Source: Planctomycetota bacterium (GTDB lineage: Bacteria; Planctomycetota; Planctomycetia; Gemmatales; Gemmataceae). From it: a stretch of DNA of 64,000 nt. Under the pieces are notes generated by a model that ran no database searches, was not told where the DNA came from, and worked only from the letters and a program-made list of their open reading frames with translations. The position numbers were made by a program, and so were the translations under genes. This document shows, piece by piece, positions 1 to 64,000 of the stretch; positions within the stretch are counted from its first letter, which is position 1, and each line of letters opens with the position of its first letter. Location of the stretch: contig JACPPF010000023.1 of assembly GCA_016191165.1 (NCBI GenBank), positions 1 through 64,000 of the forward strand, written 5' to 3'.

Positions 1-60
1 AATTGGCGCGAGTTTACGTAAACCGTTGAGAAATGCGAAAAACGCGGCGAGTGTAAACCT

Positions 61-123
61 GTTAGCCGGACGCGCAAGCGACGGAATCGGGCCGCTTGGG
101 TCGGTCGCTTGCGCGTCCCGCTA
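61..123. repeat. Imperfect inverted repeat, TTAGCCGG/GCGCAAGCG family
   Basis: The left arm (about 62-83) and right arm (about 101-123) pair with few mismatches, and each carries a GCGCAAGCGAC core. Half-copies of the same arm lie at 6394-6417 and 24923-24945, so this is a dispersed family. No gene is supported in the first 378 bases. Confidence 0.7.
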
Positions 124-162
124 AAAAAAACAAAAACCCGCTTCGTTGTTGGGATCCGCACC

Positions 163-277
163 AATGTAGTCATCACGCTCCGCGTGATGACCTCGCAGGA
201 AGCACTCGAGAGTTTGGCTTTCCGCGAAAATCTCCAGGCTTCTCCGATGTCATCACGCGGAGCGTGATGACTACATT
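163..277. repeat. Palindromic element with perfect 29-bp inverted ends
   Basis: Positions 163-191 and 249-277 are exact reverse complements (29 of 29) around a 57-bp centre. Each arm contains an inner palindrome (CATCACGC..GCGTGATG). The layout resembles a small non-autonomous element or REP pair. No coding capacity was recognised in it. Confidence 0.8.
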
Positions 278-330
278 AAATGCCGCCAATTTCGTTGATT
301 GGCCGATCCCAACAATGAAGCGGGTAATTG

Positions 331-360
331 AAAAAAAACGGGGAACCGAAATTCCCCGTT
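331..360 (-). terminator. Rho-independent terminator of the Tad operon
   Basis: A stem of AACGGGGAA with TTCCCCGTT around a short loop is followed on the minus strand by a run of eight T (331-338). It lies about 20 bases past the stop codon of the lipoprotein gene, the last gene of the minus-strand Tad operon. Confidence 0.8.
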
Positions 361-378
361 TCGATGCGTGAGTTTGTG

Positions 379-978
379 TTACTTCGTGCCGCTGACGGAT
401 GGCGTGATGAAGATTTGCTGCCGGCCAGCCTGGATGTTCTTTTCCAGGTTCTGTAGAGCCTTGTCGGTCCAGTCGGCGCGGTAGGTCGGTTGCTCGTAGT
501 TGTGAATGTCGATTTCGTATAGGGTGCGTTGCGTACCCGCGCGCTGCGTTTCCAGATAGACCATAATCGCTTTCAATCGGGCCGCATTGACTCGGTCTTG
601 TTCCTTCTTGTATTCAGCCGGGTCCCCTTCGAGTTTTTCCCTCTTCTTCGGATCGATCTGGCTGAGGTCCGAGTTTTGCAGCCACAGTTTCATGACCGCG
701 GGGGTAGGCTCGCGATTGGCGATGTAGTGAAGTTTGGCCATGCCGCTCTTCTTGAGCTTGTTGCCGTCGAAGTCATCTTCCCAGACGGTCTGGTTGAGGA
801 TATGTCCCTTGAACGCCTGGGCGTTGTGCATGTCCTTGACGGAATACTGGGCCGCCTTGTTGTAGCGTTCCGGCCAGCACGGATCGACATGTTCGCGGTA
901 ATGCGTACAGCCGATCAGGGCCAAGACACCGGCGCCGAAGCAAATGACAGCCGTGGTTTGCTTGATGAATCCATTCAT
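379..978 (-). CDS. Tad-cluster lipoprotein of unknown function
   Basis: A 199-residue protein with a lipoprotein signal: short basic N-terminus, hydrophobic stretch and lipobox L-I-G-C with Cys24. The mature part is hydrophilic and Lys/Glu-rich and has no domain I recognise. The start at 978 is chosen over an ATG six codons earlier because AGGAGA lies seven bases before it, while the upstream ATG has no ribosome site. It is the last gene of the minus-strand operon after tadC and is followed by a strong terminator. Position suggests a role in the Tad apparatus, where TadD-type lipoproteins are common, but no TPR repeats are visible. The lipoprotein call is firm and the role is inferred. Confidence 0.75.
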   Translation of the reverse strand: MNGFIKQTTAVICFGAGVLALIGCTHYREHVDPCWPERYNKAAQYSVKDMHNAQAFKGHILNQTVWEDDFDGNKLKKSGMAKLHYIANREPTPAVMKLWLQNSDLSQIDPKKREKLEGDPAEYKKEQDRVNAARLKAIMVYLETQRAGTQRTLYEIDIHNYEQPTYRADWTDKALQNLEKNIQAGRQQIFITPSVSGTK

Positions 979-1067
979 CCAGAAGTCTCCTGACATTTTG
1001 GGGGTTGATCCATTTGGCCGCGGGGTTTGCCAGGGCGTAGCGAGCTCCGCGGCCCAATGGATGGTGT

Positions 1068-2027
1068 TTACTTCGGTTTCAAAAGGTTATCCATGATGTT
1101 GATCGCCGCCGGCCCCACCAGCACCACAAAGATGCCGGGGAAGATGAACAGGATCAAGGGAAACAACAGCTGGACGGCGGTCTTGGCGGCCTTTTCCTCG
1201 GCAATCTGCTTGCGGCGCGTCCGCATGGCGTCGGACTGCACGCGCAAGGCCTGGGCGATGCTGGAGCCGAAGCGGTCCGCTTGAATCAGGATCGCCGCCA
1301 GAGACTTCACGTCGTCAACTCCGGTGCGCACACCCAGGTCATGCAAAACTTCGCGGCGTGGCCGGCCCATCTGCAGCTGGAAATTCGCGAGCGAAAATTC
1401 CTCGGTGATCGTCTTGGCGTGCGTGCCCATTTCGTCGCATACCTTTCGCATGGCCGCGTCCAAGCCCAGGCCGCTTTCCACGCAGACGACCAAAAGGTCG
1501 AGGGCGTCGGGCAGCGTGAGGAAAATCTCCTCCTGGCGTTTGGTCCGCAGGTACCAGAGGATCATGCTCGGCAGATAAAACCCGACGCCGGTCATGATCA
1601 CGATGCCTTGCAACATCTTCCAGCCCCAGGGTCGTCCGGGGACGAAAATCGCGACTGAGATCAGGAAGAAAACCGCCAGGCAGACCAGGCGGATGCCGGA
1701 GTACACCATCGGGGCGGCATCCGAGCGGAAGCCGGCGTTGGCCAGCTTGTTCTTCAAGGCGCCCTGTTCCAGCTCGGTCTGAGGCATCAGCGGCTTGGAG
1801 ATCGACTTGACGGCGTCGGCCAAACCCTGGAACTTGGCTTTCTTGCCTGCCTTCGTGGGATCCTCCATGTCCGCCAGCGACTGAGGCCGGCTCAAACGCG
1901 ACAGGCGATCCAGCGCCTGACTGTTGCGCCGCGAAATCATGGACAGGAGCGCCCAGATTCCCGCGACAATCCCTGCGAACACCAGCAGGGGAATCATGTC
2001 TTCAATGCCGAAGGCTGCGATCAACAT
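1068..2027 (-). CDS. tadC: Tad pilus inner-membrane platform protein TadC (type II secretion F domain)
   Basis: A 319-residue integral membrane protein with hydrophobic segments near residues 10-30, 110-155 and 290-310. Between them is a T2SSF-type cytoplasmic domain containing LPDALDLLVVCVESGLGLD and a later helix with RTGVDDVKSLAAIL. In Tad systems TadB and TadC form the inner-membrane platform on which the CpaF/TadA ATPase acts. The start at 2027 has GAGGA seven bases upstream; a longer frame from 2063 has no such site. It lies downstream of tadB and upstream of the lipoprotein gene on the same strand. The separate TadB/TadC assignment rests on gene order. Confidence 0.88.
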   Translation of the reverse strand: MLIAAFGIEDMIPLLVFAGIVAGIWALLSMISRRNSQALDRLSRLSRPQSLADMEDPTKAGKKAKFQGLADAVKSISKPLMPQTELEQGALKNKLANAGFRSDAAPMVYSGIRLVCLAVFFLISVAIFVPGRPWGWKMLQGIVIMTGVGFYLPSMILWYLRTKRQEEIFLTLPDALDLLVVCVESGLGLDAAMRKVCDEMGTHAKTITEEFSLANFQLQMGRPRREVLHDLGVRTGVDDVKSLAAILIQADRFGSSIAQALRVQSDAMRTRRKQIAEEKAAKTAVQLLFPLILFIFPGIFVVLVGPAAINIMDNLLKPK

Positions 2028-2185
2028 GGGGGTATCCTCAAGGAGGGGTTGCGCGGAAGTCACCTGCCTTCGTTGGAGTAATCGGAAGAATCGTTCTGCC
2101 TGATATACTCGTCAATCCCGGCAAGATTTCTTTACTCCCACTTTCCACAATTTTGGGTTTTGCCTGCGCCGCCGAGTTTCCAATT

Positions 2186-2239
2186 CCGCTTGCGGCTTAG
2201 CGTTCGCTTGTCGCCAGGCGAACGCTAAGCCGCAAGCGG
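2186..2239. repeat. Perfect 22-bp inverted repeat just after tadB
   Basis: Positions 2186-2207 and 2218-2239 are exact reverse complements with a 10-base loop. The element starts four bases beyond the tadB stop codon. It would form a very stable hairpin in the tadB-tadC transcript and lacks a T-run, so it may attenuate or protect the message rather than terminate it. It contains TTAGCG/CGCTAA, as other intergenic repeats here do. Confidence 0.8.
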
Positions 2240-2243
2240 CACG

Positions 2244-3200
2244 TTACACCTTGATATTCACAATGTGCCGAATCACAAGCGCTCCCACCAATTGCATGAT
2301 CAGCGCCCCGACGGCCATCTTCACGCCCAACGGGTGGGTCCACAACTTTTCCACGTAGTCATACTTGATGTGCAGCATGATGAGGAAAAGCAGGAAGGGC
2401 AACGCCATCAGGATGACGCCGGACAACCGGCCTTCGGCGGTAAGGGCTTTGACCTGGCCGAGAATGCGGAAACGTTCGCGGATGACGTAGCCGATCTTGT
2501 CGAGGATTTCCGCCAGATCGCCGCCGGTGGTTCGCTGGATGCACACGGAGGTGACGAAGAAGCGGAGATCGAGGTTGGGCACCCGCTCGGTCATCGACTT
2601 GAGGGCCTCGTCAATGGGAATGCCCAGGTTCTGCTCCTCGTAGACGCGGTTGAACTCGTCGGCGATCGGGGAGGGCATTTCCTCGGCGACGACGTGCAGG
2701 CCCGCCGCCAGGCTGTGCCCGGCCCGCAAGGCTCGGGCCACCAGTTCGAGTGATTCTGGCAGCTGCGATGCGAAAGTCTTCAGCCGGCTGGACCGTTTGT
2801 GCATGAGCCAGGCGAATGGAATCACCGCCAGGAGCAAGCCAAGCAGCGGCGCCAGGTACAACTTGACTCCCGCCAGCCAGCTGGCAGTGAAGCCCAGGGC
2901 TGCCAGGATGAGGCTGATGACCATGAAGGTGCTGGGCGTGATATTGGCGTCCGCCTGCACGATCAGCTTCTGCAAGCTGGGCACGTTGGGCGTCAGCGCT
3001 GCCAGGAGCGACTTCTTATCGCGATCCAGCGCGGTTTTCTTGAGGATCGTCGTTGCCTCGTCGTCCTTCTTTTTGCGCCCGGTGAACAGGTCCAGGCGTT
3101 CGGCGGTCTTGGCGGTGCCCTCGCCGAGGATGAAAAAGATCACGCCGGTGATTGCGGTGACACCGATGAAGACCAGACCGTAAATCAACAGGGGAGCCAT
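2244..3200 (-). CDS. tadB: Tad pilus inner-membrane platform protein TadB (type II secretion F domain)
   Basis: A 318-residue protein starting MAPLLIYGLVFIG, with an N-terminal transmembrane helix, a charged cytoplasmic stretch, a helix pair near residues 90-135, a T2SSF domain (LPESLELVARALRAGHSL) and a C-terminal membrane pair. The start at 3200 has AAGGAAG six bases upstream. An open frame reaches 3344, but that extension runs into repeat DNA and looks non-coding. It sits between cpaF and tadC in the operon. With TadC it should form the membrane platform for Flp pilin assembly. Confidence 0.88.
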   Translation of the reverse strand: MAPLLIYGLVFIGVTAITGVIFFILGEGTAKTAERLDLFTGRKKKDDEATTILKKTALDRDKKSLLAALTPNVPSLQKLIVQADANITPSTFMVISLILAALGFTASWLAGVKLYLAPLLGLLLAVIPFAWLMHKRSSRLKTFASQLPESLELVARALRAGHSLAAGLHVVAEEMPSPIADEFNRVYEEQNLGIPIDEALKSMTERVPNLDLRFFVTSVCIQRTTGGDLAEILDKIGYVIRERFRILGQVKALTAEGRLSGVILMALPFLLFLIMLHIKYDYVEKLWTHPLGVKMAVGALIMQLVGALVIRHIVNIKV

Positions 3201-3348
3201 GATGCACTTCCTTTGGTCAACCTGGTTATGCCGCGGTTGGCCCATTTTTGGGATGAACGCGGCAGTCATTCTGCCTTTTTCAAAGTACCTCGCGCCGGAG
3301 GGAGAGGAAGCCTCTCCCATTCCGGCGGAGGTGTGGTGGATCATTCCT

Positions 3349-3446
3349 CCCCTCTCCCTTTGGGAGAGGGGGCGGGGGTGAGGGGGCGAGCCCTTCGCTT
3401 GCTCAGCCCCCTCACCCCTTGCCCCTCTCCCGCGAGGGGAGAGGGG
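3349..3446. repeat. Long inverted repeat of the CCCTCTCCC/GGGTGAGGG family
   Basis: Two arms built of CCCCTCTCCC, GGGAGAGGGG and GGGGTGAGGGGGCGAG face each other around a short loop in the 255-bp gap between cpaF and tadB. Shortened copies of the same sequence occur inside coding genes at about 39275-39325, 45335-45378 and 57515-57562. This is the best intergenic copy in the window. Confidence 0.8.
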
Positions 3447-3455
3447 ACGTTTGAA

Positions 3456-4832
3456 TCAATCGCGCATCAAGATGCGCTCCTGGAACATGTTCGTCGGCAG
3501 CTTGATGCCCGAGGCTTCCAGGCGCGGGATGAAGCCGGGGCGGACGCCGCTCGCCTCGTACTGCCCGTACGAGCGTCCGTTCTGGTCGATGCCAAGCTGC
3601 TTGAAGCGGAATATTTCCTGCATGATGATGACATCGCCTTCCATGCCGAGCACCTCTGAGATCGAGGTGATCTTGCGCGGCCCGCCTTGCAAGCGGTTGG
3701 ACTGAATGATCAGGTCGACCGCCGACGAGATCTGCTGCCTCATGGCCTTGATCGGCAATTCCATGCCGGACATCATGATCATGGTTTCCAGACGGGCCTG
3801 GGCGTCGCGCGTGGTGTTGGCGTGCAGGGTGGTCATCGACCCGGCGTGGCCTGTGTTCATGGCCTGCAACATGTCGAGCGCCTCGCCGCCGCGGCATTCG
3901 CCGATGATGATGCGTTCGGGTCGCATACGCAGTGCGTTGCGCACCAGGTCACGGGTGTTGATGGCGCCCTTGCCCTCGATGTTGGCGGGCCTGGTTTCCA
4001 GGCGAACCACGTGGTCTTGTTGCAGCTGTAATTCGGCGGCGTCCTCGATGGTGATGACGCGCTCGTCATGGGGGATGAAGCTCGAAAGGGTGTTCAGGAG
4101 CGTCGTCTTGCCGGAACCGGTGCCGCCGGAGATGACGATGTTGAGCCGGGCCTTAATGCACGCCTCCATGAGCATCGCCATTTCGGGAGTGAAGGCCTTG
4201 TAGTTGAGCAGATCTTCGAGCTTGAGCGGGTTGGCGCCGAAACGGCGAATCGACATGGTCGGGCCGTCGAGGGCCAGCGGCGGGATGATCGCATTGACGC
4301 GCGAGCCGTCGGGCAGGCGCGCATCGACCATCGGGCTGGTTTCGTCAACGCGCCGGCCGACCTTGGACACGATGCGGTCGATGATCTGCAGCAGGTGATC
4401 GTTGTCGCGGAATTTCACGTCGGTTTTTTCGAGCTTGCCGCGGCGTTCGACGTAGATCTTGTGCGGGCCGTTCACCAGAATATCGCTGATGGTCGGGTCT
4501 TTGAGAAGGGCCTCGAGCGGGCCGAAGCCGAAGGTTTCATCGAGCACCTCGTCGATGAGGCGTTCACGTTCGACGCGGTTGAGCAGGGGGTTCTCGGTGT
4601 CGCACAGGCGTTCGACGACGAGTCGAATTTCGCGGCGCAGCGTATCGCCGGCGAGATCGCTGACGCGCGAGAGGTCGAGCTTATCGACGAGCTTGCCATG
4701 GATGATGCGTTTGAGTTCATCGAAGCTCTTGCCGCTGCGGTCGCTGCCGCCGCCCACTCCGCCGGTCCGGTTGAAGGCCTGGGGGGAGGCGCCGTTGCCC
4801 GTCGAATTCAGACCGCGTTGCAATCGAGACAT
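3456..4832 (-). CDS. cpaF: Tad pilus assembly ATPase CpaF/TadA
   Basis: A 458-residue secretion ATPase that should power Tad/Flp pilus assembly at the inner membrane. Visible motifs are Walker [10 protein letters not shown] (236-244), an Asp/Glu-rich box after it ([12 protein letters not shown]), Walker B with [12 protein letters not shown] (307-318) and the His box [13 protein letters not shown] (328-340). The first 35 residues are a low-complexity Gly/Ser linker. AGGA lies seven bases before the start. It follows the cpaE gene and precedes tadB. Length and motif order match the CpaF family. Confidence 0.95.
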
Positions 4833-4847
4833 GGGGAATTCCTACAA

Positions 4848-4922
4848 GCCCAAGGATGAGCGCAGCGAATCCTTGGGATGCTGTCGTTTGATCCCAGGGA
4901 TTCGCTGCGCTCATCCCTGGGC
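4848..4922. repeat. Inverted repeat, GGATGAGCGCAGCGAATCC family
   Basis: Two inverted copies of a unit of about 30 bp (a CCCAGGGA-type stem around GAGCGCAGCGAA) fill the gap between cpaE and cpaF. Closely similar pairs occur at 37316-37392, and a single copy at 48841-48873. Confidence 0.8.
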
Positions 4923-4929
4923 GTGTGTA

Positions 4930-6138
4930 TCACCTGAACGAAAAGAAGCTCCGGCGTTCTTTCTTGACCGGCTCCACGGGAGTCTTGCCGCACAGGGCGT
5001 TGGCCAGACCGACCAGGCTAAGGTGAGTCTTGCTCTTGGGCGCGTGGGTCATGAGCGGCACGCCGGCGTTGCGGGCGCCGAGCATGGCTCTGTAATCGTT
5101 GGGAACTTGCCAGAAGATCGGCTTGCCGATGGTTTCCTGGGCCTTTTCCAGGGAGATCTCGCTGTCCTCGGCGCCGACGCGATTCATGACGATCCTGACC
5201 TTCTCGCCCAGGCCTTCTTCCTTGTCCATCGTGTGCAACACGCGGACCACGTTTCGGATGCTGGTCAGCTCCAGCTGGGCCACCAGGATGACCACGTCGC
5301 TCATCCGCATCGCGGTCCAGTCGGTCGGCGTGAAACGCTTGCTGAGGTCGAAAACCAGGTGTGAATAACTGGCGCGCAGCAAACCGATGACTCGGCCCAG
5401 GTGCTCGTCGTGGACCAGGGCGATGTCTTCCATCTGCACCGGGTGAGGCAAAAGCGACAGGCCGCTGTCGTGCTTGCAAAGCGAGCGGCGCAGAAACTGC
5501 ATGTCGAGCCGATCGACGTTCATCGCCACGTCGGCCAGCGTGTAGTCGGGGATGAGGTCGAGCGCGACATCCGCATCGCCGAGGGCCAGGTCGAGGTCGA
5601 CCAGGGCGGCGTTATAGTTGGGATCTTGCGCGATGGCGCAGCCAATGTTGACCGCCAGGCTGGTGCAACCGACGCCCCCTTTGGAGCCGATGATCGAAAC
5701 CACCAGCGACTCGCCACGATGGTTTCCGTTGAATGTTCCGCCAATGTCGCCGTTGCTGCCGGAGCGCGTCGAGCGCAGGCGCTGCATGGCAAGCATCAGG
5801 TCTTCCAGGACCACGGGGGCCGTCAGAAATTCCTTGGCGCCCGCGCGCAAGGCCTGCAAGATCGATTGCCCGTCGCCCCGGGCGCTGACCGCCAGGATCG
5901 GCATGTTCGGGAACTCATCGGTGAGCTGCTGGATCAGTTGGAGCGCCTTGTGATGATCGGAATCAAGAGCGATCACCACCGCATCGGGAGTCGATTGGCG
6001 GGCCACGTCGATGAAGAATTCATAACGCGAGCATTCCGCCTCCAGCCAGACCGTTTCGACGCCCAGGAGGAGGTTCCGAAGCGGTTCACGTGTGGAATCG
6101 GAGGGATCCACAATCGCAATTCGTTGCACGTCCTTCAT
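4930..6138 (-). CDS. cpaE: CpaE/TadZ-like pilus localisation ATPase with pseudo-receiver domain
   Basis: A 402-residue two-domain protein. Residues 1-120 have a receiver-like fold (RIAIVDPSDS at the start, DAVVIALDSD near the usual phospho-Asp, then LAVSARG and FLTAPV where Thr/Ser and Lys normally sit), probably degenerate. Residues 145-370 are a ParA/MinD-type ATPase with the deviant Walker A motif GSKGGVGCTS (151-160). CpaE/TadZ proteins place the Tad machinery at the pole. The start at 6138 was chosen because the longer frame to 6210 begins with unlikely sequence (a Trp run) and the N-terminal fold begins here. First gene of the Tad operon. Confidence 0.85.
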   Translation of the reverse strand: MKDVQRIAIVDPSDSTREPLRNLLLGVETVWLEAECSRYEFFIDVARQSTPDAVVIALDSDHHKALQLIQQLTDEFPNMPILAVSARGDGQSILQALRAGAKEFLTAPVVLEDLMLAMQRLRSTRSGSNGDIGGTFNGNHRGESLVVSIIGSKGGVGCTSLAVNIGCAIAQDPNYNAALVDLDLALGDADVALDLIPDYTLADVAMNVDRLDMQFLRRSLCKHDSGLSLLPHPVQMEDIALVHDEHLGRVIGLLRASYSHLVFDLSKRFTPTDWTAMRMSDVVILVAQLELTSIRNVVRVLHTMDKEEGLGEKVRIVMNRVGAEDSEISLEKAQETIGKPIFWQVPNDYRAMLGARNAGVPLMTHAPKSKTHLSLVGLANALCGKTPVEPVKKERRSFFSFR

Positions 6139-6524
6139 TTTCCACCACCACCAAAAGACGTAGGGGATTCGTACCTGGAGCGTGTAAAGCTCCCTTATCA
6201 AAAAAACCATAGCTTATTTCTGTGCGCGTGGGGCAATTTGACGGGATTTTTCGGATTTTGGCATGAAATCTCACGATATGGGGCTGTTTTTCGCCCGTGA
6301 GATGGGCCTGATTGGACGCCGGCGCAGATCCAACGATGGTGATTTGTTAACTTTTCTGATCGAACAAGCGCCCGACGATCAACAGCTGTGTTCGTTAGCC
6401 GGAAGCGCCAGCAACGGACGGGATTGATTTGCTGTTAAGAGCCTGATGCAAAATAAGAAAGATTCGATTTTTCCTTTACTTTGGTGGCTCTCGCGAAGCG
6501 AGGCCCACCACCCATTTCCAAGGA
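6139..6524. other. Intergenic region upstream of the Tad operon
   Basis: No gene was seen. It should hold the promoter of the minus-strand Tad operon, but no convincing -35/-10 pair was found. Present are a stem-loop at 6270-6301 (CTCACG paired with CGTGAG) and a half-copy of the TTAGCCGG repeat at 6394-6417. Confidence 0.5.
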
Positions 6525-7376
6525 CTACCACTCCGCGCCAAGAACCTCGTTGCCCGATGGTGTAACCGCGCCCCAGAATGTATTCTCCGACATGCCCGGG
6601 GCCAAGGAGCGCACGGTGCCGTCGGCCAATGCAACCAAAAGCCCCGATGGGTGGGGGGTCTGTGGAATTCGCGGATCGCAATCGGCAAGCTTTGGAGCAA
6701 CCTGGAATGTCATGCCGGGGACGGAAGCTTGGCTTTGGCCACCCGCGTTGATAGGGAACACGTCTCCCGCCGGCCGGTGCGCAAAAAGGGCGCCCCGAAA
6801 CACGGCTATCCCGGATCCATTGTCCGGAAAATAAACAACATGATCGGAAACCGCCCAGCTGAAAACAGTTCCCCGACAGTTGTACGCATAATGCTCCGTG
6901 TATGCGATGGTGTTGGAAAGACCATCGGTGACCTTTTTAATTTGGGTACGTCGGGCGAACAGGAGTGCATTCGCTGAGTAACTTGCCATGCCTTCGGGCA
7001 GCCCAGGCAAGGACGGGTCTGCCGGACTAATATAGACGGGAATAACGACGTGGCTATCCCAACTACTGGTGCCGTTCACGAATTTGAACCGGTCATACAG
7101 GTTGTTTTGTTCCAAGTAAGGCATGAGGGAAATGTGTAGAGAGAAACTTGATCCAGGGCCACTCCCGTCAATTGACGGAAGATATCCGCGGTTGGCCTCA
7201 CTAAAGTGCTGCGTAGCCAATGCCATCTGTTTGAGATTATTCATGCTTTGGATGCGCGCGGCGGCTGTGCGCACTTTCTGCACCGTCGGTACCAATAGAC
7301 CGATCAGAATGGCGATGATGGCAATTACCACCAGCAATTCGAGCACCGTGACGGCGCATCGTTGATTCGCTCGCAT
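6525..7376 (-). CDS. Type II pseudopilin, DUF1559 family
   Basis: A 283-residue protein with a class III/prepilin signal: basic MRANQRCA, then hydrophobic [16 protein letters not shown] with Glu at position 5 of the mature form. Cleavage would follow Ala8 instead of the usual Gly. A C-terminal H-x9-DG motif (His242, Asp252-Gly253) is the hallmark of planctomycete DUF1559 proteins. Such proteins are expected to be processed by prepilin peptidase and displayed at the inner membrane or surface; their function is not established. The secreted-protein gene lies 43 bases upstream on the same strand. It is about 240 bases from the Tad operon, but a direct link is only inferred. Confidence 0.88.
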   Translation of the reverse strand: MRANQRCAVTVLELLVVIAIIAILIGLLVPTVQKVRTAAARIQSMNNLKQMALATQHFSEANRGYLPSIDGSGPGSSFSLHISLMPYLEQNNLYDRFKFVNGTSSWDSHVVIPVYISPADPSLPGLPEGMASYSANALLFARRTQIKKVTDGLSNTIAYTEHYAYNCRGTVFSWAVSDHVVYFPDNGSGIAVFRGALFAHRPAGDVFPINAGGQSQASVPGMTFQVAPKLADCDPRIPQTPHPSGLLVALADGTVRSLAPGMSENTFWGAVTPSGNEVLGAEW

Positions 7377-7419
7377 TTTTACACTCCATTAAAAAAATCA
7401 TCCTTGGCCAGTTGTTTGG

Positions 7420-7836
7420 TCAAGGGACGGTAAAATCTTTGGTTATAGCGGCGACGCCAGGCGTAGCGCCCGTCGAGTAGAACAGGCCCGCATATGCCTG
7501 CCAATCTCCTTTTTTCGCTGTGACAGTGTAGTATTTGAATGGAGTTGTGAAACCCGGTTGGGGTTGTTGATATAGAACAACGTTTGGCGCAACCGAATTT
7601 TTGTTTGGATCCTTAAAGTCAAATACGTAGGAACCAAACGTGTCGTTCTTTCCCAGTGTCAATGTTCCCGTGACCACGACGGTCCAGGTTCCAAGTCCCT
7701 TGTTCTCAACGACCTTGGGAGCATCGACCGTGACGCTGCTTTTCGCTGCCGGCGGAACCTGTGCCCCTCCCGATCCCACTAACAACAACAGCAATCCACC
7801 CAGGGCAAAGGTACAAACTCGCGATGAACAAATCAT
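7420..7836 (-). CDS. Small secreted protein of unknown function
   Basis: A 138-residue protein with a clear Sec signal peptide (MICSSRVCTFALGGLLLLLVG, cleavage probably near GGA-Q). The mature part is beta-rich (TWTVVVTGTLTLGKND, GSYVFDFKDP) and could be an Ig-like or C2-like fold; I do not recognise the family. The start at 7836 has AAGGAG in good position; the much longer open frame upstream is antisense noise. It ends 43 bases before the DUF1559 pseudopilin on the same strand, so the two are probably co-transcribed. Confidence 0.75.
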   Translation of the reverse strand: MICSSRVCTFALGGLLLLLVGSGGAQVPPAAKSSVTVDAPKVVENKGLGTWTVVVTGTLTLGKNDTFGSYVFDFKDPNKNSVAPNVVLYQQPQPGFTTPFKYYTVTAKKGDWQAYAGLFYSTGATPGVAAITKDFTVP

Positions 7837-8219
7837 ACCTTTCTCCTTGTGAAAAAAACAGGGCGATTGACCGGGCCAACGTCCGTCGCCCGTAGAGCTT
7901 TTCGTCTTGTATGTGTCTATGCTCAAACGGTAACAGGCGAAGTTATGGGTTCGCGATGCATAAAGACGGGGCAAAACAAAAAGGGCTTTTTGAGGCGACC
8001 CTGCCAGCTCGAGTTGTGGTGCCGGCATTTTTGAGATTGAAATATCATAACACACGCAAACCGCGAAAAGCAAGCCCAAAAAAATAAAAAATGCGCAAAA
8101 AAATGGGGCGCCACAAGTGATCGGAATGCGGTTCGCCTGGATCATGTTGGAGGCTTCTCGGCGCGGAGAAGCAAGCCACGAGAACCCACCTTCATAAGAA
8201 CCTTGTCGAGGCGATGGAT
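7837..8219. other. Intergenic region, AT-richer, with a short palindrome
   Basis: No gene is supported. The sequence is richer in A/T than its surroundings, as expected for a promoter of the minus-strand secreted-protein gene, but no clear -35/-10 pair stands out. A palindrome (GCTTCTC..GAGAAGC) lies at 8153-8172. Confidence 0.4.
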
Positions 8220-9773
8220 TCACCGCTTCTGCTTCTCCTCCCGAATAACCAGCCGCTGCCCCGCCTTCACATCCTCGCGCACCACACGCGTCTTGCTTCC
8301 CGAGAACACAACCTCCACACGAAACGGCCCGGTTGCCTTCCCCAGGCCAACGTGCGCCTCCAGGGGTGATGAACGGCAATAGCCGGCGCCGGAGTGGATT
8401 TGGCGATAGCCGATGAGCTTGTCCTTGGCGTAGACGCGAACCTTGGCGCCGATGCCGTCGGGGTTGCTTTTGGCGCCAACCGCTTTCACGCGTAGCCAGT
8501 TTTTGTCGTTGGTGTTGTTGCGGTAGAGGACGACGTTGGAGTAGAAGTTGATGAGGAGCAGGTCGAGATCGCCATCGTTGTCGAAGTCCACGGCCGGGAC
8601 GCAGACACAGTTGGCTTCGTGCTTGATGCCCCATTTTTTGGCGTCGTCGTTCCAGTTAATACCGTCGCGGCGGGTCCAGAGCGGATTGCCGCCCTTGGTC
8701 GTCGCCCATTTGTTGCCGGACTGGGCATCGACGCCGACGTAGATGTCGATCAGGCCGTCATGGTCGAGATCCTCGCAGATGATGTCATGCCCGAGCGTTT
8801 TGGACATTAGGGTAGGAGAATTCACCCATGCGAACTTTCCCGTACCATCGCCGGCATAGAGCGCGTTGGGCTCGACGGTGTGCTTCATCTTGAGCAGCTG
8901 GGCCTCGGTGTAGTTGGCGCCGGAAAGCCAGGAATCGGTGCTCACGTAAAGGTCGAGCCGGCCTTTGTTGAAGATGTCAGCGAAGACGCCGCCGACGGCC
9001 GACGCCTTGCGGCCCAGGTTCGCGCCGAGGGTGATGTCCCTGAATTTGCCGCCCCCGAGGTTTTTGAAGAGTGCGCTTTGTTGCGATTGATAGCAGGTGA
9101 CGAAAAGATCGTCGAGGCCGTCGCCGTCGACGTCACCGAAACAGCAGCCCAGGCAATGTCGGCCCTTGAGGTCGATGCCGGAACCGGCGGTGATGTCGGT
9201 GAAGGTTCCGTTTTTGTTGTTTTTGAAAAGGAAGTTCTGCCCGGTGGGGCTGGTGACGAAGAGATCGACCCAGCCATCGCCATCGACGTCGCACCAGGCG
9301 CACGATCGAGCGGGCGTCTTGAGCAACACGCCGGCTTTCTCGCTGATGTCGATGAACGTGCCGTCGCCTTTGCCCTTGAAAAGTCGGCTCGCGCCTTTGC
9401 GCAGCGAGGTCATGTAGATGTCGAGCTTGCCATCGCGATCGAAATCCGCGACCGCGACACCGGTGCCATCGCCGGCGAAACTCTCCAGACCGGAGTTCGG
9501 CGTCACGTCCTTGAACTTGAGCTTGCCGAGGTTCTTGAAGTAACGAACATGGGGCTTGCCGAAGGTGGGAATGATGATGTCGGGCAGGCCATCGCCATCG
9601 AAGTCCTCGACGGCGACCGCGTGAGGGTTGGTCCCGCCGACGCTGGTGTTTTTGGCGATGAATAGGCCGGACGCCGCAGTGACGTCGGTGAAGCGGGGGG
9701 TGGGTTGCGTGAAGGCAAGTGGCGAGAACACGCTCAGAACAAGAATCACGATCAAGACCTTGGGAAACCTCAT
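8220..9773 (-). CDS. Secreted FG-GAP/VCBS repeat protein with C-terminal ASPIC/UnbV domain (CRTAC1-like)
   Basis: A 517-residue protein with a Sec signal peptide (MRFPKVLIVILVLSVFSPLA). It then has a row of beta-propeller blades carrying calcium-binding DxDxDG motifs: DFDGDGLPDI, DFDRDGKLDI, DVDGDGWVDL, DVDGDGLDDL, DLDHDGLIDI and DFDNDGDLDL. The last 110 residues (from GIGAKVRVYAKDKL to HVGLGKATGPF) match the ASPIC/UnbV domain. It is probably an extracytoplasmic calcium-dependent adhesion or scaffold protein. AAGGAA lies seven bases before the start at 9773; the long frame to 10433 is spurious. It is divergent from the next gene, which starts at 9883. Confidence 0.9.
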   Translation of the reverse strand: MRFPKVLIVILVLSVFSPLAFTQPTPRFTDVTAASGLFIAKNTSVGGTNPHAVAVEDFDGDGLPDIIIPTFGKPHVRYFKNLGKLKFKDVTPNSGLESFAGDGTGVAVADFDRDGKLDIYMTSLRKGASRLFKGKGDGTFIDISEKAGVLLKTPARSCAWCDVDGDGWVDLFVTSPTGQNFLFKNNKNGTFTDITAGSGIDLKGRHCLGCCFGDVDGDGLDDLFVTCYQSQQSALFKNLGGGKFRDITLGANLGRKASAVGGVFADIFNKGRLDLYVSTDSWLSGANYTEAQLLKMKHTVEPNALYAGDGTGKFAWVNSPTLMSKTLGHDIICEDLDHDGLIDIYVGVDAQSGNKWATTKGGNPLWTRRDGINWNDDAKKWGIKHEANCVCVPAVDFDNDGDLDLLLINFYSNVVLYRNNTNDKNWLRVKAVGAKSNPDGIGAKVRVYAKDKLIGYRQIHSGAGYCRSSPLEAHVGLGKATGPFRVEVVFSGSKTRVVREDVKAGQRLVIREEKQKR

Positions 9774-9882
9774 CGCTGGATTCCTTCGAATAGGCTTTTT
9801 TCGTTGATTGAAACATGGAGCCAAGCTATCATCCACACGGCGATCTTTCAACCACGAGCCCGACCTACGAGAGGGTTTTCCC

Positions 9883-10377
9883 ATGCCTGGCAAGTATTCA
9901 CCTGTTTTCGTGATTGTATGCCTTGGCATTTTGGTTGACATTGTGCTCGTGAACGCTCTTGTTGGGCAAGAGAAACAAAAACTCGACAAGCGGGACCGGA
10001 TGGCAAAAGATGCGGCCGAGGAGTTCATCAAAGCGATTTGGAAGCAGGATCTGAGCGCAACCATGAAGACAGTGGACGTACCGTTTTTCTGGGACGGAGT
10101 CGAGAACATCAAAGATCGCGACGCCCTCGCAGCCAGGCTGAAAACCATGCTCAGGCGTGACCGCAGCAAGATTCCGTTCAAGACAAAAGCCGTTTTCACC
10201 TTTGGCAAGCTTCCAGAGAACTCGGTAAGCAAACGGGACCTGGCGTTGTTGAAAGCGATCCTGGACAAATCCGACCGACTCGTTCTCATCGAATTCATGC
10301 CACCGGGACGCGACGGCATCATGATTGCGGTCCGATTTCGTGGAGAAAAAGCCAGGGTCGTGGGTTTTCGCGATTGA
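9883..10377 (+). CDS. Hypothetical exported or membrane-anchored protein
   Basis: A 164-residue protein beginning MPGKYSPVFVIVCLGILVDIVLV, an uncleaved signal anchor or signal peptide. A soluble alpha/beta region follows (DAAEEFIKAIWKQDLSATMK, then DGVENIKDRDALAARLKTML). Its layout, with a helix pair and a later beta-rich stretch, resembles NTF2-like or lipocalin-like export proteins, but no family is assigned. The start at 9883 was chosen over 9808 because the hydrophobic segment begins there and AGAGGG lies upstream. Confidence 0.6.
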   Translation: MPGKYSPVFVIVCLGILVDIVLVNALVGQEKQKLDKRDRMAKDAAEEFIKAIWKQDLSATMKTVDVPFFWDGVENIKDRDALAARLKTMLRRDRSKIPFKTKAVFTFGKLPENSVSKRDLALLKAILDKSDRLVLIEFMPPGRDGIMIAVRFRGEKARVVGFRD

Positions 10378-10459
10378 TTTACACCGCAATAAACTCGCAA
10401 CACGTATGTAATGGCCTTTTTTGGGTGGCACATTCCCGAACCTGGAATGAGAGAAGTCG

Positions 10460-10858
10460 ATGGCCGAGTTAGTCCTCCCGCGCGTGCAGGCGATGTTCTT
10501 GTGCGATGATGTCGTCGATTCCGATGACGAGATCGGTGTATTTCACCTGACCGGAGTGCGAACCACGATCGAGGCTGCCTCGTTTCCGTTTCTTCATTCT
10601 CTGTTTGTTTTTTCGCAGATGAGCGGCCATCGGGGCGAGGTGTGGCTTCATGGCGTCATTGAACGATCGGACACTGGGGAAATCATCGACAATACCGAAT
10701 CGCAACGCGTAACCTTTGAACGGCCTACGTTTGTTGTGCCAATCCTGTTCCGTTTCCCAAATTGTGTATTTCCGGCGCCAGGGGTATACTATGTTCAGAT
10801 ATATCACGAACGAAAATTGATCGGTGAACGCCACCTCACTTTTTGGATCGAGGAGTGA
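10460..10858 (+). CDS. Conserved hypothetical protein, DUF6941-like
   Basis: A 132-residue protein of predicted all-beta character (GEVWLHGVIE, GVYYVQIYHERKLIGERHL). The pattern 'CDDVV...IGVFHLTGV...FPFLHSLFVF' and the ending 'FPAPGVYYVQIYHERKLIGE' recall DUF6941, a small family of unknown function; this match is from memory. No signal peptide is present. The next gene starts three bases after its stop, so the two are one transcription unit. Confidence 0.65.
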   Translation: MAELVLPRVQAMFLCDDVVDSDDEIGVFHLTGVRTTIEAASFPFLHSLFVFSQMSGHRGEVWLHGVIERSDTGEIIDNTESQRVTFERPTFVVPILFRFPNCVFPAPGVYYVQIYHERKLIGERHLTFWIEE

Positions 10859-10861
10859 ATC

Positions 10862-11257
10862 ATGCTGGAAACAAAAAAGAAAAGGCAGCAAACGCTTCAA
10901 GTTGTTGACCTGGTTCGCAAGCCAGTCGCCCCCGGCACCAAGCGTCGCGGTCCGCGGCCTTTGCGCGGCTCCGAATGGGGCTTGCCGCCGGTCCTTGTTG
11001 ACATCCTCAACACAGGGCTGCGTCGCCTTCAATCGCTTGACAATCCCGCGCGGTGTGCCATCGAGGCGGAGCATCTGCAAAGCTTGCCAGCCCTTCTGGT
11101 GGATTTCGACCCGGAGGTGTTTGAAAAATATGTCAACGTGGACCGCCTGGCGTTTATCGCGAAGAGTTCGCGCAAGGAGATCGCGGATTTTGAGCCGGCG
11201 TGGGCGAGGCTCGCGGAGATTGTCCAGGCGTGCAAGGACGAACGTGCCGCCGGGTAG
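10862..11257 (+). CDS. Hypothetical protein, partner of the preceding DUF6941-like gene
   Basis: A 131-residue soluble protein with a basic N-terminus (MLETKKKRQQTLQVVDL) and a helical remainder (PALLVDFDPEVFEKYVNVDR, KEIADFEPAWARLAEIVQAC). No domain is recognised. It begins three bases after the preceding stop, and the end of that gene (TCGAGGAG) supplies the ribosome-binding site, so translation is probably coupled. Confidence 0.6.
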   Translation: MLETKKKRQQTLQVVDLVRKPVAPGTKRRGPRPLRGSEWGLPPVLVDILNTGLRRLQSLDNPARCAIEAEHLQSLPALLVDFDPEVFEKYVNVDRLAFIAKSSRKEIADFEPAWARLAEIVQACKDERAAG

Positions 11258-11312
11258 GTAGTGGGCATGAGCACGCTTCTCGCCCGCGCGGGCTGCTCGC
11301 CGGTAACGCATC

Positions 11313-12455
11313 ATGCACGCACCACCCTGGCTTGTGCCGACTGCCGCGTATATTCATGTGCCGTTCTGTGCGCATCATTGTGGCTATTGCGACTTCGCCG
11401 TTGCCGTTGGGCAGGACGAACGCATCGACGCTTACCTTGACGCGCTGGAAATCGAGCTGGCCGGTCTGAATGAGCCGCAGCCGATGGAAACGCTCTTCTT
11501 CGGCGGCGGAACGCCAACCTATCTTCCCCATCGCGCGCTGGAACGATTGCTCAAAATCACCCTGCGCTGGCTGCCGCTTCGTGATGGCCACGAGTTTTCC
11601 GTTGAGGCGAATCCCAGCGGGCTAGACGCCGAGAAGATCGCGCTGCTTGCCGACTTCGGCGTCAATCGCTTGAGCCTCGGCGTGCAATCGTTTGAACCCA
11701 CTCTACTCAGGGTGCTCGAACGCGATCACGAGCCCGACGATGTGCGGCGCGTGCTGGAGTTCATTCGGCCGCGCGTTGGCAACGTTTCGATCGACCTGAT
11801 CTTCGGCGTGCCGGGTCAGACCGCGGGGCAATGGCATAACGATCTTGCCAGGGGCCTGGCGCTGGAACCGAATCATATCGCCAGTTACGGCCTGACCTAC
11901 GAAAAGGGGACCCGGCTCTGGAAGCAGCGCGAGCGCGGCGACGTGCTGGCCCTCGATGAGGACAGCGAACATACCTTTTACCTTCGCGTGATGGAGACGC
12001 TGGAAGGCGCGGGTTTCGAGCACTATGAAATCTCGAACTTCGCGCGGCCCGGCTTTCGCTGCCGACACAATCAGGTCTACTGGGCGAATCACGCCTACCA
12101 CGGGTTCGGCGTCGGCGCGGCGCGGTACGTTCAAGGCGTGCGCGAGTTGAATACGCGCGATGTCCGCACGTATATCCAGCGTCTCAAGTCGGGCCGGGCG
12201 CCGACCTTTCAAAGCGAACGCCTGGAGCCGCGCGAGCGGGCGATGGAGACGATCGCCGTGCAACTGCGTCGGGCGGATGGCGTGAATCGCGAGGAGTTTC
12301 GTACGCAGACCGGATTCACGCTCGAAGAGCTGGTTGGCCCGGCGCTCAGGGAGTTGGAAGAGCAAGGCTTAGTGCGCGACCATGGAACAGGGATAACGCT
12401 AACACGAAAAGGAAAATGCCTGGCGGATGCCGTGGTGATGAAATTGATGCGATAA
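11313..12455 (+). CDS. hemW: Radical SAM heme chaperone HemW-like protein
   Basis: A 380-residue radical SAM enzyme. The iron-sulfur motif C-x3-C-x2-C is present as Cys19, Cys23 and Cys26 in HVPFCAHHCGYCDF. The SAM-binding region includes FFGGGTPTYLP, and the HemW/HemN-type sequences SIDLIFGVPGQT, HYEISNFARPG and RHNQVYWANHAYHGFGVGA are clear. HemW proteins bind heme and are thought to deliver it to target enzymes; they were long annotated as oxygen-independent coproporphyrinogen III oxidase. Length is normal for HemW. The RHNQVYW sequence and the short N-terminus favour HemW over true HemN. No clear ribosome site precedes the ATG. Confidence 0.88.
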   Translation: MHAPPWLVPTAAYIHVPFCAHHCGYCDFAVAVGQDERIDAYLDALEIELAGLNEPQPMETLFFGGGTPTYLPHRALERLLKITLRWLPLRDGHEFSVEANPSGLDAEKIALLADFGVNRLSLGVQSFEPTLLRVLERDHEPDDVRRVLEFIRPRVGNVSIDLIFGVPGQTAGQWHNDLARGLALEPNHIASYGLTYEKGTRLWKQRERGDVLALDEDSEHTFYLRVMETLEGAGFEHYEISNFARPGFRCRHNQVYWANHAYHGFGVGAARYVQGVRELNTRDVRTYIQRLKSGRAPTFQSERLEPRERAMETIAVQLRRADGVNREEFRTQTGFTLEELVGPALRELEEQGLVRDHGTGITLTRKGKCLADAVVMKLMR

Positions 12456-12468
12456 GGCGGCAACCCAA

Positions 12469-12514
12469 CAACGAGGGGCCAGACAAGAATGTCCGGCCCC
12501 TCACGATCTCGTTG
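12469..12514. terminator. Strong hairpin between convergent genes, probably a bidirectional terminator
   Basis: An outer stem CAACGAG/CTCGTTG encloses an inner stem GGGGCC-GACA/TGTC-GGCCCC. It lies midway between the stops of hemW (12455, plus) and the BBP7 gene (12538, minus). No T-run follows on either strand, so intrinsic termination is likely but not certain. Confidence 0.5.
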
Positions 12515-12537
12515 TCGGGAGTGTCCAGCGAAAGGAA

Positions 12538-14070
12538 TCAGTAGGTGTACTGAAGCCCAAAGCTCATGCCTTGTGCCCAGAAGTCGCTTCGGCGGAAGGG
12601 CATTGCGGGGAGACGGAGACCGGCGGGGTTTGCGTTTCCTGTGAAAGGCCTGAAGTTGGAATTCACGTTCAGGTCAATCTGCTCGCCTGGCCGAACGACG
12701 CTGCTCAGGTACAGGAAGTCATAACCGACGAAGACCCGAAGATGGTCGGTCACATCATAACCGATTTTCAGGTTCACCTCGGGCATGACGGCGAATCGGT
12801 TATCCGTGTAGCGGCCGATGTTCGTCTGGGTTGCCAGCAGTGCCCCCTGCTGGATTTCGGTGACACCGCCCGGAAGAACCCGGGTCGTATTGCCGTTGAT
12901 ATCGATCACCTGATAGACGTTGCCCAGAGCGACCTTTGTGGATCCGCCGATGAACCAGCGACGCCAAAGGCGACATTCTCCGGCGAGGCCGATCTGGGCC
13001 CCGTTGAATTCGTTGCGCGTGCGGAAGCTCTCGTTTTCGATGAATTGTGTGCCGGCTAATTTGCCCTGGGTGAAGAGCAAGGATTCGGTGATGTCGATTC
13101 CTTCACTCAAATTCACGTGACGATAACCCGCAACACCATCGAGCCACCAGCCTGGGCCGCAATGCAGTTTGCGGCGGAGATTGGCCTCCACCCCCCACAG
13201 CTGGCTGTAGTTGGTGATGGTCGTCATGCCGGTGATGCCGGGGCCGACGAAAACCTCGGCATTGGGAGTCCCATTTAGGAGGACCTCGTTGTAAGGCCGA
13301 GCGAGAAAGGTGCCCGTTCCTGGGCCGAAGGTGGAGGTGGCAATCTGCCGACCGAGAAAGAAGAAAGTCGAATCGAACCCGAGGTTGCAAAAACGGGAAG
13401 ACCACCAGCCCACACCGAATCGGCCGCCGCCGCGGGTGCGATCTGGGGTATCGTTGTAGAGCACCTGCGTGTCCGGTGAGTTTAATACCCCGATCGGGTT
13501 ATTGGTGCTCGAGGGGCTGCTGGTGACCAGCGGGGGAACCAGCTGGGACCGCTGCCACCACATCAGGTATTCGACGCTGGTCCAGAAGCGGGGGCGGTCG
13601 TCGCAACAGTTGGCGCCGACGCCGCACCAGCTGGCGCAGCAGTCGTTGTAGCAACCGTTTTCAGGCGTCATGCCGAGGTTGCCGAAGACCGGGCTGGGCG
13701 TCGCCTGGGGTGGGGGGGGATTGAAAACGCCGCCGGACTTGGGCAAGGGCTTGGGCGTCTTTTGGTCGCCGCCAATCTCAAGCGTTGGAATTGGCATGGG
13801 TGATTTGTCTTCGCCCGCCTGCGCTCGCACCGTCGGCATCACGACGCCGGCGAAGGGACGAAAGGAGCCTGTCGTCTGCCCATTTTCCAAAGGCAGCGGC
13901 TGCCCGATGCTCACGGGGCGAACATCACTGGACGCGGGAGCCGCGGCGACAGCGCGCGTGACACTGGTGTTTTTCGACGTCGCGGCCCGCCATTGGACTT
14001 CCTGACCGGATGCGCCTTGTGCCAACCAGCCGAGCGTCAACAATGCTCCACTTTTGATCCATGCTTTCAT
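12538..14070 (-). CDS. BBP7-family outer-membrane beta-barrel protein
   Basis: A 510-residue exported protein. A Sec signal peptide (MKAWIKSGALLTLGWLAQGASG) is followed by a Pro-rich linker, a Cys cluster (CYNDCCASWCGVGANCC, about residues 140-156) and a C-terminal barrel of alternating aromatic strands from FWTSVEYLMWW to the terminal strand FGLQYTY, which ends in Tyr as outer-membrane proteins do. The WTSVEYLMWW start of the barrel is typical of planctomycete BBP7 proteins. The start at 14070 has GGAGGGG six bases upstream. The Cys cluster suggests disulfide bonds or metal binding just before the barrel. Confidence 0.85.
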   Translation of the reverse strand: MKAWIKSGALLTLGWLAQGASGQEVQWRAATSKNTSVTRAVAAAPASSDVRPVSIGQPLPLENGQTTGSFRPFAGVVMPTVRAQAGEDKSPMPIPTLEIGGDQKTPKPLPKSGGVFNPPPPQATPSPVFGNLGMTPENGCYNDCCASWCGVGANCCDDRPRFWTSVEYLMWWQRSQLVPPLVTSSPSSTNNPIGVLNSPDTQVLYNDTPDRTRGGGRFGVGWWSSRFCNLGFDSTFFFLGRQIATSTFGPGTGTFLARPYNEVLLNGTPNAEVFVGPGITGMTTITNYSQLWGVEANLRRKLHCGPGWWLDGVAGYRHVNLSEGIDITESLLFTQGKLAGTQFIENESFRTRNEFNGAQIGLAGECRLWRRWFIGGSTKVALGNVYQVIDINGNTTRVLPGGVTEIQQGALLATQTNIGRYTDNRFAVMPEVNLKIGYDVTDHLRVFVGYDFLYLSSVVRPGEQIDLNVNSNFRPFTGNANPAGLRLPAMPFRRSDFWAQGMSFGLQYTY

Positions 14071-14396
14071 CGTCATCCCCTCCGTGGGTGGGAGCCATCC
14101 TCCCCCCCGTGGTGCTCTATTGGAAGCGCGGCGTGGCAGGCGCTTTTCCGCCCCTGAAGCATTGGCGAAAAAGCCCCGGCCTTCGTCAAGATCACGGCCT
14201 GCAATTGGGCGCGTCCGCGCTGACGCTAATCCCGGTCTATCATCGACTGCCCCTTTCCCCGGAACTGATGCGTTCCAGCCCTTCGCACGCCTCGGCCTGG
14301 CGACGCCGCATGTATATTCCGTAGTCGATGCAGAACGCGATTCCCTTCGCCAGTCGGCAACGTTCACGCAGTCGGCAAACTCGTGGATTGAATTGA
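14071..14396. other. Intergenic region upstream of the BBP7 gene
   Basis: It should carry the minus-strand promoter of the BBP7 gene, but no convincing hexamer pair was found. No gene is supported; the open frames here have no ribosome sites or recognisable products. Confidence 0.4.
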
Positions 14397-14432
14397 AATA
14401 AAAAAAGCGGCGGGCCTGGATAGCCCGCCGCT
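14397..14432 (-). terminator. Rho-independent terminator of the large extracellular protein gene
   Basis: AGCGGCGGGC pairs with GCCCGCCGCT around a seven-base loop (14406-14432) and is followed on the minus strand by a T-rich run (14397-14405). It lies 44 bases past the stop codon of the gene at 14476-16902. Confidence 0.85.
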
Positions 14433-14475
14433 CTGGCCTGTCAGGGTGCTTTCTTTGTGTTTACGTCGCGCTGGA

Positions 14476-16902
14476 CTACCGCACCTTGTTGAACGCCAGC
14501 TGGTAAAATTCCGCCGACGCGAGCAAGCGTTGAGCCAGTCCCTCGGTCGTCACCGCGCCGCTGCGGATGGGAGCGGTCCAGGTCTGGACCTCGGCCGGGG
14601 TCGCCGCGCGGCGCAAGGCCAGGCGATAGACGTTGTCGATCTGATTGGCCAGCGCGTCGTCCGACATCAACAGTTCGCGAACAACATCGTTGAGTGGCTG
14701 GTTGCTCATGGACTGAAGCAGGTTCTGCGTGGCAACCGTGCCGGGGATCCGATTGAGAATGTCCCGCGCCAACGCCGTCGCCAGCGCCGTCGGAGTCGGG
14801 TAACGATTGAGGTAGGCGGCCGACGTGAAGAGGTTCTCCTTGATGGTCATCTCACTGGCCCCAGCCTTGAGGGCGGCAACGGTCTGAGCCCGTTCACGAA
14901 CGGTCGGAGGCCGGCGGAAGACGGCCTTGTAAATATTGCCAGCCTGGGCGGCATAATAGGCATTGCTCGTCATCACCTTGGCCACATATGCCCGCTGAGT
15001 CATGCCAGCGTTCAGTTGCTTGACGGCTGCGAGTGTCTGAGCGGCGGAAAGTTGTACCCTGGTCAAGGTCATGTGTGTCGCAACCACGAAGGACATCTGC
15101 GCGCGTAACGTGGGGTCTATGGCCGTTGGTACGGGAATCGCGGTTACCTGAACCTTGCTGATGACCGGTAGCGTACCCCAGGGCAGGACGGTCTTGGGCA
15201 GCGGCGCGCCAGGCGTGTCTCCCTTGATCTCGCCGAAATCGTTGTTGACGCCATCGAAGCCAGCGACGAGGTTGATGTTGCTGAACAGGTCGTTACCCGT
15301 GATTCCGCCCGGGGTGCCGATGGTGTCCTTGCCATCGAGATAACTTGTGGGCTGAGTTTCCGCCAGCGCGTAGGTGCCGGGCCGCAGGTTCGAGAACTTG
15401 TAGGCGCCGGCCGCGTTGGTGTTCATGGTGAGCGAAACCGGGCCCAGGTCGTTAAAACCGGTCAGCGTGACCTTCACGCCAGCGAGCGGCGTCTCGCCAG
15501 GTTCGAACACGCCGTTGTCGTTGGCATCATAATAAACGTGCCCGGCAATGCTGGCGGGTCGGATTTCGCCGAAGTCGTTGTTTTGCGAATTGTCGCCCGC
15601 CTGAAGCGTGATGTCGCGGATTTGGTCCACGGTGGGATCGCCGATGCCGAGGGCGCCGAGCGTGCCGGCGTTGACGACCGTGCCGCCCTTGGTGCCCGCG
15701 TTGTCCTTGCCATCGAGGAACCCCGCCGGCTGCGCTTCGCGGAGCGAGTAGGTTCCGGGGTCGAGGCGCGTGAATTCGTAATAGCCGGCGGCGTCGGTGG
15801 TCGTCGTGCGCGTGCCGCCCGGGCCAAGCAGGGTGAGCAGCGCGCCGGCAATGGGATCCTCGTTCAATTCGCGGATGCCGTTGTTGTTGGCGTCATGCCA
15901 AACATTGCCCGACAGCGTCGTTTCCTTCAACTCGCCGAAGTTGTTGTTGACGAGATCGACGTTGGTCAGGCTGACATTGATGAAGTCCGTGCCGATGGTG
16001 TTGGGGATGACCGTGCCGTTCCTGGATTCCCGGCCATCGAAATAGCTGGGAGGCTGCTGGGTCTGAATGATCTTGTAGTTGCCCGGCGCGAGGCAGGGCG
16101 GCTTGATGTAGTGGTAGATGACGGTGATGGTCGATTGCCCGGTGGAGCGGATGCGAACGTCGACGTTGCCGCCGCCCGCGGCGCTGGAGGTGGCGATGCC
16201 GGACTCGGTGAGGGTGACGGTGCCGGCGCCGATGTAGCTGTTCATCGCGGCGCCGGTCAAGGTGATGGTGTTGAGCCCGGTGGCGGTCTTTTGGCCAAGG
16301 CTGGCGCCGCTGGTGCCGGCGAAGTCGGTGATGCCGTCGAAAATACTGGCCTGGAACGAGCCGGCGTAGCCGCTGATATTCAGAACATTATTTAGGCCCG
16401 GTCCGGTCAGGGTCAGGTTCCCGGCGACCGTGCCGGAAATGTTGGAAGCCGAGATGTTACTGTAGTTTTCAACCTGAATTTCGCTGGTGATCGCTCCGGA
16501 ATGGCGAATTTCGATCGATTGCAATTCTCCCAGCGACGGGTCGAATTTCTCCAGGGCGCCCTGGAGCGTGAAGTTCGTTTGCGTTTCGCTGAAGGTGACC
16601 GTCCTGGTCAGGGTTTCATTGGTTGCCGACAAGGTCGCATCGTGATCGAATTCGTAGAAACCGTTGGCGTCGGTGAACGTCGAGCCGACGACGATATTGT
16701 TGGCATTGCGCAATTCGATCGAACTGTTCGCGATGGGCGTTTCGCCCGGGTCGAACAGGCCGTTGTTGTTCATGTCGTAATAGACGTAGCCGCTGATCGT
16801 ATTGCAGCTTGGCAGCGAGCGGTCTTCAAGCCGCTCCACCTGAAGCCGGCTGCTGAGGTTATGAAACGGGGCCTTGAGATTGCGTTTCGTTGATCGGCTC
16901 AT
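14476..16902 (-). CDS. Large extracellular protein: LEDR-type N-terminus, SdrD B-like repeats, choice-of-anchor E-like insert, DUF4214 end
   Basis: An 808-residue surface or secreted protein. Residues 20-32 read LQVERLEDRSLPS, the N-terminal signature of many Gemmataceae extracellular proteins. SdrD B-like modules follow, each with a D-x-N-x-G/D-x-N-D calcium-type loop (YYDMNNNGLFDPGE, WHDANNNGIRELNE, YYDANDNGVFEPGE). Between the first and second lies about 200 residues resembling a choice-of-anchor E domain (TRTVTFSETQTNFTLQGALE). The last 210 residues contain two DUF4214-like helical units (NIYKAVFRRPPTVRERAQ, NVYRLALRRAATPAEVQTW). ATG at 16902 has GGAG eight bases upstream. A terminator follows the gene. 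Confidence 0.88.
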   Translation of the reverse strand: MSRSTKRNLKAPFHNLSSRLQVERLEDRSLPSCNTISGYVYYDMNNNGLFDPGETPIANSSIELRNANNIVVGSTFTDANGFYEFDHDATLSATNETLTRTVTFSETQTNFTLQGALEKFDPSLGELQSIEIRHSGAITSEIQVENYSNISASNISGTVAGNLTLTGPGLNNVLNISGYAGSFQASIFDGITDFAGTSGASLGQKTATGLNTITLTGAAMNSYIGAGTVTLTESGIATSSAAGGGNVDVRIRSTGQSTITVIYHYIKPPCLAPGNYKIIQTQQPPSYFDGRESRNGTVIPNTIGTDFINVSLTNVDLVNNNFGELKETTLSGNVWHDANNNGIRELNEDPIAGALLTLLGPGGTRTTTTDAAGYYEFTRLDPGTYSLREAQPAGFLDGKDNAGTKGGTVVNAGTLGALGIGDPTVDQIRDITLQAGDNSQNNDFGEIRPASIAGHVYYDANDNGVFEPGETPLAGVKVTLTGFNDLGPVSLTMNTNAAGAYKFSNLRPGTYALAETQPTSYLDGKDTIGTPGGITGNDLFSNINLVAGFDGVNNDFGEIKGDTPGAPLPKTVLPWGTLPVISKVQVTAIPVPTAIDPTLRAQMSFVVATHMTLTRVQLSAAQTLAAVKQLNAGMTQRAYVAKVMTSNAYYAAQAGNIYKAVFRRPPTVRERAQTVAALKAGASEMTIKENLFTSAAYLNRYPTPTALATALARDILNRIPGTVATQNLLQSMSNQPLNDVVRELLMSDDALANQIDNVYRLALRRAATPAEVQTWTAPIRSGAVTTEGLAQRLLASAEFYQLAFNKVR

Positions 16903-17122
16903 GGACAACACTCCATTGTAAGATCCACATGCTCTCGGCTTCGCTGGACCAGGCGTTGGCGCTCGCCGATGCGCGCGCCGCCCTGCAAGCCGGTTTGGAT
17001 AGGCAGACTGCGAGGAACAGCCCGCAATCCTTTCATCGGAATAGCGCGAATGGGGAATTTAACGATGGAAGGGGATTTTCTCTATTTAGCCGGGAAGGTG
17101 GGCAAGATCGTTTGGCCGATTC

Positions 17123-17160
17123 GCTTAGCGCCCGCCAGGCGCCACGCGGGCGCTAAACGG
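17123..17160. repeat. Inverted repeat, TTAGCGCCCG family
   Basis: CTTAGCGCCCGC pairs with GCGGGCGCTAAA around CAGGCGCCAC, just past the serS stop codon. The same element occurs at 53402-53440. The 220 bases upstream, towards the extracellular protein gene, hold nothing recognised. Confidence 0.75.
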
Positions 17161-17173
17161 GGAACCCTACACA

Positions 17174-18460
17174 CTACGATTTGCGTTCGATCCGCTCGCG
17201 TCCGCCCATCCAGGGGCGTAGTACATCGGGAACGACAACGCTGCCGTCGGCCTGCTGGTAATTTTCTAACAGGGCGACCAAACAGCGGCTCACGGCAACG
17301 GCGGTTCCGTTGAGCGTGTGGACGAAACGGGTTCCTTTATGTTTGGGGCCTTTGTAGCGAATATTCAGCCGCCGCGCTTGAAAGTCGGTGCAGTTCGACG
17401 TGCTGGTCACTTCGCCGTATTCGCCATCCTTGCCCCGCGCCGGCATCCACGCTTCGAGGTCGTACTTGCGATACGCCGGCCCGCCCAGATCGCCCGTGCA
17501 AGTGTCGATTACGTGGTACGGCAACTTCAGTCCCTGGAAGATCGCCTCCTCGATCTCGCGAATCTCCTCATGTATCGCGTCCGATTGTTCCGGAGTGCAG
17601 AACACGAACATCTCGACCTTGGTGAATTGATGTACCCGATAGAGTCCGCGCGTGTCGCGCCCCGGCGCCCCGGCCTCCGTGCGGAAACAATGGGACAGGC
17701 CGACGTATTTGCGCGGCAATTTCGCCTCGTCCATGATCTGGTCGCGGTGCATGCCGCCCAGCGTGATCTCCGCGGTCGCGATCAGGCACAGATCGCTATT
17801 GGCAATCGAGTAAATCTGCGTCCCCTCCCCGCGCGGCATGAAGCCGATGCCTTCGAGCACATCGACTCGCGCCAGATCGGGCGTGATAATCGGCGTGTAA
17901 CCGTGCTTGAGCAGCGTGTCCATCGCGTACTGGATCAGCGCCAGTTCGAGTAACACCGCTTCGTTCTTGAGGAAGTAGAATTTCTGCCCCGCGACCGCCG
18001 AGCCCGCCTCGAAATCGACAAGATCGAGCGCCTCGGCCAGCGTAACGTGATCCTTCGGCTTGAAATCGAACTTCGTAGGCTCGCCCCAGACCTTGATGAC
18101 CTTGTTGTCTTCGGGCAGCGCCCCGATCGGCGCGGCCGGATGTGTCATATTCGGAATCGTGCTGACAACCGCCTTCAAGTCGGCTTCGACCTGCTTATGC
18201 TGGGCGTCGAGCTGCCCGACCTCTTCGCGCAACTGCCTGCCGCGGGCGATCGCGTCCTGCTTCTTGGCGGGGTCCTTCTCCTGCCCGACCGACTTGGCGC
18301 TGGCGTTCGCCTCTTGCTGTTTGACCTGCATCGCCGAGATGAGCCGCTTGCGTTCGTCATCGAGCGCGATGACGCGGTCCACGTCGGCCGCGACGTTGCG
18401 GTTCTTGCAGTTGGCTTTGACGGCCTCTAAATGGTCGCGGATGTATTGAGGGTCGAGCAT
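17174..18460 (-). CDS. serS: Seryl-tRNA synthetase
   Basis: A 428-residue class II aminoacyl-tRNA synthetase that charges tRNA-Ser. The N-terminal 110 residues form the expected long antiparallel coiled coil (DDERKRLISAMQVKQQEANA). Motif 2 is visible as CFRTEAGAPGRDTRGLYRVHQF and motif 3 as LNGTAVAVSRCLVALLENYQ; TSNCTDFQARRLNIRY is also diagnostic. The start MLDPQYIRDHLEAVK at 18460 is the canonical SerS N-terminus and has GGAGG upstream. Length is normal, and this is a housekeeping gene. Confidence 0.97.
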   Translation of the reverse strand: MLDPQYIRDHLEAVKANCKNRNVAADVDRVIALDDERKRLISAMQVKQQEANASAKSVGQEKDPAKKQDAIARGRQLREEVGQLDAQHKQVEADLKAVVSTIPNMTHPAAPIGALPEDNKVIKVWGEPTKFDFKPKDHVTLAEALDLVDFEAGSAVAGQKFYFLKNEAVLLELALIQYAMDTLLKHGYTPIITPDLARVDVLEGIGFMPRGEGTQIYSIANSDLCLIATAEITLGGMHRDQIMDEAKLPRKYVGLSHCFRTEAGAPGRDTRGLYRVHQFTKVEMFVFCTPEQSDAIHEEIREIEEAIFQGLKLPYHVIDTCTGDLGGPAYRKYDLEAWMPARGKDGEYGEVTSTSNCTDFQARRLNIRYKGPKHKGTRFVHTLNGTAVAVSRCLVALLENYQQADGSVVVPDVLRPWMGGRERIERKS

Positions 18461-18607
18461 GGTGGGAGTGCCTCCGCCAGGTGTGCTGGTCATTCCTATC
18501 TTATCAATCCACTATCGCGCAGCAGCGGCGTTTGCCGGTTGCCATTGCTCTCGGTCACGGACCCGCTTATCATGCGGGGAGTTGATATCCGCTGGGAGGA
18601 TTCGGAC

Positions 18608-18787
18608 GTGCTACCGCAGAAAAAAAAACGCAAGGCCACGGGCAAACGCAAGAATACCAATCCCAAGGCGAAGCCCCGAACCTTGGCGGAACGGTTAGCC
18701 AACGTCCAAGGGAAGGCGACGGGGTTGCCCGCCGATGCATCGGTTAATCACGATCACTACCTCTACGGCGCTCCCAAGCAGCAATGA
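18608..18787 (+). CDS. Small basic protein, candidate antitoxin of a VapC-type pair
   Basis: A 59-residue protein with a Lys/Arg-rich first third (QKKKRKATGKRKNTNPKAK) and a second half ending NHDHYLYGAPKQQ. A GTG at 18608 with GGGAGG eight bases upstream is preferred to an in-frame ATG at 18572. From memory, small proteins with TLAERL...NHDHYLYG endings are encoded just before PIN-domain toxins in planctomycetes. Here the next frame begins at an overlapping ATGA with MNAIFADTF, typical of such toxins, which supports the antitoxin reading. The partner appears decayed. Confidence 0.55.
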   Translation: MLPQKKKRKATGKRKNTNPKAKPRTLAERLANVQGKATGLPADASVNHDHYLYGAPKQQ

Positions 18788-18900
18788 ATGCGATCTTTGC
18801 GGACACCTTTGTGACCAATTTCAAACACCTTTTGGCCGGACTGGACGATGCTGTATCACCCGATGACCACGCCCGGCGCGAGCCCGTAGCAAGGTGTTGA
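18784..18900 (+). pseudogene. Truncated PIN-domain (VapC-like) toxin remnant
   Basis: A 38-codon frame starts at an ATGA overlap with the preceding small gene and reads MNAIFADTF, the usual N-terminus of a PIN toxin with its first catalytic Asp. It then runs VTNFKHLLAGLDDAVSPDDHARREP and stops. A full PIN domain would need about 130 residues. The rest is missing, and an unrelated minus-strand gene begins just beyond. Decayed toxin is the simplest reading. Confidence 0.45.
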
Positions 18901-18925
18901 GATCGAAGTCTTTTTTGAGGATGGG

Positions 18926-19408
18926 TCAGAAGCACGCACGCGGAATGTTACGCAGGTTTCCTTCGCGCTCAAGAATCAAATCAATCTTGGTTCCATCTGA
19001 GAATGTCAACCAGCATGCACGGCATCGGCGCCCTTCGTCGGGAACCTTCGCCTCACCTGGAAATGTGGGCGGATAGGGCCAGACGAAGTCCTCAATGGTT
19101 TCCTTTTCGACGGCGCCTGCCTTGGCCGCAAAAACACTCAGGTAAGGTAGGAATGCATCGAACGCGTCATCCCGAATGGCGAGATGAAACGCGTAGAATT
19201 TCCTCGGTGACAACAGGTTCGTTGGGGAATCGGCCTCAAACCACAAGGCGACAATCTGATGGTCCGCCTGCGCGGCTTCGCCCCATGCCCACGCGATTTC
19301 GTTGAGACGGTGATCGTCAAAGTAAGTTTTTTTGGTTTCAGACGATTCCATGGTTGGACCGAAATTTTCCGCGAGGAATTCTTGGGCGAGCGAGAAATGC
19401 TCGAACAT
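18926..19408 (-). CDS. Hypothetical protein
   Basis: A 160-residue soluble protein with acidic and aromatic stretches (EIAWAWGEAAQADHQIVALW, AIRDDAFDAFLPYLSVFAAK) and an ending rich in Cys/Arg (GRRCRACWLTFSDGTKIDLI). No family is recognised. The start is uncertain: ATG at 19408 has only a weak GGTGG upstream, while an ATG at 19453 would overlap the preceding gene by 29 bases. It is the second gene of a minus-strand pair after the Rpn-like gene. Confidence 0.55.
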   Translation of the reverse strand: MFEHFSLAQEFLAENFGPTMESSETKKTYFDDHRLNEIAWAWGEAAQADHQIVALWFEADSPTNLLSPRKFYAFHLAIRDDAFDAFLPYLSVFAAKAGAVEKETIEDFVWPYPPTFPGEAKVPDEGRRCRACWLTFSDGTKIDLILEREGNLRNIPRACF

Positions 19409-19424
19409 GCTCGTGCCACCGACA

Positions 19425-20267
19425 CTATTCTTTGATGGCTTCGCGAAACGCATCCAGGTTGTGGCACTGGGCGGCCAGAACGTTCAACTGGATCAGCCGC
19501 TTCTCGTCGCGGAGGCCGCGAAGCAGTTTTGTCACATCGCGCGGCGCCGCGTCGAAGCGTTCTTTCAAAACCGCGATGATGGCCTCATGCAGCGATTCCG
19601 CTTTCCATCGTTGCACAACTGGTGATTCGATCATGGCTCGTTTTCCTTCGAAGAGTTTCAGAAGCTGCGAATCGGGGAAGCGCAGCCCCGTCATCAATTC
19701 CGATATTGCCAGCATATCACCTTGACGGTTGATTGGAGCGTCCGCTTCGATTCGCTGCACGCATTTTTCCAGCACTGTCTCGGGCGGTGATGTCATCCGC
19801 ATGAGGGGCACCCACGGGAGTAGGCCAACATCAGCATCCAGAAACGATTCGGCGGGGAGCGTCCACATTTCCACCGTCCGCCATCCTGCGTCCAGCCGCG
19901 ACCAGTTCAGCTTGCTCGCGACCTCGTGTTGATCGCCGATGCGGAATTTCCCCTTGGGCCGCAACACAAGGAACAGCAAGTCCGGCAAATGGCCCAGCGC
20001 GGAGTACGCCAGCGTCAAATCATCGAGAGCTTGCGTGAGCGCGCGTCGCTCCGGGTAAGTCGCAATCTCCACCAGCACGTGGCACGGCTCCGATTCGCCG
20101 CGGAGAAACGCTTGCAAGAGGCCATCTGGCAAACGGCGATTCTGCACGACTTCGCCCGGCATTGGCTCGGCGCGGACGACATCGCTCAATCCGCCGACGC
20201 GCAGCGCGTCAACCGGGTAATTCTGTAGGAGCCACTTGCCACCAACGTCGTAACGCCGCCTCGCCAT
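19425..20267 (-). CDS. Rpn/transposase-like PD-(D/E)XK family protein
   Basis: A 280-residue protein. Its N-terminal 150 residues resemble the Rpn (recombination-promoting nuclease)/DUF4351-associated family: YDVGGKWLLQNYPVDALR, then EIATYPERRALTQALDDLTLAYS where the nuclease core and helix would lie, and a later LPDLLFLVLRPKGKF strand. The C-terminal half is helical (LHEAIIAVLKERFDAAPRDV), as in cyanobacterial and planctomycete relatives. Function is unproven; Rpn homologues cut DNA in vitro. The catalytic residues could not be assigned with certainty. Confidence 0.55.
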   Translation of the reverse strand: MARRRYDVGGKWLLQNYPVDALRVGGLSDVVRAEPMPGEVVQNRRLPDGLLQAFLRGESEPCHVLVEIATYPERRALTQALDDLTLAYSALGHLPDLLFLVLRPKGKFRIGDQHEVASKLNWSRLDAGWRTVEMWTLPAESFLDADVGLLPWVPLMRMTSPPETVLEKCVQRIEADAPINRQGDMLAISELMTGLRFPDSQLLKLFEGKRAMIESPVVQRWKAESLHEAIIAVLKERFDAAPRDVTKLLRGLRDEKRLIQLNVLAAQCHNLDAFREAIKE

Positions 20268-20313
20268 GGGCGTCCAACCTCACCCGGACATTTTACACGC
20301 GGAACTACCTTCG

Positions 20314-21258
20314 TTACCCCACCCGAAACGCCAGCGCCTTCCCCGCCAGCCCCGCCAGCAGATTCTCGATCGACACCTGGGCCATGCGCTGGCGCGTCTC
20401 GACCGTCGCGCTGCCCAGGTGCGGGGCGATGATCACGTTGTCGAGTTTCAACAACGGATGATCGCGCGGCAACGGCTCCGGGTCGGTCACGTCCAGCGCG
20501 GCGCCGAAAATCGTTCGCAATTGCAACGCTTCTGTCAACGCATCGGTATCGACAACGGGGCCGCGGGCGACGTTCACCAGAATCGCGGTCGGTTTCATTG
20601 CCGCCAGTTCGGTTCTGCCGATGAGGTGCCGCGTCTGGGCGGTGAGAGGCACGGTCAGCACGACGTAATCGGATTTGGTCAGCAGTGCCTCGCGCGGCAA
20701 GTACTGGACTCCGAGCGATTGCTCCACGTCCACGCGGCGCTGGCGGTTGTGGTAGAGCACGGTCATGTCGAAGGCGCGCGCCCGCCGCGCGACCTGGGCG
20801 CCGATGCGGCCCAGGCCGATGATGCCGAGCGTGGCGTGATGAATCTCCCGGCCCAAGAGATAGGACGGATCGTAGCGCACGAAGTCGGGGCCCTTGGCGT
20901 AGCGGTCGCCTTCGATCAGCCTCCGTCCCGCGGCCAGCAGCAGGGTGAACGCCTGATCGGCGGTTGCGCCGTCGAGAATGCCCGGCGTGTTGCCCACGGG
21001 AATACCCCGCGCCGTCGCGGCGGGCACGTCGATGTGATCGACGCCGACGCCAAAGTTGCTGATGACGCGCACGCCCGGCAACTTCGCCAGTAAAGTCGGG
21101 TCCACGGTTGGATGGCCGTAGGTGTAGATCGCGGCGATCGTCGCGGCGCCAGGTTCGTCCGCCGCGTGCCAAGGGACCAACTCGACGTGCGAGCGCAACG
21201 CCTCGGCAATCGCCGGGGATACGGGCAAATCGGCGAGCACTCGCGGCAATTTTGGCAT
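20314..21258 (-). CDS. D-isomer-specific 2-hydroxyacid dehydrogenase (glyoxylate/hydroxypyruvate reductase-like)
   Basis: A 314-residue NAD(P)-dependent reductase of 2-keto acids. The Rossmann motif GLGRIG is at 148-153, the substrate Arg in NVARG at 232, the catalytic Glu in DPEP at 261 and the His of APHLGS at 280. The basic NRQRR that follows the second strand (171-175) favours NADPH. The NFGVGVDHID sequence near 68-77 is typical of the GhrB-like subgroup. GGAGAA precedes the start by six bases. Substrate is inferred only to class level. Confidence 0.9.
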   Translation of the reverse strand: MPKLPRVLADLPVSPAIAEALRSHVELVPWHAADEPGAATIAAIYTYGHPTVDPTLLAKLPGVRVISNFGVGVDHIDVPAATARGIPVGNTPGILDGATADQAFTLLLAAGRRLIEGDRYAKGPDFVRYDPSYLLGREIHHATLGIIGLGRIGAQVARRARAFDMTVLYHNRQRRVDVEQSLGVQYLPREALLTKSDYVVLTVPLTAQTRHLIGRTELAAMKPTAILVNVARGPVVDTDALTEALQLRTIFGAALDVTDPEPLPRDHPLLKLDNVIIAPHLGSATVETRQRMAQVSIENLLAGLAGKALAFRVG

Positions 21259-21276
21259 ACGTGATTCTCCGCCATT

Positions 21277-21345
21277 GTTTAGCCGCTCGCCTCTGGCGAG
21301 CGGTCCGGGGGCGCGTCACCCGCACGCCAAAGGCGAGCGGCTAAG
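21277..21345. repeat. Inverted repeat, TTAGCCGCTCGCC family, supplying a stop codon
   Basis: The left arm GTTTAGCCGCTCGCCTCTGG (21277-21296) and right arm near 21324-21345 are inverted copies. The right arm contains the TAG that ends the methyltransferase gene. A single arm of the same family is at 23542-23570. Confidence 0.8.
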
Positions 21346-22165
21346 CCTCGCAGGCAACGCGGAAGATGCCCCACGCGGGAGGCAGGTTTTCGGTGGGAAG
21401 TTCGCGCAGCAATCGGCATTGCCGGGCGATTTCGCCGAAACTCATGATCCCCAGCGAGTCGAGGCGCGGACCGACCTCGTCGTAGAACATCAGCATGTTC
21501 TCGACCGTCAAAGCATCGGAGCGCGTCTCGACCCAGGCGGAGCGGACGTTGCGATACCCGGCCATCGAGAGCGTTTGCGCCAGCGTCGCCCCGACGGCGG
21601 GCGAAATGTGGTTGGCGAGGTAGAGTTGATTGATTGCCGTCCCCCACATGCTCAGCGGCGCCAGTTCCGGGCGACCGGTCGCCTCCAGGTACGCCAGTCG
21701 TCCGAGCGGGGTGCGGAAATCGGGTTCGAGAAATCCGATGCGCGTACCGGGCTTGAGACGCGCACGCAGCCGACCGAGGAGAAACTCCACCATTGGGATG
21801 TGGTGCAGCATCGTCCGGGCCGTCACCACGTCCGCGCCTTCGAGCCAACTCCCAAGCTTAGCGATGTCGGCAAGCACCGGCTCAAAGCGAGCGGGCCCCA
21901 GATTCTCGCATAGCGCTTTCGCCTGGTGGAGCAAGCCCTCGCTCGAATCGACGCCGATCAGCACGCCTCCCTCGCCCAGCCGACGCAGCACGCGCTTGCT
22001 GAAACTGCCCGCCCCGCAGCCAAACTCGACGACGCGATCCGCTGGCATCAGGGCAAGGTCGTCGAGCAATTGCTCGGACACCGCGGCGAAGTGCGCGTCC
22101 TGAACCTCAAGCCGGCGCGCGGCCCGCTGCGAATCGCCGAGGATGTACGGTTGGGATGACTTCAT
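21341..22165 (-). CDS. SAM-dependent class I methyltransferase
   Basis: A 274-residue cytosolic methyltransferase. Motif I, the SAM-binding loop, is VVEFGCGAGSFS (45-56). An acidic strand end follows (LIGVDSSEGLLHQAK), then a post-motif LEGADVVTARTMLHHIP and RLKPGTRIGFLEPDF. The pattern is that of the UbiE/Methyltransf_25 group. The substrate is unknown. Its TAG stop lies within the flanking inverted repeat, so the natural C-terminus may have been altered. The next gene upstream on the same strand ends 28 bases before the start. Confidence 0.85.
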   Translation of the reverse strand: MKSSQPYILGDSQRAARRLEVQDAHFAAVSEQLLDDLALMPADRVVEFGCGAGSFSKRVLRRLGEGGVLIGVDSSEGLLHQAKALCENLGPARFEPVLADIAKLGSWLEGADVVTARTMLHHIPMVEFLLGRLRARLKPGTRIGFLEPDFRTPLGRLAYLEATGRPELAPLSMWGTAINQLYLANHISPAVGATLAQTLSMAGYRNVRSAWVETRSDALTVENMLMFYDEVGPRLDSLGIMSFGEIARQCRLLRELPTENLPPAWGIFRVACEA

Positions 22166-22192
22166 GAAATTCTCGCCGCATGCGCCTGGCTC

Positions 22193-23527
22193 TTACTTGA
22201 GGACCCGGTGTTTTGACAGCGTCATGGTCTTGACGCCCTGTCCGTCCGAGGCCGAGGTGACGACGGTGATCTGCGCCGGCAGATCCCACGAACCCAGGCG
22301 CGTCCAGCGATTCTGGATTGTTTCGACCCGTTTGAGGCCCCCGGTTTTGCCGTCCCAGTATTGGACCGTATACGTTCGCGGCAGAAACTTCTTGTCGGCG
22401 TTCAAGTCGTTGTCGAGCACGGTGATCGTCATGTTGGTCTTGCCGAGCAGGCGGTTGACGACCATGATCTGCCGATCCTTGACGCGATAGCTTGACGCGA
22501 ACTTACCGCCCTGGAAAATCACCAGTCGGCCCAGGGGATGATCGATCTCGTCATCGGCGAAGCGCAACACGGGCGGCTTACTTTGTGGGCGGGAGACGCG
22601 GTGGAGCACCATCGATTCCATCTGCTCGCGGACCCAGGGCGCGACGACCTCGTCCTCCCTCTCCATATCCACATTCCCCTTGGCGGACACGGTCAGGGCA
22701 CTCTTCCAGACGCGCCCGTCAGCATACGCCCGAACTTCGGCGGCGAAACCCGGGAACTTGTTCCAGGATGCTCGCGCCGCCATCGCCTCCTGGAACATCC
22801 GCACCGCCGCCGTGTCGGGTTGCTGGGTTTGCAGTGGCCAGGCGAACGATACCGTCGCGAATTCGCGAATCTCCTCGTACTTCTGGCCGTTGTGGACGCC
22901 CACTTCCTTGAGCGTTTGGCTGGTGTAGACGGCGAAGTAGCCTGACGATGCTGGTTTCCACGCGGCCCGGCCAGAGGCGTCGGCGCGGAACTGGTGGTCC
23001 TTCAAATCGGTCGTGATGCCGATGAATTCCGCCTTGGGGACCGGCTTGCCATGGCGCAGCGCGACGAACTCCAAAGCATCACCCTTGGGGCGGACCTGGA
23101 TCTCAAACGGCGTCTTTGGACGGGCCTGAAGTTTCGCCATCTCCGCCGCATCGCCCGAAATGGCCTTGGGGTAATAGCGCAAGAGAAACGGCGTCTTCTT
23201 GGGCCGGGCGAGAACGCCATAGGTGCATTCTCCTATTACGGAAACGGCGCCGCTGGCGGGAACCAGGGCGCGCAGCCGATCGGCCGACGTGTGAACCGTG
23301 AGTGCCTCGAACACCCCGGGACGGGCTTGCATCCAGAGCTTGGCGTGCGCGATCTTGCCGACAAACTTCGGATCGCCCGCGTCGGCGCGGTCGCTGAAGT
23401 ACACCTCCGCAAATCGCCCACCCTCGGCCGGGGCCTTGAGGCGAATGAACAGAAAATGCCCCTGCGCGATTTCCGCGCCGGCAAGGATCAGACCCAGAGC
23501 AAATAGGCAAAATCGAATGATCGTCAT
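22193..23527 (-). CDS. Exported protein with DUF4198-like N-terminal and DUF3386-like C-terminal halves
   Basis: A 444-residue protein with a Sec signal peptide (MTIIRFCLFALGLILAGAE). The N-terminal half begins QGHFLFIRLKAP, reminiscent of DUF4198/nickel-transport-associated beta domains. The C-terminal half from FQEAMAARASWNKFPGF, with the acidic GNVDMEREDEVVAPWVREQM, resembles DUF3386, known mainly from cyanobacteria and planctomycetes. Both matches are from memory. The start at 23527 is chosen over an ATG four codons earlier; neither has a strong ribosome site. It may be co-transcribed with the downstream methyltransferase. Confidence 0.7.
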   Translation of the reverse strand: MTIIRFCLFALGLILAGAEIAQGHFLFIRLKAPAEGGRFAEVYFSDRADAGDPKFVGKIAHAKLWMQARPGVFEALTVHTSADRLRALVPASGAVSVIGECTYGVLARPKKTPFLLRYYPKAISGDAAEMAKLQARPKTPFEIQVRPKGDALEFVALRHGKPVPKAEFIGITTDLKDHQFRADASGRAAWKPASSGYFAVYTSQTLKEVGVHNGQKYEEIREFATVSFAWPLQTQQPDTAAVRMFQEAMAARASWNKFPGFAAEVRAYADGRVWKSALTVSAKGNVDMEREDEVVAPWVREQMESMVLHRVSRPQSKPPVLRFADDEIDHPLGRLVIFQGGKFASSYRVKDRQIMVVNRLLGKTNMTITVLDNDLNADKKFLPRTYTVQYWDGKTGGLKRVETIQNRWTRLGSWDLPAQITVVTSASDGQGVKTMTLSKHRVLK

Positions 23528-23541
23528 GGCACACCCCATTC

Positions 23542-23570
23542 CGTTTAGCCGCTCGCCTCTGGCGAGCGTG
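23542..23570. repeat. Single copy of the TTAGCCGCTCGCC repeat arm
   Basis: GTTTAGCCGCTCGCCTCTGG recurs here identically to 21277-21296, seven bases before the stop of the PQQ-propeller gene. It forms a short internal palindrome (GCTCGCC..GGCGAGC). Confidence 0.75.
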
Positions 23571-23576
23571 AAACCG

Positions 23577-24839
23577 CTATTGTCCCAAACAATAAAGAAA
23601 CTCGCGGCGCTGCCCTTTCTGATTGACGGCGACGCGCAGGTAAATGCGTCCGCCGCAGATCGCGGGTGTCGCCATCACCTCGTCGCCGAGTTGATTCTCG
23701 GCGATGGCCTCGAAGCCGTTCGGATCGGCCTTGAAGATAAAGGTGCGCCCCGATTCGTTGGCCGCGTAAAGGCGATCACCAACCAGAATCAGCGACGCGG
23801 TGAAGGCGCCGCCGAGCCGGGCCTTCCAGACTTCCTTGCCGGTGTCGAATTTCCAGCACGACGCGATGCCGCCATCCTGCACGGCATAGAGGTAGCCGTC
23901 GCGTTCGATCATCGAGGGCACGTAGACCTTGGTCTTGCTTTCCCAGGCGACCTTGCCGGAGCCGTCAGCGTGAATGGCGGCGACATGGTTCTTCGGGAAC
24001 CCGCCGCTGGTGATGATGAGCCTGCCATCGGTGACGGTCGAGGTAACGCACTCGGTGGTCGCGCCCGGGATTTCCCAGTTCGTTTTGCCGGTCAGCGGAT
24101 CGAGGCTCGTCACCAGCTCGCAGCCAATGAAGAAAAGCTGGTCGCGGCCTGCCACTTTAAGAATGACCGGCGAGGCGTAGTTGGGCATCTTGGGCCTCTG
24201 GACCTTCCATACGAATTTTCCGGTATCGCGTTCAAGGGCGGCCAGAACCCCTTTTCCCTTGTTGTCGGCCGAGACGATGACGAGCGCTTGATACACCGCG
24301 GGGGAGGACCCGAATCCCTGGTGCAAGACATAGTCGGTGACCTTGGTCTGCCAAAGCTGCTTGCCGGCGCGATCCAGGGCGGTGGTGTAGATGGCCTGAT
24401 TGTTGAGGAAATTGCAGAAGATGCGCTGCCCATCGGAGGCGAGCGTGGCGGAGGCGAGCGTGCTCTTGCTGTTGCCCGCCTTGGTCAGGCCGCCGCGGTG
24501 AACCGTCGTGTGCCAGACAAGCTTGCCGGTGCGGCGATCATGGCAGAGCACCGATTGCGTTTGTTCCTTGAAATCAGCGGTCGCCAGGAGGACGTGTTCG
24601 CCGACCACGATCGGAGCGCCATGCCCGCGGCCCGGGACCGGCGCTTTCCACAGCACATTCTCGGTCTCGCTCCATTTGATCGGCGGCTTTTGCTTCGTCT
24701 CGGCCACGCCATTCCGATTGGGACCGCGCCACCACGGCCAATCGTTCGGGCCCACCACAATCGGCCCCGCGCCATCCGGCGGCGCCGCGGCGCCAGCGAA
24801 CATCGGAACCACCACCAGCGCGAAAAGCAATCTCGACAT
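23577..24839 (-). CDS. Exported PQQ-like beta-propeller repeat protein
   Basis: A 420-residue protein with a signal peptide (MSRLLFALVVVPMFAGAAA) and a planctomycete-typical entry WPWWRGPNRNGVAET. Repeats of the PQQ-propeller type follow, each with a D-x-x-T-G-K-x-x-W core: DRRTGKLVW, ERDTGKFVW, DPLTGKTNW and KFDTGKEVW. Such eight-bladed propellers occur in BamB and in quinoprotein dehydrogenases; no dehydrogenase catalytic residues were identified, so a binding or scaffold role outside the cytoplasm is more likely. It is the first gene of a probable minus-strand operon running on through 22193. Confidence 0.88.
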   Translation of the reverse strand: MSRLLFALVVVPMFAGAAAPPDGAGPIVVGPNDWPWWRGPNRNGVAETKQKPPIKWSETENVLWKAPVPGRGHGAPIVVGEHVLLATADFKEQTQSVLCHDRRTGKLVWHTTVHRGGLTKAGNSKSTLASATLASDGQRIFCNFLNNQAIYTTALDRAGKQLWQTKVTDYVLHQGFGSSPAVYQALVIVSADNKGKGVLAALERDTGKFVWKVQRPKMPNYASPVILKVAGRDQLFFIGCELVTSLDPLTGKTNWEIPGATTECVTSTVTDGRLIITSGGFPKNHVAAIHADGSGKVAWESKTKVYVPSMIERDGYLYAVQDGGIASCWKFDTGKEVWKARLGGAFTASLILVGDRLYAANESGRTFIFKADPNGFEAIAENQLGDEVMATPAICGGRIYLRVAVNQKGQRREFLYCLGQ

Positions 24840-24918
24840 GGGAAGTGCGACTCCAGGCGGGAAATAGCGGACTGATGAAGGGAGATTTTAGCGACTTGGT
24901 CAGAAATAGCTATCCAAT

Positions 24919-24946
24919 AGGTTAGCCGGAAGCGCAAGCGACGGAT
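24919..24946. repeat. Half-copy of the TTAGCCGGAAGCGCAAGCGACGG repeat
   Basis: The arm TTAGCCGGAAGCGCAAGCG, seen with its inverted partner at 61-123, occurs alone here in the divergent gap between the PQQ-propeller gene and the isomerase gene. Confidence 0.65.
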
Positions 24947-24981
24947 TCCCCTTCTTCCACGCGCTCACCCCGAGGAAAGCC

Positions 24982-25854
24982 ATGAAACTCGCCATCGATT
25001 CGTATTGCTATCATCGTTATTTCGGTGAGATCTACCCGGACCTGCAAACCGATCCCGGCAAGCGCATGACCGTCTGGGATTTTCTGCGCCGCGCCCACAA
25101 GCTCGGCGTCGCAGGCGTGTCGCTGGAGTCGTGCTTCATGCCGACGCTTGACGATCGCTTTCTTGACGACCTGCGTGCCAAACTCGACGAGTACGGCCTC
25201 GAACGCGTCTGGGCTTGGGGACACCCCGACGGCCTGGCGTCCGGCACAGACCGCGTGGCCGAGAACGACCTCGTGCGCCATCTCGAATTTGCCCGCCGCA
25301 TCGGCGCTCCCGTCATGCGCATCGTCGGCGGCAGCCGGCGCACCCGGCCTGACTCCTGGTCGATGCACAAGCGGCAATTGAGCCGAATGCTCAAACGCTT
25401 GGTCGGCCCGGCGGAAAATCATGGCGTGGAACTTGCAATTGAAAACCACCTCGATGTGCTCGCGGACGAAATGCTCGACTTGATCAACACGGTGAATTCG
25501 CGCTGGCTTGGCGTATGCCTTGATACGGGCAATAACCTACGCATGTTCGAAGACCCGCTTCACGTCGCAAAACGGCTCGCCCCCTTTACCAGGGCCACGC
25601 ATATCAAGGACATCGGCGTCCATCGGGGCAACCCGCGCGACTTCAGCTTTTGGCCGAGCGTTCCCATCGGCAAGGGGCTGGTGGATATCGAAGGAATTCT
25701 CGCCCTCCTTCGGAAGCACCGCTATCAGGGTCTGCTTGCGATCGAGGTCGATTACCTGCACCCCGATTTCGGCACGGAAGATCGAGCGGTCGCCGCGAGT
25801 GTGAGACGCCTGCGCGAGATGCTGGCGCTCGCCGGGCCAACACGCCGGACCTAG
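24982..25854 (+). CDS. Sugar phosphate isomerase/epimerase family protein (AP endonuclease 2-like TIM barrel)
   Basis: A 290-residue TIM-barrel protein. The barrel strands include MKLAIDSYCYHRYF, GVAGVSLESCFMP, ELAIENHLDV, LGVCLDTGNNL, ATHIKDIG and LLAIEVDY. Glu in ELAIEN, Asp in CLDTGN, His in THIKD and Glu in IEVDY fit the metal ligands of this superfamily. The enzyme would isomerise or epimerise a sugar or polyol; the substrate is unknown. GAGGAAAG precedes the ATG. Its TAG stop overlaps the stop of the convergent lipoprotein gene in a shared CTAG. Confidence 0.85.
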   Translation: MKLAIDSYCYHRYFGEIYPDLQTDPGKRMTVWDFLRRAHKLGVAGVSLESCFMPTLDDRFLDDLRAKLDEYGLERVWAWGHPDGLASGTDRVAENDLVRHLEFARRIGAPVMRIVGGSRRTRPDSWSMHKRQLSRMLKRLVGPAENHGVELAIENHLDVLADEMLDLINTVNSRWLGVCLDTGNNLRMFEDPLHVAKRLAPFTRATHIKDIGVHRGNPRDFSFWPSVPIGKGLVDIEGILALLRKHRYQGLLAIEVDYLHPDFGTEDRAVAASVRRLREMLALAGPTRRT

Positions 25855-26579
25855 CGAGGCGCCTGCCGATAATCGCTGCGAAGGATCACTTTCTCCCCCT
25901 TGTTGTTGGTAAGGTAAGCCGCTGGCGCCGCGTCGTAGGCGCCCGTGGCGTAATTGAAAGCCGTCGTCACGCTCAGGTCGGCCTCTTTGGTAGCGGCGGC
26001 GACTTCGCGCGAAACGCTGCCGGTTTGCACGTTGCCCATGCCCAGGAAATTCCAGTTATTTTGATCCGACCGCGCCATCGTCAGGCCCGACGGAAAAATC
26101 GGCGCCTTCGTCTTCACGTCGTAGGCGTTCACCAATAGCTTGGCCGTGCCGTTGAGCTTCGTTCGCGTCATGAACGCCAGCCGGGGAATGGCAATCGGCG
26201 AAGGCGGCGGCAGCGGAATCTCCGGAATGCCGACGAACAACTCCTGGCTATCCGTGCCAACCCCCCCGGAACTCACCTCGACGACCGTGTCGGCCTGGTC
26301 TGCTTTGTCCATCAACTTGCCGCGCTGGGCCAGGATGCGCTGCCGCATGGAGACGATGATGTAATTCTTGTCCACGCAATCCAGGTACTTGGTCTCCAGG
26401 AAAACCTTCTTCCCGCGCAGGGCCGTGAAATCGACATTATCGAGCGAACGATCCACGGCGCTGGAGATGAGCAACTGTTCAACGCCGGTCCGGGCCGTGT
26501 GTGAAGCCTTTTGCGTGGCGCAGCCGGTGGCGCCATACAGCGTAAAGCTGGCCAACATCCAAACGCAAGATCGGCCCAT
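25851..26579 (-). CDS. Lipoprotein of the DUF6655 family
   Basis: A 242-residue protein with a lipoprotein signal (MGRSCVWMLASFTLYGATGC, lipobox ATGC with Cys20). The mature region reads VEQLLISSAVDRSLDNVDF, then ALRGKKVFLETKYLD and SMRQRILAQRGKLMDKADQA, which matches what I recall of planctomycete DUF6655 lipoproteins. Function is unknown; the nucleotide- or sugar-binding-like pattern is speculative. AAGGGGGG precedes the start at 26579, and the frame open to 27320 is spurious. It converges with the isomerase gene and overlaps it by four bases. Confidence 0.8.
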   Translation of the reverse strand: MGRSCVWMLASFTLYGATGCATQKASHTARTGVEQLLISSAVDRSLDNVDFTALRGKKVFLETKYLDCVDKNYIIVSMRQRILAQRGKLMDKADQADTVVEVSSGGVGTDSQELFVGIPEIPLPPPSPIAIPRLAFMTRTKLNGTAKLLVNAYDVKTKAPIFPSGLTMARSDQNNWNFLGMGNVQTGSVSREVAAATKEADLSVTTAFNYATGAYDAAPAAYLTNNKGEKVILRSDYRQAPR

Positions 26580-26822
26580 GACTGTCCCCCCTTGCAAAAG
26601 AAACGGCGACGCAATGCCGCGACTTTCCCGTGGCTCCCCCGTTTTTCTCGATGATTCAGCGATAAAGGCCAGTCCTATACCCATTTCAGTCCGGTTTGGG
26701 AAGGTCGATTTCGCCGCCCCGGTTCCACCAGCAGCACCGCCCTTGCACTTCGCTATCGACTCGTATAACGTGAAAACACCGGACCGATGCCCGTCCAAGG
26801 CACTTCTGTCGAGAACCGTGGC

Positions 26823-28016
26823 ATGACTGCGAAACCTTGCTTGCTGGTCGTCGATGACGAACCCGACCTCGTGGATAGCGTGCGCGACCTGTTGCGCTTC
26901 GATTACCGCGTGCTCGGCGCGACGCGCGCCAGCGAGGGCCTGGCCCTGGTCGAAAAAGAGGATGTCCAGATTATCATGAGCGATCAACGCATGCCGGAGA
27001 TGACCGGCGTTGAATTGCTCCAGCGCGTGCGCCAGTCGCACCCGGACACGATTCGCCTGCTCTTCACCGCCTACGCTGACCTGGGCGCCGTCATCGACGC
27101 CATCAATCAGGGCAATGTCTACCGCTATATCTCCAAGCCCTGGGAAACCGAGGAACTCAAGGCCATCCTCCGGCAGGCTTGCGAATACTACGAGCTTCAA
27201 GAAGAACGCCGCAAGTTGCTCAAAGAGGTCCAGGCGAAAAACCTGCAGCTCGCCACGACCAACCGGGAACTGCATCGCGCGAACGAGTTGAAGAAGGCCT
27301 TCATCAAGGTCGCCAGCCATGAACTGCGTACGCCTCTCACGATTCTGCTGGGCCTATCCGAACATGCCGTGAGAATGACGAAGTCCATCCCCGCCCTTCA
27401 CGCCTTGACCGACAAGATTCGATTATCGGGCCTGCGCCTGAACGAACGGGTCGATCAGATGGTGAAGATGTTGCTGGCCGAGCAATTCGAGCGCCCGCTG
27501 AAACCGCAAGACGTGGAGGCCTCCGCACTGATCCGCGCGGCGGCGGGAGAAGTCGCCCATTTCGTCGAAGCCCGGCAACAGCAGCTGGACGTGTTGATCC
27601 CCGACGACCTGGGCATGATTCGCGTCGAACCGGACAAGATTCGCGACAGCCTGGTTCAGCTGCTGGTCAACGCCATCAAGTTTACACCGGATGGCGGCGC
27701 GATCCGCCTGGCCGCGACTCGTGAGCATTTAGACCAGCCCGGAGCGCCAGCGACGGGGCATGCGGAGCACCTTCAAATCACCGTCACTGACACGGGCATG
27801 GGCATCGCGAAGGAAAGCCTCGCTCGAATCTTCGACCCCTTCTTCACCGGCTTCGATGTCTCCCGTCATTCCTCCGGCACGTTCGAATACGACAAGCGCG
27901 GCCTCGGCCTGGGCTTGAGCATGGCCAAGACGTTCGTCGAAATGCACGGCGGCACGTTGACGGTCCAAAGCGAAGTCGGTGCGGGGACGACGTTCACGGT
28001 GGAGTTGCCTGGTTGA
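26823..28016 (+). CDS. Receiver-histidine kinase hybrid with N-terminal receiver
   Basis: A 397-residue cytosolic signalling protein. The receiver domain (1-120) is complete: acidic Asp11-Asp12, phospho-Asp54 in MSDQRMP, Thr82 and Lys105 in ISKPW. The YRYISKPW ending is typical of PilZ/HD-GYP-type receivers. A coiled coil follows (about 122-158), then a HisKA H-box ASHELRTPL with His166 and a HATPase domain with N-box LVNAIKFTP, G1 DTGMGI and G2 GLGLGLSMAK. There is no sensor domain or transmembrane helix, so input must come from another kinase or partner. The start is uncertain (26787 or 26823). Confidence 0.9.
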   Translation: MTAKPCLLVVDDEPDLVDSVRDLLRFDYRVLGATRASEGLALVEKEDVQIIMSDQRMPEMTGVELLQRVRQSHPDTIRLLFTAYADLGAVIDAINQGNVYRYISKPWETEELKAILRQACEYYELQEERRKLLKEVQAKNLQLATTNRELHRANELKKAFIKVASHELRTPLTILLGLSEHAVRMTKSIPALHALTDKIRLSGLRLNERVDQMVKMLLAEQFERPLKPQDVEASALIRAAAGEVAHFVEARQQQLDVLIPDDLGMIRVEPDKIRDSLVQLLVNAIKFTPDGGAIRLAATREHLDQPGAPATGHAEHLQITVTDTGMGIAKESLARIFDPFFTGFDVSRHSSGTFEYDKRGLGLGLSMAKTFVEMHGGTLTVQSEVGAGTTFTVELPG

Positions 28017-28354
28017 AACCCTACCGAAAAAAAAATCCGCCTCGCCTCAATCAAAATCGTCCTCGCATTTCCCTTTGACTCGGTGGCGTAATTCGTACGA
28101 ATTCCGCCACGTTTTCTTGGCAGCTGCCAATCTTTTTCCACACCGATTTGGCCCGCGTTCGGCCAGGGACAGAGCGCAACCTGGACCTAATTTGAAAGCT
28201 TAGTCTTTTTGAAACGGGATCTACATCATTCCTACATTTCAGATGATTATTTTGACCCGGCTGGGAATTGGATTCCAACGAGGAACCACCCACGAGATGG
28301 ATGGAACGCCCTACGTGTTCCCGTTGTCCATGAGTTTTTGGACGGCCAAGAGGG
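28017..28354. other. Intergenic region before the TPR gene
   Basis: About 340 bases with an A-run near 28026. It should contain the promoter of the large TPR gene, but no confident -35/-10 pair or hairpin was found. Confidence 0.4.
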
Positions 28355-31300
28355 TTGCCTGTTTTGATCGCAACGAAGCGTACCGATGCCCCGATGCAAT
28401 GTGTGCAGGTGTTGTCCGGTTTGGCCTTGGCGCGCCTGATGGGGCGCCCGAGCGATGCCGTGGGCGGCGATTTCAGCGCCGATTGGTCCGCGGCGGTTGG
28501 TCAACAAGTGGGGCGCGCCCTGCGTCAGGCGAATGCCCGGGCGTGGGTCGCCATGGAGATTCTGCTGGCGGGCGAAACCTTCTGGGAGCGCGCTCAGCTC
28601 GACTGGGAGCGCGCGCGGGAGGCCGACCTCTTCCGGCCCCTACGGGCTTTTCTCGATGTTGTCGCACCGGGTCAGCTGGAAACACTGCCGGCCCGGAAGC
28701 GCGATCTGTTGCGACAGGATCTAACGACCGCCCTGCGCGGCGGCATTCTGACGACTGGTGCGCTTTCCCTCGGAGATCTCCTCCCGATTACCCCGCACGA
28801 ACGGATCGCAAAGGACCGCGTTGCGAAGGAATGGGAGATTCTCCGCCTGCTGGTGAAAGAACTGGAGTGGTCAGGCACTCCGGAACTGAGACCGCTGTTT
28901 GAGCTGCGCGGTGCGGATGGCACATCCCTGTTGGTCGCCCTGGTAGGCATCTTTTTTCGACACGCAGTCCTTGCTGATGCTGATCTGTTTGGCGGCCTGG
29001 CGGCCGTGTTGAAAAACCAGCCGCTCGAGGCTCAAGAAGAAGCCCTTGCCCAGTTCGCGATCGCGCTGGATCTCCACCGTTCACGGTTTGACGCACTCCT
29101 GAATGGCGTCCATGCTCCTGCCGAGTGCGTGGCGCCGTCTCGGCCCGCGGGCGGCAGCGCCGAGGCGCGGCTCGCGCGCGGGCGCGCTCATGTGCAACGT
29201 GGCGAATTCGATGCCGCGATCACCGAATTCACGGCTGCCCTCCGGTCGGACCCCACCCTGGTGGACGCCTACGCTCTCCGCGGCGACGCACACCGGCTCA
29301 AAGGGGACTATGCCCAGGCCCAAAGTGAATACAGCACGGCGCTACGCCTGGACCCAGGCCACGTTGCCGCCTTGCTGAATCGCGGTCAGGTCCACTGGCT
29401 GACAGGCCGTCACGCGGAGGCGATTGCCGACTTCACGGCACTTTTGCAACTCGACCCCCTTCATCCGGTGGCATTCCATTATCGCGGCAAGGCCCATCTG
29501 GATTCAGGCGATCTCCGCGCGGCCCTGGGTGATTTCACCGAGGCCCAGCGGCTGGCGCCGAATTCCCCCTGGCCGTGGCATGACCGCGGCGACGCCAACG
29601 CCGCGGCGGGTGAACCGGAACGCGCCATCGCCGACTACACCGAGGCCCTGCGGCTCAATCCACAAGCCACGGTGAGTTATGTCCGCCGCGGCGACGCGCA
29701 CGCCAGGCATGGAAAGGACGATCGAGCCGTTGCGGACTACACGCAGGCCATTCACCTGGATCCATTGCATGCGTCTGCCTTCCTGAGCCGGGGAGCGGCC
29801 TACCGCCGCATGGGCCAGTTCGCCCAGGCGACCTCGGATTTCACGCGCGCCATCGAACTCGATGACGCGAATGCCGAAGTGTTTCACCAGCGTGGTTTGC
29901 TGTTTCATCTACGCGGCGACCACGAGCGCGCGGTCAACGACCTCGACGCCGCCATTCGGCTCGAACCGGAGAATGCGGACCTTTACTTTCGGCGCGGGGA
30001 GGCCGTGGCGGCCCAGGGCAATTCCAATCTTGCCCTGGCCGATTTCTCCGAGGCGATTCGATTGCAACCTGACCATGTCGATGCCCTCATCAGCCGCGGG
30101 CACCTCTATGCCGCACGAGGGGAGAATGGCCGCGGCTTGCGTGATTATAGCACCGCCTTACGCGCCGCACCCACCAACAGCCAGGGCTATGTCCACCGGG
30201 CACGCGTCCTGTGCCGCATGGGACTTCTGGACGACGCCGTGGCCGATTGCGACACGGCCCTTCACCTGGAAACGGGACTGGTTGACGCACGCATTGTGCG
30301 TGGCAGCGCCTTGGCCCAGCGAGCGCAATATGCGGAAGCCGTGGCGGAATTCACGCGCGCCGTCGAACTGGACGCGAACAGCGCGCAGGCCTTTTTCCTG
30401 CGCGGTCTGGCCTACGCCAAGACCGCTCAGCTGTCCGAGGCCATCGCCGACTTCAGTATCGTCATCCGCCTGGACCCGCGCAACGCTCGCGCCTTTGCCC
30501 AGCGTGCGCTCGCTTTGCGCGAGGCGCGGGAACATGCGCTCGCCGTCAGTGACTTCGCCCACGCGGCCCGCCTGCAGGATCGGTATGCCGCGCCTTACTG
30601 CGAACAGCTTGCCCTGTTCCACTCGCAGCGAGGCGACCACGAACGAGCGGCAGCTGATTATGCAGTCGCCCTACTGCTGGACCCGGCGAACACCGCCTAT
30701 CAGGAGGCCAAGGAGGAGGCCTGGAAGGCATTCCAGAACAAGATTCGCGAGAATCGACAAACGGCCGAGACCCCCAAGCGTGGCGAGCGAGCGGGCGTCG
30801 TCAAACGGGCGCGCCGCCAGGTGGCGGAAACACTCCACGGCTTGCAGGCGTTGGAGACCGCCAGCCACGTTGCCTCCAGGGTAGAAGCCGAAGCGACTAC
30901 CGCCTTCGACGAGGATGACGCCGTGGTCGTGGTGGAATCGACCGACGACGACCAGAATGCGTCATTTGAAATCACCGTGACCGAGCCCGCGCAAGATGAC
31001 GATGAGACGCCGCCCGAGGCAGACGTCACGGTCCTCGACGACGATTCCACGGAATTCGCCACGGAAGTCGAAGAGCCGACGGAACCCTCAAAAGAGGAAT
31101 CCGCCGACCTGACGCAAACGACGCCAGATGAGGACGAGGCGTCCGACCCCGAACAGATGGCAAAGGAAGCGGAAATCGCCCGCCGCCAGGAAGAAGATCG
31201 CAAGGCCAAGCTCGCCGAGTTCCGCCGCCGCCAGGTCGAGGAGGCACGCGAAAAAGAGGAGGCGGAAAAACGCCAGCTTGAACGCGAGAAACGAAAAAAA

Positions 31301-31768
31301 CGCGATGACCCGGATGACTACGATCCCGACCGTTTGCCCTGGTGGAAGAAGGGCGTGCTCGCCGTGGCCGCGGCCGTGGTCTTGTGGTTTGGCGGCGGCT
31401 GGATCATGGGACTCTTCGCCGACTACCAGGCCCGAGCGCCAATTACCCTGGCCAACCTCTGTCAAGATTTCGCCGCGGATTCCCACGTCGCCCGCAAGAA
31501 ATACTCCGGCGGTGTTTTTGAGCTGACCGGCAAGGCCAAGTACGTCAAGACCGGCAAGGTGACGCGGCTGGCAATCGAGTCGCCCGATGTGCCGCAGTGG
31601 TCCGTTCATTGCTTATTTGAAATGCCTCCGCAGGCCTACAAGAAGTTCGTTTCCGACAGCATCAAGGCGGGAGATGACGTGACCGTGGTCGGACGCTGCG
31701 CCTATGAGCCCAAGGAGGGCAAGGGCGTCATCCTGATGGAAGAGTGTGAGATTCGCAAAAAATCATGA
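28355..31768 (+). CDS. Giant TPR membrane protein with C-terminal OB-fold (tRNA_anti-like) domain
   Basis: A 1137-residue protein. The N-terminal 265 residues are helical and unassigned. About 15 TPR units follow (roughly 270-800), with repeated cores such as YTEALRLNPQATVSYVRRGD and FTRAIELDDANAEVFHQRG. Next come an acidic linker (about 850-940), a highly charged coiled coil (EIARRQEEDRKAKLAEFRRR), one transmembrane helix (KKGVLAVAAAVVLWFGGGW) and a domain of about 115 residues resembling tRNA_anti-like/OB-fold (KKYSGGVFELTGKAKYV to GDDVTVVGRCAYEP). The TPR array should face the cytoplasm and the OB domain the other side. The start is uncertain: TTG at 28355 or 28364, or ATG at 28394; AAGAGGG lies at 28348-28354. 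Confidence 0.85.
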   Translation: MPVLIATKRTDAPMQCVQVLSGLALARLMGRPSDAVGGDFSADWSAAVGQQVGRALRQANARAWVAMEILLAGETFWERAQLDWERAREADLFRPLRAFLDVVAPGQLETLPARKRDLLRQDLTTALRGGILTTGALSLGDLLPITPHERIAKDRVAKEWEILRLLVKELEWSGTPELRPLFELRGADGTSLLVALVGIFFRHAVLADADLFGGLAAVLKNQPLEAQEEALAQFAIALDLHRSRFDALLNGVHAPAECVAPSRPAGGSAEARLARGRAHVQRGEFDAAITEFTAALRSDPTLVDAYALRGDAHRLKGDYAQAQSEYSTALRLDPGHVAALLNRGQVHWLTGRHAEAIADFTALLQLDPLHPVAFHYRGKAHLDSGDLRAALGDFTEAQRLAPNSPWPWHDRGDANAAAGEPERAIADYTEALRLNPQATVSYVRRGDAHARHGKDDRAVADYTQAIHLDPLHASAFLSRGAAYRRMGQFAQATSDFTRAIELDDANAEVFHQRGLLFHLRGDHERAVNDLDAAIRLEPENADLYFRRGEAVAAQGNSNLALADFSEAIRLQPDHVDALISRGHLYAARGENGRGLRDYSTALRAAPTNSQGYVHRARVLCRMGLLDDAVADCDTALHLETGLVDARIVRGSALAQRAQYAEAVAEFTRAVELDANSAQAFFLRGLAYAKTAQLSEAIADFSIVIRLDPRNARAFAQRALALREAREHALAVSDFAHAARLQDRYAAPYCEQLALFHSQRGDHERAAADYAVALLLDPANTAYQEAKEEAWKAFQNKIRENRQTAETPKRGERAGVVKRARRQVAETLHGLQALETASHVASRVEAEATTAFDEDDAVVVVESTDDDQNASFEITVTEPAQDDDETPPEADVTVLDDDSTEFATEVEEPTEPSKEESADLTQTTPDEDEASDPEQMAKEAEIARRQEEDRKAKLAEFRRRQVEEAREKEEAEKRQLEREKRKKRDDPDDYDPDRLPWWKKGVLAVAAAVVLWFGGGWIMGLFADYQARAPITLANLCQDFAADSHVARKKYSGGVFELTGKAKYVKTGKVTRLAIESPDVPQWSVHCLFEMPPQAYKKFVSDSIKAGDDVTVVGRCAYEPKEGKGVILMEECEIRKKS

Positions 31769-31897
31769 GCAGCGCGGCGGAGTTCGTCGTGCGTGTGTCA
31801 TGTTGATTCGATAATCCCGGTTTAGAATGCGCAAGCGCGCTGCTCCTTACCGGGAGGGGCAGATGGTTTACCCCTTTTCTCCTTGAGGTATCTCGTT

Positions 31898-32989
31898 ATG
31901 TTGCAACGTCTCCAGTCTGGAAGCCCTCGGAAAGGCTTTACCCTGGTCGAATTGCTGGTGGTGATTGCGATCATCGCCGTGCTCGTCGCCATGCTCATCC
32001 CCGCCGTGCAAAAGGTCCGCGAGGCCGCCGCGCGCAGTACGTGTCAGAACAACCTGCGCCAGCTGGGCGTGGCCCTGCACAACCACAACTCGTCTCACAA
32101 CTGCTTCCCGCCGGCCGGGGAGTATCTCTATGTCGAAACCAACGGCTCGCTCAAGCAGACCCAGAATCTGCAATCCCCGATCACGCTCCTGTTGCCTTAC
32201 ATCGAACAGGAAGGCGCCTACGAACTTTTCACGATGTCCAAGCGCTACAACGACCCCAACTTCCCTGGCAACCAGGCCGCTGCCAAGACGGTGATCAAGA
32301 TGCTCCTGTGCCAAACCAACCCGCTTCGGGAAATGCGTTTTGGCGGCACCACCGACAGCGCCGGCTACGGCGTGTCCGATTACGCCCCGTGTCCGTACAC
32401 GAATCTCAGCAGCGACCCCAGCAACACCAGCAATCCCGGCGCCTCCGGCAGCGCTTACCTGTCGGCGGCCGCTCTGATGTCAACGATCATCCCGGTCACC
32501 GATTACAGCGGTATGACCACCGATCCGAACATCACCAACACCAAACATCTCGACAACGCCCTCTACCCCGATCCTCTTTTCGGCGCTCCGAACGTCGGCA
32601 TGATCAAGGACGGCCTGTCCAACTGCCTGGCCTTCTACGAGGACGTGGGCCGAAATGAATCCTGGGCGTCCAGCCGCTATCTCGATCCGACCACGGGTCT
32701 TTCCCGCGCCAGCTGGCGCTGGGCGGAACCGGACAACGCTTCCGGCGTGTCCAAGGGGATCAACGCCAACAAGACGCCCTTTGGCGGCCCTTCGACCTGC
32801 CCCTGGACCAACCATGACTGCGGTCCGAACAACGAGATCTTCAGCTTCCACACCGGCGGGGCCAATGTTTTGTTCATGGACGGGCACGTCTCGTTCCTCC
32901 GCGAAACCATCAGCCCGCTCGTCGTGCGTGCCCTGGTGACCCGCGCCGGCGGCGGCGCGGAGACCCAGTACTACGCGGAAGGCTTCTAA
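31898..32989 (+). CDS. Type II pseudopilin, DUF1559 family
   Basis: A 363-residue protein with a textbook prepilin signal: [13 protein letters not shown] then [20 protein letters not shown], with cleavage after Gly and Glu at +5. The conserved N-terminal helix [20 protein letters not shown] and the C-terminal H-x9-DG motif ([17 protein letters not shown]) identify DUF1559. The start at 31898 has TTGAGG nine bases upstream; that TTG itself is in frame but unlikely as a start. A strong terminator follows. Function beyond pseudopilin-like export is unknown; planctomycetes carry many copies. Confidence 0.92.
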
Positions 32990-33036
32990 CCCCCTTTTGA
33001 GGGACCCAACCAGCCGGGCCCCCAGTTAACTTCACG

Positions 33037-33074
33037 GCCGCGCCCGCAGTACTGCTTCGGGCGCGGCTTTTTTT
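33037..33074 (+). terminator. Rho-independent terminator of the DUF1559 gene
   Basis: A perfect 10-bp stem, GCCGCGCCCG with CGGGCGCGGC, around an 11-base loop is followed by seven T. It lies 48 bases past the DUF1559 stop. Confidence 0.9.
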
Positions 33075-33310
33075 CAGTTCCGAGATGCGACCGGGCGCTT
33101 GAGAAACGACTCATCGCCAGGCACGATGTAAAGCGGGCCGAGTTTGACCGTGCCGTTCGCGTCGCTGCCGAAAGTCGGCTCCTGCGAAAGAGCAAGTGAA
33201 TAGTCGTAGTAGCGTCGCAACTCCTTGCTGAGTCGTTGGTTGCCGTAATTTTCTTGAGGACTTCTCACGAAACGGGGCGTATAGGCCTGTCTGCCATTTA
33301 TTGCCAGGCC
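33074..33310 (-). pseudogene. Frameshifted remnant of an unidentified protein gene
   Basis: The last part reads as convincing protein (INGRQAYTPRFVRSPQEN, then KLGPLYIVPGDESFLKRPV) and ends at a stop at 33074. It has no good start, and a stop sits just upstream in the same frame. A neighbouring frame contains LLPYLNYFEAWQ, as if a frameshift near 33310 split one gene. The 3' end abuts the T-run of the DUF1559 terminator. I do not recognise the family. Confidence 0.35.
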
Positions 33311-33381
33311 TCAAAATAATTGAGGTAGGGCAACAATTGTCGATCCGCTTATGAAAAATCGAATCAATCCAAAATTCGTTG

Positions 33382-33411
33382 TTGACAGCCCATTCGCGCC
33401 ATCGGTAGAGT
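33382..33411 (+). promoter_or_regulatory. Candidate sigma-70-type promoter
   Basis: TTGACA at 33382-33387 is followed after 18 bases by TAGAGT (33406-33411). It would drive the membrane-protein gene at 33552 with a leader of about 135 bases. The -35 box is perfect; the -10 box is weak. Confidence 0.35.
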
Positions 33412-33551
33412 CAACCCAAATCGAAAAAGCGGCCCCCCTCCCAGGTTTCGTTCAGCGGCCTCCAATCCCGCCGCGAGCCAACACGCGGGTCGAATCGATC
33501 GCAAACCATCGCGGCAGGTTTGGGGGCTGGCGTTCGGCCACGGGAGATGCG

Positions 33552-33914
33552 ATGACATTGGCTCTGGGACCGCCATGTGATACATCCTCGGGACGCAGCG
33601 CCTCTTCATCTCGGACATGGCTTCCGATCCTGATTGGCGTCCTCGTTGGTATGCTCGCGTGGATCGTTCTCGCCAGTCTGGAATCTCCGTCCTTCTATCG
33701 GCTCGCTGTTTTGATTTTCGATGAGACATCGCCCAAGGGCTTGTTCGCCATACCGGCCTATTACTGGCTCCATAGAACCATTCTCCTTGTACTTTGCGCA
33801 GTCGGCGGTTCCACTGGGATCGCGTTCTCCGGCTGGCGATGGTCAAAAGGGATATTCTTTCTTTCGGGTGTGTTGCTTGCTGTCGCGATCGTTGCAGCAG
33901 TTTTCCCGCGGTGA
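33552..33914 (+). CDS. Small membrane protein of unknown function
   Basis: A 120-residue protein with three probable transmembrane helices (LPILIGVLVGMLAWIVLASL, the LHRTILLVLCAVGGSTGIAF region, and GIFFLSGVLLAVAIVAAVF). The start at 33552 has GGGAG five bases upstream; the longer frame from 33351 adds a non-membrane, repeat-like N-terminus without a ribosome site. No family is recognised. A candidate promoter lies at 33382. Confidence 0.5.
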   Translation: MTLALGPPCDTSSGRSASSSRTWLPILIGVLVGMLAWIVLASLESPSFYRLAVLIFDETSPKGLFAIPAYYWLHRTILLVLCAVGGSTGIAFSGWRWSKGIFFLSGVLLAVAIVAAVFPR

Positions 33915-33976
33915 AAGAAGATCGCGGCGGATAACGAAGCGTTGCAGACAAAATGACTGAATGGTAGCATGCATCC

Positions 33977-34279
33977 ATGAACGGGCGCGTGTTTCTCGAT
34001 GTCGATCCGCGAACACCGCGCGTCCCAGGCTTACGTAGATCGGGGGCGGATCCGTGGAAGTTGCACCGTCAGATCGCGAAGCATGGCAGTTCGACGCAGG
34101 GTATGCCGCCGTTAGAAGTGAGCCGGGGGACCGATGGAGAGTTGGTGATCAACAACGCCGTTACGCGGGCGACGCGGATCGCCAAGCTGTCTCCAGGAAC
34201 CACGGTGCGTGTTGAAGGGATTGACGATCTGCCGATACCCGTTGGATCGTTCCCGTCGATTGGAGATTTGATTCCATGA
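33977..34279 (+). CDS. Small conserved protein, first gene of an ATGA-coupled pair
   Basis: A 100-residue protein starting MNGRVFLDVDPRTPRVPGLR, with middle ADPWKLHRQIAKHGSSTQG and end VEGIDDLPIPVGSFPSIGDL. The sequence VINNAVTRATRIAKL recalls the Sulfiredoxin/ParB-like nuclease fold, in which a GVTRA-type turn binds nucleotide. I have a memory of similar cyanobacterial and planctomycete pairs but no known function. Its TGA overlaps the ATG of the next gene, so the two are translationally coupled. A toxin-antitoxin or defence role is possible but unproven. Confidence 0.65.
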   Translation: MNGRVFLDVDPRTPRVPGLRRSGADPWKLHRQIAKHGSSTQGMPPLEVSRGTDGELVINNAVTRATRIAKLSPGTTVRVEGIDDLPIPVGSFPSIGDLIP

Positions 34280-34515
34280 TTGCATCGCATGCCGATGAAT
34301 TGGTGGACGCACTGTCCGAGCTACGCATTCTGTTTCCCGATTGGCGTATGGGCCAACTCATTGCAAACCTGGTGACGGCCGCAGGCGGAATGGATGCCAA
34401 TGCAATATGGGACATGCAGGACGAAAAACTCCTTGCCGCTGCTCGCCGGCTCATTGAGCGGAATCAAGGTCGTGCCGGGGTTCTCGTCAAACAATCAGGG
34501 CGAACCACCGGATGA
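34276..34515 (+). CDS. Small conserved protein, second gene of the ATGA-coupled pair
   Basis: A 79-residue mostly helical protein (ELVDALSELRILFPDWRMGQ, AIWDMQDEKLLAAARRLIER). It overlaps the preceding gene by four bases (ATGA), the classic arrangement for subunits made in a fixed ratio. The FPDWRMGQLIANL sequence is distinctive and appears conserved in relatives as I recall. No enzyme motif is seen, so it may be the binding partner or regulator of the first protein. Confidence 0.65.
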   Translation: MIASHADELVDALSELRILFPDWRMGQLIANLVTAAGGMDANAIWDMQDEKLLAAARRLIERNQGRAGVLVKQSGRTTG

Positions 34516-34575
34516 AGCCGACCGGGGCCCGTTGCCTCCTTCGGGCTACAATGAAGTCAGGACGAATGGGAGGGG

Positions 34576-34809
34576 ATGTCCCGCCATCCGAACAAGCACA
34601 TTCAAGCGGCTGTGAAGTACGCGCAGAGCCTCGGCTGGCCGCTGACTCTGTCTCGCGGGCAGGCTTGGGAAATTCTCCGTTGACCTTTCGGACACCAGCA
34701 ATGTCAAATTTCAGTATGGTCCACCCCGCAGATCCCTGAAAACCACGCCAAGGATATTCGACGCCGCGTCGAGCATTGTCCGAGAGGACAAAGTTGTGGC
34801 GAAGTTTAG
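34576..34809 (+). pseudogene. Small HicA-like/'VWSTP' family gene interrupted by an in-frame TGA at a conserved Cys
   Basis: One frame runs from ATG 34576 to TAG 34807-34809 with a single TGA at codon 36 (34681-34683). Before it: MSRHPNKHIQAAVKYAQSLG, then GQAWEILR. After it: PFGHQQCQISVWSTPQIPEN, then RRRVEHCPRGQSC. In the family as I remember it the junction reads L-R-C-P, so TGA replaces a Cys codon by one base change. The 3' end overlaps the next gene by 14 bases, the normal layout for this pair. It is probably a nonsense mutation; a selenocysteine codon cannot be excluded, though no clear SECIS hairpin is seen. Confidence 0.65.
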
Positions 34810-35110
34810 CAGAAAAGGGATGGACGAGTACCAATTCACGCTAATTCTAACCGGGATCAAGGATTTGACGCCCGACGTCACCGATGCTCTTTACGAGGCC
34901 GGTTTCGATGACGCTCTGGTCGGAATGTCGGCGGGGGTTCCCTATATCGATGTGAACCACCGTCAAGCAGAATCTCTGGAAAAGGCCGTTCGTGAATCTA
35001 TTCGTGATGTTGCAAAAGCGGGCTTTCATGTAATACGGGTCGAATCCGAAACCGCCAATGCGATCACCCGAATCAATGCGGAGTTACTGACGCTAACACC
35101 GCATTCGTAG
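34796..35110 (+). CDS. Small conserved protein, partner of the VWSTP-family gene (antitoxin-like)
   Basis: A 104-residue protein from a GTG start with GAGGA eight bases upstream. The core YQFTLILTGIKDLTPDVTDA, LYEAGFDDALVGMSAGVPYI and ESLEKAVRESIRDVAKAGFH matches the partner protein that usually follows the VWSTP gene in many bacteria, often annotated as hypothetical or HTH antitoxin-like. Those relatives often have a C-terminal helix-turn-helix; here the end (ITRINAELLTLTPHS) is short, so that region may be lost. Its start overlaps the preceding gene. Confidence 0.65.
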   Translation: MAKFSRKGMDEYQFTLILTGIKDLTPDVTDALYEAGFDDALVGMSAGVPYIDVNHRQAESLEKAVRESIRDVAKAGFHVIRVESETANAITRINAELLTLTPHS

Positions 35111-35230
35111 CGCTCAACCGGCGCCACAAATTCTGATGGCCGAACCGTTTTCTGGCCCCTCAGGCTGAAGGCGCGTACCTTTCACGCCGGCGTTGCTTTT
35201 GGCTTGTCACGTCGAAATCGTTAAAATTGT

Positions 35231-35308
35231 GGGGTACGTCAGGCGCAGCGCGGACACACCACCCATTTGCAAGTTCAACGGTGCGTCCGCGCTGCGCTTG
35301 ACGCACCC
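35231..35308. repeat. Inverted repeat, GCGTCCGCGCTGCGC family
   Basis: The left arm 35231-35259 and right arm 35281-35308 are about 28-bp inverted copies with three mismatches, sharing AGCGCAGCGCGGAC. It lies between the antitoxin-like gene and csrA. The rest of the 35111-35471 gap holds no supported gene. Confidence 0.75.
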
Positions 35309-35403
35309 GACGGGAGGTTGCGCCATTTGCGCACGGATCAGTAGGACCGCGGACCTGGACGACCCCAATGCCCGTCGCGCCGATCGCTACGGCGCCAATC
35401 GAC

Positions 35404-35438
35404 AAAAAAAACTCACGCGCGATGCGTGAGCTTTTTTT
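35404..35438. terminator. Bidirectional terminator after csrA
   Basis: A stem CTCACGC/GCGTGAG (35412-35430) is flanked by eight A on the left and seven T on the right, so it can terminate on both strands. It lies 33 bases past the csrA stop. Confidence 0.85.
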
Positions 35439-35471
35439 GCGATCGATCAGCGCGAATACGGTTCGCGGGAA

Positions 35472-35675
35472 TCAAACCTTGGCTGCCAGAACGGGTTTGT
35501 CGGCGGGAAGTTTGGGCACTTTGGATTCGTCCAAAAGCTCCTGCCGGAAGATTGGCACGTCGCGCGGGGCTTCGATCCCCAGGCGAATTTTGCCGCGATC
35601 AATATCGACAACGGTGATGCAAATGTTGTCGTTGATGTAGATCTTCTCGCCCAACTTTCGACTTAGTACCAACAT
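35472..35675 (-). CDS. csrA: Carbon storage regulator CsrA
   Basis: A 67-residue RNA-binding translational regulator. The N-terminus MLVLSRKLGEKIYINDNICI is canonical, followed by the conserved core VVDIDRGKIRLGIEAPRDVP with the RNA-contact Arg. Such dimers bind GGA motifs in leader mRNAs; in many bacteria they control motility, storage and secretion. AAGGAGG precedes the start at 35675 at ideal spacing. A TACAAT lies upstream on the minus strand (35717-35722) as a possible -10 box with no good -35. A bidirectional terminator follows. The gene is monocistronic. Confidence 0.95.
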   Translation of the reverse strand: MLVLSRKLGEKIYINDNICITVVDIDRGKIRLGIEAPRDVPIFRQELLDESKVPKLPADKPVLAAKV

Positions 35676-36172
35676 TTCGCTGCCCTCCTTCGAGCGATGC
35701 TGACTGGGTCCGGTGTATTGTAGCCCATGTTTGGCCACGCGTGGGACGCTGGGGAGAATCTTTTCTCCCCGTTGTTTTTGATGACGCGAGCAAGTTCGAT
35801 ACCAACTGCATGACTGTTTCGACTGGGCGCGTAGGCGCTTGCCTCAAGTCGTTCCAAAACATAACGTTCCGAACTTGAGAAAAAATCTGGATTTCCGTGA
35901 AAAGCGGGTGAAGTGTTTCGTGGAGTGGTCGAAAAAGGTTGAAATCGGCGCATTTTTTTTCAAGTTTTGGACACCTGGACACTTTTCGTTGCCGAATGTG
36001 GTACAACGAGGCTGCGTTTTGGTGGCGCCCGGGGGCTTTCCCAGCTTCCTGGGCTTGCGCCGTCTTCGCTCGTTTTGCCGCTGGCAACCGAGCGTTAGTT
36101 TGCGGCCATGTGAATGCCACGCCGCGAGGGGCAAGGTAATTGGGGAAGTCGTCATCTGACTGAAATATTGCC
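35676..36172. other. Intergenic region between csrA and the UvrC-like gene
   Basis: About 500 bases with no gene that can be supported. The middle has an A/T-richer stretch (T-run at 35951-35960 and GTTTTGGACACCTGGACAC) where divergent promoters might lie, but no confident hexamer pair was identified. Confidence 0.4.
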
Positions 36173-37327
36173 ATGCGAGACCTATTTCAGGAAACCAGGT
36201 TCGCCGATTTTGGGCCGTCGACCTTTCTGCCCGCCGGCGCCGCCCTGCGCGTCACCCGCGCCGATGGACCGAAGCCGGCGGTTCTGCGTGCTCAGGTAAG
36301 CCTTCTCGCTCCGCGGCAGCCTGGCGTCTATGGCATGTTGGATCGGGATAATCAACTCATCTACGTCGGCAAGGCCAAGAACCTCCGCGTTCGGTTGTTG
36401 AGCTACTTCCGCAAGAAGGGTCGGCCGCGGAAGGCCGGCAGAATCGTTGCTCACTCGAAAAGCATCCTGTGGGAAGTCGTGCCGAGCGAATTCGCGAGTT
36501 TGTTACGCGAGCTGGAGTTGATCCGGCGCTGGCGGCCGCGCTGGAACGTGGTGGGGCAGCCCTTGCGGCGGCGTTTGACCTTCGTCTGCCTTGGGCGGGC
36601 GCCGGCGCCGTACCTGTTCCTGTCGCGGCAGATCACCACGAAGGTCCAGGCCGCGTTTGGGCCGATCACGCAAGGCAAATCGGCAGTTGAAGCGGTGCGC
36701 CGCCTGAACGATTGGTTCAAGCTGCGCGATTGCCCCCAGCCAACCGAGATGATCTTTCCCGATCAGGGCGACCTGTTCCCCGGGATCAGACCGCCGGGAT
36801 GCCTGCGCCTGGAGTTCGGCACATGCCTGGCGCCTTGCACCGGGACCTGTACGCGCGGCAGCTATCAGGCTCAGGCCGAGCTGGCGCGGGATTTCCTTTT
36901 TGGCAAAAACCTGGCGCCGCTCAAACAAATGCAAAGCGAGATGCAGGCGGCTGCCCTGGCGGAAGAATATGAACGGGCGGCGGCCTTGCGCGATCGCTGG
37001 AACGTCGTCGGCTGGCTGGCCGATCGCCTGGCCCGGGTTCGCAAGGCGCAGGCGGAAATGTCGTTCATCTACCCGGTTGCCGGCTGGGACGGGAGTGTCA
37101 CGTGGTATCTGATTCACGGCGCTCGCACCGTCGGCGTCCTGGCGCCGCCCACCGACGAGGCGTCAAAGAAACAGGTGCGCGAACAAATCGACGCCATTTT
37201 TCGTGGCCAGGCGGGTTTGCTCGACAGCTATGAACACGCCGATGGCATGATGGTCGTCATGCAGTGGTTTCGCAAGCATCCGCGCGAACGGAAGCGATGC
37301 CTCACGCCGGAGCAAGCCCGGGGGTGA
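36173..37327 (+). CDS. UvrC-like GIY-YIG nuclease lacking the C-terminal endonuclease half
   Basis: A 384-residue protein. Residues 45-130 form a GIY-YIG nuclease domain (GVY at 51-53, YVG at 64-66 in QLIYVGKAKNLRVRLLSYF, downstream Glu in LLRELELIRRWRPRWN). A UvrC-type Cys region (EFGTCLAPCTGTC) and a UVR-like helix (ALAEEYERAAALRDRW), where UvrC contacts UvrB, follow. The C-terminal RNase H-like 5' incision domain and HhH motifs of full UvrC (about 600 residues) are missing. It could make 3' incisions only, as E. coli Cho does. Its TGA stop falls inside a palindromic repeat, so the last residues may be repeat-derived. Confidence 0.8.
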   Translation: MRDLFQETRFADFGPSTFLPAGAALRVTRADGPKPAVLRAQVSLLAPRQPGVYGMLDRDNQLIYVGKAKNLRVRLLSYFRKKGRPRKAGRIVAHSKSILWEVVPSEFASLLRELELIRRWRPRWNVVGQPLRRRLTFVCLGRAPAPYLFLSRQITTKVQAAFGPITQGKSAVEAVRRLNDWFKLRDCPQPTEMIFPDQGDLFPGIRPPGCLRLEFGTCLAPCTGTCTRGSYQAQAELARDFLFGKNLAPLKQMQSEMQAAALAEEYERAAALRDRWNVVGWLADRLARVRKAQAEMSFIYPVAGWDGSVTWYLIHGARTVGVLAPPTDEASKKQVREQIDAIFRGQAGLLDSYEHADGMMVVMQWFRKHPRERKRCLTPEQARG

Positions 37328-38824
37328 GCGCAGCGAACCCCCGGGATCTAGCGCGCCGCGATCCCAGGGGTTCGCTGCGCTCACCCCTGGGCTTCCCTTT
37401 TTTTTCTTTTTCTTCTTCTCCGGCGGAACGTTTTTGAAATCGAACGCTTCCGGGAACGGCGTCTCACTTTGCAATGGCTGCTTGTCGCCGAGCCGCAGCT
37501 GCCAGGCCTTGAGCTTGTCGGTCAACCGCAGGATCGTTTTCTTGTGGGCCGGATCAGCGGCGAGATCCTTGATCTCGTGAGGATCGTTTTGCAGGTCGAA
37601 GAGCTGCGTCTTGTTGATTTGCGGGTAGACGATGATTTTCCAGCGGTCCTCGCGGACCGCGCGCTGGACGTGGCGATAGGCGAGAAAAATCGAGTCTCGC
37701 ACTTGTTTGACCTCGCCCTTCATCACGGGCGCCAGGCTCATGCCATCGCTCCCCTTCGGCCCCGACACGCCGGCGAGCTGGCCCAGCGTGGGGAAGATGT
37801 CGAGCAAATAACAGAAGGCGTCGGAGGTCTTTCCCCTTGGAATTCCAGGCCCGGCGAAGATCATCGGCGTGCGCATGGAATGATCGTAGAGGTTCTGTTT
37901 GCCAAACAAGCCGTGACTTCCGATCGCCAACCCGTGATCGCCGGCGAAGACGATGATGGTGTCATCCTCGATGCCGGCTTCGCGCAAGGCGGCCACGATT
38001 CGCCCAACCTGTGCATCGACAAACGTGATGTAGGCGTAGTAATCGGCAAGATGCTGGCGAACTACCGCGGGCGTCCTGGGCCAGGGGGCGAGGCGTTCGT
38101 CGCGCAGGGTAAGATCGCCGTTGTTGAACGGGTGCTGGGGCAGGAAGTTCGGCGGCAACGGCGGCTTGTCCTTGTTGTACCGAGCGTGATATTCTTTCGG
38201 CGCCTTGCGCGGATCGTGTGGGCCGTTGTAGGCGACGTAGGCGACGAATGGCTGTTTCGCTCCCTTTTGTTGTTTGATAAAATCGACCGCGCTGTCGGTG
38301 AATAACTCCACGGAATGTTTGCCGCTGAGTTTTTTCGCGGTGATCGTGCGCCTGGGTGAAATGTCGGCGACGGGCAAGGTGTAGGGGTCTCCCATGCCGC
38401 CGAAGAAGATGGTTCGCCCCGTCATGAACGCGGCCAGGGCGGAGGCCTGCTGGTTGTGCCATTTGCCCGTAACAAACGTGAGATAGCCCGCACGAGCGAA
38501 CATGGCAGGCCAGGTGGAAATGTTCTTGAGGGTGTCGTTTACCTTGAAGAGCGTGCGGCCACTCAGGACCATGGCGCGCGATGGTACGCAGACCGCTCCT
38601 TGCATGGCGCCCATGCAGTAGGCCCGGCGAAACGCGGTGCCGCGGGCCACCAGCTGATCAAGGTTCGGCGTCTTGATATGCTGGTTTCCGAGTGCCGCGA
38701 TGGTGTCGGCACGCTGATCGTCGGTGAAGATGAAGACGATGTTGGGGCGTTTGAGCTTGCCTTGCGCAAAGACACAGGTCGGGGACAACAGGAGGAGCGA
38801 AATGGTGATGATGCGAAAGAACAT
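37163..38824 (-). CDS. Sulfatase (arylsulfatase A family) with repeat-derived C-terminal extension
   Basis: A 553-residue exported enzyme. A signal peptide (MFFRIITISLLLLSPTCVFA) precedes RPNIVFIFTDDQRADT with the metal Asp pair. The formylglycine motif CVPSR is at 79-83, followed by LSGR. Later metal/active-site sequences are FVAYVAYNGPHDPR and VFAGDHGLAIGSHG. Substrate sulfate ester is unknown. AGGGAG precedes the start. The natural protein probably ends near residue 476 (FKNVPPEKKKKKKK); the last 77 residues read through the palindromic repeat at 37316-37392 and 150 bases of antisense UvrC-like gene. Cys-type maturation needs a formylglycine-generating enzyme. Confidence 0.88.
   Translation of the reverse strand: MFFRIITISLLLLSPTCVFAQGKLKRPNIVFIFTDDQRADTIAALGNQHIKTPNLDQLVARGTAFRRAYCMGAMQGAVCVPSRAMVLSGRTLFKVNDTLKNISTWPAMFARAGYLTFVTGKWHNQQASALAAFMTGRTIFFGGMGDPYTLPVADISPRRTITAKKLSGKHSVELFTDSAVDFIKQQKGAKQPFVAYVAYNGPHDPRKAPKEYHARYNKDKPPLPPNFLPQHPFNNGDLTLRDERLAPWPRTPAVVRQHLADYYAYITFVDAQVGRIVAALREAGIEDDTIIVFAGDHGLAIGSHGLFGKQNLYDHSMRTPMIFAGPGIPRGKTSDAFCYLLDIFPTLGQLAGVSGPKGSDGMSLAPVMKGEVKQVRDSIFLAYRHVQRAVREDRWKIIVYPQINKTQLFDLQNDPHEIKDLAADPAHKKTILRLTDKLKAWQLRLGDKQPLQSETPFPEAFDFKNVPPEKKKKKKKGSPGVSAANPWDRGALDPGGSLRSPPGLLRREASLPFARMLAKPLHDDHHAIGVFIAVEQTRLATKNGVDLFAHLFL
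37316..37392. repeat. Inverted repeat, GGGGTGAGCGCAGCGAACC family
   Basis: Two inverted units of about 30 bp, near-identical to those at 4848-4922, flank GATCTAGCGCGCCGCGATC. The left unit contains the TGA stop of the UvrC-like gene. The whole element is read through in frame by the minus-strand sulfatase gene. Confidence 0.85.
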
Positions 38825-38870
38825 CGCTAACTCCCTGATGCGGATTCAACCAGTCGCCACCGCCGCTCGA

Positions 38871-39935
38871 TCATACCGCGATGGGGCGCGATGTCAACAG
38901 GGCGGCGACCCGGGCGGCTTCCACAAGCGATTGCGAGTCGGCGATTCCCGTCCCGGCGATGTCATAGGCGGTCCCGTGCGCGACGCTGGTGCGAACAATT
39001 GGCAACCCGAGCGTGACGTTGACCGCGGCCAGGCCGGTTAGCAATTTTATTGGGATGTGCCCCTGATCGTGATACATGGCGACGACGCCGTCGAATCTGC
39101 CGGCTGCCGCCTGAACGAAGAGCGTGTCACTGGGCAACGGGCCGACGACATGGACACCTTCGCCCTTGGCGCGCTCGACAGCGCGGGCGATGATCGTTGG
39201 CTCCTCCGCGCCGAAGATGCCGCCGTCGCCCGCATGAGGATTGAGCGCGCACACCGCCAGTCGAGGTGAGCCACCTTCTTCCCTCTCCCCCTGAGGGAGA
39301 GGGGTTGGGGGTGAGGGGGATCCGCCCTTGCCTAGTTTTTTCATCACGCTGTTCAGTAGATGGATTTTCTCAAGCACCGCTTCCATCGTTATGTGCGGAA
39401 AAACGTCGCGCAGGGCCATGTGCAGCGTGACATGGACGACGCCGAGCGCGTTTTTGACCGTCGGCCCCGGCGGCGCGTAGAGCATCATGCCGAAGTCGTT
39501 GACGCCCGTGCGTTCGGCGAGGATCTCGGTATGCCCCGGATACTTGAGCCCGGCCGCGTGCAATCCTTCCTTGTTGAGGGGCAAGGTGACGATGCCGTCG
39601 GCCTGACCGGCCAGCGTGCGGGCGATGGCTGTACAAAGAAACTCGTAGGCCGCCCGACCCGCCGCGGCGCTGACCTTGCCGGAAGCAACCGTGCTCAGGT
39701 CGATCATGGCGCCCTGGATCACGGGCATCGTTCGCCGCGATGGCTCCAAGTCGTCAAACTCACGGACCTCCAACTTCTGACCGGTGAGCCCTACCGCTCG
39801 TTGCATCCAGCCCACATCGCCCACGACAATCGGCCGGCAGATGTCTTGCAATTCGCTCCATGCCCTGGCGACAACTTCCGGTCCGATGCCGGCGACATCG
39901 CCCAGGGTGATCAGCAATCGTGGTCGGTGGTTCAT
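38871..39935 (-). CDS. pdxA: 4-hydroxythreonine-4-phosphate dehydrogenase PdxA with an in-frame repeat insert
   Basis: A 354-residue enzyme of the pyridoxal phosphate pathway, oxidising 4-phosphohydroxy-threonine. Markers are TLGDVAGIGPEV (10-21), the metal His135 in PGHTEILAERTG, His172 in VTLHMALR, and His289 in MYHDQGHIPIKL. The sequence is close to the usual length of about 330 plus an insert near residues 203-223 (GKGGSPSPPTPLPQGEREE), encoded by the CCCTCTCCC/GGGTGAGGG palindromic repeat. The insert lies between the metal-binding strands before LAVCALNPHAGDGG, a place likely to be a surface loop. No strong ribosome site precedes the start. Confidence 0.9.
   Translation of the reverse strand: MNHRPRLLITLGDVAGIGPEVVARAWSELQDICRPIVVGDVGWMQRAVGLTGQKLEVREFDDLEPSRRTMPVIQGAMIDLSTVASGKVSAAAGRAAYEFLCTAIARTLAGQADGIVTLPLNKEGLHAAGLKYPGHTEILAERTGVNDFGMMLYAPPGPTVKNALGVVHVTLHMALRDVFPHITMEAVLEKIHLLNSVMKKLGKGGSPSPPTPLPQGEREEGGSPRLAVCALNPHAGDGGIFGAEEPTIIARAVERAKGEGVHVVGPLPSDTLFVQAAAGRFDGVVAMYHDQGHIPIKLLTGLAAVNVTLGLPIVRTSVAHGTAYDIAGTGIADSQSLVEAARVAALLTSRPIAV
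39275..39325. repeat. CCCTCTCCC/GGGTGAGGG repeat inside pdxA
   Basis: CCCTCTCCCCCTGAGGGAGAGG forms a hairpin and continues as GGGGTTGGGGGTGAGGG, matching the intergenic copy at 3349-3446. It keeps the pdxA frame and encodes a Pro/Gly/Ser-rich loop. Confidence 0.8.
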
Positions 39936-39972
39936 ATGGTTTTATCATACGCGGGTTCATGGACCTCGCCGA

Positions 39973-40105
39973 ACTCGGGCAACAAACAATCAGCGAGCCG
40001 CCGGGCTTGTCCCGGCGGTGAAGCAATCCGGATTGGGACGCACCGCCGGCACAACCCCGGCGGCTCGCTATGACCGTCAACGGAACCAGGCCCGAAAACG
40101 CTTGC
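39973..40105. repeat. MITE-like inverted-repeat element, copy 1
   Basis: The arms AGCGAGCCGCCGGGCTTG..CGGCGGTG (39992-40020) and CACCGCCGGC..CGGCTCGCT (40041-40069) are inverted copies. The flank GGGCAACAAACAATC recurs as its reverse complement next to the copy at 61130-61258, so homology extends beyond the palindrome. The element sits in the divergent gap between pdxA and the FHA gene. Confidence 0.75.
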
Positions 40106-40174
40106 GGCGCATTCCCAATTGCCATAGATTGACGTAACAAACCCGGTGCGTTCGTGTCGGCGAGGGGCCCATCG

Positions 40175-41383
40175 ATGTCATTGATTCGGTTGATAATCTG
40201 GAGCAGCCTGATTGGGGGATGGGCTGCTTTCGGCAGTTGGGTTGTCCTGGAGGCCATGTTTCACGTCTGGATTGACCAGGGTACCGCGGTGGCCACCGCG
40301 CTGGCCATCGTGATGGCCACCTTCGTAGCGGTGGCGATTGGCGGCGGTGTTAGCCTCGCGTCCGGACTGACCAATCCGCAGTTTGCGAATCTCCTGAAAC
40401 GCCTCCTGATCGGTTTCGCCGGCGGCCTTCTGGGCGGCCTTTTGGGCAGCCTCCTCGGCGCGTGCATCTTCGGTATCCTTCAAGGCGTCCCGGTGCTCGG
40501 TTTCATCAGCCGCGTGATGGGATGGACGTTGATCGGTCTGGGCATTGGAGTCACCGAGGGGATCTTCGATCGCAATATTAAGAAAATCCGCAACGGCATG
40601 ATCGGCGGCGGGCTGGGCGGGTTCCTCGCTGGGCTGTTTTTCGTACCCGTCGGCTTTGTCATTGGCAGCCCGATGTCGAGCCGGGCTTTTGCCTTTGTTT
40701 TGCTCGGGTTGTTCATCGGCTTCTTCATCGGCCTGGCCCAGGTCGTCTTGAAAGAAGCCTGGCTGACCGTTGAGGCCGGCTTTCGGCCGGGCCGACAGAT
40801 GATCATGGGGCAGGACGCGATCACGATGGGGACCTCCGAGAAGGCGAGCTTGATCTTCATCGCCTATGGCGCCAAGGGGGTGGAGCCGATGCACCTGAAG
40901 ATCACCAAGTCCGCGGACGGGCGTTATTTGCTGGAGGACAATCAATCGCGCACCGGGACGTTGCTCAACGGCCAGGCGGTCCAGGGGCCGACACCGTTGA
41001 ACGATGGCGACGCGATCCAGTTCGGCGTCAACGTGGTGCGATTCAACGAACGCGCCAAGCAGGGCGAGGCCGGCAAGCTGCCACCGCCGGTGGTATACCC
41101 GGCGTCGAAACCGCCAATGCCCACGGCGGCGATCACGGCAAAGCCGCCGGCGCTGCCCCCCTCAACGGCAACGAAACCAGCGCCAGCGAGCACGTTTCAG
41201 GCGCCGCCCAAGCCTGTGCCTGCGGCGCCGAAGCCCGCGCCGCCCCCGCCGGGCGCCGCCCCCAAGGCAGCCCCACCGCCCGCGCCGGCCCAGGCCGAGG
41301 AGGGGCGCTGTCCCATCTGTGATAAGAAAATTGTCGGCGTCCCTGGCCAGCGCCGTTGCGGAAAATGTTTCACCACATTTTGA
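40175..41383 (+). CDS. Multi-pass membrane protein with FHA domain and C-terminal zinc ribbon
   Basis: A 402-residue protein. The first 200 residues contain about five transmembrane helices rich in Gly (GFAGGLLGGLLGSLLGACIF, IGGGLGGFLAGLFFVPVGF). Residues 210-300 form an FHA-type phosphothreonine-binding domain (GRQMIMGQDAITMGTSEKAS, then LEDNQSRTGTLLNGQAV and LNDGDAIQFGVNVVRF). A Pro/Ala-rich linker leads to a C-terminal CPIC...CGKC zinc ribbon. The FHA motif suggests recognition of proteins phosphorylated by Ser/Thr kinases, which planctomycetes carry in large numbers. GAGGGG precedes the start. The next gene follows by 31 bases. Confidence 0.8.
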   Translation: MSLIRLIIWSSLIGGWAAFGSWVVLEAMFHVWIDQGTAVATALAIVMATFVAVAIGGGVSLASGLTNPQFANLLKRLLIGFAGGLLGGLLGSLLGACIFGILQGVPVLGFISRVMGWTLIGLGIGVTEGIFDRNIKKIRNGMIGGGLGGFLAGLFFVPVGFVIGSPMSSRAFAFVLLGLFIGFFIGLAQVVLKEAWLTVEAGFRPGRQMIMGQDAITMGTSEKASLIFIAYGAKGVEPMHLKITKSADGRYLLEDNQSRTGTLLNGQAVQGPTPLNDGDAIQFGVNVVRFNERAKQGEAGKLPPPVVYPASKPPMPTAAITAKPPALPPSTATKPAPASTFQAPPKPVPAAPKPAPPPPGAAPKAAPPPAPAQAEEGRCPICDKKIVGVPGQRRCGKCFTTF

Positions 41384-41414
41384 GCCCCTCGCGCCTTAGC
41401 ATGGGAGATCCATC

Positions 41415-42575
41415 ATGCCCGAAGCATTCAAGTACGTCATTGACGCGGCGGTCGGCGTCGCGCTGTTCTTCGCGCTGATCCTGGTTTTCGTGGTCGATCG
41501 TTTCGTGCTGTCCGGCACACCCGCGGTCGCTGCGAATACACTCAAGGGCGTCAAGGTTATCGGCGGCCAGGCCAAAACCAAAGACGGCAAACGCCTCCGA
41601 CTCGCCGTCACGCCGACGGCGAAATCGCGCAAACTCGGCTCCACCGTCGATGAGCTTTGGGACGACATGGGCCGACTGCTCAAACACGACCTCAAGTACG
41701 AATACGAGATCGTGAAGCCTCAGGAGATTCTGGATGGCCGGAAAAAGCTCAAAGACTACGACGTGCTCTTCCTGACCTGCGCCGGCGGCGGCGAGGACCT
41801 CAAGGATTTCTTGCGCCAGTTCGTCGCTGAAGGCGGCACTTTGTATGCCTCCGACTGGCGCTACGACGCCGTCGCGGCGGCTTTTCCGGAGATGGCGTCG
41901 GAAAAGCTTAAAAACGAAGGCGATCGGCAGGAGCTTGCCGCCCAGATCGTCGATCCCGCGCTCAGCGATGCGCTGAGCGCCACCACGGTGCATCTGAAGT
42001 TCGATCTGCCTGAATGGAAAACCGCCGCGTTCGAAGGTCCCCGCGTCAAGGTCCTCATGCGCGGAAAATATCGCATTAACAAATCCACCCAGGAAACTAC
42101 GGCGCCCCTCATGGTCAAGATGAGCTTCGGCAAGGGCACGGTCATTTTCACGTCGTTCCACAACGAAAAGCAAAATAGCCGGACTGAATCCGAACTACTG
42201 AAATATCTGGTGTTCAGCCTGGTAACCGCAGGAGTCGACGCGGAGGTCCAGGGCAAGATGGACGAAAGCGGTTTCACGCCGCAGCGTTCCAACCTGCTCA
42301 GTACGCCCACGAGGAATCAATCCACACCACCCAAGACTTTCGAGAACATGAAGAAGGCCACCCTGCGTTTCGCGCTCGGCTTTCGCAACGAAGGCGCGAA
42401 ACTGCGTTTCAACATCAAGTCTCCCGGCGGCGAACAGTATACCTGGGAGGGCGAATCCACCGTGATTTTGGAAGTGGCCAACGCCGAAGCGGGCGCATGG
42501 ACCTACACCGTGACGGCGCTCGAGTTGCCACGCGATAATTTCGCCTTCCGCGTGACCGTCGGCGAGAAGAAGTGA
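41415..42575 (+). CDS. Membrane-anchored GATase1/ThuA-like protein
   Basis: A 386-residue protein with one N-terminal helix (FKYVIDAAVGVALFFALILVFVV) and a cytosolic or periplasmic alpha/beta domain. The DYDVLFLTCAGGGEDL and LRQFVAEGGTLYASDWRYD pattern is that of class I glutamine amidotransferase-like folds such as ThuA. A catalytic Cys is not evident at the usual nucleophile elbow, and the C-terminal 110 residues (FALGFRNEGAKLRFNIKSPG) look like a beta-sandwich. GGGAG precedes the start. It is probably co-transcribed with the FHA gene. Confidence 0.7.
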   Translation: MPEAFKYVIDAAVGVALFFALILVFVVDRFVLSGTPAVAANTLKGVKVIGGQAKTKDGKRLRLAVTPTAKSRKLGSTVDELWDDMGRLLKHDLKYEYEIVKPQEILDGRKKLKDYDVLFLTCAGGGEDLKDFLRQFVAEGGTLYASDWRYDAVAAAFPEMASEKLKNEGDRQELAAQIVDPALSDALSATTVHLKFDLPEWKTAAFEGPRVKVLMRGKYRINKSTQETTAPLMVKMSFGKGTVIFTSFHNEKQNSRTESELLKYLVFSLVTAGVDAEVQGKMDESGFTPQRSNLLSTPTRNQSTPPKTFENMKKATLRFALGFRNEGAKLRFNIKSPGGEQYTWEGESTVILEVANAEAGAWTYTVTALELPRDNFAFRVTVGEKK

Positions 42576-42679
42576 CGCAGGTGACGCTTTCCAGCCTGCC
42601 GGCCGTGTCCCTACTCCACGCGGCCAAGTTTGTCGCAATTGCAAAAATGAAATGTTGCGTGCAAACCGTGCCTTGCAAG

Positions 42680-43004
42680 GGCCCAACCAGCCTCACGCGC
42701 AAGCGTGGGGATTTGAGTGTCCACGAGCTAGCGCTCGGGAATGGTGAAGAACCAGCCCCACGCGCAAGCGTGGGGATTTGAGTGTCCACGAGCTAGCGCT
42801 CGGGAATGGTGAAGAACCAGCCCCACGCGCAAGCGTGGGGATTTGAGTGTCCACGAGCTAGCGCTCGGGAATGGTGAAGAACCAGCCCCACGCGCAAGAA
42901 CTGGCGCTCGGGAATGGTGGAGAACCAGCCCCACGCGCAAGCGTGGGGATTTGAGTGTCCCCGAACTGGCGCTCGGGAATGGTGGAGAACCAGCCCCACG
43001 CGGC
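42680..43004. repeat. 65-bp tandem repeat array with internal palindromes
   Basis: Unit cores starting CACGCGCAAG lie at 42694, 42759, 42824, 42889, 42932 and 42997, giving a 65-base period except one 43-base step (a 22-base deletion). Each unit holds two palindromes, CACGCGCAAGCGTG and GAGCTAGCGCTC. Units differ by a few bases (GGTGAAG against GGTGGAG). No spacers separate them, so it is not a CRISPR array. A single related arm is at 50598-50621. The array abuts the truncated DUF104 gene. Confidence 0.92.
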
Positions 43005-43069
43005 AAATCGAGCGGTTGGGTCGGCTTCAAGACGCCGTCTTCGTAGGTCGCGGTAATGGTTTGCGCCAT
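43001..43069 (-). pseudogene. DUF104 antitoxin gene truncated by the 65-bp repeat array
   Basis: The minus-strand frame begins MAQTITATYEDGVLKPTQ and PLDLP, the conserved N-terminus of DUF104/AF2212-type antitoxins. A full-length protein of about 70 residues would continue with a beta-strand after a Glu-Gly turn. Instead the frame enters the tandem repeat at 43001 and continues as nonsense (RGAGSPPFPSASSG) to 42728. No PIN toxin follows. The gene has therefore lost its C-terminal half, and its start overlaps the neighbouring membrane-protein gene by 43 bases. Confidence 0.6.
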
Positions 43070-43515
43070 CTGGCTATCTCCAACCGGGCGATCTTGCCGC
43101 CGATATCGGCGATTCTCACCTGCAATCCTTCTCGTATCGGGCCACCGTGTGATTGCGTGTTATTGAACGCAGCACTGATCAAAAAATCCGAATATTCATA
43201 GCGATGACCGTTGACCTTGAAGCTTTCGTGTGGACGGCCGCTCTTCGGCATCGGCACGAATTCAACGACCTTGCCTTCAACGACCTCAAAGTCGCCAGCG
43301 TGCAATGCTTGCCGCATCTGCCAGAATTCGGCAAACGTGCCAACGAAACTAATGGTGGTCCAGAGCAACGCGAATCCAAATACAACAACGCCCGCCCACT
43401 TTCTGCCAAAAATGAAGAACGCGAACCCCACGGCAAGACCGATGAGACCAAAAGCCGGAAACCACCAGTATCGGTATCCCGCCTCGGCTGCGTCAAAAAC
43501 AAGTTCGTAGTTCAT
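43027..43515 (-). CDS. Membrane protein of unknown function with DUF3592-like layout
   Basis: A 162-residue protein with two transmembrane helices (WWFPAFGLIGLAVGFAFFIF, WAGVVVFGFALLWTTISFVG) and a soluble domain with GKVVEFVPMPKSGRPHESFK followed by VNGHRYEYSDFLISAAFNN. The order helix-helix-beta domain with 'V-E-G-x-V' and 'Y-x-x-x-G' spacing resembles DUF3592-type proteins, an assignment of low certainty. No strong ribosome site. Its last 43 bases overlap the start of the DUF104 remnant. Confidence 0.65.
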   Translation of the reverse strand: MNYELVFDAAEAGYRYWWFPAFGLIGLAVGFAFFIFGRKWAGVVVFGFALLWTTISFVGTFAEFWQMRQALHAGDFEVVEGKVVEFVPMPKSGRPHESFKVNGHRYEYSDFLISAAFNNTQSHGGPIREGLQVRIADIGGKIARLEIARWRKPLPRPTKTAS

Positions 43516-43579
43516 GGCACTTCAAGACGGCGTCCCGGGATGGGCGACGAACATTATTCGCAATCGCTCATTGCGGCTC

Positions 43580-44143
43580 TCACGCGATTTCGGGAAACAA
43601 CTCCGCGACGGGGCAGTGAAAGCCAGGCAGGACATCTTCGCCAGATAGCTCGTCGGACTCACGCAGGCGAGATACCGTGCCGTCTTTTCGATAAACATCC
43701 ACGATCCGAAGCTCCGGTTCTATCACCCAGATTAGCGAGACGCCAGCGTCGCGGTATTCCTCGATTTTTTCAGCGACCTCATGGGCCAGGTCGCCCGGGG
43801 AAATAACTTCCACGGCCAAATCAGGCGCGAGGGGAAAGTGTCCCGTCTCAAGTAGTTCCTTCGTAATACGGCTTGCCTTGACGAATGATACATCAGGCTT
43901 GCGCACTTTGTTGGGGTGACCGGGAAAACATTGAAAACCCAATGTTCCTGGCCACACTAAACCAAGCTTGTTCGCGGCGACGTGCGGTTGCACCTTGACG
44001 TACACGAGTCCTTCAACCAGCGCGGACAACGTACTCACGTTCCTCTCCACTAATTGGCCGTCTACCAATTCGTAGCTGGCCGCATCGGGCAGCTTCAGCA
44101 ATTCTTCCGGAGTCACGTCCGGTTTCGTGAGCACGATGGTCAT
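43580..44143 (-). CDS. Uma2-family PD-(D/E)XK restriction endonuclease-like protein
   Basis: A 187-residue protein of the Uma2 (DUF820) family, widely expanded in planctomycetes and cyanobacteria. The nuclease core is visible: YELVDGQLVE with Glu25, KPDVSFV with Asp84, and the P-D-L-A-V-E-V-I-S-P strand (107-116) with Asp108 and Glu112. The C-terminal EKIEEYRDAGVSLIWVIEPE and the final HCPVAELF are also typical. Function is uncertain; members are proposed endonucleases. Its start codon lies two bases after the DUF1501 stop, with GGAG inside the DUF1501 end, so the two are co-transcribed. Confidence 0.9.
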   Translation of the reverse strand: MTIVLTKPDVTPEELLKLPDAASYELVDGQLVERNVSTLSALVEGLVYVKVQPHVAANKLGLVWPGTLGFQCFPGHPNKVRKPDVSFVKASRITKELLETGHFPLAPDLAVEVISPGDLAHEVAEKIEEYRDAGVSLIWVIEPELRIVDVYRKDGTVSRLRESDELSGEDVLPGFHCPVAELFPEIA

Positions 44144-44144
44144 A

Positions 44145-45500
44145 TTAAAGCAACTCCTGAATCGGCCGCCCCTCGTTCAAGATCGGGATCGGCCGCTGCC
44201 CCGCGTCCATGAACTCGTGGCGGTAGTTGATGCCGAGCACCTGGTACATCGTCGCCAAAACGTCCTGCGGGCTGGCGGGCCTTGAAGTGGGGTATTCGGC
44301 GCGAGCATCCGTGGTGCCGATCATTTGGCCCATGCGCAAACCGCCGCCAGCGAAGACGACCGAGTTCGCGCCCGGCCAATGGTCGCGGCCCGACTGCGAG
44401 TTGATGCGCGGCGTGCGCCCGAATTCGCCGTAGGTCATTACCAGCACCTGACGATCTCGACCGCGCTGGTGCAGGTCATCGATCAGCGCCGCCAGGGCGC
44501 GGTCGTAGCGAGGCAGGAGGCGATTCTTGAGCTCGTTGAAGTTGTTGCCATGCGTGTCCCAACCGCCCACGTTGACGGTGACATAGGTGACGCCCGCCTC
44601 GACAAGCCGGCGCGCGAGCAAAGCGCTTTGCCCCCAGGTGTCGCGGCCATACTTGTCGCGCGTGCGCGGGTCTTCGCGATTGATGTCAAACGCATTGCGG
44701 CAATCCGGGCTGGTGACGATCTCGAACGCATCGCGGTAGAAGCGATCGTAGCCTTCGAGCGTGCCCTCGCGATCGACATCGCGGCGCAGGCGATCCACGC
44801 CTTGCAACAAGTCGCGGCGATTGCGGAAACGCGCCAGGTCGATGTTCGGCGCCAGACGCAGATCGCGCACGTTGAAGTTCGGGCTGTTCGGATCGCTCGC
44901 TGGGGCAAACGCATTGTAGGCTGCGCCGAGATACGCCGCACCCGAATGTCCCGGCACGCTGGGCACGCACACATACGCCGGCACGCGCGGCCGATGGGCG
45001 CCGCGCATCCGCGCGACGACCGAGCCCGCGGCGGGATTGAGGTTGTCGTTGATCTCGATGGTCGGCACGTAGCCCGTGAGCATCCAGTGGGACCCCATGC
45101 CGTGCCCGGGATTGGTGTGCGTCACCGAGCGGACGACGCTGATCTTGTCCATGAGTCTCGCTTCATGGGGAAGGTGCTCGCTGATGCGCGTGCCGGGGAC
45201 GTTGGTCGCCGTCTCGCGAAATTCGCCGCGAAACTCCGCGGGCGCGTTCGGTTTGAGATCGTACATGTCGATATGGCTCGCCCCGCCGCCGAGCCAGAAG
45301 AGGATGACGGCCGTATCGCGAGTCGGCTGCCCGCTTTCCCCGCTGCCTCCGGGAGAGGGGTTGGGGGTGAGGGCGCCGGCCTTGAGTCGAAGATGATCCG
45401 CAAGCGTCAGCCCGCCCAGCGCGAGCGCGCCAGCTTTGAGGAAGCCGCGGCGTGTGATGCCATCGCAGGTGCGATAAGTGGGTCCGAGGATATTCAACAT
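44145..45500 (-). CDS. DUF1501 protein exported by the Tat pathway
   Basis: A 451-residue protein with a twin-arginine signal, RRGFLK at 17-22, then GALALGGLTLADHL. DUF1501 belongs to the alkaline-phosphatase/sulfatase-like superfamily; the sequences DTAVILFWLGGGASHIDMYD, NPGHGMGSHWMLTGYVPT and VLVMTYGEFGRTPRINSQSG are characteristic. Members are usually encoded next to DUF1549/DUF1553 cytochrome-like proteins, absent here. A Pro/Gly/Ser insert (ALTPNPSPGGSGESGQPT, residues 43-60) just after the signal region is encoded by a palindromic repeat. The start at 45500 places the signal at the N-terminus. It is co-transcribed with the Uma2 gene. Confidence 0.92.
   Translation of the reverse strand: MLNILGPTYRTCDGITRRGFLKAGALALGGLTLADHLRLKAGALTPNPSPGGSGESGQPTRDTAVILFWLGGGASHIDMYDLKPNAPAEFRGEFRETATNVPGTRISEHLPHEARLMDKISVVRSVTHTNPGHGMGSHWMLTGYVPTIEINDNLNPAAGSVVARMRGAHRPRVPAYVCVPSVPGHSGAAYLGAAYNAFAPASDPNSPNFNVRDLRLAPNIDLARFRNRRDLLQGVDRLRRDVDREGTLEGYDRFYRDAFEIVTSPDCRNAFDINREDPRTRDKYGRDTWGQSALLARRLVEAGVTYVTVNVGGWDTHGNNFNELKNRLLPRYDRALAALIDDLHQRGRDRQVLVMTYGEFGRTPRINSQSGRDHWPGANSVVFAGGGLRMGQMIGTTDARAEYPTSRPASPQDVLATMYQVLGINYRHEFMDAGQRPIPILNEGRPIQELL
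45335..45378. repeat. CCTCCGGGAGAGGGGTTGGGGGTGAGGG repeat inside the DUF1501 gene
   Basis: A partial member of the CCCTCTCCC/GGGTGAGGG family lies in frame in the region after the Tat signal. The GGGGTTGGGGGTGAGGG part is identical to that inside pdxA (39301-39317). Confidence 0.75.
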
Positions 45501-45572
45501 GGAAAAAGCCCCAAAGGTAGGATCAGTACAGTTTACATCGGCGGGCGCGAGAGGGCAAGTTGAACCTCTCAC

Positions 45573-45600
45573 TTGGTCCCTTGCGGAAGTTCCCTACAAT
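45573..45600 (+). promoter_or_regulatory. Candidate promoter of ilvC
   Basis: TTGGTC (45573-45578) and TACAAT (45595-45600) are 16 bases apart and lie 37 bases before the ilvC start codon. No leader peptide or attenuator was recognised. Confidence 0.45.
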
Positions 45601-45636
45601 TTCTCTCATTCACACTTTCACTGAGGAATCTCGAAC

Positions 45637-46701
45637 ATGCGCAAGATCCAGATCGGCAACTGTGCCGAGAATGTCGTCGAACGGGCTGACTATCCGCCGG
45701 AACGCATCAAGGCCATCCTGGGTAACGAAACCATCGCCGTCCTGGGCTATGGCGTGCAGGGCCGCGGGCAGTCGCTTAACATGAAAGACAACGGACTCAA
45801 CGTCATCATCGGCCTGCGCGACACCAAGGGCAAAGGCTGGGACCTCGCCCAGCAGGATGGCTGGGTCCCCGGCAAGACACTGTTCTCACTCGAAGAAGCC
45901 ACGCAGAAGGGGACCATCGTCCAGTACCTGCTCTCCGACGCGGGCCAAAAAGATCAATGGCCCAAGCTCAAGCCGCTCTTCACCAAGGGCAAGGCGCTTT
46001 ACTTCTCGCACGGCTTCAGCATCGCGTACAAGGAACAGACCGGCGTGATCCCGCCGCCGGACATCGACGTGATCCTCGTCGCGCCGAAGGGCTCGGGCAC
46101 CACGGTGCGACGATTGTTCCTCGAAGGCAAGGGCATCAACGCCAGCTACGCCATCCATCAGGACGCGACGGGCCGGGCTCTGGATCGTTGCCTGGCCACC
46201 GGCATCGCCATCGGCTCGGGATACCTCTTCGAGACCACCTTTCAAAAGGAGGTCTTCAGCGACCTCACCGGCGAACGCGGCGTCCTCATGGGCGCCATCT
46301 ACGGCCTTTGGCTCGCGCAATACGAGGTGCTGCGCGAGCATGGCCATTCGCCGTCGGAAGCGTTCAACGAAACGGTTGAGGAAGCGACGCAATCGCTCTA
46401 TCCGCTGATTGCCGAGAACGGCATGGACTGGATGTACGCCAACTGCTCAACCACGGCGCAACGCGGCGCGCTCGACTGGTTCAAGAAATTCCGCGATTGC
46501 TCGAAGCCGGTGTTCGAGCAGCTTTACCAGAGCGTCGCCAGCGGCGAGGAAACGAGGCGCGTTCTCGACGTGAACAGCAAACCCGACTATCGCGAGCAGT
46601 TGGAGAAGGAACTGAAAGAGGTCGCCCAAAGCGAGATGTGGGAAGCCGGCACCGTGGTGCGCAGCTTGAGGCCGGAGCGGGCGGCGAAGTCGAAAGGGTA
46701 A
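45637..46701 (+). CDS. ilvC: Ketol-acid reductoisomerase (class I)
   Basis: A 354-residue enzyme of valine and isoleucine synthesis, converting acetolactate or acetohydroxybutyrate with NAD(P)H and Mg2+. The Rossmann loop VLGYGVQGRGQS (35-46) is clear; the region around NVIIGLRDTKGKGWDLAQQDGW is where cofactor choice is set. KARI-domain markers include ATGIAIGSGYLFETTFQKEV (residues around 187-206), with the acidic metal ligands following in DLTGERGVLMGAIYGLW. The C-terminal MDWMYANCSTTAQRGALDW fits the short class I layout. GAGGAA precedes the start by about ten bases. No other ilv gene is adjacent. Confidence 0.95.
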   Translation: MRKIQIGNCAENVVERADYPPERIKAILGNETIAVLGYGVQGRGQSLNMKDNGLNVIIGLRDTKGKGWDLAQQDGWVPGKTLFSLEEATQKGTIVQYLLSDAGQKDQWPKLKPLFTKGKALYFSHGFSIAYKEQTGVIPPPDIDVILVAPKGSGTTVRRLFLEGKGINASYAIHQDATGRALDRCLATGIAIGSGYLFETTFQKEVFSDLTGERGVLMGAIYGLWLAQYEVLREHGHSPSEAFNETVEEATQSLYPLIAENGMDWMYANCSTTAQRGALDWFKKFRDCSKPVFEQLYQSVASGEETRRVLDVNSKPDYREQLEKELKEVAQSEMWEAGTVVRSLRPERAAKSKG

Positions 46702-46736
46702 TCGGAGGGCCGTGCACGGTGAGGGGCCAGTTGAAG

Positions 46737-46767
46737 CATTGCAGATTGCAAAATGCTGGTTTATGAT
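46737..46767 (+). promoter_or_regulatory. Promoter and candidate operator of the RelE/Xre module
   Basis: TTGCAG (46739-46744), a 17-base spacer and TATGAT (46762-46767) make a good promoter. The ATG of the toxin gene is only 12 bases past the -10 box, so the mRNA leader would be about five bases. An imperfect inverted repeat, CATTGCA-GAT-TGCAAAATG (46737-46755), overlaps the -35 box, a natural place for binding by the Xre antitoxin. Confidence 0.45.
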
Positions 46768-46778
46768 GCAGGTGGGGC

Positions 46779-47033
46779 ATGGCTCAGGTATCGATGACCG
46801 ACGAGGCGTTCGACCAGTTCGACGCACTTCCCAAGGGCATCAAGGAGCGGGTTCGAAAACTGACCAAACGCCTGGAGAGGTGGCCCGTGGTCAGCGGCGT
46901 CAAAGCCCTTTCCGGAAATCTGGCGGGCTGTTATCGGATGCGAACGGGCGATTATCGTATCCGGTTCCGAGTTGATGGCGAGAAAATCATCATCGACAAA
47001 ATCGGACATCGAAAGGACATTTATGAAGGCTAG
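46779..47033 (+). CDS. RelE/ParE-family toxin
   Basis: An 84-residue protein with the RelE/ParE fold pattern: N-terminal helices with FDQFDALPKGIKERVRKL, then LSGNLAGCYRMRTGDYRIRF and the final strand KIIIDKIGHRKDIYEG. The conserved sequence GDYRIRFRVDG and the terminal HRKDIY are typical of ribosome-dependent mRNA interferases or ParE. It precedes the Xre-type antitoxin and overlaps it by 11 bases. Toxin-first order is that of higBA and many relEs/Xre pairs. It begins nearly leaderless. Confidence 0.85.
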   Translation: MAQVSMTDEAFDQFDALPKGIKERVRKLTKRLERWPVVSGVKALSGNLAGCYRMRTGDYRIRFRVDGEKIIIDKIGHRKDIYEG

Positions 47034-47382
47034 GTCGCCACACCCGCAATACCTCACCATCGGCGGCAAGCGCGTCGTCGTTCTGGAAGAAGACGACTAC
47101 CAGCGACTCGCTCAGCAGGCCGACGTGTGGGAACCACCCATGCCCGAACGTGACGCCGACGGCAACTATCCGGCCCTGGAAGCCATGGCGGTCTCGCTGG
47201 CGCGCGACATCCTGCGATCGCGCCGGCGATTGGGTTTGTCGCAGGCGGAACTAGCGCGCCGCGCGAAAATCTCCCGCCAGGCGCTCGACCGCATCGAACG
47301 GGCGACGAGCAAGCCTAACACCAAAGTGATTGACCGAATCGAGCGAGTCTTGAATCCGGTTTCGCGGCAGACAAACCGATGA
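47023..47382 (+). CDS. Xre-family HTH antitoxin
   Basis: A 119-residue protein. The N-terminal region resembles a DUF-type toxin-binding arm (YLTIGGKRVVVLEEDDYQRL) and the C-terminal half is an Xre helix-turn-helix (LGLSQAELARRAKISRQALD, then RIERATSKPNTKVIDRIERV). AAAGGA lies five bases before the start at 47023. It overlaps the toxin gene upstream and, by an ATGA, the gene downstream, so three genes are coupled. It should neutralise the toxin and repress the promoter at 46737. Confidence 0.85.
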   Translation: MKARSPHPQYLTIGGKRVVVLEEDDYQRLAQQADVWEPPMPERDADGNYPALEAMAVSLARDILRSRRRLGLSQAELARRAKISRQALDRIERATSKPNTKVIDRIERVLNPVSRQTNR

Positions 47383-47897
47383 ATACCGAAATCCGCGATT
47401 GGCAGCCAGATGGGTCGTTCGATCGGGACTTTCTCCGCGAGGTTCCACCGGCCGATCTCAACTCGTTTCAAGAAGCCATTCATCCCTTGAGCGATGAGGC
47501 AAGCGCCGCCTTTCAGCGCGCGCTTTTTGCCGGGATCAAGAAACCGTGGCATTACCGGCACACCACCAGTTGGATGCGTCGATTGCTGCACGAAGGGTTT
47601 TCTGATCGCAGCATCGACACCTTCGACAAGGCGGTGATCGCAATTCGGACGCGGATTGATTGGGCGGCCAACGCGCGTGTTTTTATGGTGCCCCAAGCGC
47701 CGAACGTGTATACAGCCACATGGGGGTCATTTCTTCAATTTTTTCAACGCGGCCACATTCGTCTTTTTGAAAACATGCTCGTGTGCAATCCCTTACACCG
47801 TGACGTGGTCCTGTTCTGGGAGGGCTACTGCTGGCCGTATTTCGGCAAGCGGGGATCGAGGCGATTGCCGTGTTCGACATGGGATTCAGAGGTTTGA
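47379..47897 (+). CDS. Hypothetical protein, DUF2947-like, coupled to the toxin-antitoxin module
   Basis: A 172-residue soluble protein rich in aromatic residues (HTTSWMRRLLHEGFSDRSID, ATWGSFLQFFQRGHIRLFEN, then VVLFWEGYCWPYFGKRG). The W-x-x-F and FWEGY...YFGKR sequences recall DUF2947, from memory only. Its ATG overlaps the stop of the Xre antitoxin gene (ATGA), which is unusual for an unrelated gene and suggests it is a third component or simply follows the module. No signal peptide. Confidence 0.6.
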   Translation: MNTEIRDWQPDGSFDRDFLREVPPADLNSFQEAIHPLSDEASAAFQRALFAGIKKPWHYRHTTSWMRRLLHEGFSDRSIDTFDKAVIAIRTRIDWAANARVFMVPQAPNVYTATWGSFLQFFQRGHIRLFENMLVCNPLHRDVVLFWEGYCWPYFGKRGSRRLPCSTWDSEV

Positions 47898-47915
47898 TTT
47901 GAGGACTCGTATATC

Positions 47916-48764
47916 ATGAAACTCAGTCGTTGGGCTCCCTCTCTACTGGCGTGCGTTGCCTTTCTGCCGACACTTCGCACCGGCGCACAACCCACCGAAC
48001 ACAAGAACGGCATCGTCCTCGACCTTTGCCGTGGCGCCAAGCTGGAATTGATCCGCGTCCCGCGCGGCAAGTTCTGGATGAGCAAGGATGGCCGGAACGC
48101 AATTCAACAGGTCGAGATTTCACAAGACTACTTCATCGGCAAGTTTGAGGTCACGCAGCATCAGTGGACCGCGCTCATGGACCGTAATCCAAGCTGGCAC
48201 GCGCCGACCGGAAAAAGCAGCGTCAAAGTTCAAGGCATCCCGGCCGAAAAGCTCAGCCGATTTCCCGTCGAAAACGTGTCCTGGCACGACGTCCAGGAGT
48301 TTCTCAGGAAACTGAACGAGCGGGATCGCCGGAAGGGGTGGGAGTACCGACTGCCTAGCGAGGCGCAGTGGGAATATGCCTGTCGCGGCGCGGCCACGTC
48401 CCAGAAGGACTGCTCCTTCCATTTTTATTTTGCCAAGCCACACAACGACCTGACGGACAAGCAGGCAAATTTCGACGGCCGCTACCCGTTCCTGGCGCCA
48501 TTTCAGAAAAGCGGAGTGAATCTGGAGCGTACAACGATGGTCGGCTCTTACCCGGGCAACCAACTCGGCTTGCACGACATGCACGGAAACGTCTGGGAAT
48601 GGTGCGATGATTGGTTGGTGGATGGAAGGACAAAAGTTATTCGCGGCGGGTCGTTCGGCTACCAAGCAGGAAAATGCCGCGCGGCTGAACGAACCGGCTA
48701 CACGCCGTCTTATCGCGACGGGATCCTGGGTTTCCGCGTCGCCCGCGTGCCGACGGGAAGATAA
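47916..48764 (+). CDS. Exported SUMF1/FGE-like domain protein lacking the FGE catalytic cysteines
   Basis: A 282-residue protein with a signal peptide (MKLSRWAPSLLACVAFLPTL). The FGE-sulfatase fold is clear: GKFWMSKDG, FIGKFEVTQHQWTALM, FPVENVSWHDVQEFLRKLN, EYRLPSEAQWEYACRGAA, GLHDMHGNVWEWCDDW and VIRGGSFGYQ, ending GILGFRVARVP. A true formylglycine-generating enzyme has two Cys after GGS (of the CHRSYC type); here the region reads GGSFGYQAGKC. It is therefore probably a non-catalytic or differently acting SUMF1 protein. Two sulfatases are in this window, but this protein cannot be assumed to mature them. Confidence 0.88.
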   Translation: MKLSRWAPSLLACVAFLPTLRTGAQPTEHKNGIVLDLCRGAKLELIRVPRGKFWMSKDGRNAIQQVEISQDYFIGKFEVTQHQWTALMDRNPSWHAPTGKSSVKVQGIPAEKLSRFPVENVSWHDVQEFLRKLNERDRRKGWEYRLPSEAQWEYACRGAATSQKDCSFHFYFAKPHNDLTDKQANFDGRYPFLAPFQKSGVNLERTTMVGSYPGNQLGLHDMHGNVWEWCDDWLVDGRTKVIRGGSFGYQAGKCRAAERTGYTPSYRDGILGFRVARVPTGR

Positions 48765-48840
48765 GTGACTCGAAACCGAAAACAGATTCTGGTCTGAAGG
48801 GCCGCTTTTTTCCGACAGCGCGGCGAAATCCAGCAAGCAA

Positions 48841-48873
48841 GCCCAGGGATGAGCGAAGCGAATCCCTGGGATC
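48841..48873. repeat. Single GGATGAGCGAAGCGAATCC repeat unit
   Basis: GCCCAGGGATGAGCGAAGCG and its paired end AATCCCTGGGATC form one hairpin of the family seen as pairs at 4848-4922 and 37316-37392. It ends 23 bases before the ggt start codon. Confidence 0.8.
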
Positions 48874-48896
48874 AAAAGATATCTCGGAGACCGAAA

Positions 48897-50588
48897 ATGA
48901 AACCGGTCCAGACTTCCATCGGCGCGATGTTGGTAGTTTTTGGCGCCCTGCTCCCTTCTTTCGCCGGCGCACAACACACCGAACACAAAAACGGCATCGT
49001 CGTTGCCGTCTCCGAACCCGGCGCCGACGCCGGGCTTGCCATCCTCAAACGCGGCGGCAACGCCGTGGACGCGGCCATTGCGACCGCGTTCGCGCAGGCG
49101 GTCACACATCCCGCGGCGGGCAACATCGGCGGCGGCGGGTTCATGGTGGTGCATTCGCCTTCGTCCTCCCCCCGCTTACGCGGGAGGCTCGCCACGGTTA
49201 TCGATTATCGCGAGGTCGCCCCCGCTGCCGCTACTCGTACCATGTTCAAGAAAGGTGAATCTCCCTATTCGCACAAAATGGTCGGCGTCCCCGGGGTCGT
49301 CCGCGGCATGGCGCTCGCCCATCAAAAGTTCGGCAAGCTGCCCTGGAAAGATCTCGTCATGCCCGCCGTTGAACTTGCCGAGAAAGGATACATCCTTGAC
49401 AAACACCATGCCGACTCGCTCAACAAAATGATTGCGTTGACCAAGAAAAACGCCGAGTTTCAGCGTGTGTTCGCCCGCGCCGACGGCGAGAAATGGAAAC
49501 CCGGCGATCGCCATGTGCAGGCCGACCTCGCCAAGACGTTGCGGCTCATCGCCGAGGACGGGCCAGACGCGTTTTACGTGGGCAAGATCGCCGATCAAGT
49601 CGTCGCAGAAATGAAGTCCGGCGGCGGGCTCATCACCAAAGAGGATCTCGCGAAGTTCAAGGCCATCCAGCGCGTGCCGATTCACGGAACCTACCGCGGC
49701 TACGACGTCTACAGCCCGCCACCTCCCTGCTCCGGCGGCACCTGCCTGGTTTTGATGCTCAACATGCTCGAACGCTTTGATCTCAAGAAACACGGTCGTT
49801 ATTCGCCGCCAACCCTGCACCTTTTAGCGGAGACCATGCGGCTCACGTATGCCGATCGCGCTCGCTATCTGGGCGATCCCGCTTTCACGAAAATCCCCGA
49901 CTTCCTGACGACCAAGAGCTACGCCGCCGAGCGCGTCAAGAAGATCAACTTGGCAAAAGCAAACCGCAGCGAAGACATTGCCCGGGAAATCAAGCTGACC
50001 AATGAAGGCGAAAGCACCACGCACTTCAGCGTCATCGATCAGGACGGCATGGCCGTTTCAAATACGTACACCCTCGAACACAGTTTTGGCTCCCGCATCG
50101 TCGTCAAGGGCGCGGGCTTCCTCCTTAACAATGAGATGATGGATTTCAACTGGCGGCCCGGCATCACGACCAAAAAGGGCGACATCGGCACGGAGCCGAA
50201 CACCATCGCCCCGGGCAAGAAGATGCTCAGCTCGCAGACGCCAACGATTCTCGCCAAAGACGGCAAGGTGTTCCTCGTCACCGGCAGCCCGGGCGGACGC
50301 ACCATCATCAACACGGTGCTCAACATCGTCGTCAACGTCGTCGATTACGAGATGCCGATCCAGCAGGCGATCGATGCCCCACGCATGCACCATCAATGGT
50401 TTCCCGACGAACTGAAGTTTGAAGGCGCGAAGCAGTACCCGAAAACCGTCGAGGCGCTCAAGGCGATGGGTCACCGCGTCGTCTTTTCTCGCCAGGGGGA
50501 CGCACACTCGATCTGGGTCAACCCCAGAACGGGCGGGTACATCGGGGCCGCGGACAAACGCCTGAGCGGCAAGGCGTCGGGCTATTGA
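48897..50588 (+). CDS. ggt: Gamma-glutamyltransferase
   Basis: A 563-residue exported enzyme that cleaves gamma-glutamyl bonds of glutathione and related compounds. A signal peptide (MKPVQTSIGAMLVVFGALLP) is followed by LKRGGNAVDAAIATAFAQAV, HPAAGNIGGGGFMVV and the nucleophile region GESTTHFSVIDQDG, with Thr374 as the new N-terminus after self-cleavage. The oxyanion and substrate region LEHSFGSRIVVKGAGFLLNN follows. An insert near residues 87-100 (SPSSSPRLRGRLA) interrupts the usual MVV...TIDYREVAP. ATG at 48897 has GGAG upstream. The first 12 mature codons are nearly identical to those of the preceding SUMF1 gene. Confidence 0.9.
   Translation: MKPVQTSIGAMLVVFGALLPSFAGAQHTEHKNGIVVAVSEPGADAGLAILKRGGNAVDAAIATAFAQAVTHPAAGNIGGGGFMVVHSPSSSPRLRGRLATVIDYREVAPAAATRTMFKKGESPYSHKMVGVPGVVRGMALAHQKFGKLPWKDLVMPAVELAEKGYILDKHHADSLNKMIALTKKNAEFQRVFARADGEKWKPGDRHVQADLAKTLRLIAEDGPDAFYVGKIADQVVAEMKSGGGLITKEDLAKFKAIQRVPIHGTYRGYDVYSPPPPCSGGTCLVLMLNMLERFDLKKHGRYSPPTLHLLAETMRLTYADRARYLGDPAFTKIPDFLTTKSYAAERVKKINLAKANRSEDIAREIKLTNEGESTTHFSVIDQDGMAVSNTYTLEHSFGSRIVVKGAGFLLNNEMMDFNWRPGITTKKGDIGTEPNTIAPGKKMLSSQTPTILAKDGKVFLVTGSPGGRTIINTVLNIVVNVVDYEMPIQQAIDAPRMHHQWFPDELKFEGAKQYPKTVEALKAMGHRVVFSRQGDAHSIWVNPRTGGYIGAADKRLSGKASGY
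49155..49195. repeat. Candidate palindromic insert in ggt
   Basis: CCTCCCCCCGCTTACGCGGGAGG is a hairpin encoding the extra SPSSSPRLRGRLA segment of ggt. It is not the same sequence as the inserts in pdxA and DUF1501, but it has the same form and place, a surface-loop insertion in frame. Confidence 0.5.
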
Positions 50589-50597
50589 CTTCCCACC

Positions 50598-50621
50598 AGC
50601 CCCAGGCGCAAGCCTGGGGAC
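50598..50621. repeat. Single CCAGCCCCAGGCGCAAGCCTGGGG palindrome
   Basis: It resembles one arm of the 65-bp tandem unit (CCAGCCCCACGCGCAAGCGTGGGG at 42753 onward) and lies just after the ggt stop codon. Confidence 0.6.
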
Positions 50622-50674
50622 GGACCCATGCGGGCCGGTAGGCGGTTTCACGTCCATTTCGTAAGCAAAGCCTC

Positions 50675-51556
50675 ATGCGTCGCGGTATCACCATCCTTGA
50701 ATTCCTCGTCGTGGTCGTTCTTTGCATTCTCGTCCTGAGCGTCGGGTTGATCGCCCTCATGCGCCATCGCGAGAATTCGCATCGCGTGATGTGCGAGAAC
50801 AACCTGCGCGTCCTCGGCGTCGCGGTGCTCGCCTATCACGGCAGCGCCAAGGACAAGAATCCACGCCTGCACCTGCCCCCTTCGCGCATCGACGATGGCT
50901 TTGCGACCTGGGCCGTGCTGATCGCGCCGCACATGCTGGCGGATCATCCATTGAATCGCTGGAACCAGGAATTACCCTACTTCGCGCAGGAAGAGGCCAT
51001 TCGCGAGTCGCGCGTCATTTTTCACTTCTGCCCGTCGCGCAGGCGCGCCGACACTTTGAGCGAGGCCGGCGACCTTGACAAAAACGGCGTCCATGTTCGC
51101 GGTGGCCTGGGCGATTATGCATCGGTGGCAGGCGATGGCTCACCGAACCGCGACTGGGCCAGCGTGAAGGCCAACGGCGCCATCGTCCGCGCCGAGGTCC
51201 TCGAACGTAAGGGGGACCGGATCGTAAAATGGCAAAGCCTGACCCGGATCGAAATGCTCAAGCGCGGAACGTCCAACGTTCTGCTTCTGGGCGAAAAGCA
51301 TGTGCCAATCGAGCACCAAGGCGATGCCGCGGTCGGCGATGGCACGCTTTACAGCGGACAACATCCGGCAAGTTTTTCGCGCATCGCCGGCCCGGGCTTC
51401 CCACTCGTTACCGCGCCGGACGCGCCGTTCAACCGAAATTTCGGCAGCGCCCACAATCGTATCTGCAACTTCCTGATGGCCGACGGCAGCAAGCGCCCCA
51501 CGACCATCGACATCAGTGAAAACGTGCTGGGCGAACTTGCCCGGAGAGGAGAATGA
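50675..51556 (+). CDS. Type II pseudopilin-like protein, DUF1559-related
   Basis: A 293-residue protein with a prepilin signal MRRG followed by ITILEFLVVVVLCILVLSVG (Glu at +5, though LEF is unusual), then MCENNLRVLGVAVLAYHG, the conserved helix of DUF1559. The end, FGSAHNRICNFLMADGSKRP, carries the H-x-DG motif. It is more divergent than the other two pseudopilins here. Its TGA overlaps the ATG of the sulfatase gene, so the two are translationally coupled. No strong ribosome site was seen. Confidence 0.75.
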   Translation: MRRGITILEFLVVVVLCILVLSVGLIALMRHRENSHRVMCENNLRVLGVAVLAYHGSAKDKNPRLHLPPSRIDDGFATWAVLIAPHMLADHPLNRWNQELPYFAQEEAIRESRVIFHFCPSRRRADTLSEAGDLDKNGVHVRGGLGDYASVAGDGSPNRDWASVKANGAIVRAEVLERKGDRIVKWQSLTRIEMLKRGTSNVLLLGEKHVPIEHQGDAAVGDGTLYSGQHPASFSRIAGPGFPLVTAPDAPFNRNFGSAHNRICNFLMADGSKRPTTIDISENVLGELARRGE

Positions 51557-52935
51557 AAATGATGTCCAGAATCGTCCTCCTGATCGCGCTGATCATGACG
51601 CTGGCGCCCGCGGCCGGGACAGCACAAGCAGTCGGGCCGAGGAAAAAAAAGCCCAACATCGTCTTCCTCCTGGCCGACGACCTGCGCTGGAATGTCCTCG
51701 GCGGCACAGGCGACAAGCTCGCGAAAACGCCGAATATCGACGCGCTGGCCAAGCGCGGCATCAACTTTCGCAACACGTTCGTGACCACGTCGATCTGCGC
51801 CGTCAGCCGGGCGAGCATCATGTCCGGGCAGTATGCCCGACGGCACAAGATCAACGACTTCCAAAAGCCTTTCACGCCCGAGGCGTGGGCACGCACCTAC
51901 GCCATGCTGCTCAAGGCCGCCGGGTATCGCATCGGGTTCATCGGCAAGTTCGGCGTCGGCTCGAAAATGCCCGCGGCATCTTTCGACTACTGGAAGGGCT
52001 TCCCCGGCCAGGGCGCCTATTTCGGCAAGGGGCAGACGGTCCACCTGACTCATCGCATGGGCGATCAAGCGCTCGAATTCCTCAAGAACTGTAAGAAGGA
52101 TCAACCCTTCTGCCTGTCCCTCAGCTTCAAGGCGGTTCACGCGATGGACGCCGCCAAACGAGAATTCCCGCCCGATCCGCGCGATGAGAACCTCTTCAAG
52201 GACACGACCTTCCCGATCCCGAAAACTGCGGATGCGAAATATTTCTTATCCATGCACAAGTTCGTGCAAGACTCCGAGAGCCGTAAACGCTGGCAGCGCC
52301 GCTTCAAGACGCCGGAGATGTTCCAGACCATCCTGCGCGACTATTATCGCCTGGCGACCGGCATGGACCGCGAGGTGGGCCGCATCGTCGCTGAACTGGA
52401 CCGGCTCGGCCTCGCGGAGGACACCATCATCATTTTCACGTCCGACAACGGTTTCTTCTTCGGTGAACATGGCCTGGCGGATAAATGGTATCTCTACGAG
52501 GAGTCGATTCGCATTCCGCTCATCATCTTCGACCCGGCCTTGCGGAACGACCAACGCAATCGCCATCTCGACGCCATGGCGCTCAACATTGACTTCGCTC
52601 CGACCATGCTCGACTACGCAGGCGTTGCGATCCCGAAATCGATGCAAGGCGCGAGCCTGCGCCGCTGGATCCAGGGAGAGTCCCCCAAATGGCGCGACGA
52701 CTGGTTCTACGAGCATTACACCGCGGCCAAGATCATCCCGCCGTCCGAAGGCGTTCGCACGCCGCGCTGGACGTATTTGCGGTGGATGAAGGACGCCAAG
52801 AATCCGGTCGAAGAGTTGTACGATTTGCGAAGCGATCCCCTACAAGAACGCAATCTGGCGCCGATTGTAGAGCATCAAAAAACGCTTCACCAGTTGCGTG
52901 CGCGCTGGCAGCAATTGCGGAAGGACTTGGAGTAA
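51553..52935 (+). CDS. Sulfatase (arylsulfatase A family), coupled to the pseudopilin gene
   Basis: A 460-residue exported enzyme with a signal peptide (MSRIVLLIALIMTLAPAAG). The metal Asp pair lies in PNIVFLLADDLRWNVLGG. The formylglycine motif is CAVSR (82-86), with Val in place of the consensus Pro; Ser85 and Arg86 are kept. Further markers are IGFIGKFGVG, TIIIFTSDNGFFFGEHGLAD and EELYDLRSDPLQERNL near the end. GGAGAGGAGA lies before the ATG, inside the end of the pseudopilin gene. The Val variant occurs in some planctomycete sulfatases as I recall, so activity is plausible. Substrate unknown. Confidence 0.9.
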   Translation: MKMMSRIVLLIALIMTLAPAAGTAQAVGPRKKKPNIVFLLADDLRWNVLGGTGDKLAKTPNIDALAKRGINFRNTFVTTSICAVSRASIMSGQYARRHKINDFQKPFTPEAWARTYAMLLKAAGYRIGFIGKFGVGSKMPAASFDYWKGFPGQGAYFGKGQTVHLTHRMGDQALEFLKNCKKDQPFCLSLSFKAVHAMDAAKREFPPDPRDENLFKDTTFPIPKTADAKYFLSMHKFVQDSESRKRWQRRFKTPEMFQTILRDYYRLATGMDREVGRIVAELDRLGLAEDTIIIFTSDNGFFFGEHGLADKWYLYEESIRIPLIIFDPALRNDQRNRHLDAMALNIDFAPTMLDYAGVAIPKSMQGASLRRWIQGESPKWRDDWFYEHYTAAKIIPPSEGVRTPRWTYLRWMKDAKNPVEELYDLRSDPLQERNLAPIVEHQKTLHQLRARWQQLRKDLE

Positions 52936-52976
52936 AAGCCCGCTGGCGCGCGCAGCGAGCCTGCGGGATCGTGGCG

Positions 52977-53384
52977 TCAACGCTCCTCCACCCGTATCAC
53001 CAGCTTCAACCCCGACCACACGTCATCGACCGCGCAGACCTTCACGTCCACGAGCACCGTCGCCAGCGCCAGCTTGCGGATCAGGTCTTCGGTCACGTCG
53101 GTCGGCACCTTCGACGCCTTCTTGGGCCAGGAAACCCAGATCATCCCGTTCGGCTTGATCTTCTTGACGTGGCGTTTCAACTTCGCGGCCAGCTCTTTCG
53201 CGCTGTCGGCGAAGAGATGAATCATGTCGAGATCGTTCTCGATTTTGGCGACGAACGTCACGTCGTCAGGCAGTGGTTCAAGCAGTTGCCGATAGTTGGC
53301 GGGCGCGTTGTCGGCAAAGACGCGAAAGCCGGGCTTGACGCCAAGCTTTTTGGCAAGCGGGGTGCCGGAGTAGCCAGCGGGCAT
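52977..53384 (-). CDS. DUF3052 family protein
   Basis: A 135-residue cytosolic protein with MPAGYSGTPLAKKLGVKPG at the start, PNGMIWVSWPKKASKVPTDV in the middle and VLVDVKVCAVDDVWSGLKLV at the end, which match what I remember of DUF3052. Its biochemical function is not established. AGGAAA precedes the start. It is divergent from the sulfatase gene's end and adjacent to a palindromic repeat. Length is normal for the family. Confidence 0.85.
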   Translation of the reverse strand: MPAGYSGTPLAKKLGVKPGFRVFADNAPANYRQLLEPLPDDVTFVAKIENDLDMIHLFADSAKELAAKLKRHVKKIKPNGMIWVSWPKKASKVPTDVTEDLIRKLALATVLVDVKVCAVDDVWSGLKLVIRVEER

Positions 53385-53401
53385 GGTGTTTTTCCTGAAT
53401 T

Positions 53402-53440
53402 CGTTTAGCGCCCGCGTGGCGCCCAGCGGGCGCTAAACGG
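53402..53440. repeat. Inverted repeat, TTAGCGCCCG family, supplying a stop codon
   Basis: GTTTAGCGCCCGC pairs with GCGGGCGCTAAAC. The TAG within the right arm ends the amidohydrolase gene (stop at 53433-53435). The same element lies at 17123-17160. Confidence 0.85.
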
Positions 53441-54653
53441 GTGAACGGTGATACCAAACGCCCGCCTTCATCACGGCGCATACTTTTTCTAGTGCTTGGA
53501 GGTCGCGCGTGGGATCCCCTTCGACAACGACCAGGTCCGCGCGCTTTCCCGCCTGCACCATGCCGCGGTCGGGCAGGCAGATCGCTTCAGCGGCACTCGA
53601 CGTGCATGCGCGCAGCACTTCGCTCGGCGTTAGCTTCAGCTCGACCTCGGCGGCGCGCATACCCAGGGCGAATTGCTCGATCGGGCACAGCGTCACGCCC
53701 GCGTCGGTGTGCAGCGTGTAGCGGACGCCGAATTCGATCATCTGCCTTTCACTGGCGAAGCGTGCGTCCATCCGTTGGATCGGCGGCAGGTTCAGCGCAA
53801 CGAGATTCGGATTGAAAGCCCGGCGTGCGAAGCCGGACATGGTCAACCCCGCGAATTGATTCTGATCGATCATCTTGCGGGCCAGCTCCGGATCGAACTG
53901 GTAGCGCCATTCCTCGACACGCCAGTCGCAATGCTCGATCGTGCGATAGTTGGCGGCAATCGCCGAAAGCAGCGCGGCTTGACTCAGGACATGCGCCGCG
54001 GAGTGCTTGTTCGCGCCGCGGCCGATGTCGGCGATGCGCTTGAGCGTCCGCGCGTCGTACTGCGCCTTCATCGGGTCGCTCGTCGGCGTCATGTTTCCGC
54101 CGGTGGCCATCACCTTCAGGAAATCAACGTCCTCGGCCAACATGCGATGGGCAGCGTGTTCGACTTCCTCAAACGAGTCGGCGACGAGGCCGAGCCAGTG
54201 ACAATGGCCAAGCGTGGTGGTGATCGGCGACCCGCAAGCGAGAATGTCCGGGCCGGCGATTTCGCCGCGGGCGATGCGGTCGCGGATTTGCTGGACGTGG
54301 TTCTTCGTGCCGCCGCAATCGCGCACCGTGGTCAGACCGACGCGCAGCGCCTTGCGGGCGTTGTCTTCGATGCGTGCCAGGAGCTGGGCTTCGCTATCTC
54401 GGCCGATTTGCTCGATAATCGCGGCGCTGGTGTCGAGCGCGCCCATGACGAGATGGACGTGCGTGTCGATGAAGCCCGGCAGGATGGTGCAGCCCGGGAA
54501 ATCGACGCGCTCGCCGGTGCAGGTAGCGGGCTGCATGAGCGACGTTTGCACGCTGTCGATCTTGCCGTCGGCAACCCGCACGACGGGCCGGTGGATCGTC
54601 GCGGCGCCGGTGCCGTCAAATAATCGGTCGGCGGTGAGAAGAATTTGGTTCAT
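53433..54653 (-). CDS. Amidohydrolase family protein (imidazolonepropionase-like)
   Basis: A 406-residue metal-dependent hydrolase. The metal HxH is DTHVH (His65, His67), a candidate metal Lys lies in the DFLKVMATGG region, and later ligands are in TIEHCDW and LHTDAG (Asp). The N- and C-terminal beta-sandwich of amidohydrolases is present (MNQILLTADRLFDGTG...KRADLVVVEGDPTRD). Substrate is unknown; related enzymes include prolidases and imidazolonepropionases. The stop codon lies inside the flanking palindromic repeat, so its last two residues may be altered. Confidence 0.88.
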   Translation of the reverse strand: MNQILLTADRLFDGTGAATIHRPVVRVADGKIDSVQTSLMQPATCTGERVDFPGCTILPGFIDTHVHLVMGALDTSAAIIEQIGRDSEAQLLARIEDNARKALRVGLTTVRDCGGTKNHVQQIRDRIARGEIAGPDILACGSPITTTLGHCHWLGLVADSFEEVEHAAHRMLAEDVDFLKVMATGGNMTPTSDPMKAQYDARTLKRIADIGRGANKHSAAHVLSQAALLSAIAANYRTIEHCDWRVEEWRYQFDPELARKMIDQNQFAGLTMSGFARRAFNPNLVALNLPPIQRMDARFASERQMIEFGVRYTLHTDAGVTLCPIEQFALGMRAAEVELKLTPSEVLRACTSSAAEAICLPDRGMVQAGKRADLVVVEGDPTRDLQALEKVCAVMKAGVWYHRSPV

Positions 54654-54721
54654 GGCAAGCGTCTCGTATGGTATTTATTGTTCTATGAATCAGGGCCTGC
54701 CGACAACTGGAGGATGACCCC

Positions 54722-56488
54722 ATGAAACGCGCATGCATCGCCGCCATGATTCTCTTCGTCACGCATTCATCCGTCGATTCCATCGGCCAGCCGGAAACCG
54801 AGGACATGAAACTCGAAAAGCATTTCAAGCAATACCTCGACGCCGAGTTCAAACTGCACCCGCTCTATGCGACGCACACGGGCAATCACGACCACGATGA
54901 CAGGCTCGACGACCTGTCGCCGCAGGCGCGCAAGGCGTCCATTGAACGAACCCGCAAGACGCTCGCTGATCTGCCCAGGCTCATCGCCTACAAGAAACTG
55001 ACGCGCCCGGCTCAGATCGATTTTGAGATCTGGCAACACGAACTCAAGAAGCAAATCTGGCTCGCGGAAAACACCGACCGCTTCGCAAACGACCCGCGCG
55101 TCTACAGCGATTACATCACCGGCAGCGTCTACGCGCTCCTGACGCAATCGACGTTGCCGCAACCGGTCAATGTGCGAAACGCCATTGCACGCATGTCCCA
55201 GATTCCGAAGATCGTCGCCGCCGCCAAGGTGGGCATCAAGAATCCGCCCAAGGTGCTGACCGAGGTCGCGCTAAAGCAAAACCGCGGGGCGATCGCTTTT
55301 TACGAAAAGGGCATCTTCGACCTCGCCGGCGCGGATGCGAAAAACGCCGACCTCCGCGACGCGGCCAAACGTCTTGTCGTCGTGTTGAAGGATTACCAGA
55401 AGTTTCTCGAAAATGATGTGTTGCCTCGCTCCACCGGCGACTGGCGCATCGGCAAGAAACGCTTTGGCGAGAAAATGCCGCTCGTGCTCGACGCCGGCGT
55501 GTCGGCTGATGAAGTCTTGAAAGAAGCCGAGGACGAGGCGACGCGCGTCGAAAACGAGATGTACGTGATCGCCCGACAACTCTGGTCGCAGGTGTTTCCG
55601 AAGCGAACGATCCCCGTGGATGACGCGAACGGCCGGCGCGAGACGATCCGCCTCGTGCTCGACGCGACCAGCAAGGAGCATGGCAAGGCCGACGACCTCA
55701 TCAAGGACGCCCGCGCCGGGGTGGAACGGATCAAGGCGTTCATCAAGGAGAAGGACATTCTGCGCCTGCCAAACCCGGATCGGTGCCAGATCATCGAGAT
55801 GCCGGAGTTTCAGCGCGGGTTTTCGATCGCCTATCTCAACCCGGCCCCGCCGCTCGATGCCAAGGCGTCGAGCTACTACGCGATCAGTCCGCCGCCCGGC
55901 TCGTGGGATGCGCGGCGCGTCAAAAGTTTCATGGAAGAATACAACCGCCATATCTTGCAGATTCTCACGATCCATGAAGCGTATCCAGGGCATTACGTGC
56001 AGCTCGAATACGCCAATCGGCATCCGTCGCTGATTCGCAAGATCCTGTTCTCGGGCGTCTTCGCCGAGGGCTGGGCCGTCTACACCGAGCAAGTCATGCT
56101 CGACGAAGGCTACGGCAAAGGCGACCTGAAGTTGCGGCTGCATCAGTTGAAATGGTACATGCGGACCGTGTGCAACGCGATCCTCGATTACAAGATGCAC
56201 TGCACGAACATCACGGATGAGGAGGCGATTCGCTTCTTGATTTTGCGTGCCTTTCAGTCCGAGGCCGAGGCGATTTTGAAAGTCTTGCGCGCCAAGCAGA
56301 GCAGTTGCCAGCTGTCAACGTACTTCGTCGGCCGCATGGCATTTCAACGCTTGCGGCGCAGGCTGCAGCGCGAGTTGGGCGAGAAGTTCGAGCTGGGCCG
56401 ATTTCACGAAGCGGCGCTGGCGCACGGCAGTTTGCCTGTGAAGTATTTGCCGGAGGTGACGCGGGCGCGGCTGAAGTTGCGGCGGTGA
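54722..56488 (+). CDS. Exported DUF885 metallopeptidase-like protein
   Basis: A 588-residue protein with a signal peptide (MKRACIAAMILFVTHSS). The zinc motif HEAYPGHY (His418, Glu419, His424) with a downstream acidic EGWAVYTEQVM is typical of DUF885, distant relatives of M3-type peptidases. The N-terminal helical region (YLDAEFKLHPLYATHTGNHD, which is a family marker) supports this. GGAGGATG precedes the start. Substrate unknown. Length is normal. Confidence 0.9.
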   Translation: MKRACIAAMILFVTHSSVDSIGQPETEDMKLEKHFKQYLDAEFKLHPLYATHTGNHDHDDRLDDLSPQARKASIERTRKTLADLPRLIAYKKLTRPAQIDFEIWQHELKKQIWLAENTDRFANDPRVYSDYITGSVYALLTQSTLPQPVNVRNAIARMSQIPKIVAAAKVGIKNPPKVLTEVALKQNRGAIAFYEKGIFDLAGADAKNADLRDAAKRLVVVLKDYQKFLENDVLPRSTGDWRIGKKRFGEKMPLVLDAGVSADEVLKEAEDEATRVENEMYVIARQLWSQVFPKRTIPVDDANGRRETIRLVLDATSKEHGKADDLIKDARAGVERIKAFIKEKDILRLPNPDRCQIIEMPEFQRGFSIAYLNPAPPLDAKASSYYAISPPPGSWDARRVKSFMEEYNRHILQILTIHEAYPGHYVQLEYANRHPSLIRKILFSGVFAEGWAVYTEQVMLDEGYGKGDLKLRLHQLKWYMRTVCNAILDYKMHCTNITDEEAIRFLILRAFQSEAEAILKVLRAKQSSCQLSTYFVGRMAFQRLRRRLQRELGEKFELGRFHEAALAHGSLPVKYLPEVTRARLKLRR

Positions 56489-56583
56489 CGGCGGCAGACA
56501 AACAAATGCCTGACGGTTACGAGACCCGTAGTCCGTTTCGCTTGGCGGTTTCCCGCGCCCGGATTCAACACGCCTTGGTTATT

Positions 56584-56790
56584 TCAAACCTCCACATATT
56601 CGCATTCGGTGGCGGGTTCCGGAATGGGCAAGCCGTCTTCGCGCAAACCCTCCAGGTGAAACGGGACCGCCTCCGCGATCAATTTCTTGACCTCGGCCGC
56701 CGTTTTTCCAACGGCGACGCAGCCTGGTAAATCGGGGACGTAGGCGCCGTAGCTCGTGGGGCCTTTTTCGATCACAATCGCGTAACGCAT
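56584..56790 (-). CDS. hicB: HicB antitoxin
   Basis: A 68-residue HicB with the partially degraded RNase H-like fold: MRYAIVIEKGPTSYGAYVPD then LPGCVAVGKTAAEVKKLIAE. It lacks a C-terminal DNA-binding domain, as short HicB proteins do. GGAGGAAG lies six bases before the start at 56790, which overlaps the hicA stop by one base. It should neutralise HicA. The family resembles UPF0150/DUF1902-like HicB. Confidence 0.9.
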   Translation of the reverse strand: MRYAIVIEKGPTSYGAYVPDLPGCVAVGKTAAEVKKLIAEAVPFHLEGLREDGLPIPEPATECEYVEV

Positions 56791-56984
56791 CAATCTTCCT
56801 CCGGTAATTGGGCCTGTTTCCAGATGCTTTTTAGCGTCTTGATCGGCACGTCCACATTCAATTGGCCCGCCACTGTAACGCGCCCTTTCTTTACGGTGTG
56901 CTTGAATTGGCGATGACCGCCCTTCGACCGAATACGATACCACCCGTCAGCCTCCAAGCGTTTGATTACATCGCGCGCCTTCAT
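56790..56984 (-). CDS. hicA: HicA mRNA interferase toxin
   Basis: A 64-residue HicA with the dsRBD-like fold: MKARDVIKRLEADGWYRIRS, KGGHRQFKH with the catalytic His, and GRVTVAGQLNVDVPIKTLKS, then IWKQAQL. Such proteins cleave mRNA independently of ribosomes. It precedes hicB and overlaps it by one base (TGATG), the usual hicAB order. The ribosome site is not obvious. Confidence 0.92.
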   Translation of the reverse strand: MKARDVIKRLEADGWYRIRSKGGHRQFKHTVKKGRVTVAGQLNVDVPIKTLKSIWKQAQLPEED

Positions 56985-57025
56985 GACTGCCTCGTCAGGT
57001 TGTCATCAACTACCTAATGACCATC

Positions 57026-58234
57026 CTATCCATCCGCCCAGCTAAACGGATACCCCGCATCGTCCAGGGCCAGGGCTTGCTTCGTCAACAGGAGCGGCCT
57101 GAACGTGTCGAGCATCACGGCGAGCTCATCGGTGAACTTCACATCCTTGCTGGCGACGATGGTGCCGGGGTGCGGGCCGTGCGGGATGCCGTGCGGGTGC
57201 AGCGTGAACGACGCCTCCTCGACGCCGCGGCGGCTGCCGAATCGGCCGCGCACGTAGTAGAGCACTTCGTCGGCCTGGACGTTCGAGTGAGCATAGGGGA
57301 CCTTGATCGCATCGGGGTCCGTGTCGAGCATGCGCGGCGCGAAGGTGCACAGCACGAAACCCGGTGCGTCGAAGGTTTGGTGCACGGGCGGCGGCTGATG
57401 AATGCGGCCCGTGATCGGCTCGAAATCGTCGGCGTTGAAAGTGAAGGGATACACCATGCCATCCCAGCCGACCACGTCAAACGGATGCTGGGCGAGCGTG
57501 TAGCGTGTCAGGCGGGCCCCCCTCACCCCCGGCCCCTCTCCCGCTGAGGGGAGAGGGGAAAAATCCTTGACGACAACCGTGGTTGGCTCTTCCTTGTCGA
57601 TGAACGCGATTTGCGTCGGCCCGTGCAAATCCCGCTCGCTGTACGGCGCGCCCAGGCGTAGCTGGCCATCGGGATTGAGATAGTGCGACGGAAGCGTCAG
57701 GGCGCCGGTCGATTCGACGATCAGCAAATCCGCGTCGCCTTCAAAAATGATGCGATAGGTCGTGGTACGAGGAATTACCACATAGTCATATTCCCTAAAC
57801 GGCAGCGGGCCGAACATCGTGTGCAGCGTCCCCTTGCCGTGATGGACGAAGATCACCTCGTCGGCGCTGGCGTTGCGGAATAACTCCTCCTGCGGCTTTT
57901 CCGGCCGGCAGCGCGAGAGGATCACGTCGTCGTTCGCCAGGAGCGGCACGCGGCCGTGAATGGGGTCGCCCGCCTTCGGCAGCGCGCCGCTTTTGAGGTG
58001 ATGATGCCGCAACGCCGCTTGCCGGACGAATTCCAAAGCCATGTCGCCAGCCGGCTCGACTTTCAGAACGCGCGTCGGCGGGCGGAGGTGATAAACGATG
58101 CTGTAGGCGCGCCCGAAGCCGGCGGTGGTGACGACTTCCTCGTAGTAGATGCCCTCGCCCTTGTGGCCGCCGTCGCGGCGATTGGCGGTATGTCGCTTGG
58201 GCGGGATGGCGCCGAGGTGTCGGTATTGTGGCAT
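57026..58234 (-). CDS. hmgA: Homogentisate 1,2-dioxygenase-like protein with an in-frame repeat insert
   Basis: A 402-residue cupin-type dioxygenase. Markers are YEEVVTTAGFGRAYSIVYH, SADEVIFVHHGKGTLHTMFG, GPLPFREYDYVVIPRTTTY, and the iron-ligand region ADEVLYYVRGRFGSRRG followed by LHPHGIPHGPHPG. The enzyme would open the homogentisate ring in tyrosine catabolism, but planctomycete members are shorter than the classical enzyme and the substrate is not certain. A Pro/Gly/Ser insert near residues 224-240 (FSPLPSAGEGPGVRGA) is encoded by the CCCTCTCCC/GGGTGAGGG repeat. Next in the same direction, with a three-base gap, is the VapC gene. Confidence 0.75.
   Translation of the reverse strand: MPQYRHLGAIPPKRHTANRRDGGHKGEGIYYEEVVTTAGFGRAYSIVYHLRPPTRVLKVEPAGDMALEFVRQAALRHHHLKSGALPKAGDPIHGRVPLLANDDVILSRCRPEKPQEELFRNASADEVIFVHHGKGTLHTMFGPLPFREYDYVVIPRTTTYRIIFEGDADLLIVESTGALTLPSHYLNPDGQLRLGAPYSERDLHGPTQIAFIDKEEPTTVVVKDFSPLPSAGEGPGVRGARLTRYTLAQHPFDVVGWDGMVYPFTFNADDFEPITGRIHQPPPVHQTFDAPGFVLCTFAPRMLDTDPDAIKVPYAHSNVQADEVLYYVRGRFGSRRGVEEASFTLHPHGIPHGPHPGTIVASKDVKFTDELAVMLDTFRPLLLTKQALALDDAGYPFSWADG
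57515..57562. repeat. CCCTCACCCCC/CCCTCTCCC repeat inside the homogentisate dioxygenase-like gene
   Basis: CCCCTCACCCCCGGCCCCTC followed by TCCCGCTGAGGGGAGAGGGG is a full hairpin of the family also found at 3349-3446. It is in frame and encodes the extra FSPLPSAGEGPGVRG segment. Confidence 0.85.
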
Positions 58235-58237
58235 GGA

Positions 58238-58654
58238 TTAGTCCACCCAGTTTTCGAGTTTGAGTTGAGGAATCAACCTGAAGTGTTTGAGGTTTCGCGT
58301 TACCAGGGTCGCACCCTTGGCCAACGCGATGCTCGCAATTAGCAAATCGGCGCGGCCAATTCTCTTGAGGCCTTTCTTGCTCCGTAATACCTCAAATTGA
58401 TCCAAAGCGCCTTCATCCAAGAATAGCGTGGGCAACTCTTCGAGTTTCTGCGACGAGGCTCGCAGCAATTTCTGAGCGGAAAGAAACTGTGCTTTCGTGG
58501 CAGCCTTCATCACAAAATCAAACCGGCCTTGAAGAACCTCGATCAACGTCACGATGGTGATCGCGATATCCTCCCTCTCGATCTTCAAACGCCGTGCGAC
58601 AGCGGGATGTTCCGCATGCAACAAAGTCACGATATCCGTATCGAGGATGATCAT
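58238..58654 (-). CDS. vapC: PIN-domain toxin, VapC family
   Basis: A 138-residue PIN ribonuclease. The catalytic acids are Asp5 in MIILDTDI, Glu39 in TLIEVLQG and Asp103 in GRADLLIASIA; the fourth is not assigned. The ILDTD start and the ATLVTRNLKHFRLIP end are typical of VapC. It overlaps the stop of the HTH antitoxin gene by four bases. The module sits three bases after the homogentisate dioxygenase-like start. Confidence 0.92.
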   Translation of the reverse strand: MIILDTDIVTLLHAEHPAVARRLKIEREDIAITIVTLIEVLQGRFDFVMKAATKAQFLSAQKLLRASSQKLEELPTLFLDEGALDQFEVLRSKKGLKRIGRADLLIASIALAKGATLVTRNLKHFRLIPQLKLENWVD

Positions 58655-58959
58655 CGCCTGCCGTCCTGCTCGTCCACCAACGGCCTGCCACGCGCCTTGT
58701 AGATTTCGTCCAGCATGGGCATGAGGGTTTCATCATCCTTGAAGGCGCCGAGTTGCGATAGAAAGATCGCGCGTGAATCGGGTTTGCCGCGCAGCCATTC
58801 TTCCAGAGCGGATCGCAAGAAACGCCATTCATCGTCAAACTTGCGTGCCGGAATGTGCCCTTGCTCCGCGAGTTTCAGGAGCTTGGTTTTGGTAATGCGC
58901 AGGAACGCGGACGCCTCGGCGGGCGTTAGAACTTCGCGTTTGGTGATTCTATGGCTCAT
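58651..58959 (-). CDS. HTH (excisionase/MerR-like) antitoxin of the VapC pair
   Basis: A 102-residue protein with an excisionase-type helix-turn-helix (VLTPAEASAFLRITKTKLLK, then LAEQGHIPARKFDDEWRFLR), a classic helix-wing of this family. The rest is the probable toxin-binding arm (GAFKDDETLMPMLDEIYKAR). It precedes vapC and overlaps it by four bases (ATGA). As an antitoxin it should also bind the module's promoter. Xis-like antitoxins are common partners of PIN toxins in planctomycetes and cyanobacteria. Confidence 0.85.
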   Translation of the reverse strand: MSHRITKREVLTPAEASAFLRITKTKLLKLAEQGHIPARKFDDEWRFLRSALEEWLRGKPDSRAIFLSQLGAFKDDETLMPMLDEIYKARGRPLVDEQDGRR

Positions 58960-59012
58960 AAGTCAATTCTATCGCGGGGTCGCCGCGACGCCAATCGCAA
59001 CGAGCCCCAGGC

Positions 59013-59807
59013 TCACTTCTTCGAGAAATCCGGCAACGTCCCCGCGGTCACTTCCTTTTCCCATTCGTCGAGCAAGGGCCAGCCCACGGCACAGGTGCCG
59101 AAGTCGGCCATGTACTGGTACTCGGTCAGGCGGTCGATCGCTTTTTGCAGAATGCGATTGTCGCGGCGGAAGACCGGGCCGTGGCTGGGCAGGAGGAACT
59201 CGGCGTTGTCCTTGCAGATGCGTTTGAGCGACTTGATGTAGTCGGGCAGGTTGGACCCGTGATGGGCGTCGATGACGCCGACGCAGCTATCCTTGTAGAT
59301 GTTGTCGCCGGAGAAGAGGAGGTTGCCCATCTTGAAGCTGAGCTGCCCCGCGGTGTGGCCTGGGGTATGCCAGACCTTGAGTTTGAGGTTGCCGACCTCG
59401 ATCACATCGCCTTCGTTGAGGGAAATATCCACCTTGCAGCGCGGCATGGGGATCGAGAAGTCCTGCGCCTTGATGGTAGCGTAGGTCATGATCTCGTCGC
59501 CGGTCTCCAGCGGCTCGATGGTGTCCGGGTGCGCCGCGACTTTAGTCTTGAGCAGATCCCGCGCGTGCGCGATGCCCTGGATGTGGTCGGCGTCGGCGTG
59601 CGTCGCGATGAGCATCTTGCAGGCCGAGAGGTTGAAATCCATGCGGCGAATGAGGTCGATGATCTCCTCGGCAGTGTCGAGGTAGCCGATGTCGATGAGC
59701 AGCCATTCGCTGCCACCGTCGATGAGATAAACGTTGACGCCCAACCGCCGGCAGGCCTGGTAGTTCAACTCGATCACATGCGGGAAAAGATATTTGCGCG
59801 CAAGCAT
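59013..59807 (-). CDS. Metallo-beta-lactamase-fold hydrolase
   Basis: A 264-residue MBL-fold protein. The metal motif reads THADADH (69-75), where canonical is THxHxDH, so the second His is replaced by Asp72. Further ligands are in WHTPGHTAGQLSF and LFSGDNI, and the last His in LPSHGP. The sequence ends in a helical tail (DEWEKEVTAGTLPDFSKK). Substrates of this broad family include thioesters, lactones and persulfides. The Asp substitution may change the metal site. Confidence 0.85.
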   Translation of the reverse strand: MLARKYLFPHVIELNYQACRRLGVNVYLIDGGSEWLLIDIGYLDTAEEIIDLIRRMDFNLSACKMLIATHADADHIQGIAHARDLLKTKVAAHPDTIEPLETGDEIMTYATIKAQDFSIPMPRCKVDISLNEGDVIEVGNLKLKVWHTPGHTAGQLSFKMGNLLFSGDNIYKDSCVGVIDAHHGSNLPDYIKSLKRICKDNAEFLLPSHGPVFRRDNRILQKAIDRLTEYQYMADFGTCAVGWPLLDEWEKEVTAGTLPDFSKK

Positions 59808-60111
59808 GGCGGTATTCGGCTCCGAGAAGGGGAGGTGACAGGGAACATGATAAAGGAAAACCCCGGAAAGCCCAGAGACGCGCCGAGTTCGGGCCGGGCC
59901 GCGCGTCCTGGACGCCTATGAAATTATTTAACTCCCGTCAAGAAAAAAATTCACAACTGACCTATTTTTTTTTCTGGCGATGGTGTTGAATGACAAGGAT
60001 GGCTCGATGCGATTGCCTGGGACGTCCTTTCCGGCCGTCTCACCCTAGCCAGGAGGTCCGTTCGCTAGCTGCTAGAATCGCATCTCATTTTTCTCCCAAA
60101 AGGAGGCCAAC
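59808..60111. other. Intergenic region with A/T-rich runs
   Basis: Divergent promoters for the MBL gene and the 60112 gene should lie here. An A-run (59942-59949) and a T-run (59967-59975) are visible, and TAGAAT at about 60073 may be a -10 box of the downstream gene without a clear -35. Nothing else is supported. Confidence 0.4.
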
Positions 60112-61104
60112 ATGGGTAGGATACCCTGCATCTTGGCTCTAGTCCTGACCTTCGCCGCTTCCACGCGAAGCCTGGCCCAAAACCAACCCGCCAACTCTCC
60201 CCGTCCCAATCTCGTCGAGGTGCGTTTCGGCGACGGCAGCATCGTGCGCATGACGCTTCTGGAGGAAAACCTCGAAGTCCAGACCCGCTACGGCAAGCTC
60301 ACCATTCCGGTCAACGAAATCCGGCGCGTGGAGTTTGGCTTGCACGTGCCCCCGGAAATGAATCAGCAGATCACTCAGTCGATCAAGCGACTCGGCAGCG
60401 ACGTGTACAAGGAACGGGATTCCGCCAGCAAGGACCTGGTCCAGGTCGGGCATTTCGCGTTTCCCTCGCTCCGAAAGGCGTCCAAAAGCGGCGACCAGGA
60501 AGTCCGCTACCGCGCGGTCAGCGTCATCAAACAAATCTCGGAGCGCGTCCCGGCCGAGGTGCTGCGTCTGAACGATTATGACCTGATCCAAACCACGGAA
60601 TTCACCGTGACGGGGAAGGTGATTCCCGCGCGTCTGAAGGCGCGTTCGCCTCATTTTGGCGAGATCGCGTTGAAACTGAGCGAGTTGCGCACCCTGTCCG
60701 TAAAGCAGCAGGGAGGCAAGCAGGATCTGAACGTCGATGCCGCCAAGTATGGCAGCGCCCTCGATCAATGGTGCGATACGGGCGTGCTCGTGGATGCGGG
60801 ACAGCGTGTGATCATCACGGGAGACGGACAGGTCGATCTTTGGCCTCAGACGCCCGGACAGTATATGGCCGCCCCCAAGGGCTATAATACGGCCGGCAAG
60901 GGTGGACAATTCCTGGCCGGCTCCCTGATCGCCAAAGTCGGGGAAAACGGCAAAGCGTTCTTCGTCGGCGAGCGGTATGATGGCACGATCTCCGGCGAGG
61001 GGCGCCTGTTCCTTCAGATCGTGCCCAGCCCCTGGAACAACGCATCCCTCGGGCAATTCCGCGTGCGCATCCAGACCGAACCGGGCACCTTGGGTGGGCG
61101 TTGA
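60112..61104 (+). CDS. Exported protein with HEAT-like helices and a C-terminal lectin-like region
   Basis: A 330-residue secreted protein with a signal peptide (MGRIPCILALVLTFAASTRS). Residues 35-75 form a beta region (VEVRFGDGSIVRMTLLEENL, VQTRYGKLTIPVNEI). A HEAT-like helical pair follows (RLGSDVYKERDSASKDLVQV, FPSLRKASKSGDQEVRYRAV). The last 130 residues include GTISGEGRLFLQIVPSPWNN, close to the 'VGRVG-GKxFFVG-GxLxLxIND' pattern of LecA-like or galactose-binding folds. AAAAGGAGG precedes the start by six bases. A MITE-like element follows 26 bases after the stop. Function is not known. Confidence 0.75.
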   Translation: MGRIPCILALVLTFAASTRSLAQNQPANSPRPNLVEVRFGDGSIVRMTLLEENLEVQTRYGKLTIPVNEIRRVEFGLHVPPEMNQQITQSIKRLGSDVYKERDSASKDLVQVGHFAFPSLRKASKSGDQEVRYRAVSVIKQISERVPAEVLRLNDYDLIQTTEFTVTGKVIPARLKARSPHFGEIALKLSELRTLSVKQQGGKQDLNVDAAKYGSALDQWCDTGVLVDAGQRVIITGDGQVDLWPQTPGQYMAAPKGYNTAGKGGQFLAGSLIAKVGENGKAFFVGERYDGTISGEGRLFLQIVPSPWNNASLGQFRVRIQTEPGTLGGR

Positions 61105-61129
61105 CGAAAGGTAGGTAATCAAATACCGA

Positions 61130-61258
61130 CCTGGTTCAAGTGAAGGTCACAGCGAGCCGCCGGGCTTGGCCCGGCGGTGCATCCCGAGCCGTCTTGGCTC
61201 ACCGCCGGGACAAGCCCGGCGGCTCGCGGATTGTTTGTTGCCCTAAATTTGAACCAGG
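61130..61258. repeat. MITE-like inverted-repeat element, copy 2
   Basis: The terminal inverted repeats CTGGTTCAA (61131-61139) and TTGAACCAG (61249-61257) enclose the larger palindrome AGCGAGCCGCCGGGC..GCCCGGCGGCTCGC. It is homologous, in inverted orientation, to 39973-40105, including the GATTGTTTGTTGCCC flank. About 129 bp with no coding capacity. Confidence 0.75.
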
Positions 61259-61370
61259 CCGAAATAGGGTACGCTCGGCGTGCAAAACGAACCGCGTTGC
61301 TTGGTCAATCGGAAGAGCAAGCAATCAAAGTCACGTTGATCTGTTTGTCGAAGTTGCAGAACCATTACGA

Positions 61371-63029
61371 TCAGGCGCCATTGGGTTTGGGATGAAAGAG
61401 ACGGTACGTCTTGTAGCCGCCGCTCACATTCGCCGCCGCGAACCCGGCTTGAAGTAGAATGCGTGTCGCCAGGTAGCCTCGCTGTCCTACTTGACAGTAG
61501 ACCGCGATTTCTCGATCCTGGGGCATCTCGTCGAGGCGGGCGCGAAGCTCATCCACCGGAATATTCACCGCCATGGGAAAATGCCCCGCAGCAAACTCCT
61601 GCGAGGTTCTCACATCGACGACGAAGGGCGGTTGCCCAGCTGGCGCCGCCAAGACGGTCTCCACATCGCGCTGGGGATGTTCTCCGCGCAACAGGCCACT
61701 CGCCACGAATCCCACCATGTTGATTGGGTCCTTGGCCGAACCATATTGCGGTGAGTAGGCGAGTTCCATCTCCTCCAGATCGAACACCGTCATGCCAGCC
61801 TGGATCGCGACGGACAGCACGTCAATGCGTTTGTCGACGCCGGCCCCGCCCACCGCCTGGGCGCCGAGCAACTTGCCGCTGTGCGGATCGAAAAGCACCT
61901 TGAGGGTCATCGCCTCCGCACCAGGGTAATAACCGGCGTGATGGGCTGGATGAACGTAAACCTTGCGGTATTCTCGCTTCGTTCGCACAAGGGTCTTCTC
62001 CGATGCTCCGGTCATGGCGGCCGTCAGGTCAAACACTCGCACGATGGCCGTGCCCTGCGTCCCACGGTAGGCGGCAGCCCGCCCGAAGATGTGGTCGGCG
62101 GCAAGGCGTCCTTGTCGATTCGCCGGCCCGGCCAACGGCACTTGCGTCGGCTCGCCGGTCACGAAATCCTTGACTTCGATGGCGTCTCCAACGGCATAAA
62201 TGTCTTGATCGCTGGTCTGGAGGTGCTCATTCACGCGAATGCCGCCGCGAGGCCCAACCTCCAAACCCGCATCGGTGGCCAGCTTGTTCTCCGGCCGAAC
62301 GCCTACGCCAAGGATTACGAGTTGCGCAGGCAATCGTTGTTCCGACTTCAGGCAGACCTTGATGCCATGAGCGGCCTGTTCAAATGACGCCGCGGATTGG
62401 GCGAGCAAGAGCGTGACGCCTTTCGCCGCCAGGTGTTCCGCAATCGGCGTCGTCATCTCCTTGTCGAATGGCGGCAGGACCTGATCCTGCAACTCGACCA
62501 CGGTGGTAGCGATGCCCCGCCGCATGAAATTCTCAACCAATTCGAGGCCAATGAAACCTGCCCCCACCACAACCGCCTGCTTCACCCCCCGGTCAACCCG
62601 ATCCTTGATCCGGTCCACGTCGTACAGGTTCCGCAAGGTGAAAATGCCTGGCAAATCGATGCCCGGAATCGGCGGCCTCAGCGGCGCCGCCCCGGGCGCC
62701 AGGATCAACTTGTCGTAGGTTTCCTCATATTCCCGTCCCGAAACGCCATCCCGCACACGCACTTTCTTGGCCACCCGATCGATGGCCTCAACGGAGGTGC
62801 GAACCCGAACATCCAATTTGAATCGATTTTTCAGCCGCTCAGGAGTTGTTACGAGCAACTTGTCGCGCTGGGCGATCTCACCGCCGACATAGTACGGCAG
62901 GCCGCAGTTGGCAAAAGACACGTCAGGCCCGCGCTCGAACACGATGATCTGGGCCGCTTCCGAAAGGCGGCGCGCACGTGCCGCGGCGGAAGCACCGCCG
63001 GCCACGCCCCCGATGATGAGCAGTTTCAT
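61371..63029 (-). CDS. CoA-disulfide reductase-like FAD enzyme with C-terminal rhodanese domain
   Basis: A 552-residue protein. The FAD dinucleotide motif is LLIIGGVAGGASAAARARR. The redox Cys42 in SFANCGLPYYVGG is the CoA-disulfide reductase signature. The NAD(P)H motif is AVVVGAGFIGLELVENFMRR. The CoADR C-terminal region (MTVFDLEEMELAYSPQYGSA) and a terminal rhodanese (FVVDVRTSQEFAAGHFPMAV, active Cys512 in AVYCQVGQRGY) follow. Such CoADR-Rhd proteins reduce CoA- or glutathione persulfides and disulfides. ATG at 63029 has AGGAGG upstream and overlaps the rhodanese-gene stop (ATGA). Confidence 0.93.
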   Translation of the reverse strand: MKLLIIGGVAGGASAAARARRLSEAAQIIVFERGPDVSFANCGLPYYVGGEIAQRDKLLVTTPERLKNRFKLDVRVRTSVEAIDRVAKKVRVRDGVSGREYEETYDKLILAPGAAPLRPPIPGIDLPGIFTLRNLYDVDRIKDRVDRGVKQAVVVGAGFIGLELVENFMRRGIATTVVELQDQVLPPFDKEMTTPIAEHLAAKGVTLLLAQSAASFEQAAHGIKVCLKSEQRLPAQLVILGVGVRPENKLATDAGLEVGPRGGIRVNEHLQTSDQDIYAVGDAIEVKDFVTGEPTQVPLAGPANRQGRLAADHIFGRAAAYRGTQGTAIVRVFDLTAAMTGASEKTLVRTKREYRKVYVHPAHHAGYYPGAEAMTLKVLFDPHSGKLLGAQAVGGAGVDKRIDVLSVAIQAGMTVFDLEEMELAYSPQYGSAKDPINMVGFVASGLLRGEHPQRDVETVLAAPAGQPPFVVDVRTSQEFAAGHFPMAVNIPVDELRARLDEMPQDREIAVYCQVGQRGYLATRILLQAGFAAANVSGGYKTYRLFHPKPNGA

Positions 63030-63598
63030 GGGCAGTCCTCCTGCTTCGCACAGCATGAGTTGCTCGCCTCTTTGACTTGATTCCACGGCATTCGAGCCAG
63101 CATCATGCCCATGCCACAGGTGTCGGTAATCCCGGCAAAGATCAGGCCGGCGCCGACGAAGGCCGACAGGCCGACCAAGGCCGGATGCACAAGCCAGCCC
63201 AGCAAGGCGCCAACAAGGACCAGCAAGCCCGCGGCAATGCGAACCTGCCGTTCCAGCGACATCGCCTTTTTGCCACGAACTACAGGGAGGCCACACTCGA
63301 CACAGGCCAGGGTGCCGCCCTCCACATTGACGACGTTCGCGAATCCTGCTGCCAAAAACTTCTCGCACGCCTGTCGGCCACGGCTGCCGGAACGACAGAT
63401 GACGTAAAGCGGGTCATTGGCCGCGCCGTTGTGAGCTTGAATCAGGGCTGCCGGATCGAGCCTGTCCAGGGGCACGTTGCGCGCGAATTCGACATGGACC
63501 TCCCGAAATTCCACCGGCGTCCGCACGTCAATCAGGGCAATCTTGCCGTTCTTGGACAGGTCGGCAAGCTGTTGAGGGCTAATGGTTGCGATGGTCAT
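63026..63598 (-). CDS. Rhodanese-DUF2892 membrane protein
   Basis: A 190-residue protein: rhodanese domain (1-107) with the active-site loop ICRSGSRGR and Cys68, then a Cys pair (CVEC, 99-102), and a DUF2892 membrane segment (IAAGLLVLVGALLGWL, VGLSAFVGAGLIFAG) ending GITDTCGMGMMLARM and a Cys-rich tail. It could transfer sulfane sulfur at the membrane. AAAGGA lies before the start at 63598. The next gene downstream is coupled by ATGA overlap. The cluster suggests sulfide or persulfide homeostasis. Confidence 0.9.
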   Translation of the reverse strand: MTIATISPQQLADLSKNGKIALIDVRTPVEFREVHVEFARNVPLDRLDPAALIQAHNGAANDPLYVICRSGSRGRQACEKFLAAGFANVVNVEGGTLACVECGLPVVRGKKAMSLERQVRIAAGLLVLVGALLGWLVHPALVGLSAFVGAGLIFAGITDTCGMGMMLARMPWNQVKEASNSCCAKQEDCP

Positions 63599-63707
63599 GG
63601 TTTTTCCTTTCGATGGTTGAGTCCTGATCGTGGTCCCCACGGACACTGCCTGGATCCTTTTTTCCCACGTTGATCGGGGCCGAACTCGGCCCGCAGGCGC
63701 CGCTCAT

Positions 63708-63794
63708 TCAGGTTTTCACGCCGAAGCGAGGCAATACCCAGACCTGGAGGATAATCCAGGCGGCCACAACGCCCAGCGCGATGAAAATTCCCAT
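63708..63794 (-). CDS. 28-residue membrane peptide in the persulfide operon
   Basis: A very small gene: MGIFIALGVVAAWIILQVWV followed by LPRFGVKT and a TGA stop. The peptide is a single hydrophobic helix with a short basic tail. AAGGGAG is placed seven bases before its ATG. The position between the ArsR-type regulator and the rhodanese-DUF2892 gene, on the same strand, suggests a role in the same operon. Similar short membrane peptides occur in rhodanese-CoADR operons as I recall. It is easily missed by length cut-offs. Confidence 0.65.
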   Translation of the reverse strand: MGIFIALGVVAAWIILQVWVLPRFGVKT

Positions 63795-63885
63795 GAGATT
63801 TCTCCCTTGCAAGTGATTCACGGATGGTTGGTTTCTTGTCATCAATGCCCCGACGGTTCAACCTTTTTTTTGGGCAAAAAAAACC

Positions 63886-64000
63886 TCATTGGTCCTCGCC
63901 ACCGAAGCGCGCCTCCACGCAGGCCATGATGCTGCCCAAGTGCGGCTCCGCGATCTGATAGTACGCTTTCCTGCCGTCCTTCGCGCTGGTCATGAACCCG
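63886..64000 (-). CDS. ArsR-family regulator, C-terminal fragment (runs off the window)
   Basis: The window ends inside this gene; its last 35 or so residues read VTSAKDGRKAYYQIAEPHLG in the visible frame, then SIMACVEARFGGEDQ and TGA. The pattern 'R-x-GR-x-x-YY-I-x-x-P-H' is that of the winged-helix ArsR/SmtB family, after the wing. In other bacteria, ArsR-type persulfide sensors (BigR/SqrR) control rhodanese and sulfide-oxidation genes, so this protein probably regulates the downstream rhodanese-CoADR operon. No metal- or sulfur-sensing Cys pair is visible in the fragment except the Cys in MACVE. Confidence 0.75.
   Translation of the reverse strand, partial: GFMTSAKDGRKAYYQIAEPHLGSIMACVEARFGGEDQ

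What the first reader, a model, noticed from the sequence alone, without database searches (positions are those of the whole stretch)
34576..34809. In-frame UGA at a conserved Cys in a small coupled gene
A 77-codon frame is intact except for TGA at codon 36, where I remember the family (VWSTP/HicA-like) having Cys in an L-R-C-P motif. Both sides of the stop match the family, and the 3' end overlaps the next gene in the usual way. This is either a fresh nonsense mutation or, less likely, a selenocysteine or readthrough site. Either way the operon's second gene is intact.
Basis: partly seen in the sequence, partly recalled or inferred. Interest (0 to 1): 0.65.

Follow-up and report, generated by a model that had tools for sequence, protein, structure and literature searches.

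The report
Broken toxin-like gene beside intact partner
A small bacterial gene that looks like the toxin half of a two-gene toxin-antitoxin pair has been cut short by a stop codon while its partner gene stays whole; the stop is almost certainly an ordinary inactivating mutation and not a hidden selenocysteine, and the same one-sided breakage recurs across many related bacteria.

Summary
34576-34809 (+) is a 77-codon frame of a small protein family with TGA at codon 36 (34681-34683). That position is Cys in 132 of 135 homologous sequences (TGC 69, TGT 63); only this copy has TGA. The pair is PADLOC's unpublished phage-defence candidate PDC-M06 (gene 1 = M06A; gene 2, 34796-35110 = M06B). But FwdB and SelD in this genus carry strong hairpins after their UGA (-16 to -22 kcal/mol); the window site does not (-5.4, z +0.8). 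No homologue has TGA there, and this copy also lost near-invariant His29. Best reading: a nonsense-inactivated gene. Structural alignment of a homologue's model puts HicA toxins at the top of a weak hit list. In 111 planctomycete loci, gene 1 is broken with gene 2 intact in 24; a recognisable gene 2 is never broken beside an intact gene 1, and 39 of 145 gene-2 copies lack gene 1. That is what a toxin-antitoxin pair losing its toxin would show. The stop is ordinary; the one-sided decay of an uncharacterised HicA-like pair is of moderate interest.

The parts
34576..34680 (+). gene 1 (PDC-M06A homologue), codons 1-35, still open: predicted helix 1, strand 1 and strand 2 of the HicA-like fold
   Evidence: Translation; homologue alignment; structure of an intact homologue
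34660..34662 (+). codon 29, Gln in place of the near-invariant His (127 of 132 homologous sequences His, none Gln)
   Evidence: Column counts
34669..34671 (+). codon 32, Glu where homologues have Gly/Cys/Ala (no Glu in 132)
   Evidence: Column counts
34681..34683 (+). in-frame TGA at codon 36, position of the conserved Cys
34684..34809 (+). 3' remnant of gene 1, codons 37-77 and TAG; keeps WSTP and PENHAKDIRR motifs (strand 3 and helix 2)
34783..34788 (+). AGAGGA, Shine-Dalgarno-like, 7 nt before GTG 34796, inside the gene 1 frame
   Evidence: Read directly from the sequence; inference
34796..35110 (+). gene 2 (PDC-M06B homologue), intact, 104 aa from GTG 34796 or 96 aa from ATG 34820; short form without the C-terminal helix-turn-helix
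   Evidence: ORF, PADLOC PDC-M06B 5e-9, phrog_2620 5e-12, profile hit 107.9 bits
35412..35430 (+). terminator-like hairpin with T tail downstream of gene 2 (8 pairs)
   Evidence: Pattern scan; 2 found against 1.5 expected, so only suggestive

Best explanation
Gene 1 is a nonsense-inactivated copy of the first gene of a two-gene PDC-M06 module. Ribosomes stop after 35 residues, before the last strand and helix of a small alpha-beta-beta-beta-alpha, HicA-like protein, so no functional product is expected. Inferred working of the intact module: gene 1 is a HicA-like toxin (probably an RNA-acting protein using the conserved His) and gene 2 is its antitoxin and, in the long form with a helix-turn-helix, its repressor. 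Loss of the toxin is tolerated or favoured, loss of the antitoxin beside a live toxin is not; hence recurrent breakage of gene 1 with gene 2 kept. Shown: the stop, the homology, the lack of a SECIS-like hairpin, the one-sided decay. Inferred: toxicity, RNase activity, neutralisation.
For: Frame and homology on both sides of the stop. TGA unique to this copy among 135 homologous sequences. His29 also lost. No SECIS-like hairpin, unlike FwdB and SelD of the same genus. Other copies carry stops at scattered sites, TAG as well as TGA, at Trp, Arg and Cys positions, some in single-contig genomes, e.g. TGA at the second conserved Cys in L137 against a Cys codon in 95.9% identical L131. Of 111 planctomycete loci, gene 1 broken and gene 2 intact in 24; gene 2 damaged beside intact gene 1 in none, not detected in 3; 3 of 25 Enterobacterales loci also have only gene 1 broken. 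Gene-2 search: 39 of 145 copies have no gene 1, 3 of those keep a 5' stub; gene 1 without a detected gene 2 in 4 of 110. The genome's other copy (C163) has a frameshifted gene 1 and intact gene 2. Predicted fold (pLDDT 86) aligns best to HicA toxins: 5yrz Z 5.3, 6g26 5.0, 4p78 4.9, 6hpb 4.7.
Against: The 3' remnant is well preserved (52 bits) and the full read scores 110.6 bits, so decay is slight; that fits a young stop but also a site that is still translated. Structural Z scores about 5 are weak and unrelated folds reach 4.7. Toxicity of the family has not been shown by anyone as far as found. The first survey was anchored on gene 1 and favours loci where gene 1 is recognisable. The genome is a draft, so a base error at 34681-34683 cannot be excluded.
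Confidence: 0.75

Rival explanations
1. Selenocysteine: UGA at codon 36 is decoded by SelB and tRNA-Sec in place of the conserved Cys.
For: Sec machinery (selA, selB, tRNA-Sec) is in this genome and FwdB uses Sec; Cys at that position in homologues is the classic sign of a Sec/Cys pair.
Against: No stable hairpin after the UGA: -5.4 kcal/mol over 50 nt, z +0.84, best SECIS-like hairpin -3.8, worse than the shuffle mean; FwdB and SelD controls give -16 to -22 and hairpins of -13 to -17. None of 135 homologous sequences has TGA there, including those of the same Sec-decoding genus. His29 is lost. No full-length SelD was found in this assembly. Stops at other positions in other copies need no Sec to explain them.
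Confidence: 0.02
2. Leaky or regulated readthrough of UGA (tRNA-Trp or other near-cognate) that makes a little full-length gene 1 protein, for example to keep a toxin at low dose.
For: UGA followed by C is, from general knowledge, among the leakier stop contexts; the 3' half is well preserved.
Against: No homologue keeps a stop at this position; His29 lost; breaks elsewhere are frameshifts, truncations and TAG as well, which readthrough cannot rescue alike.
Confidence: 0.05
3. Assembly or sequencing error: the true base gives Cys and gene 1 is intact.
For: The genome is a draft in 183 contigs; reads are not available.
Against: Neighbouring His29Gln and Gly32Glu are separately unusual; the same kind of break occurs in single-contig genomes.
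Confidence: 0.07
4. Gene 1 is dispensable for another reason (not a toxin); gene 2 is an independent regulator and gene 1 an accessory that is often lost.
For: Gene 2 occurs alone in 39 of 145 copies with no shared alternative partner upstream; phrog_2620 annotates it as excisionase/regulator.
Against: Gene 1 is almost never found without gene 2 (4 of 110), and its predicted fold ranks HicA toxins first.
Confidence: 0.2

Closest known systems
PADLOC phage-defence candidate PDC-M06 (M06A + M06B)
   Same: An intact homologue of gene 1 matches six M06A models (best 3e-24) and gene 2 matches M06B (5e-9); same order, adjacent, same strand
   Different: In the window M06A is interrupted and M06B is the short form (104 aa against a 174-position model)
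HicAB type II toxin-antitoxin systems
   Same: Small first gene with predicted alpha-beta-beta-beta-alpha fold; HicA structures head the structural list; a conserved His before strand 2 falls opposite HicA's His in the profile alignment
   Different: No Pfam HicA match; profile comparison not significant; gene 2 shows no similarity to HicB
Bacterial selenoproteins with in-frame UGA (FwdB/FmdB, SelD)
   Same: In-frame UGA at a position that is Cys in homologues; organism decodes Sec
   Different: Window site has no SECIS-like hairpin and no Sec homologue

Membership tests
PDC-M06 module | First gene matches M06A profiles | tested here: met
   Intact homologue 3e-24; window copy aligned to the family at 110.6 bits
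PDC-M06 module | Second gene adjacent and matching M06B | tested here: met
   5e-9; 19 of 19 family members match M06B
PDC-M06 module | Both genes intact (working module) | tested here: not met
   TGA at codon 36 of gene 1
PDC-M06 module | Anti-phage activity | not testable with these tools
   No paper on PDC-M06 found; PDC systems are described as unpublished candidates (PMC11811056)
HicA toxin (PF07927) | Sequence match to the HicA profile | tested here: not met
   No HicA hit for any of 27 members up to E 1; hhalign probability 1.4%
HicA toxin (PF07927) | dsRBD-like alpha-beta-beta-beta-alpha fold | tested here: inconclusive
   Predicted order of elements fits and HicA chains lead the list, but Z is only 4.4-5.3 and Foldseek E-values are not significant
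HicA toxin (PF07927) | Catalytic His (e.g. His28 of YpHicA3, PMC11594946) | tested here: inconclusive
   Family has His in 127 of 132, opposite HicA's His in a non-significant alignment; window copy has Gln
HicB antitoxin | Sequence match of gene 2 | tested here: not met
   hhalign probability 0.1%; no Pfam HicB match
Selenoprotein | Sec machinery in the genome | tested here: met
   selA, selB, tRNA-Sec found, SelD not found in this assembly
Selenoprotein | SECIS hairpin immediately after the UGA | tested here: not met
   z +0.84, against strong hairpins in FwdB and SelD
Selenoprotein | UGA conserved in at least one homologue | tested here: not met
   0 of 135
Toxin-antitoxin system | Gene 1 inhibits growth, gene 2 neutralises it | not testable with these tools
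   Bench test needed

The most novel reading that the evidence does not exclude
PDC-M06 is an unrecognised toxin-antitoxin system with a HicA-like toxin outside the Pfam HicA family and a non-HicB antitoxin, in which the toxin is repeatedly knocked out and the antitoxin kept on its own, perhaps as protection against invading copies of the module.
Probability: 0.4. Interest if true: 0.5.

Novelty: new member of a known kind. Interest (0 to 1): 0.33.

Why it matters
The stop codon itself is ordinary. What it points to is an abundant two-gene candidate defence module without a published mechanism, whose first gene is broken more than five times as often as its second and whose predicted fold is HicA-like. 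That gives a direct, testable hypothesis (toxin and antitoxin) for PDC-M06. It is also a caution: an in-frame UGA at a conserved Cys in a Sec-decoding genome is not enough to call a selenoprotein; comparison with real Sec sites of the same genus decided it here.

Tried and rejected
Selenocysteine (hairpin test with same-genus positive controls, homologue codons). 'No sel genes' as an exclusion: false for this genome. Alternative genetic code: TAG stops occur as well as TGA in this family and stops fall at Trp, Arg and Cys positions, so no single reassignment explains them. Pfam, NCBIfam and PDB sequence searches gave no family. A first structure prediction from a single sequence was poor (pLDDT 71) and its structural matches were uninformative. 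Foldseek on the good model had no significant match. Upstream partners of lone gene-2 copies: no shared family. No literature on PDC-M06.

Full report
What is there. The frame 34576-34809 (+) reads 35 residues, TGA at codon 36, 41 further residues and TAG. Both halves separately match a profile made without it (42 and 52 bits), so the read-through homology is far beyond chance. No Pfam or NCBIfam family matches convincingly. PADLOC identifies the pair: an intact relative of gene 1 matches the PDC-M06A models and gene 2 matches PDC-M06B, an unpublished phage-defence candidate (PDC systems in general: PMC11811056). The family occurs in Planctomycetes and Enterobacterales.

The conserved Cys. In an alignment of all copies collected, the column of codon 36 is Cys in 132 of 135 (TGC 69, TGT 63), with one Ser, one Gly, one Ala; the window alone has TGA. 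The window copy has a second lesion: the near-invariant His (127 of 132; 101 of 103 intact copies) is Gln, and the Gly/Cys/Ala position three residues on is Glu, which no other copy has. Of 103 intact copies only 3 deviate at two of the fourteen most conserved columns; the window deviates at two, one of them the stop itself.

Selenocysteine. They are present: selB on C139, selA on C39, tRNA-Sec on C125, though no full-length SelD was found in this 95% complete assembly. FwdB (formylmethanofuran dehydrogenase subunit B; name from the motif and from general knowledge) carries an in-frame UGA in the motif DSHTSL-U-HGP in all seven genomes of the genus, including this one, in line with the published planctomycete fmdB selenoprotein (PMC4807772). 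Bacterial SECIS elements lie immediately after the UGA (PMC1794560). I therefore compared the site with FwdB and SelD of the genus: those fold at -16 to -22 kcal/mol over 50 nt with strong apical hairpins; the window folds at -5.4 (z +0.84), and its best SECIS-like hairpin (-3.8) is worse than the mean of shuffles. My hairpin criteria are a simplified version, from memory, of the published ones; against shuffles the controls' hairpins are not themselves unusual in this G+C-rich DNA, so the contrast rests on absolute stability and stem length. With no Sec homologue and the lost His, I put selenocysteine at about 2%.

Recurrent inactivation. Stops in other copies are at scattered positions, TGA and TAG, mostly at Trp codons. 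Close pairs show it is recent in places: L131 and L137, from single-contig genomes, are 95.9% identical across the locus and differ by a Cys codon against TGA at the second conserved Cys. Counting 111 planctomycete loci ('broken' means in-frame stop, frameshift or truncation within the contig): gene 1 broken with gene 2 intact 24, both damaged 5, gene 2 damaged with gene 1 intact 0, gene 2 not detected beside intact gene 1 3. A sign test of 24 against 3 gives p = 5e-5, though loci are related and not independent. In Enterobacterales 3 of 25 have gene 1 only broken. Because loci were found by gene 1, I searched again with gene 2: 145 places, 39 without gene 1, against 4 of 110 gene 1 places without gene 2; three lone gene 2 copies keep a 5' stub of gene 1, and lone copies share no other upstream partner. 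The second copy in this same genome has a frameshifted gene 1 and intact gene 2, so no intact gene 1 was found in this genome.

Mechanism. A model of an intact homologue (20-sequence alignment, pLDDT 86) has the order helix, three strands, helix. Re-alignment of Foldseek's candidates ranks HicA toxins of four species first (Z 5.3, 5.0, 4.9, 4.7), with 4c26, also HicA, at 4.4; unrelated aminotransferases reach 4.7, so this alone is weak. Profile alignment with HicA runs almost the whole length and puts the family's His opposite HicA's His but is not significant. HicA is a small dsRBD-fold RNase with an essential His (PMC11594946). Gene 2 is not HicB-like by sequence; it has a short and a long form, the long one with what looks like a helix-turn-helix C-terminus (inference from sequence). 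The best account is a toxin-antitoxin-like pair whose toxin gene has been inactivated here; the stop removes strand 3 and helix 2. Toxicity and neutralisation are inferred.

Verdict. Observation confirmed; nonsense inactivation supported; selenocysteine and programmed readthrough unlikely; sequencing error not excludable without reads. The stop is ordinary, the one-sided decay of an uncharacterised module is the part worth following.

Noticed in passing
window 56590-56978 (-): A true HicAB pair lies in the same window: HicA (PF07927, 65.4 bits) at 56805-56978 and HicB (PF15919, 43.8 bits) at 56590-56784.
   Followed up: partly
L185 about 1425 (G000:C145), and L186-L191: FwdB/FmdB with in-frame TGA (DSHTSL-U-HGP) in all seven genomes of the genus, a selenoprotein with a strong hairpin after the UGA.
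   Followed up: yes
G000 whole genome: selA, selB and tRNA-Sec are present but no full-length SelD was found, while all six genus relatives have it; three of those SelD carry an in-frame TGA. Possibly a gap in the assembly.
   Followed up: partly
L137 and L131: TGA at the second conserved Cys of gene 1 in one of two 95.9% identical loci from single-contig genomes.
   Followed up: yes
L204, L217, L221: Lone gene 2 copies with a short 5' stub of gene 1 just upstream.
   Followed up: partly
window 33977-34515 (+): Two small overlapping ORFs (100 and 79 aa) upstream without any convincing Pfam, NCBIfam, PADLOC or PHROG match.
   Followed up: no
window 35412-35738: Hairpin with T tail (CTCACGC..GCGTGAG) between gene 2 and a CsrA-like gene on the - strand (35472-35738), terminator-like and possibly two-way.
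   Followed up: no
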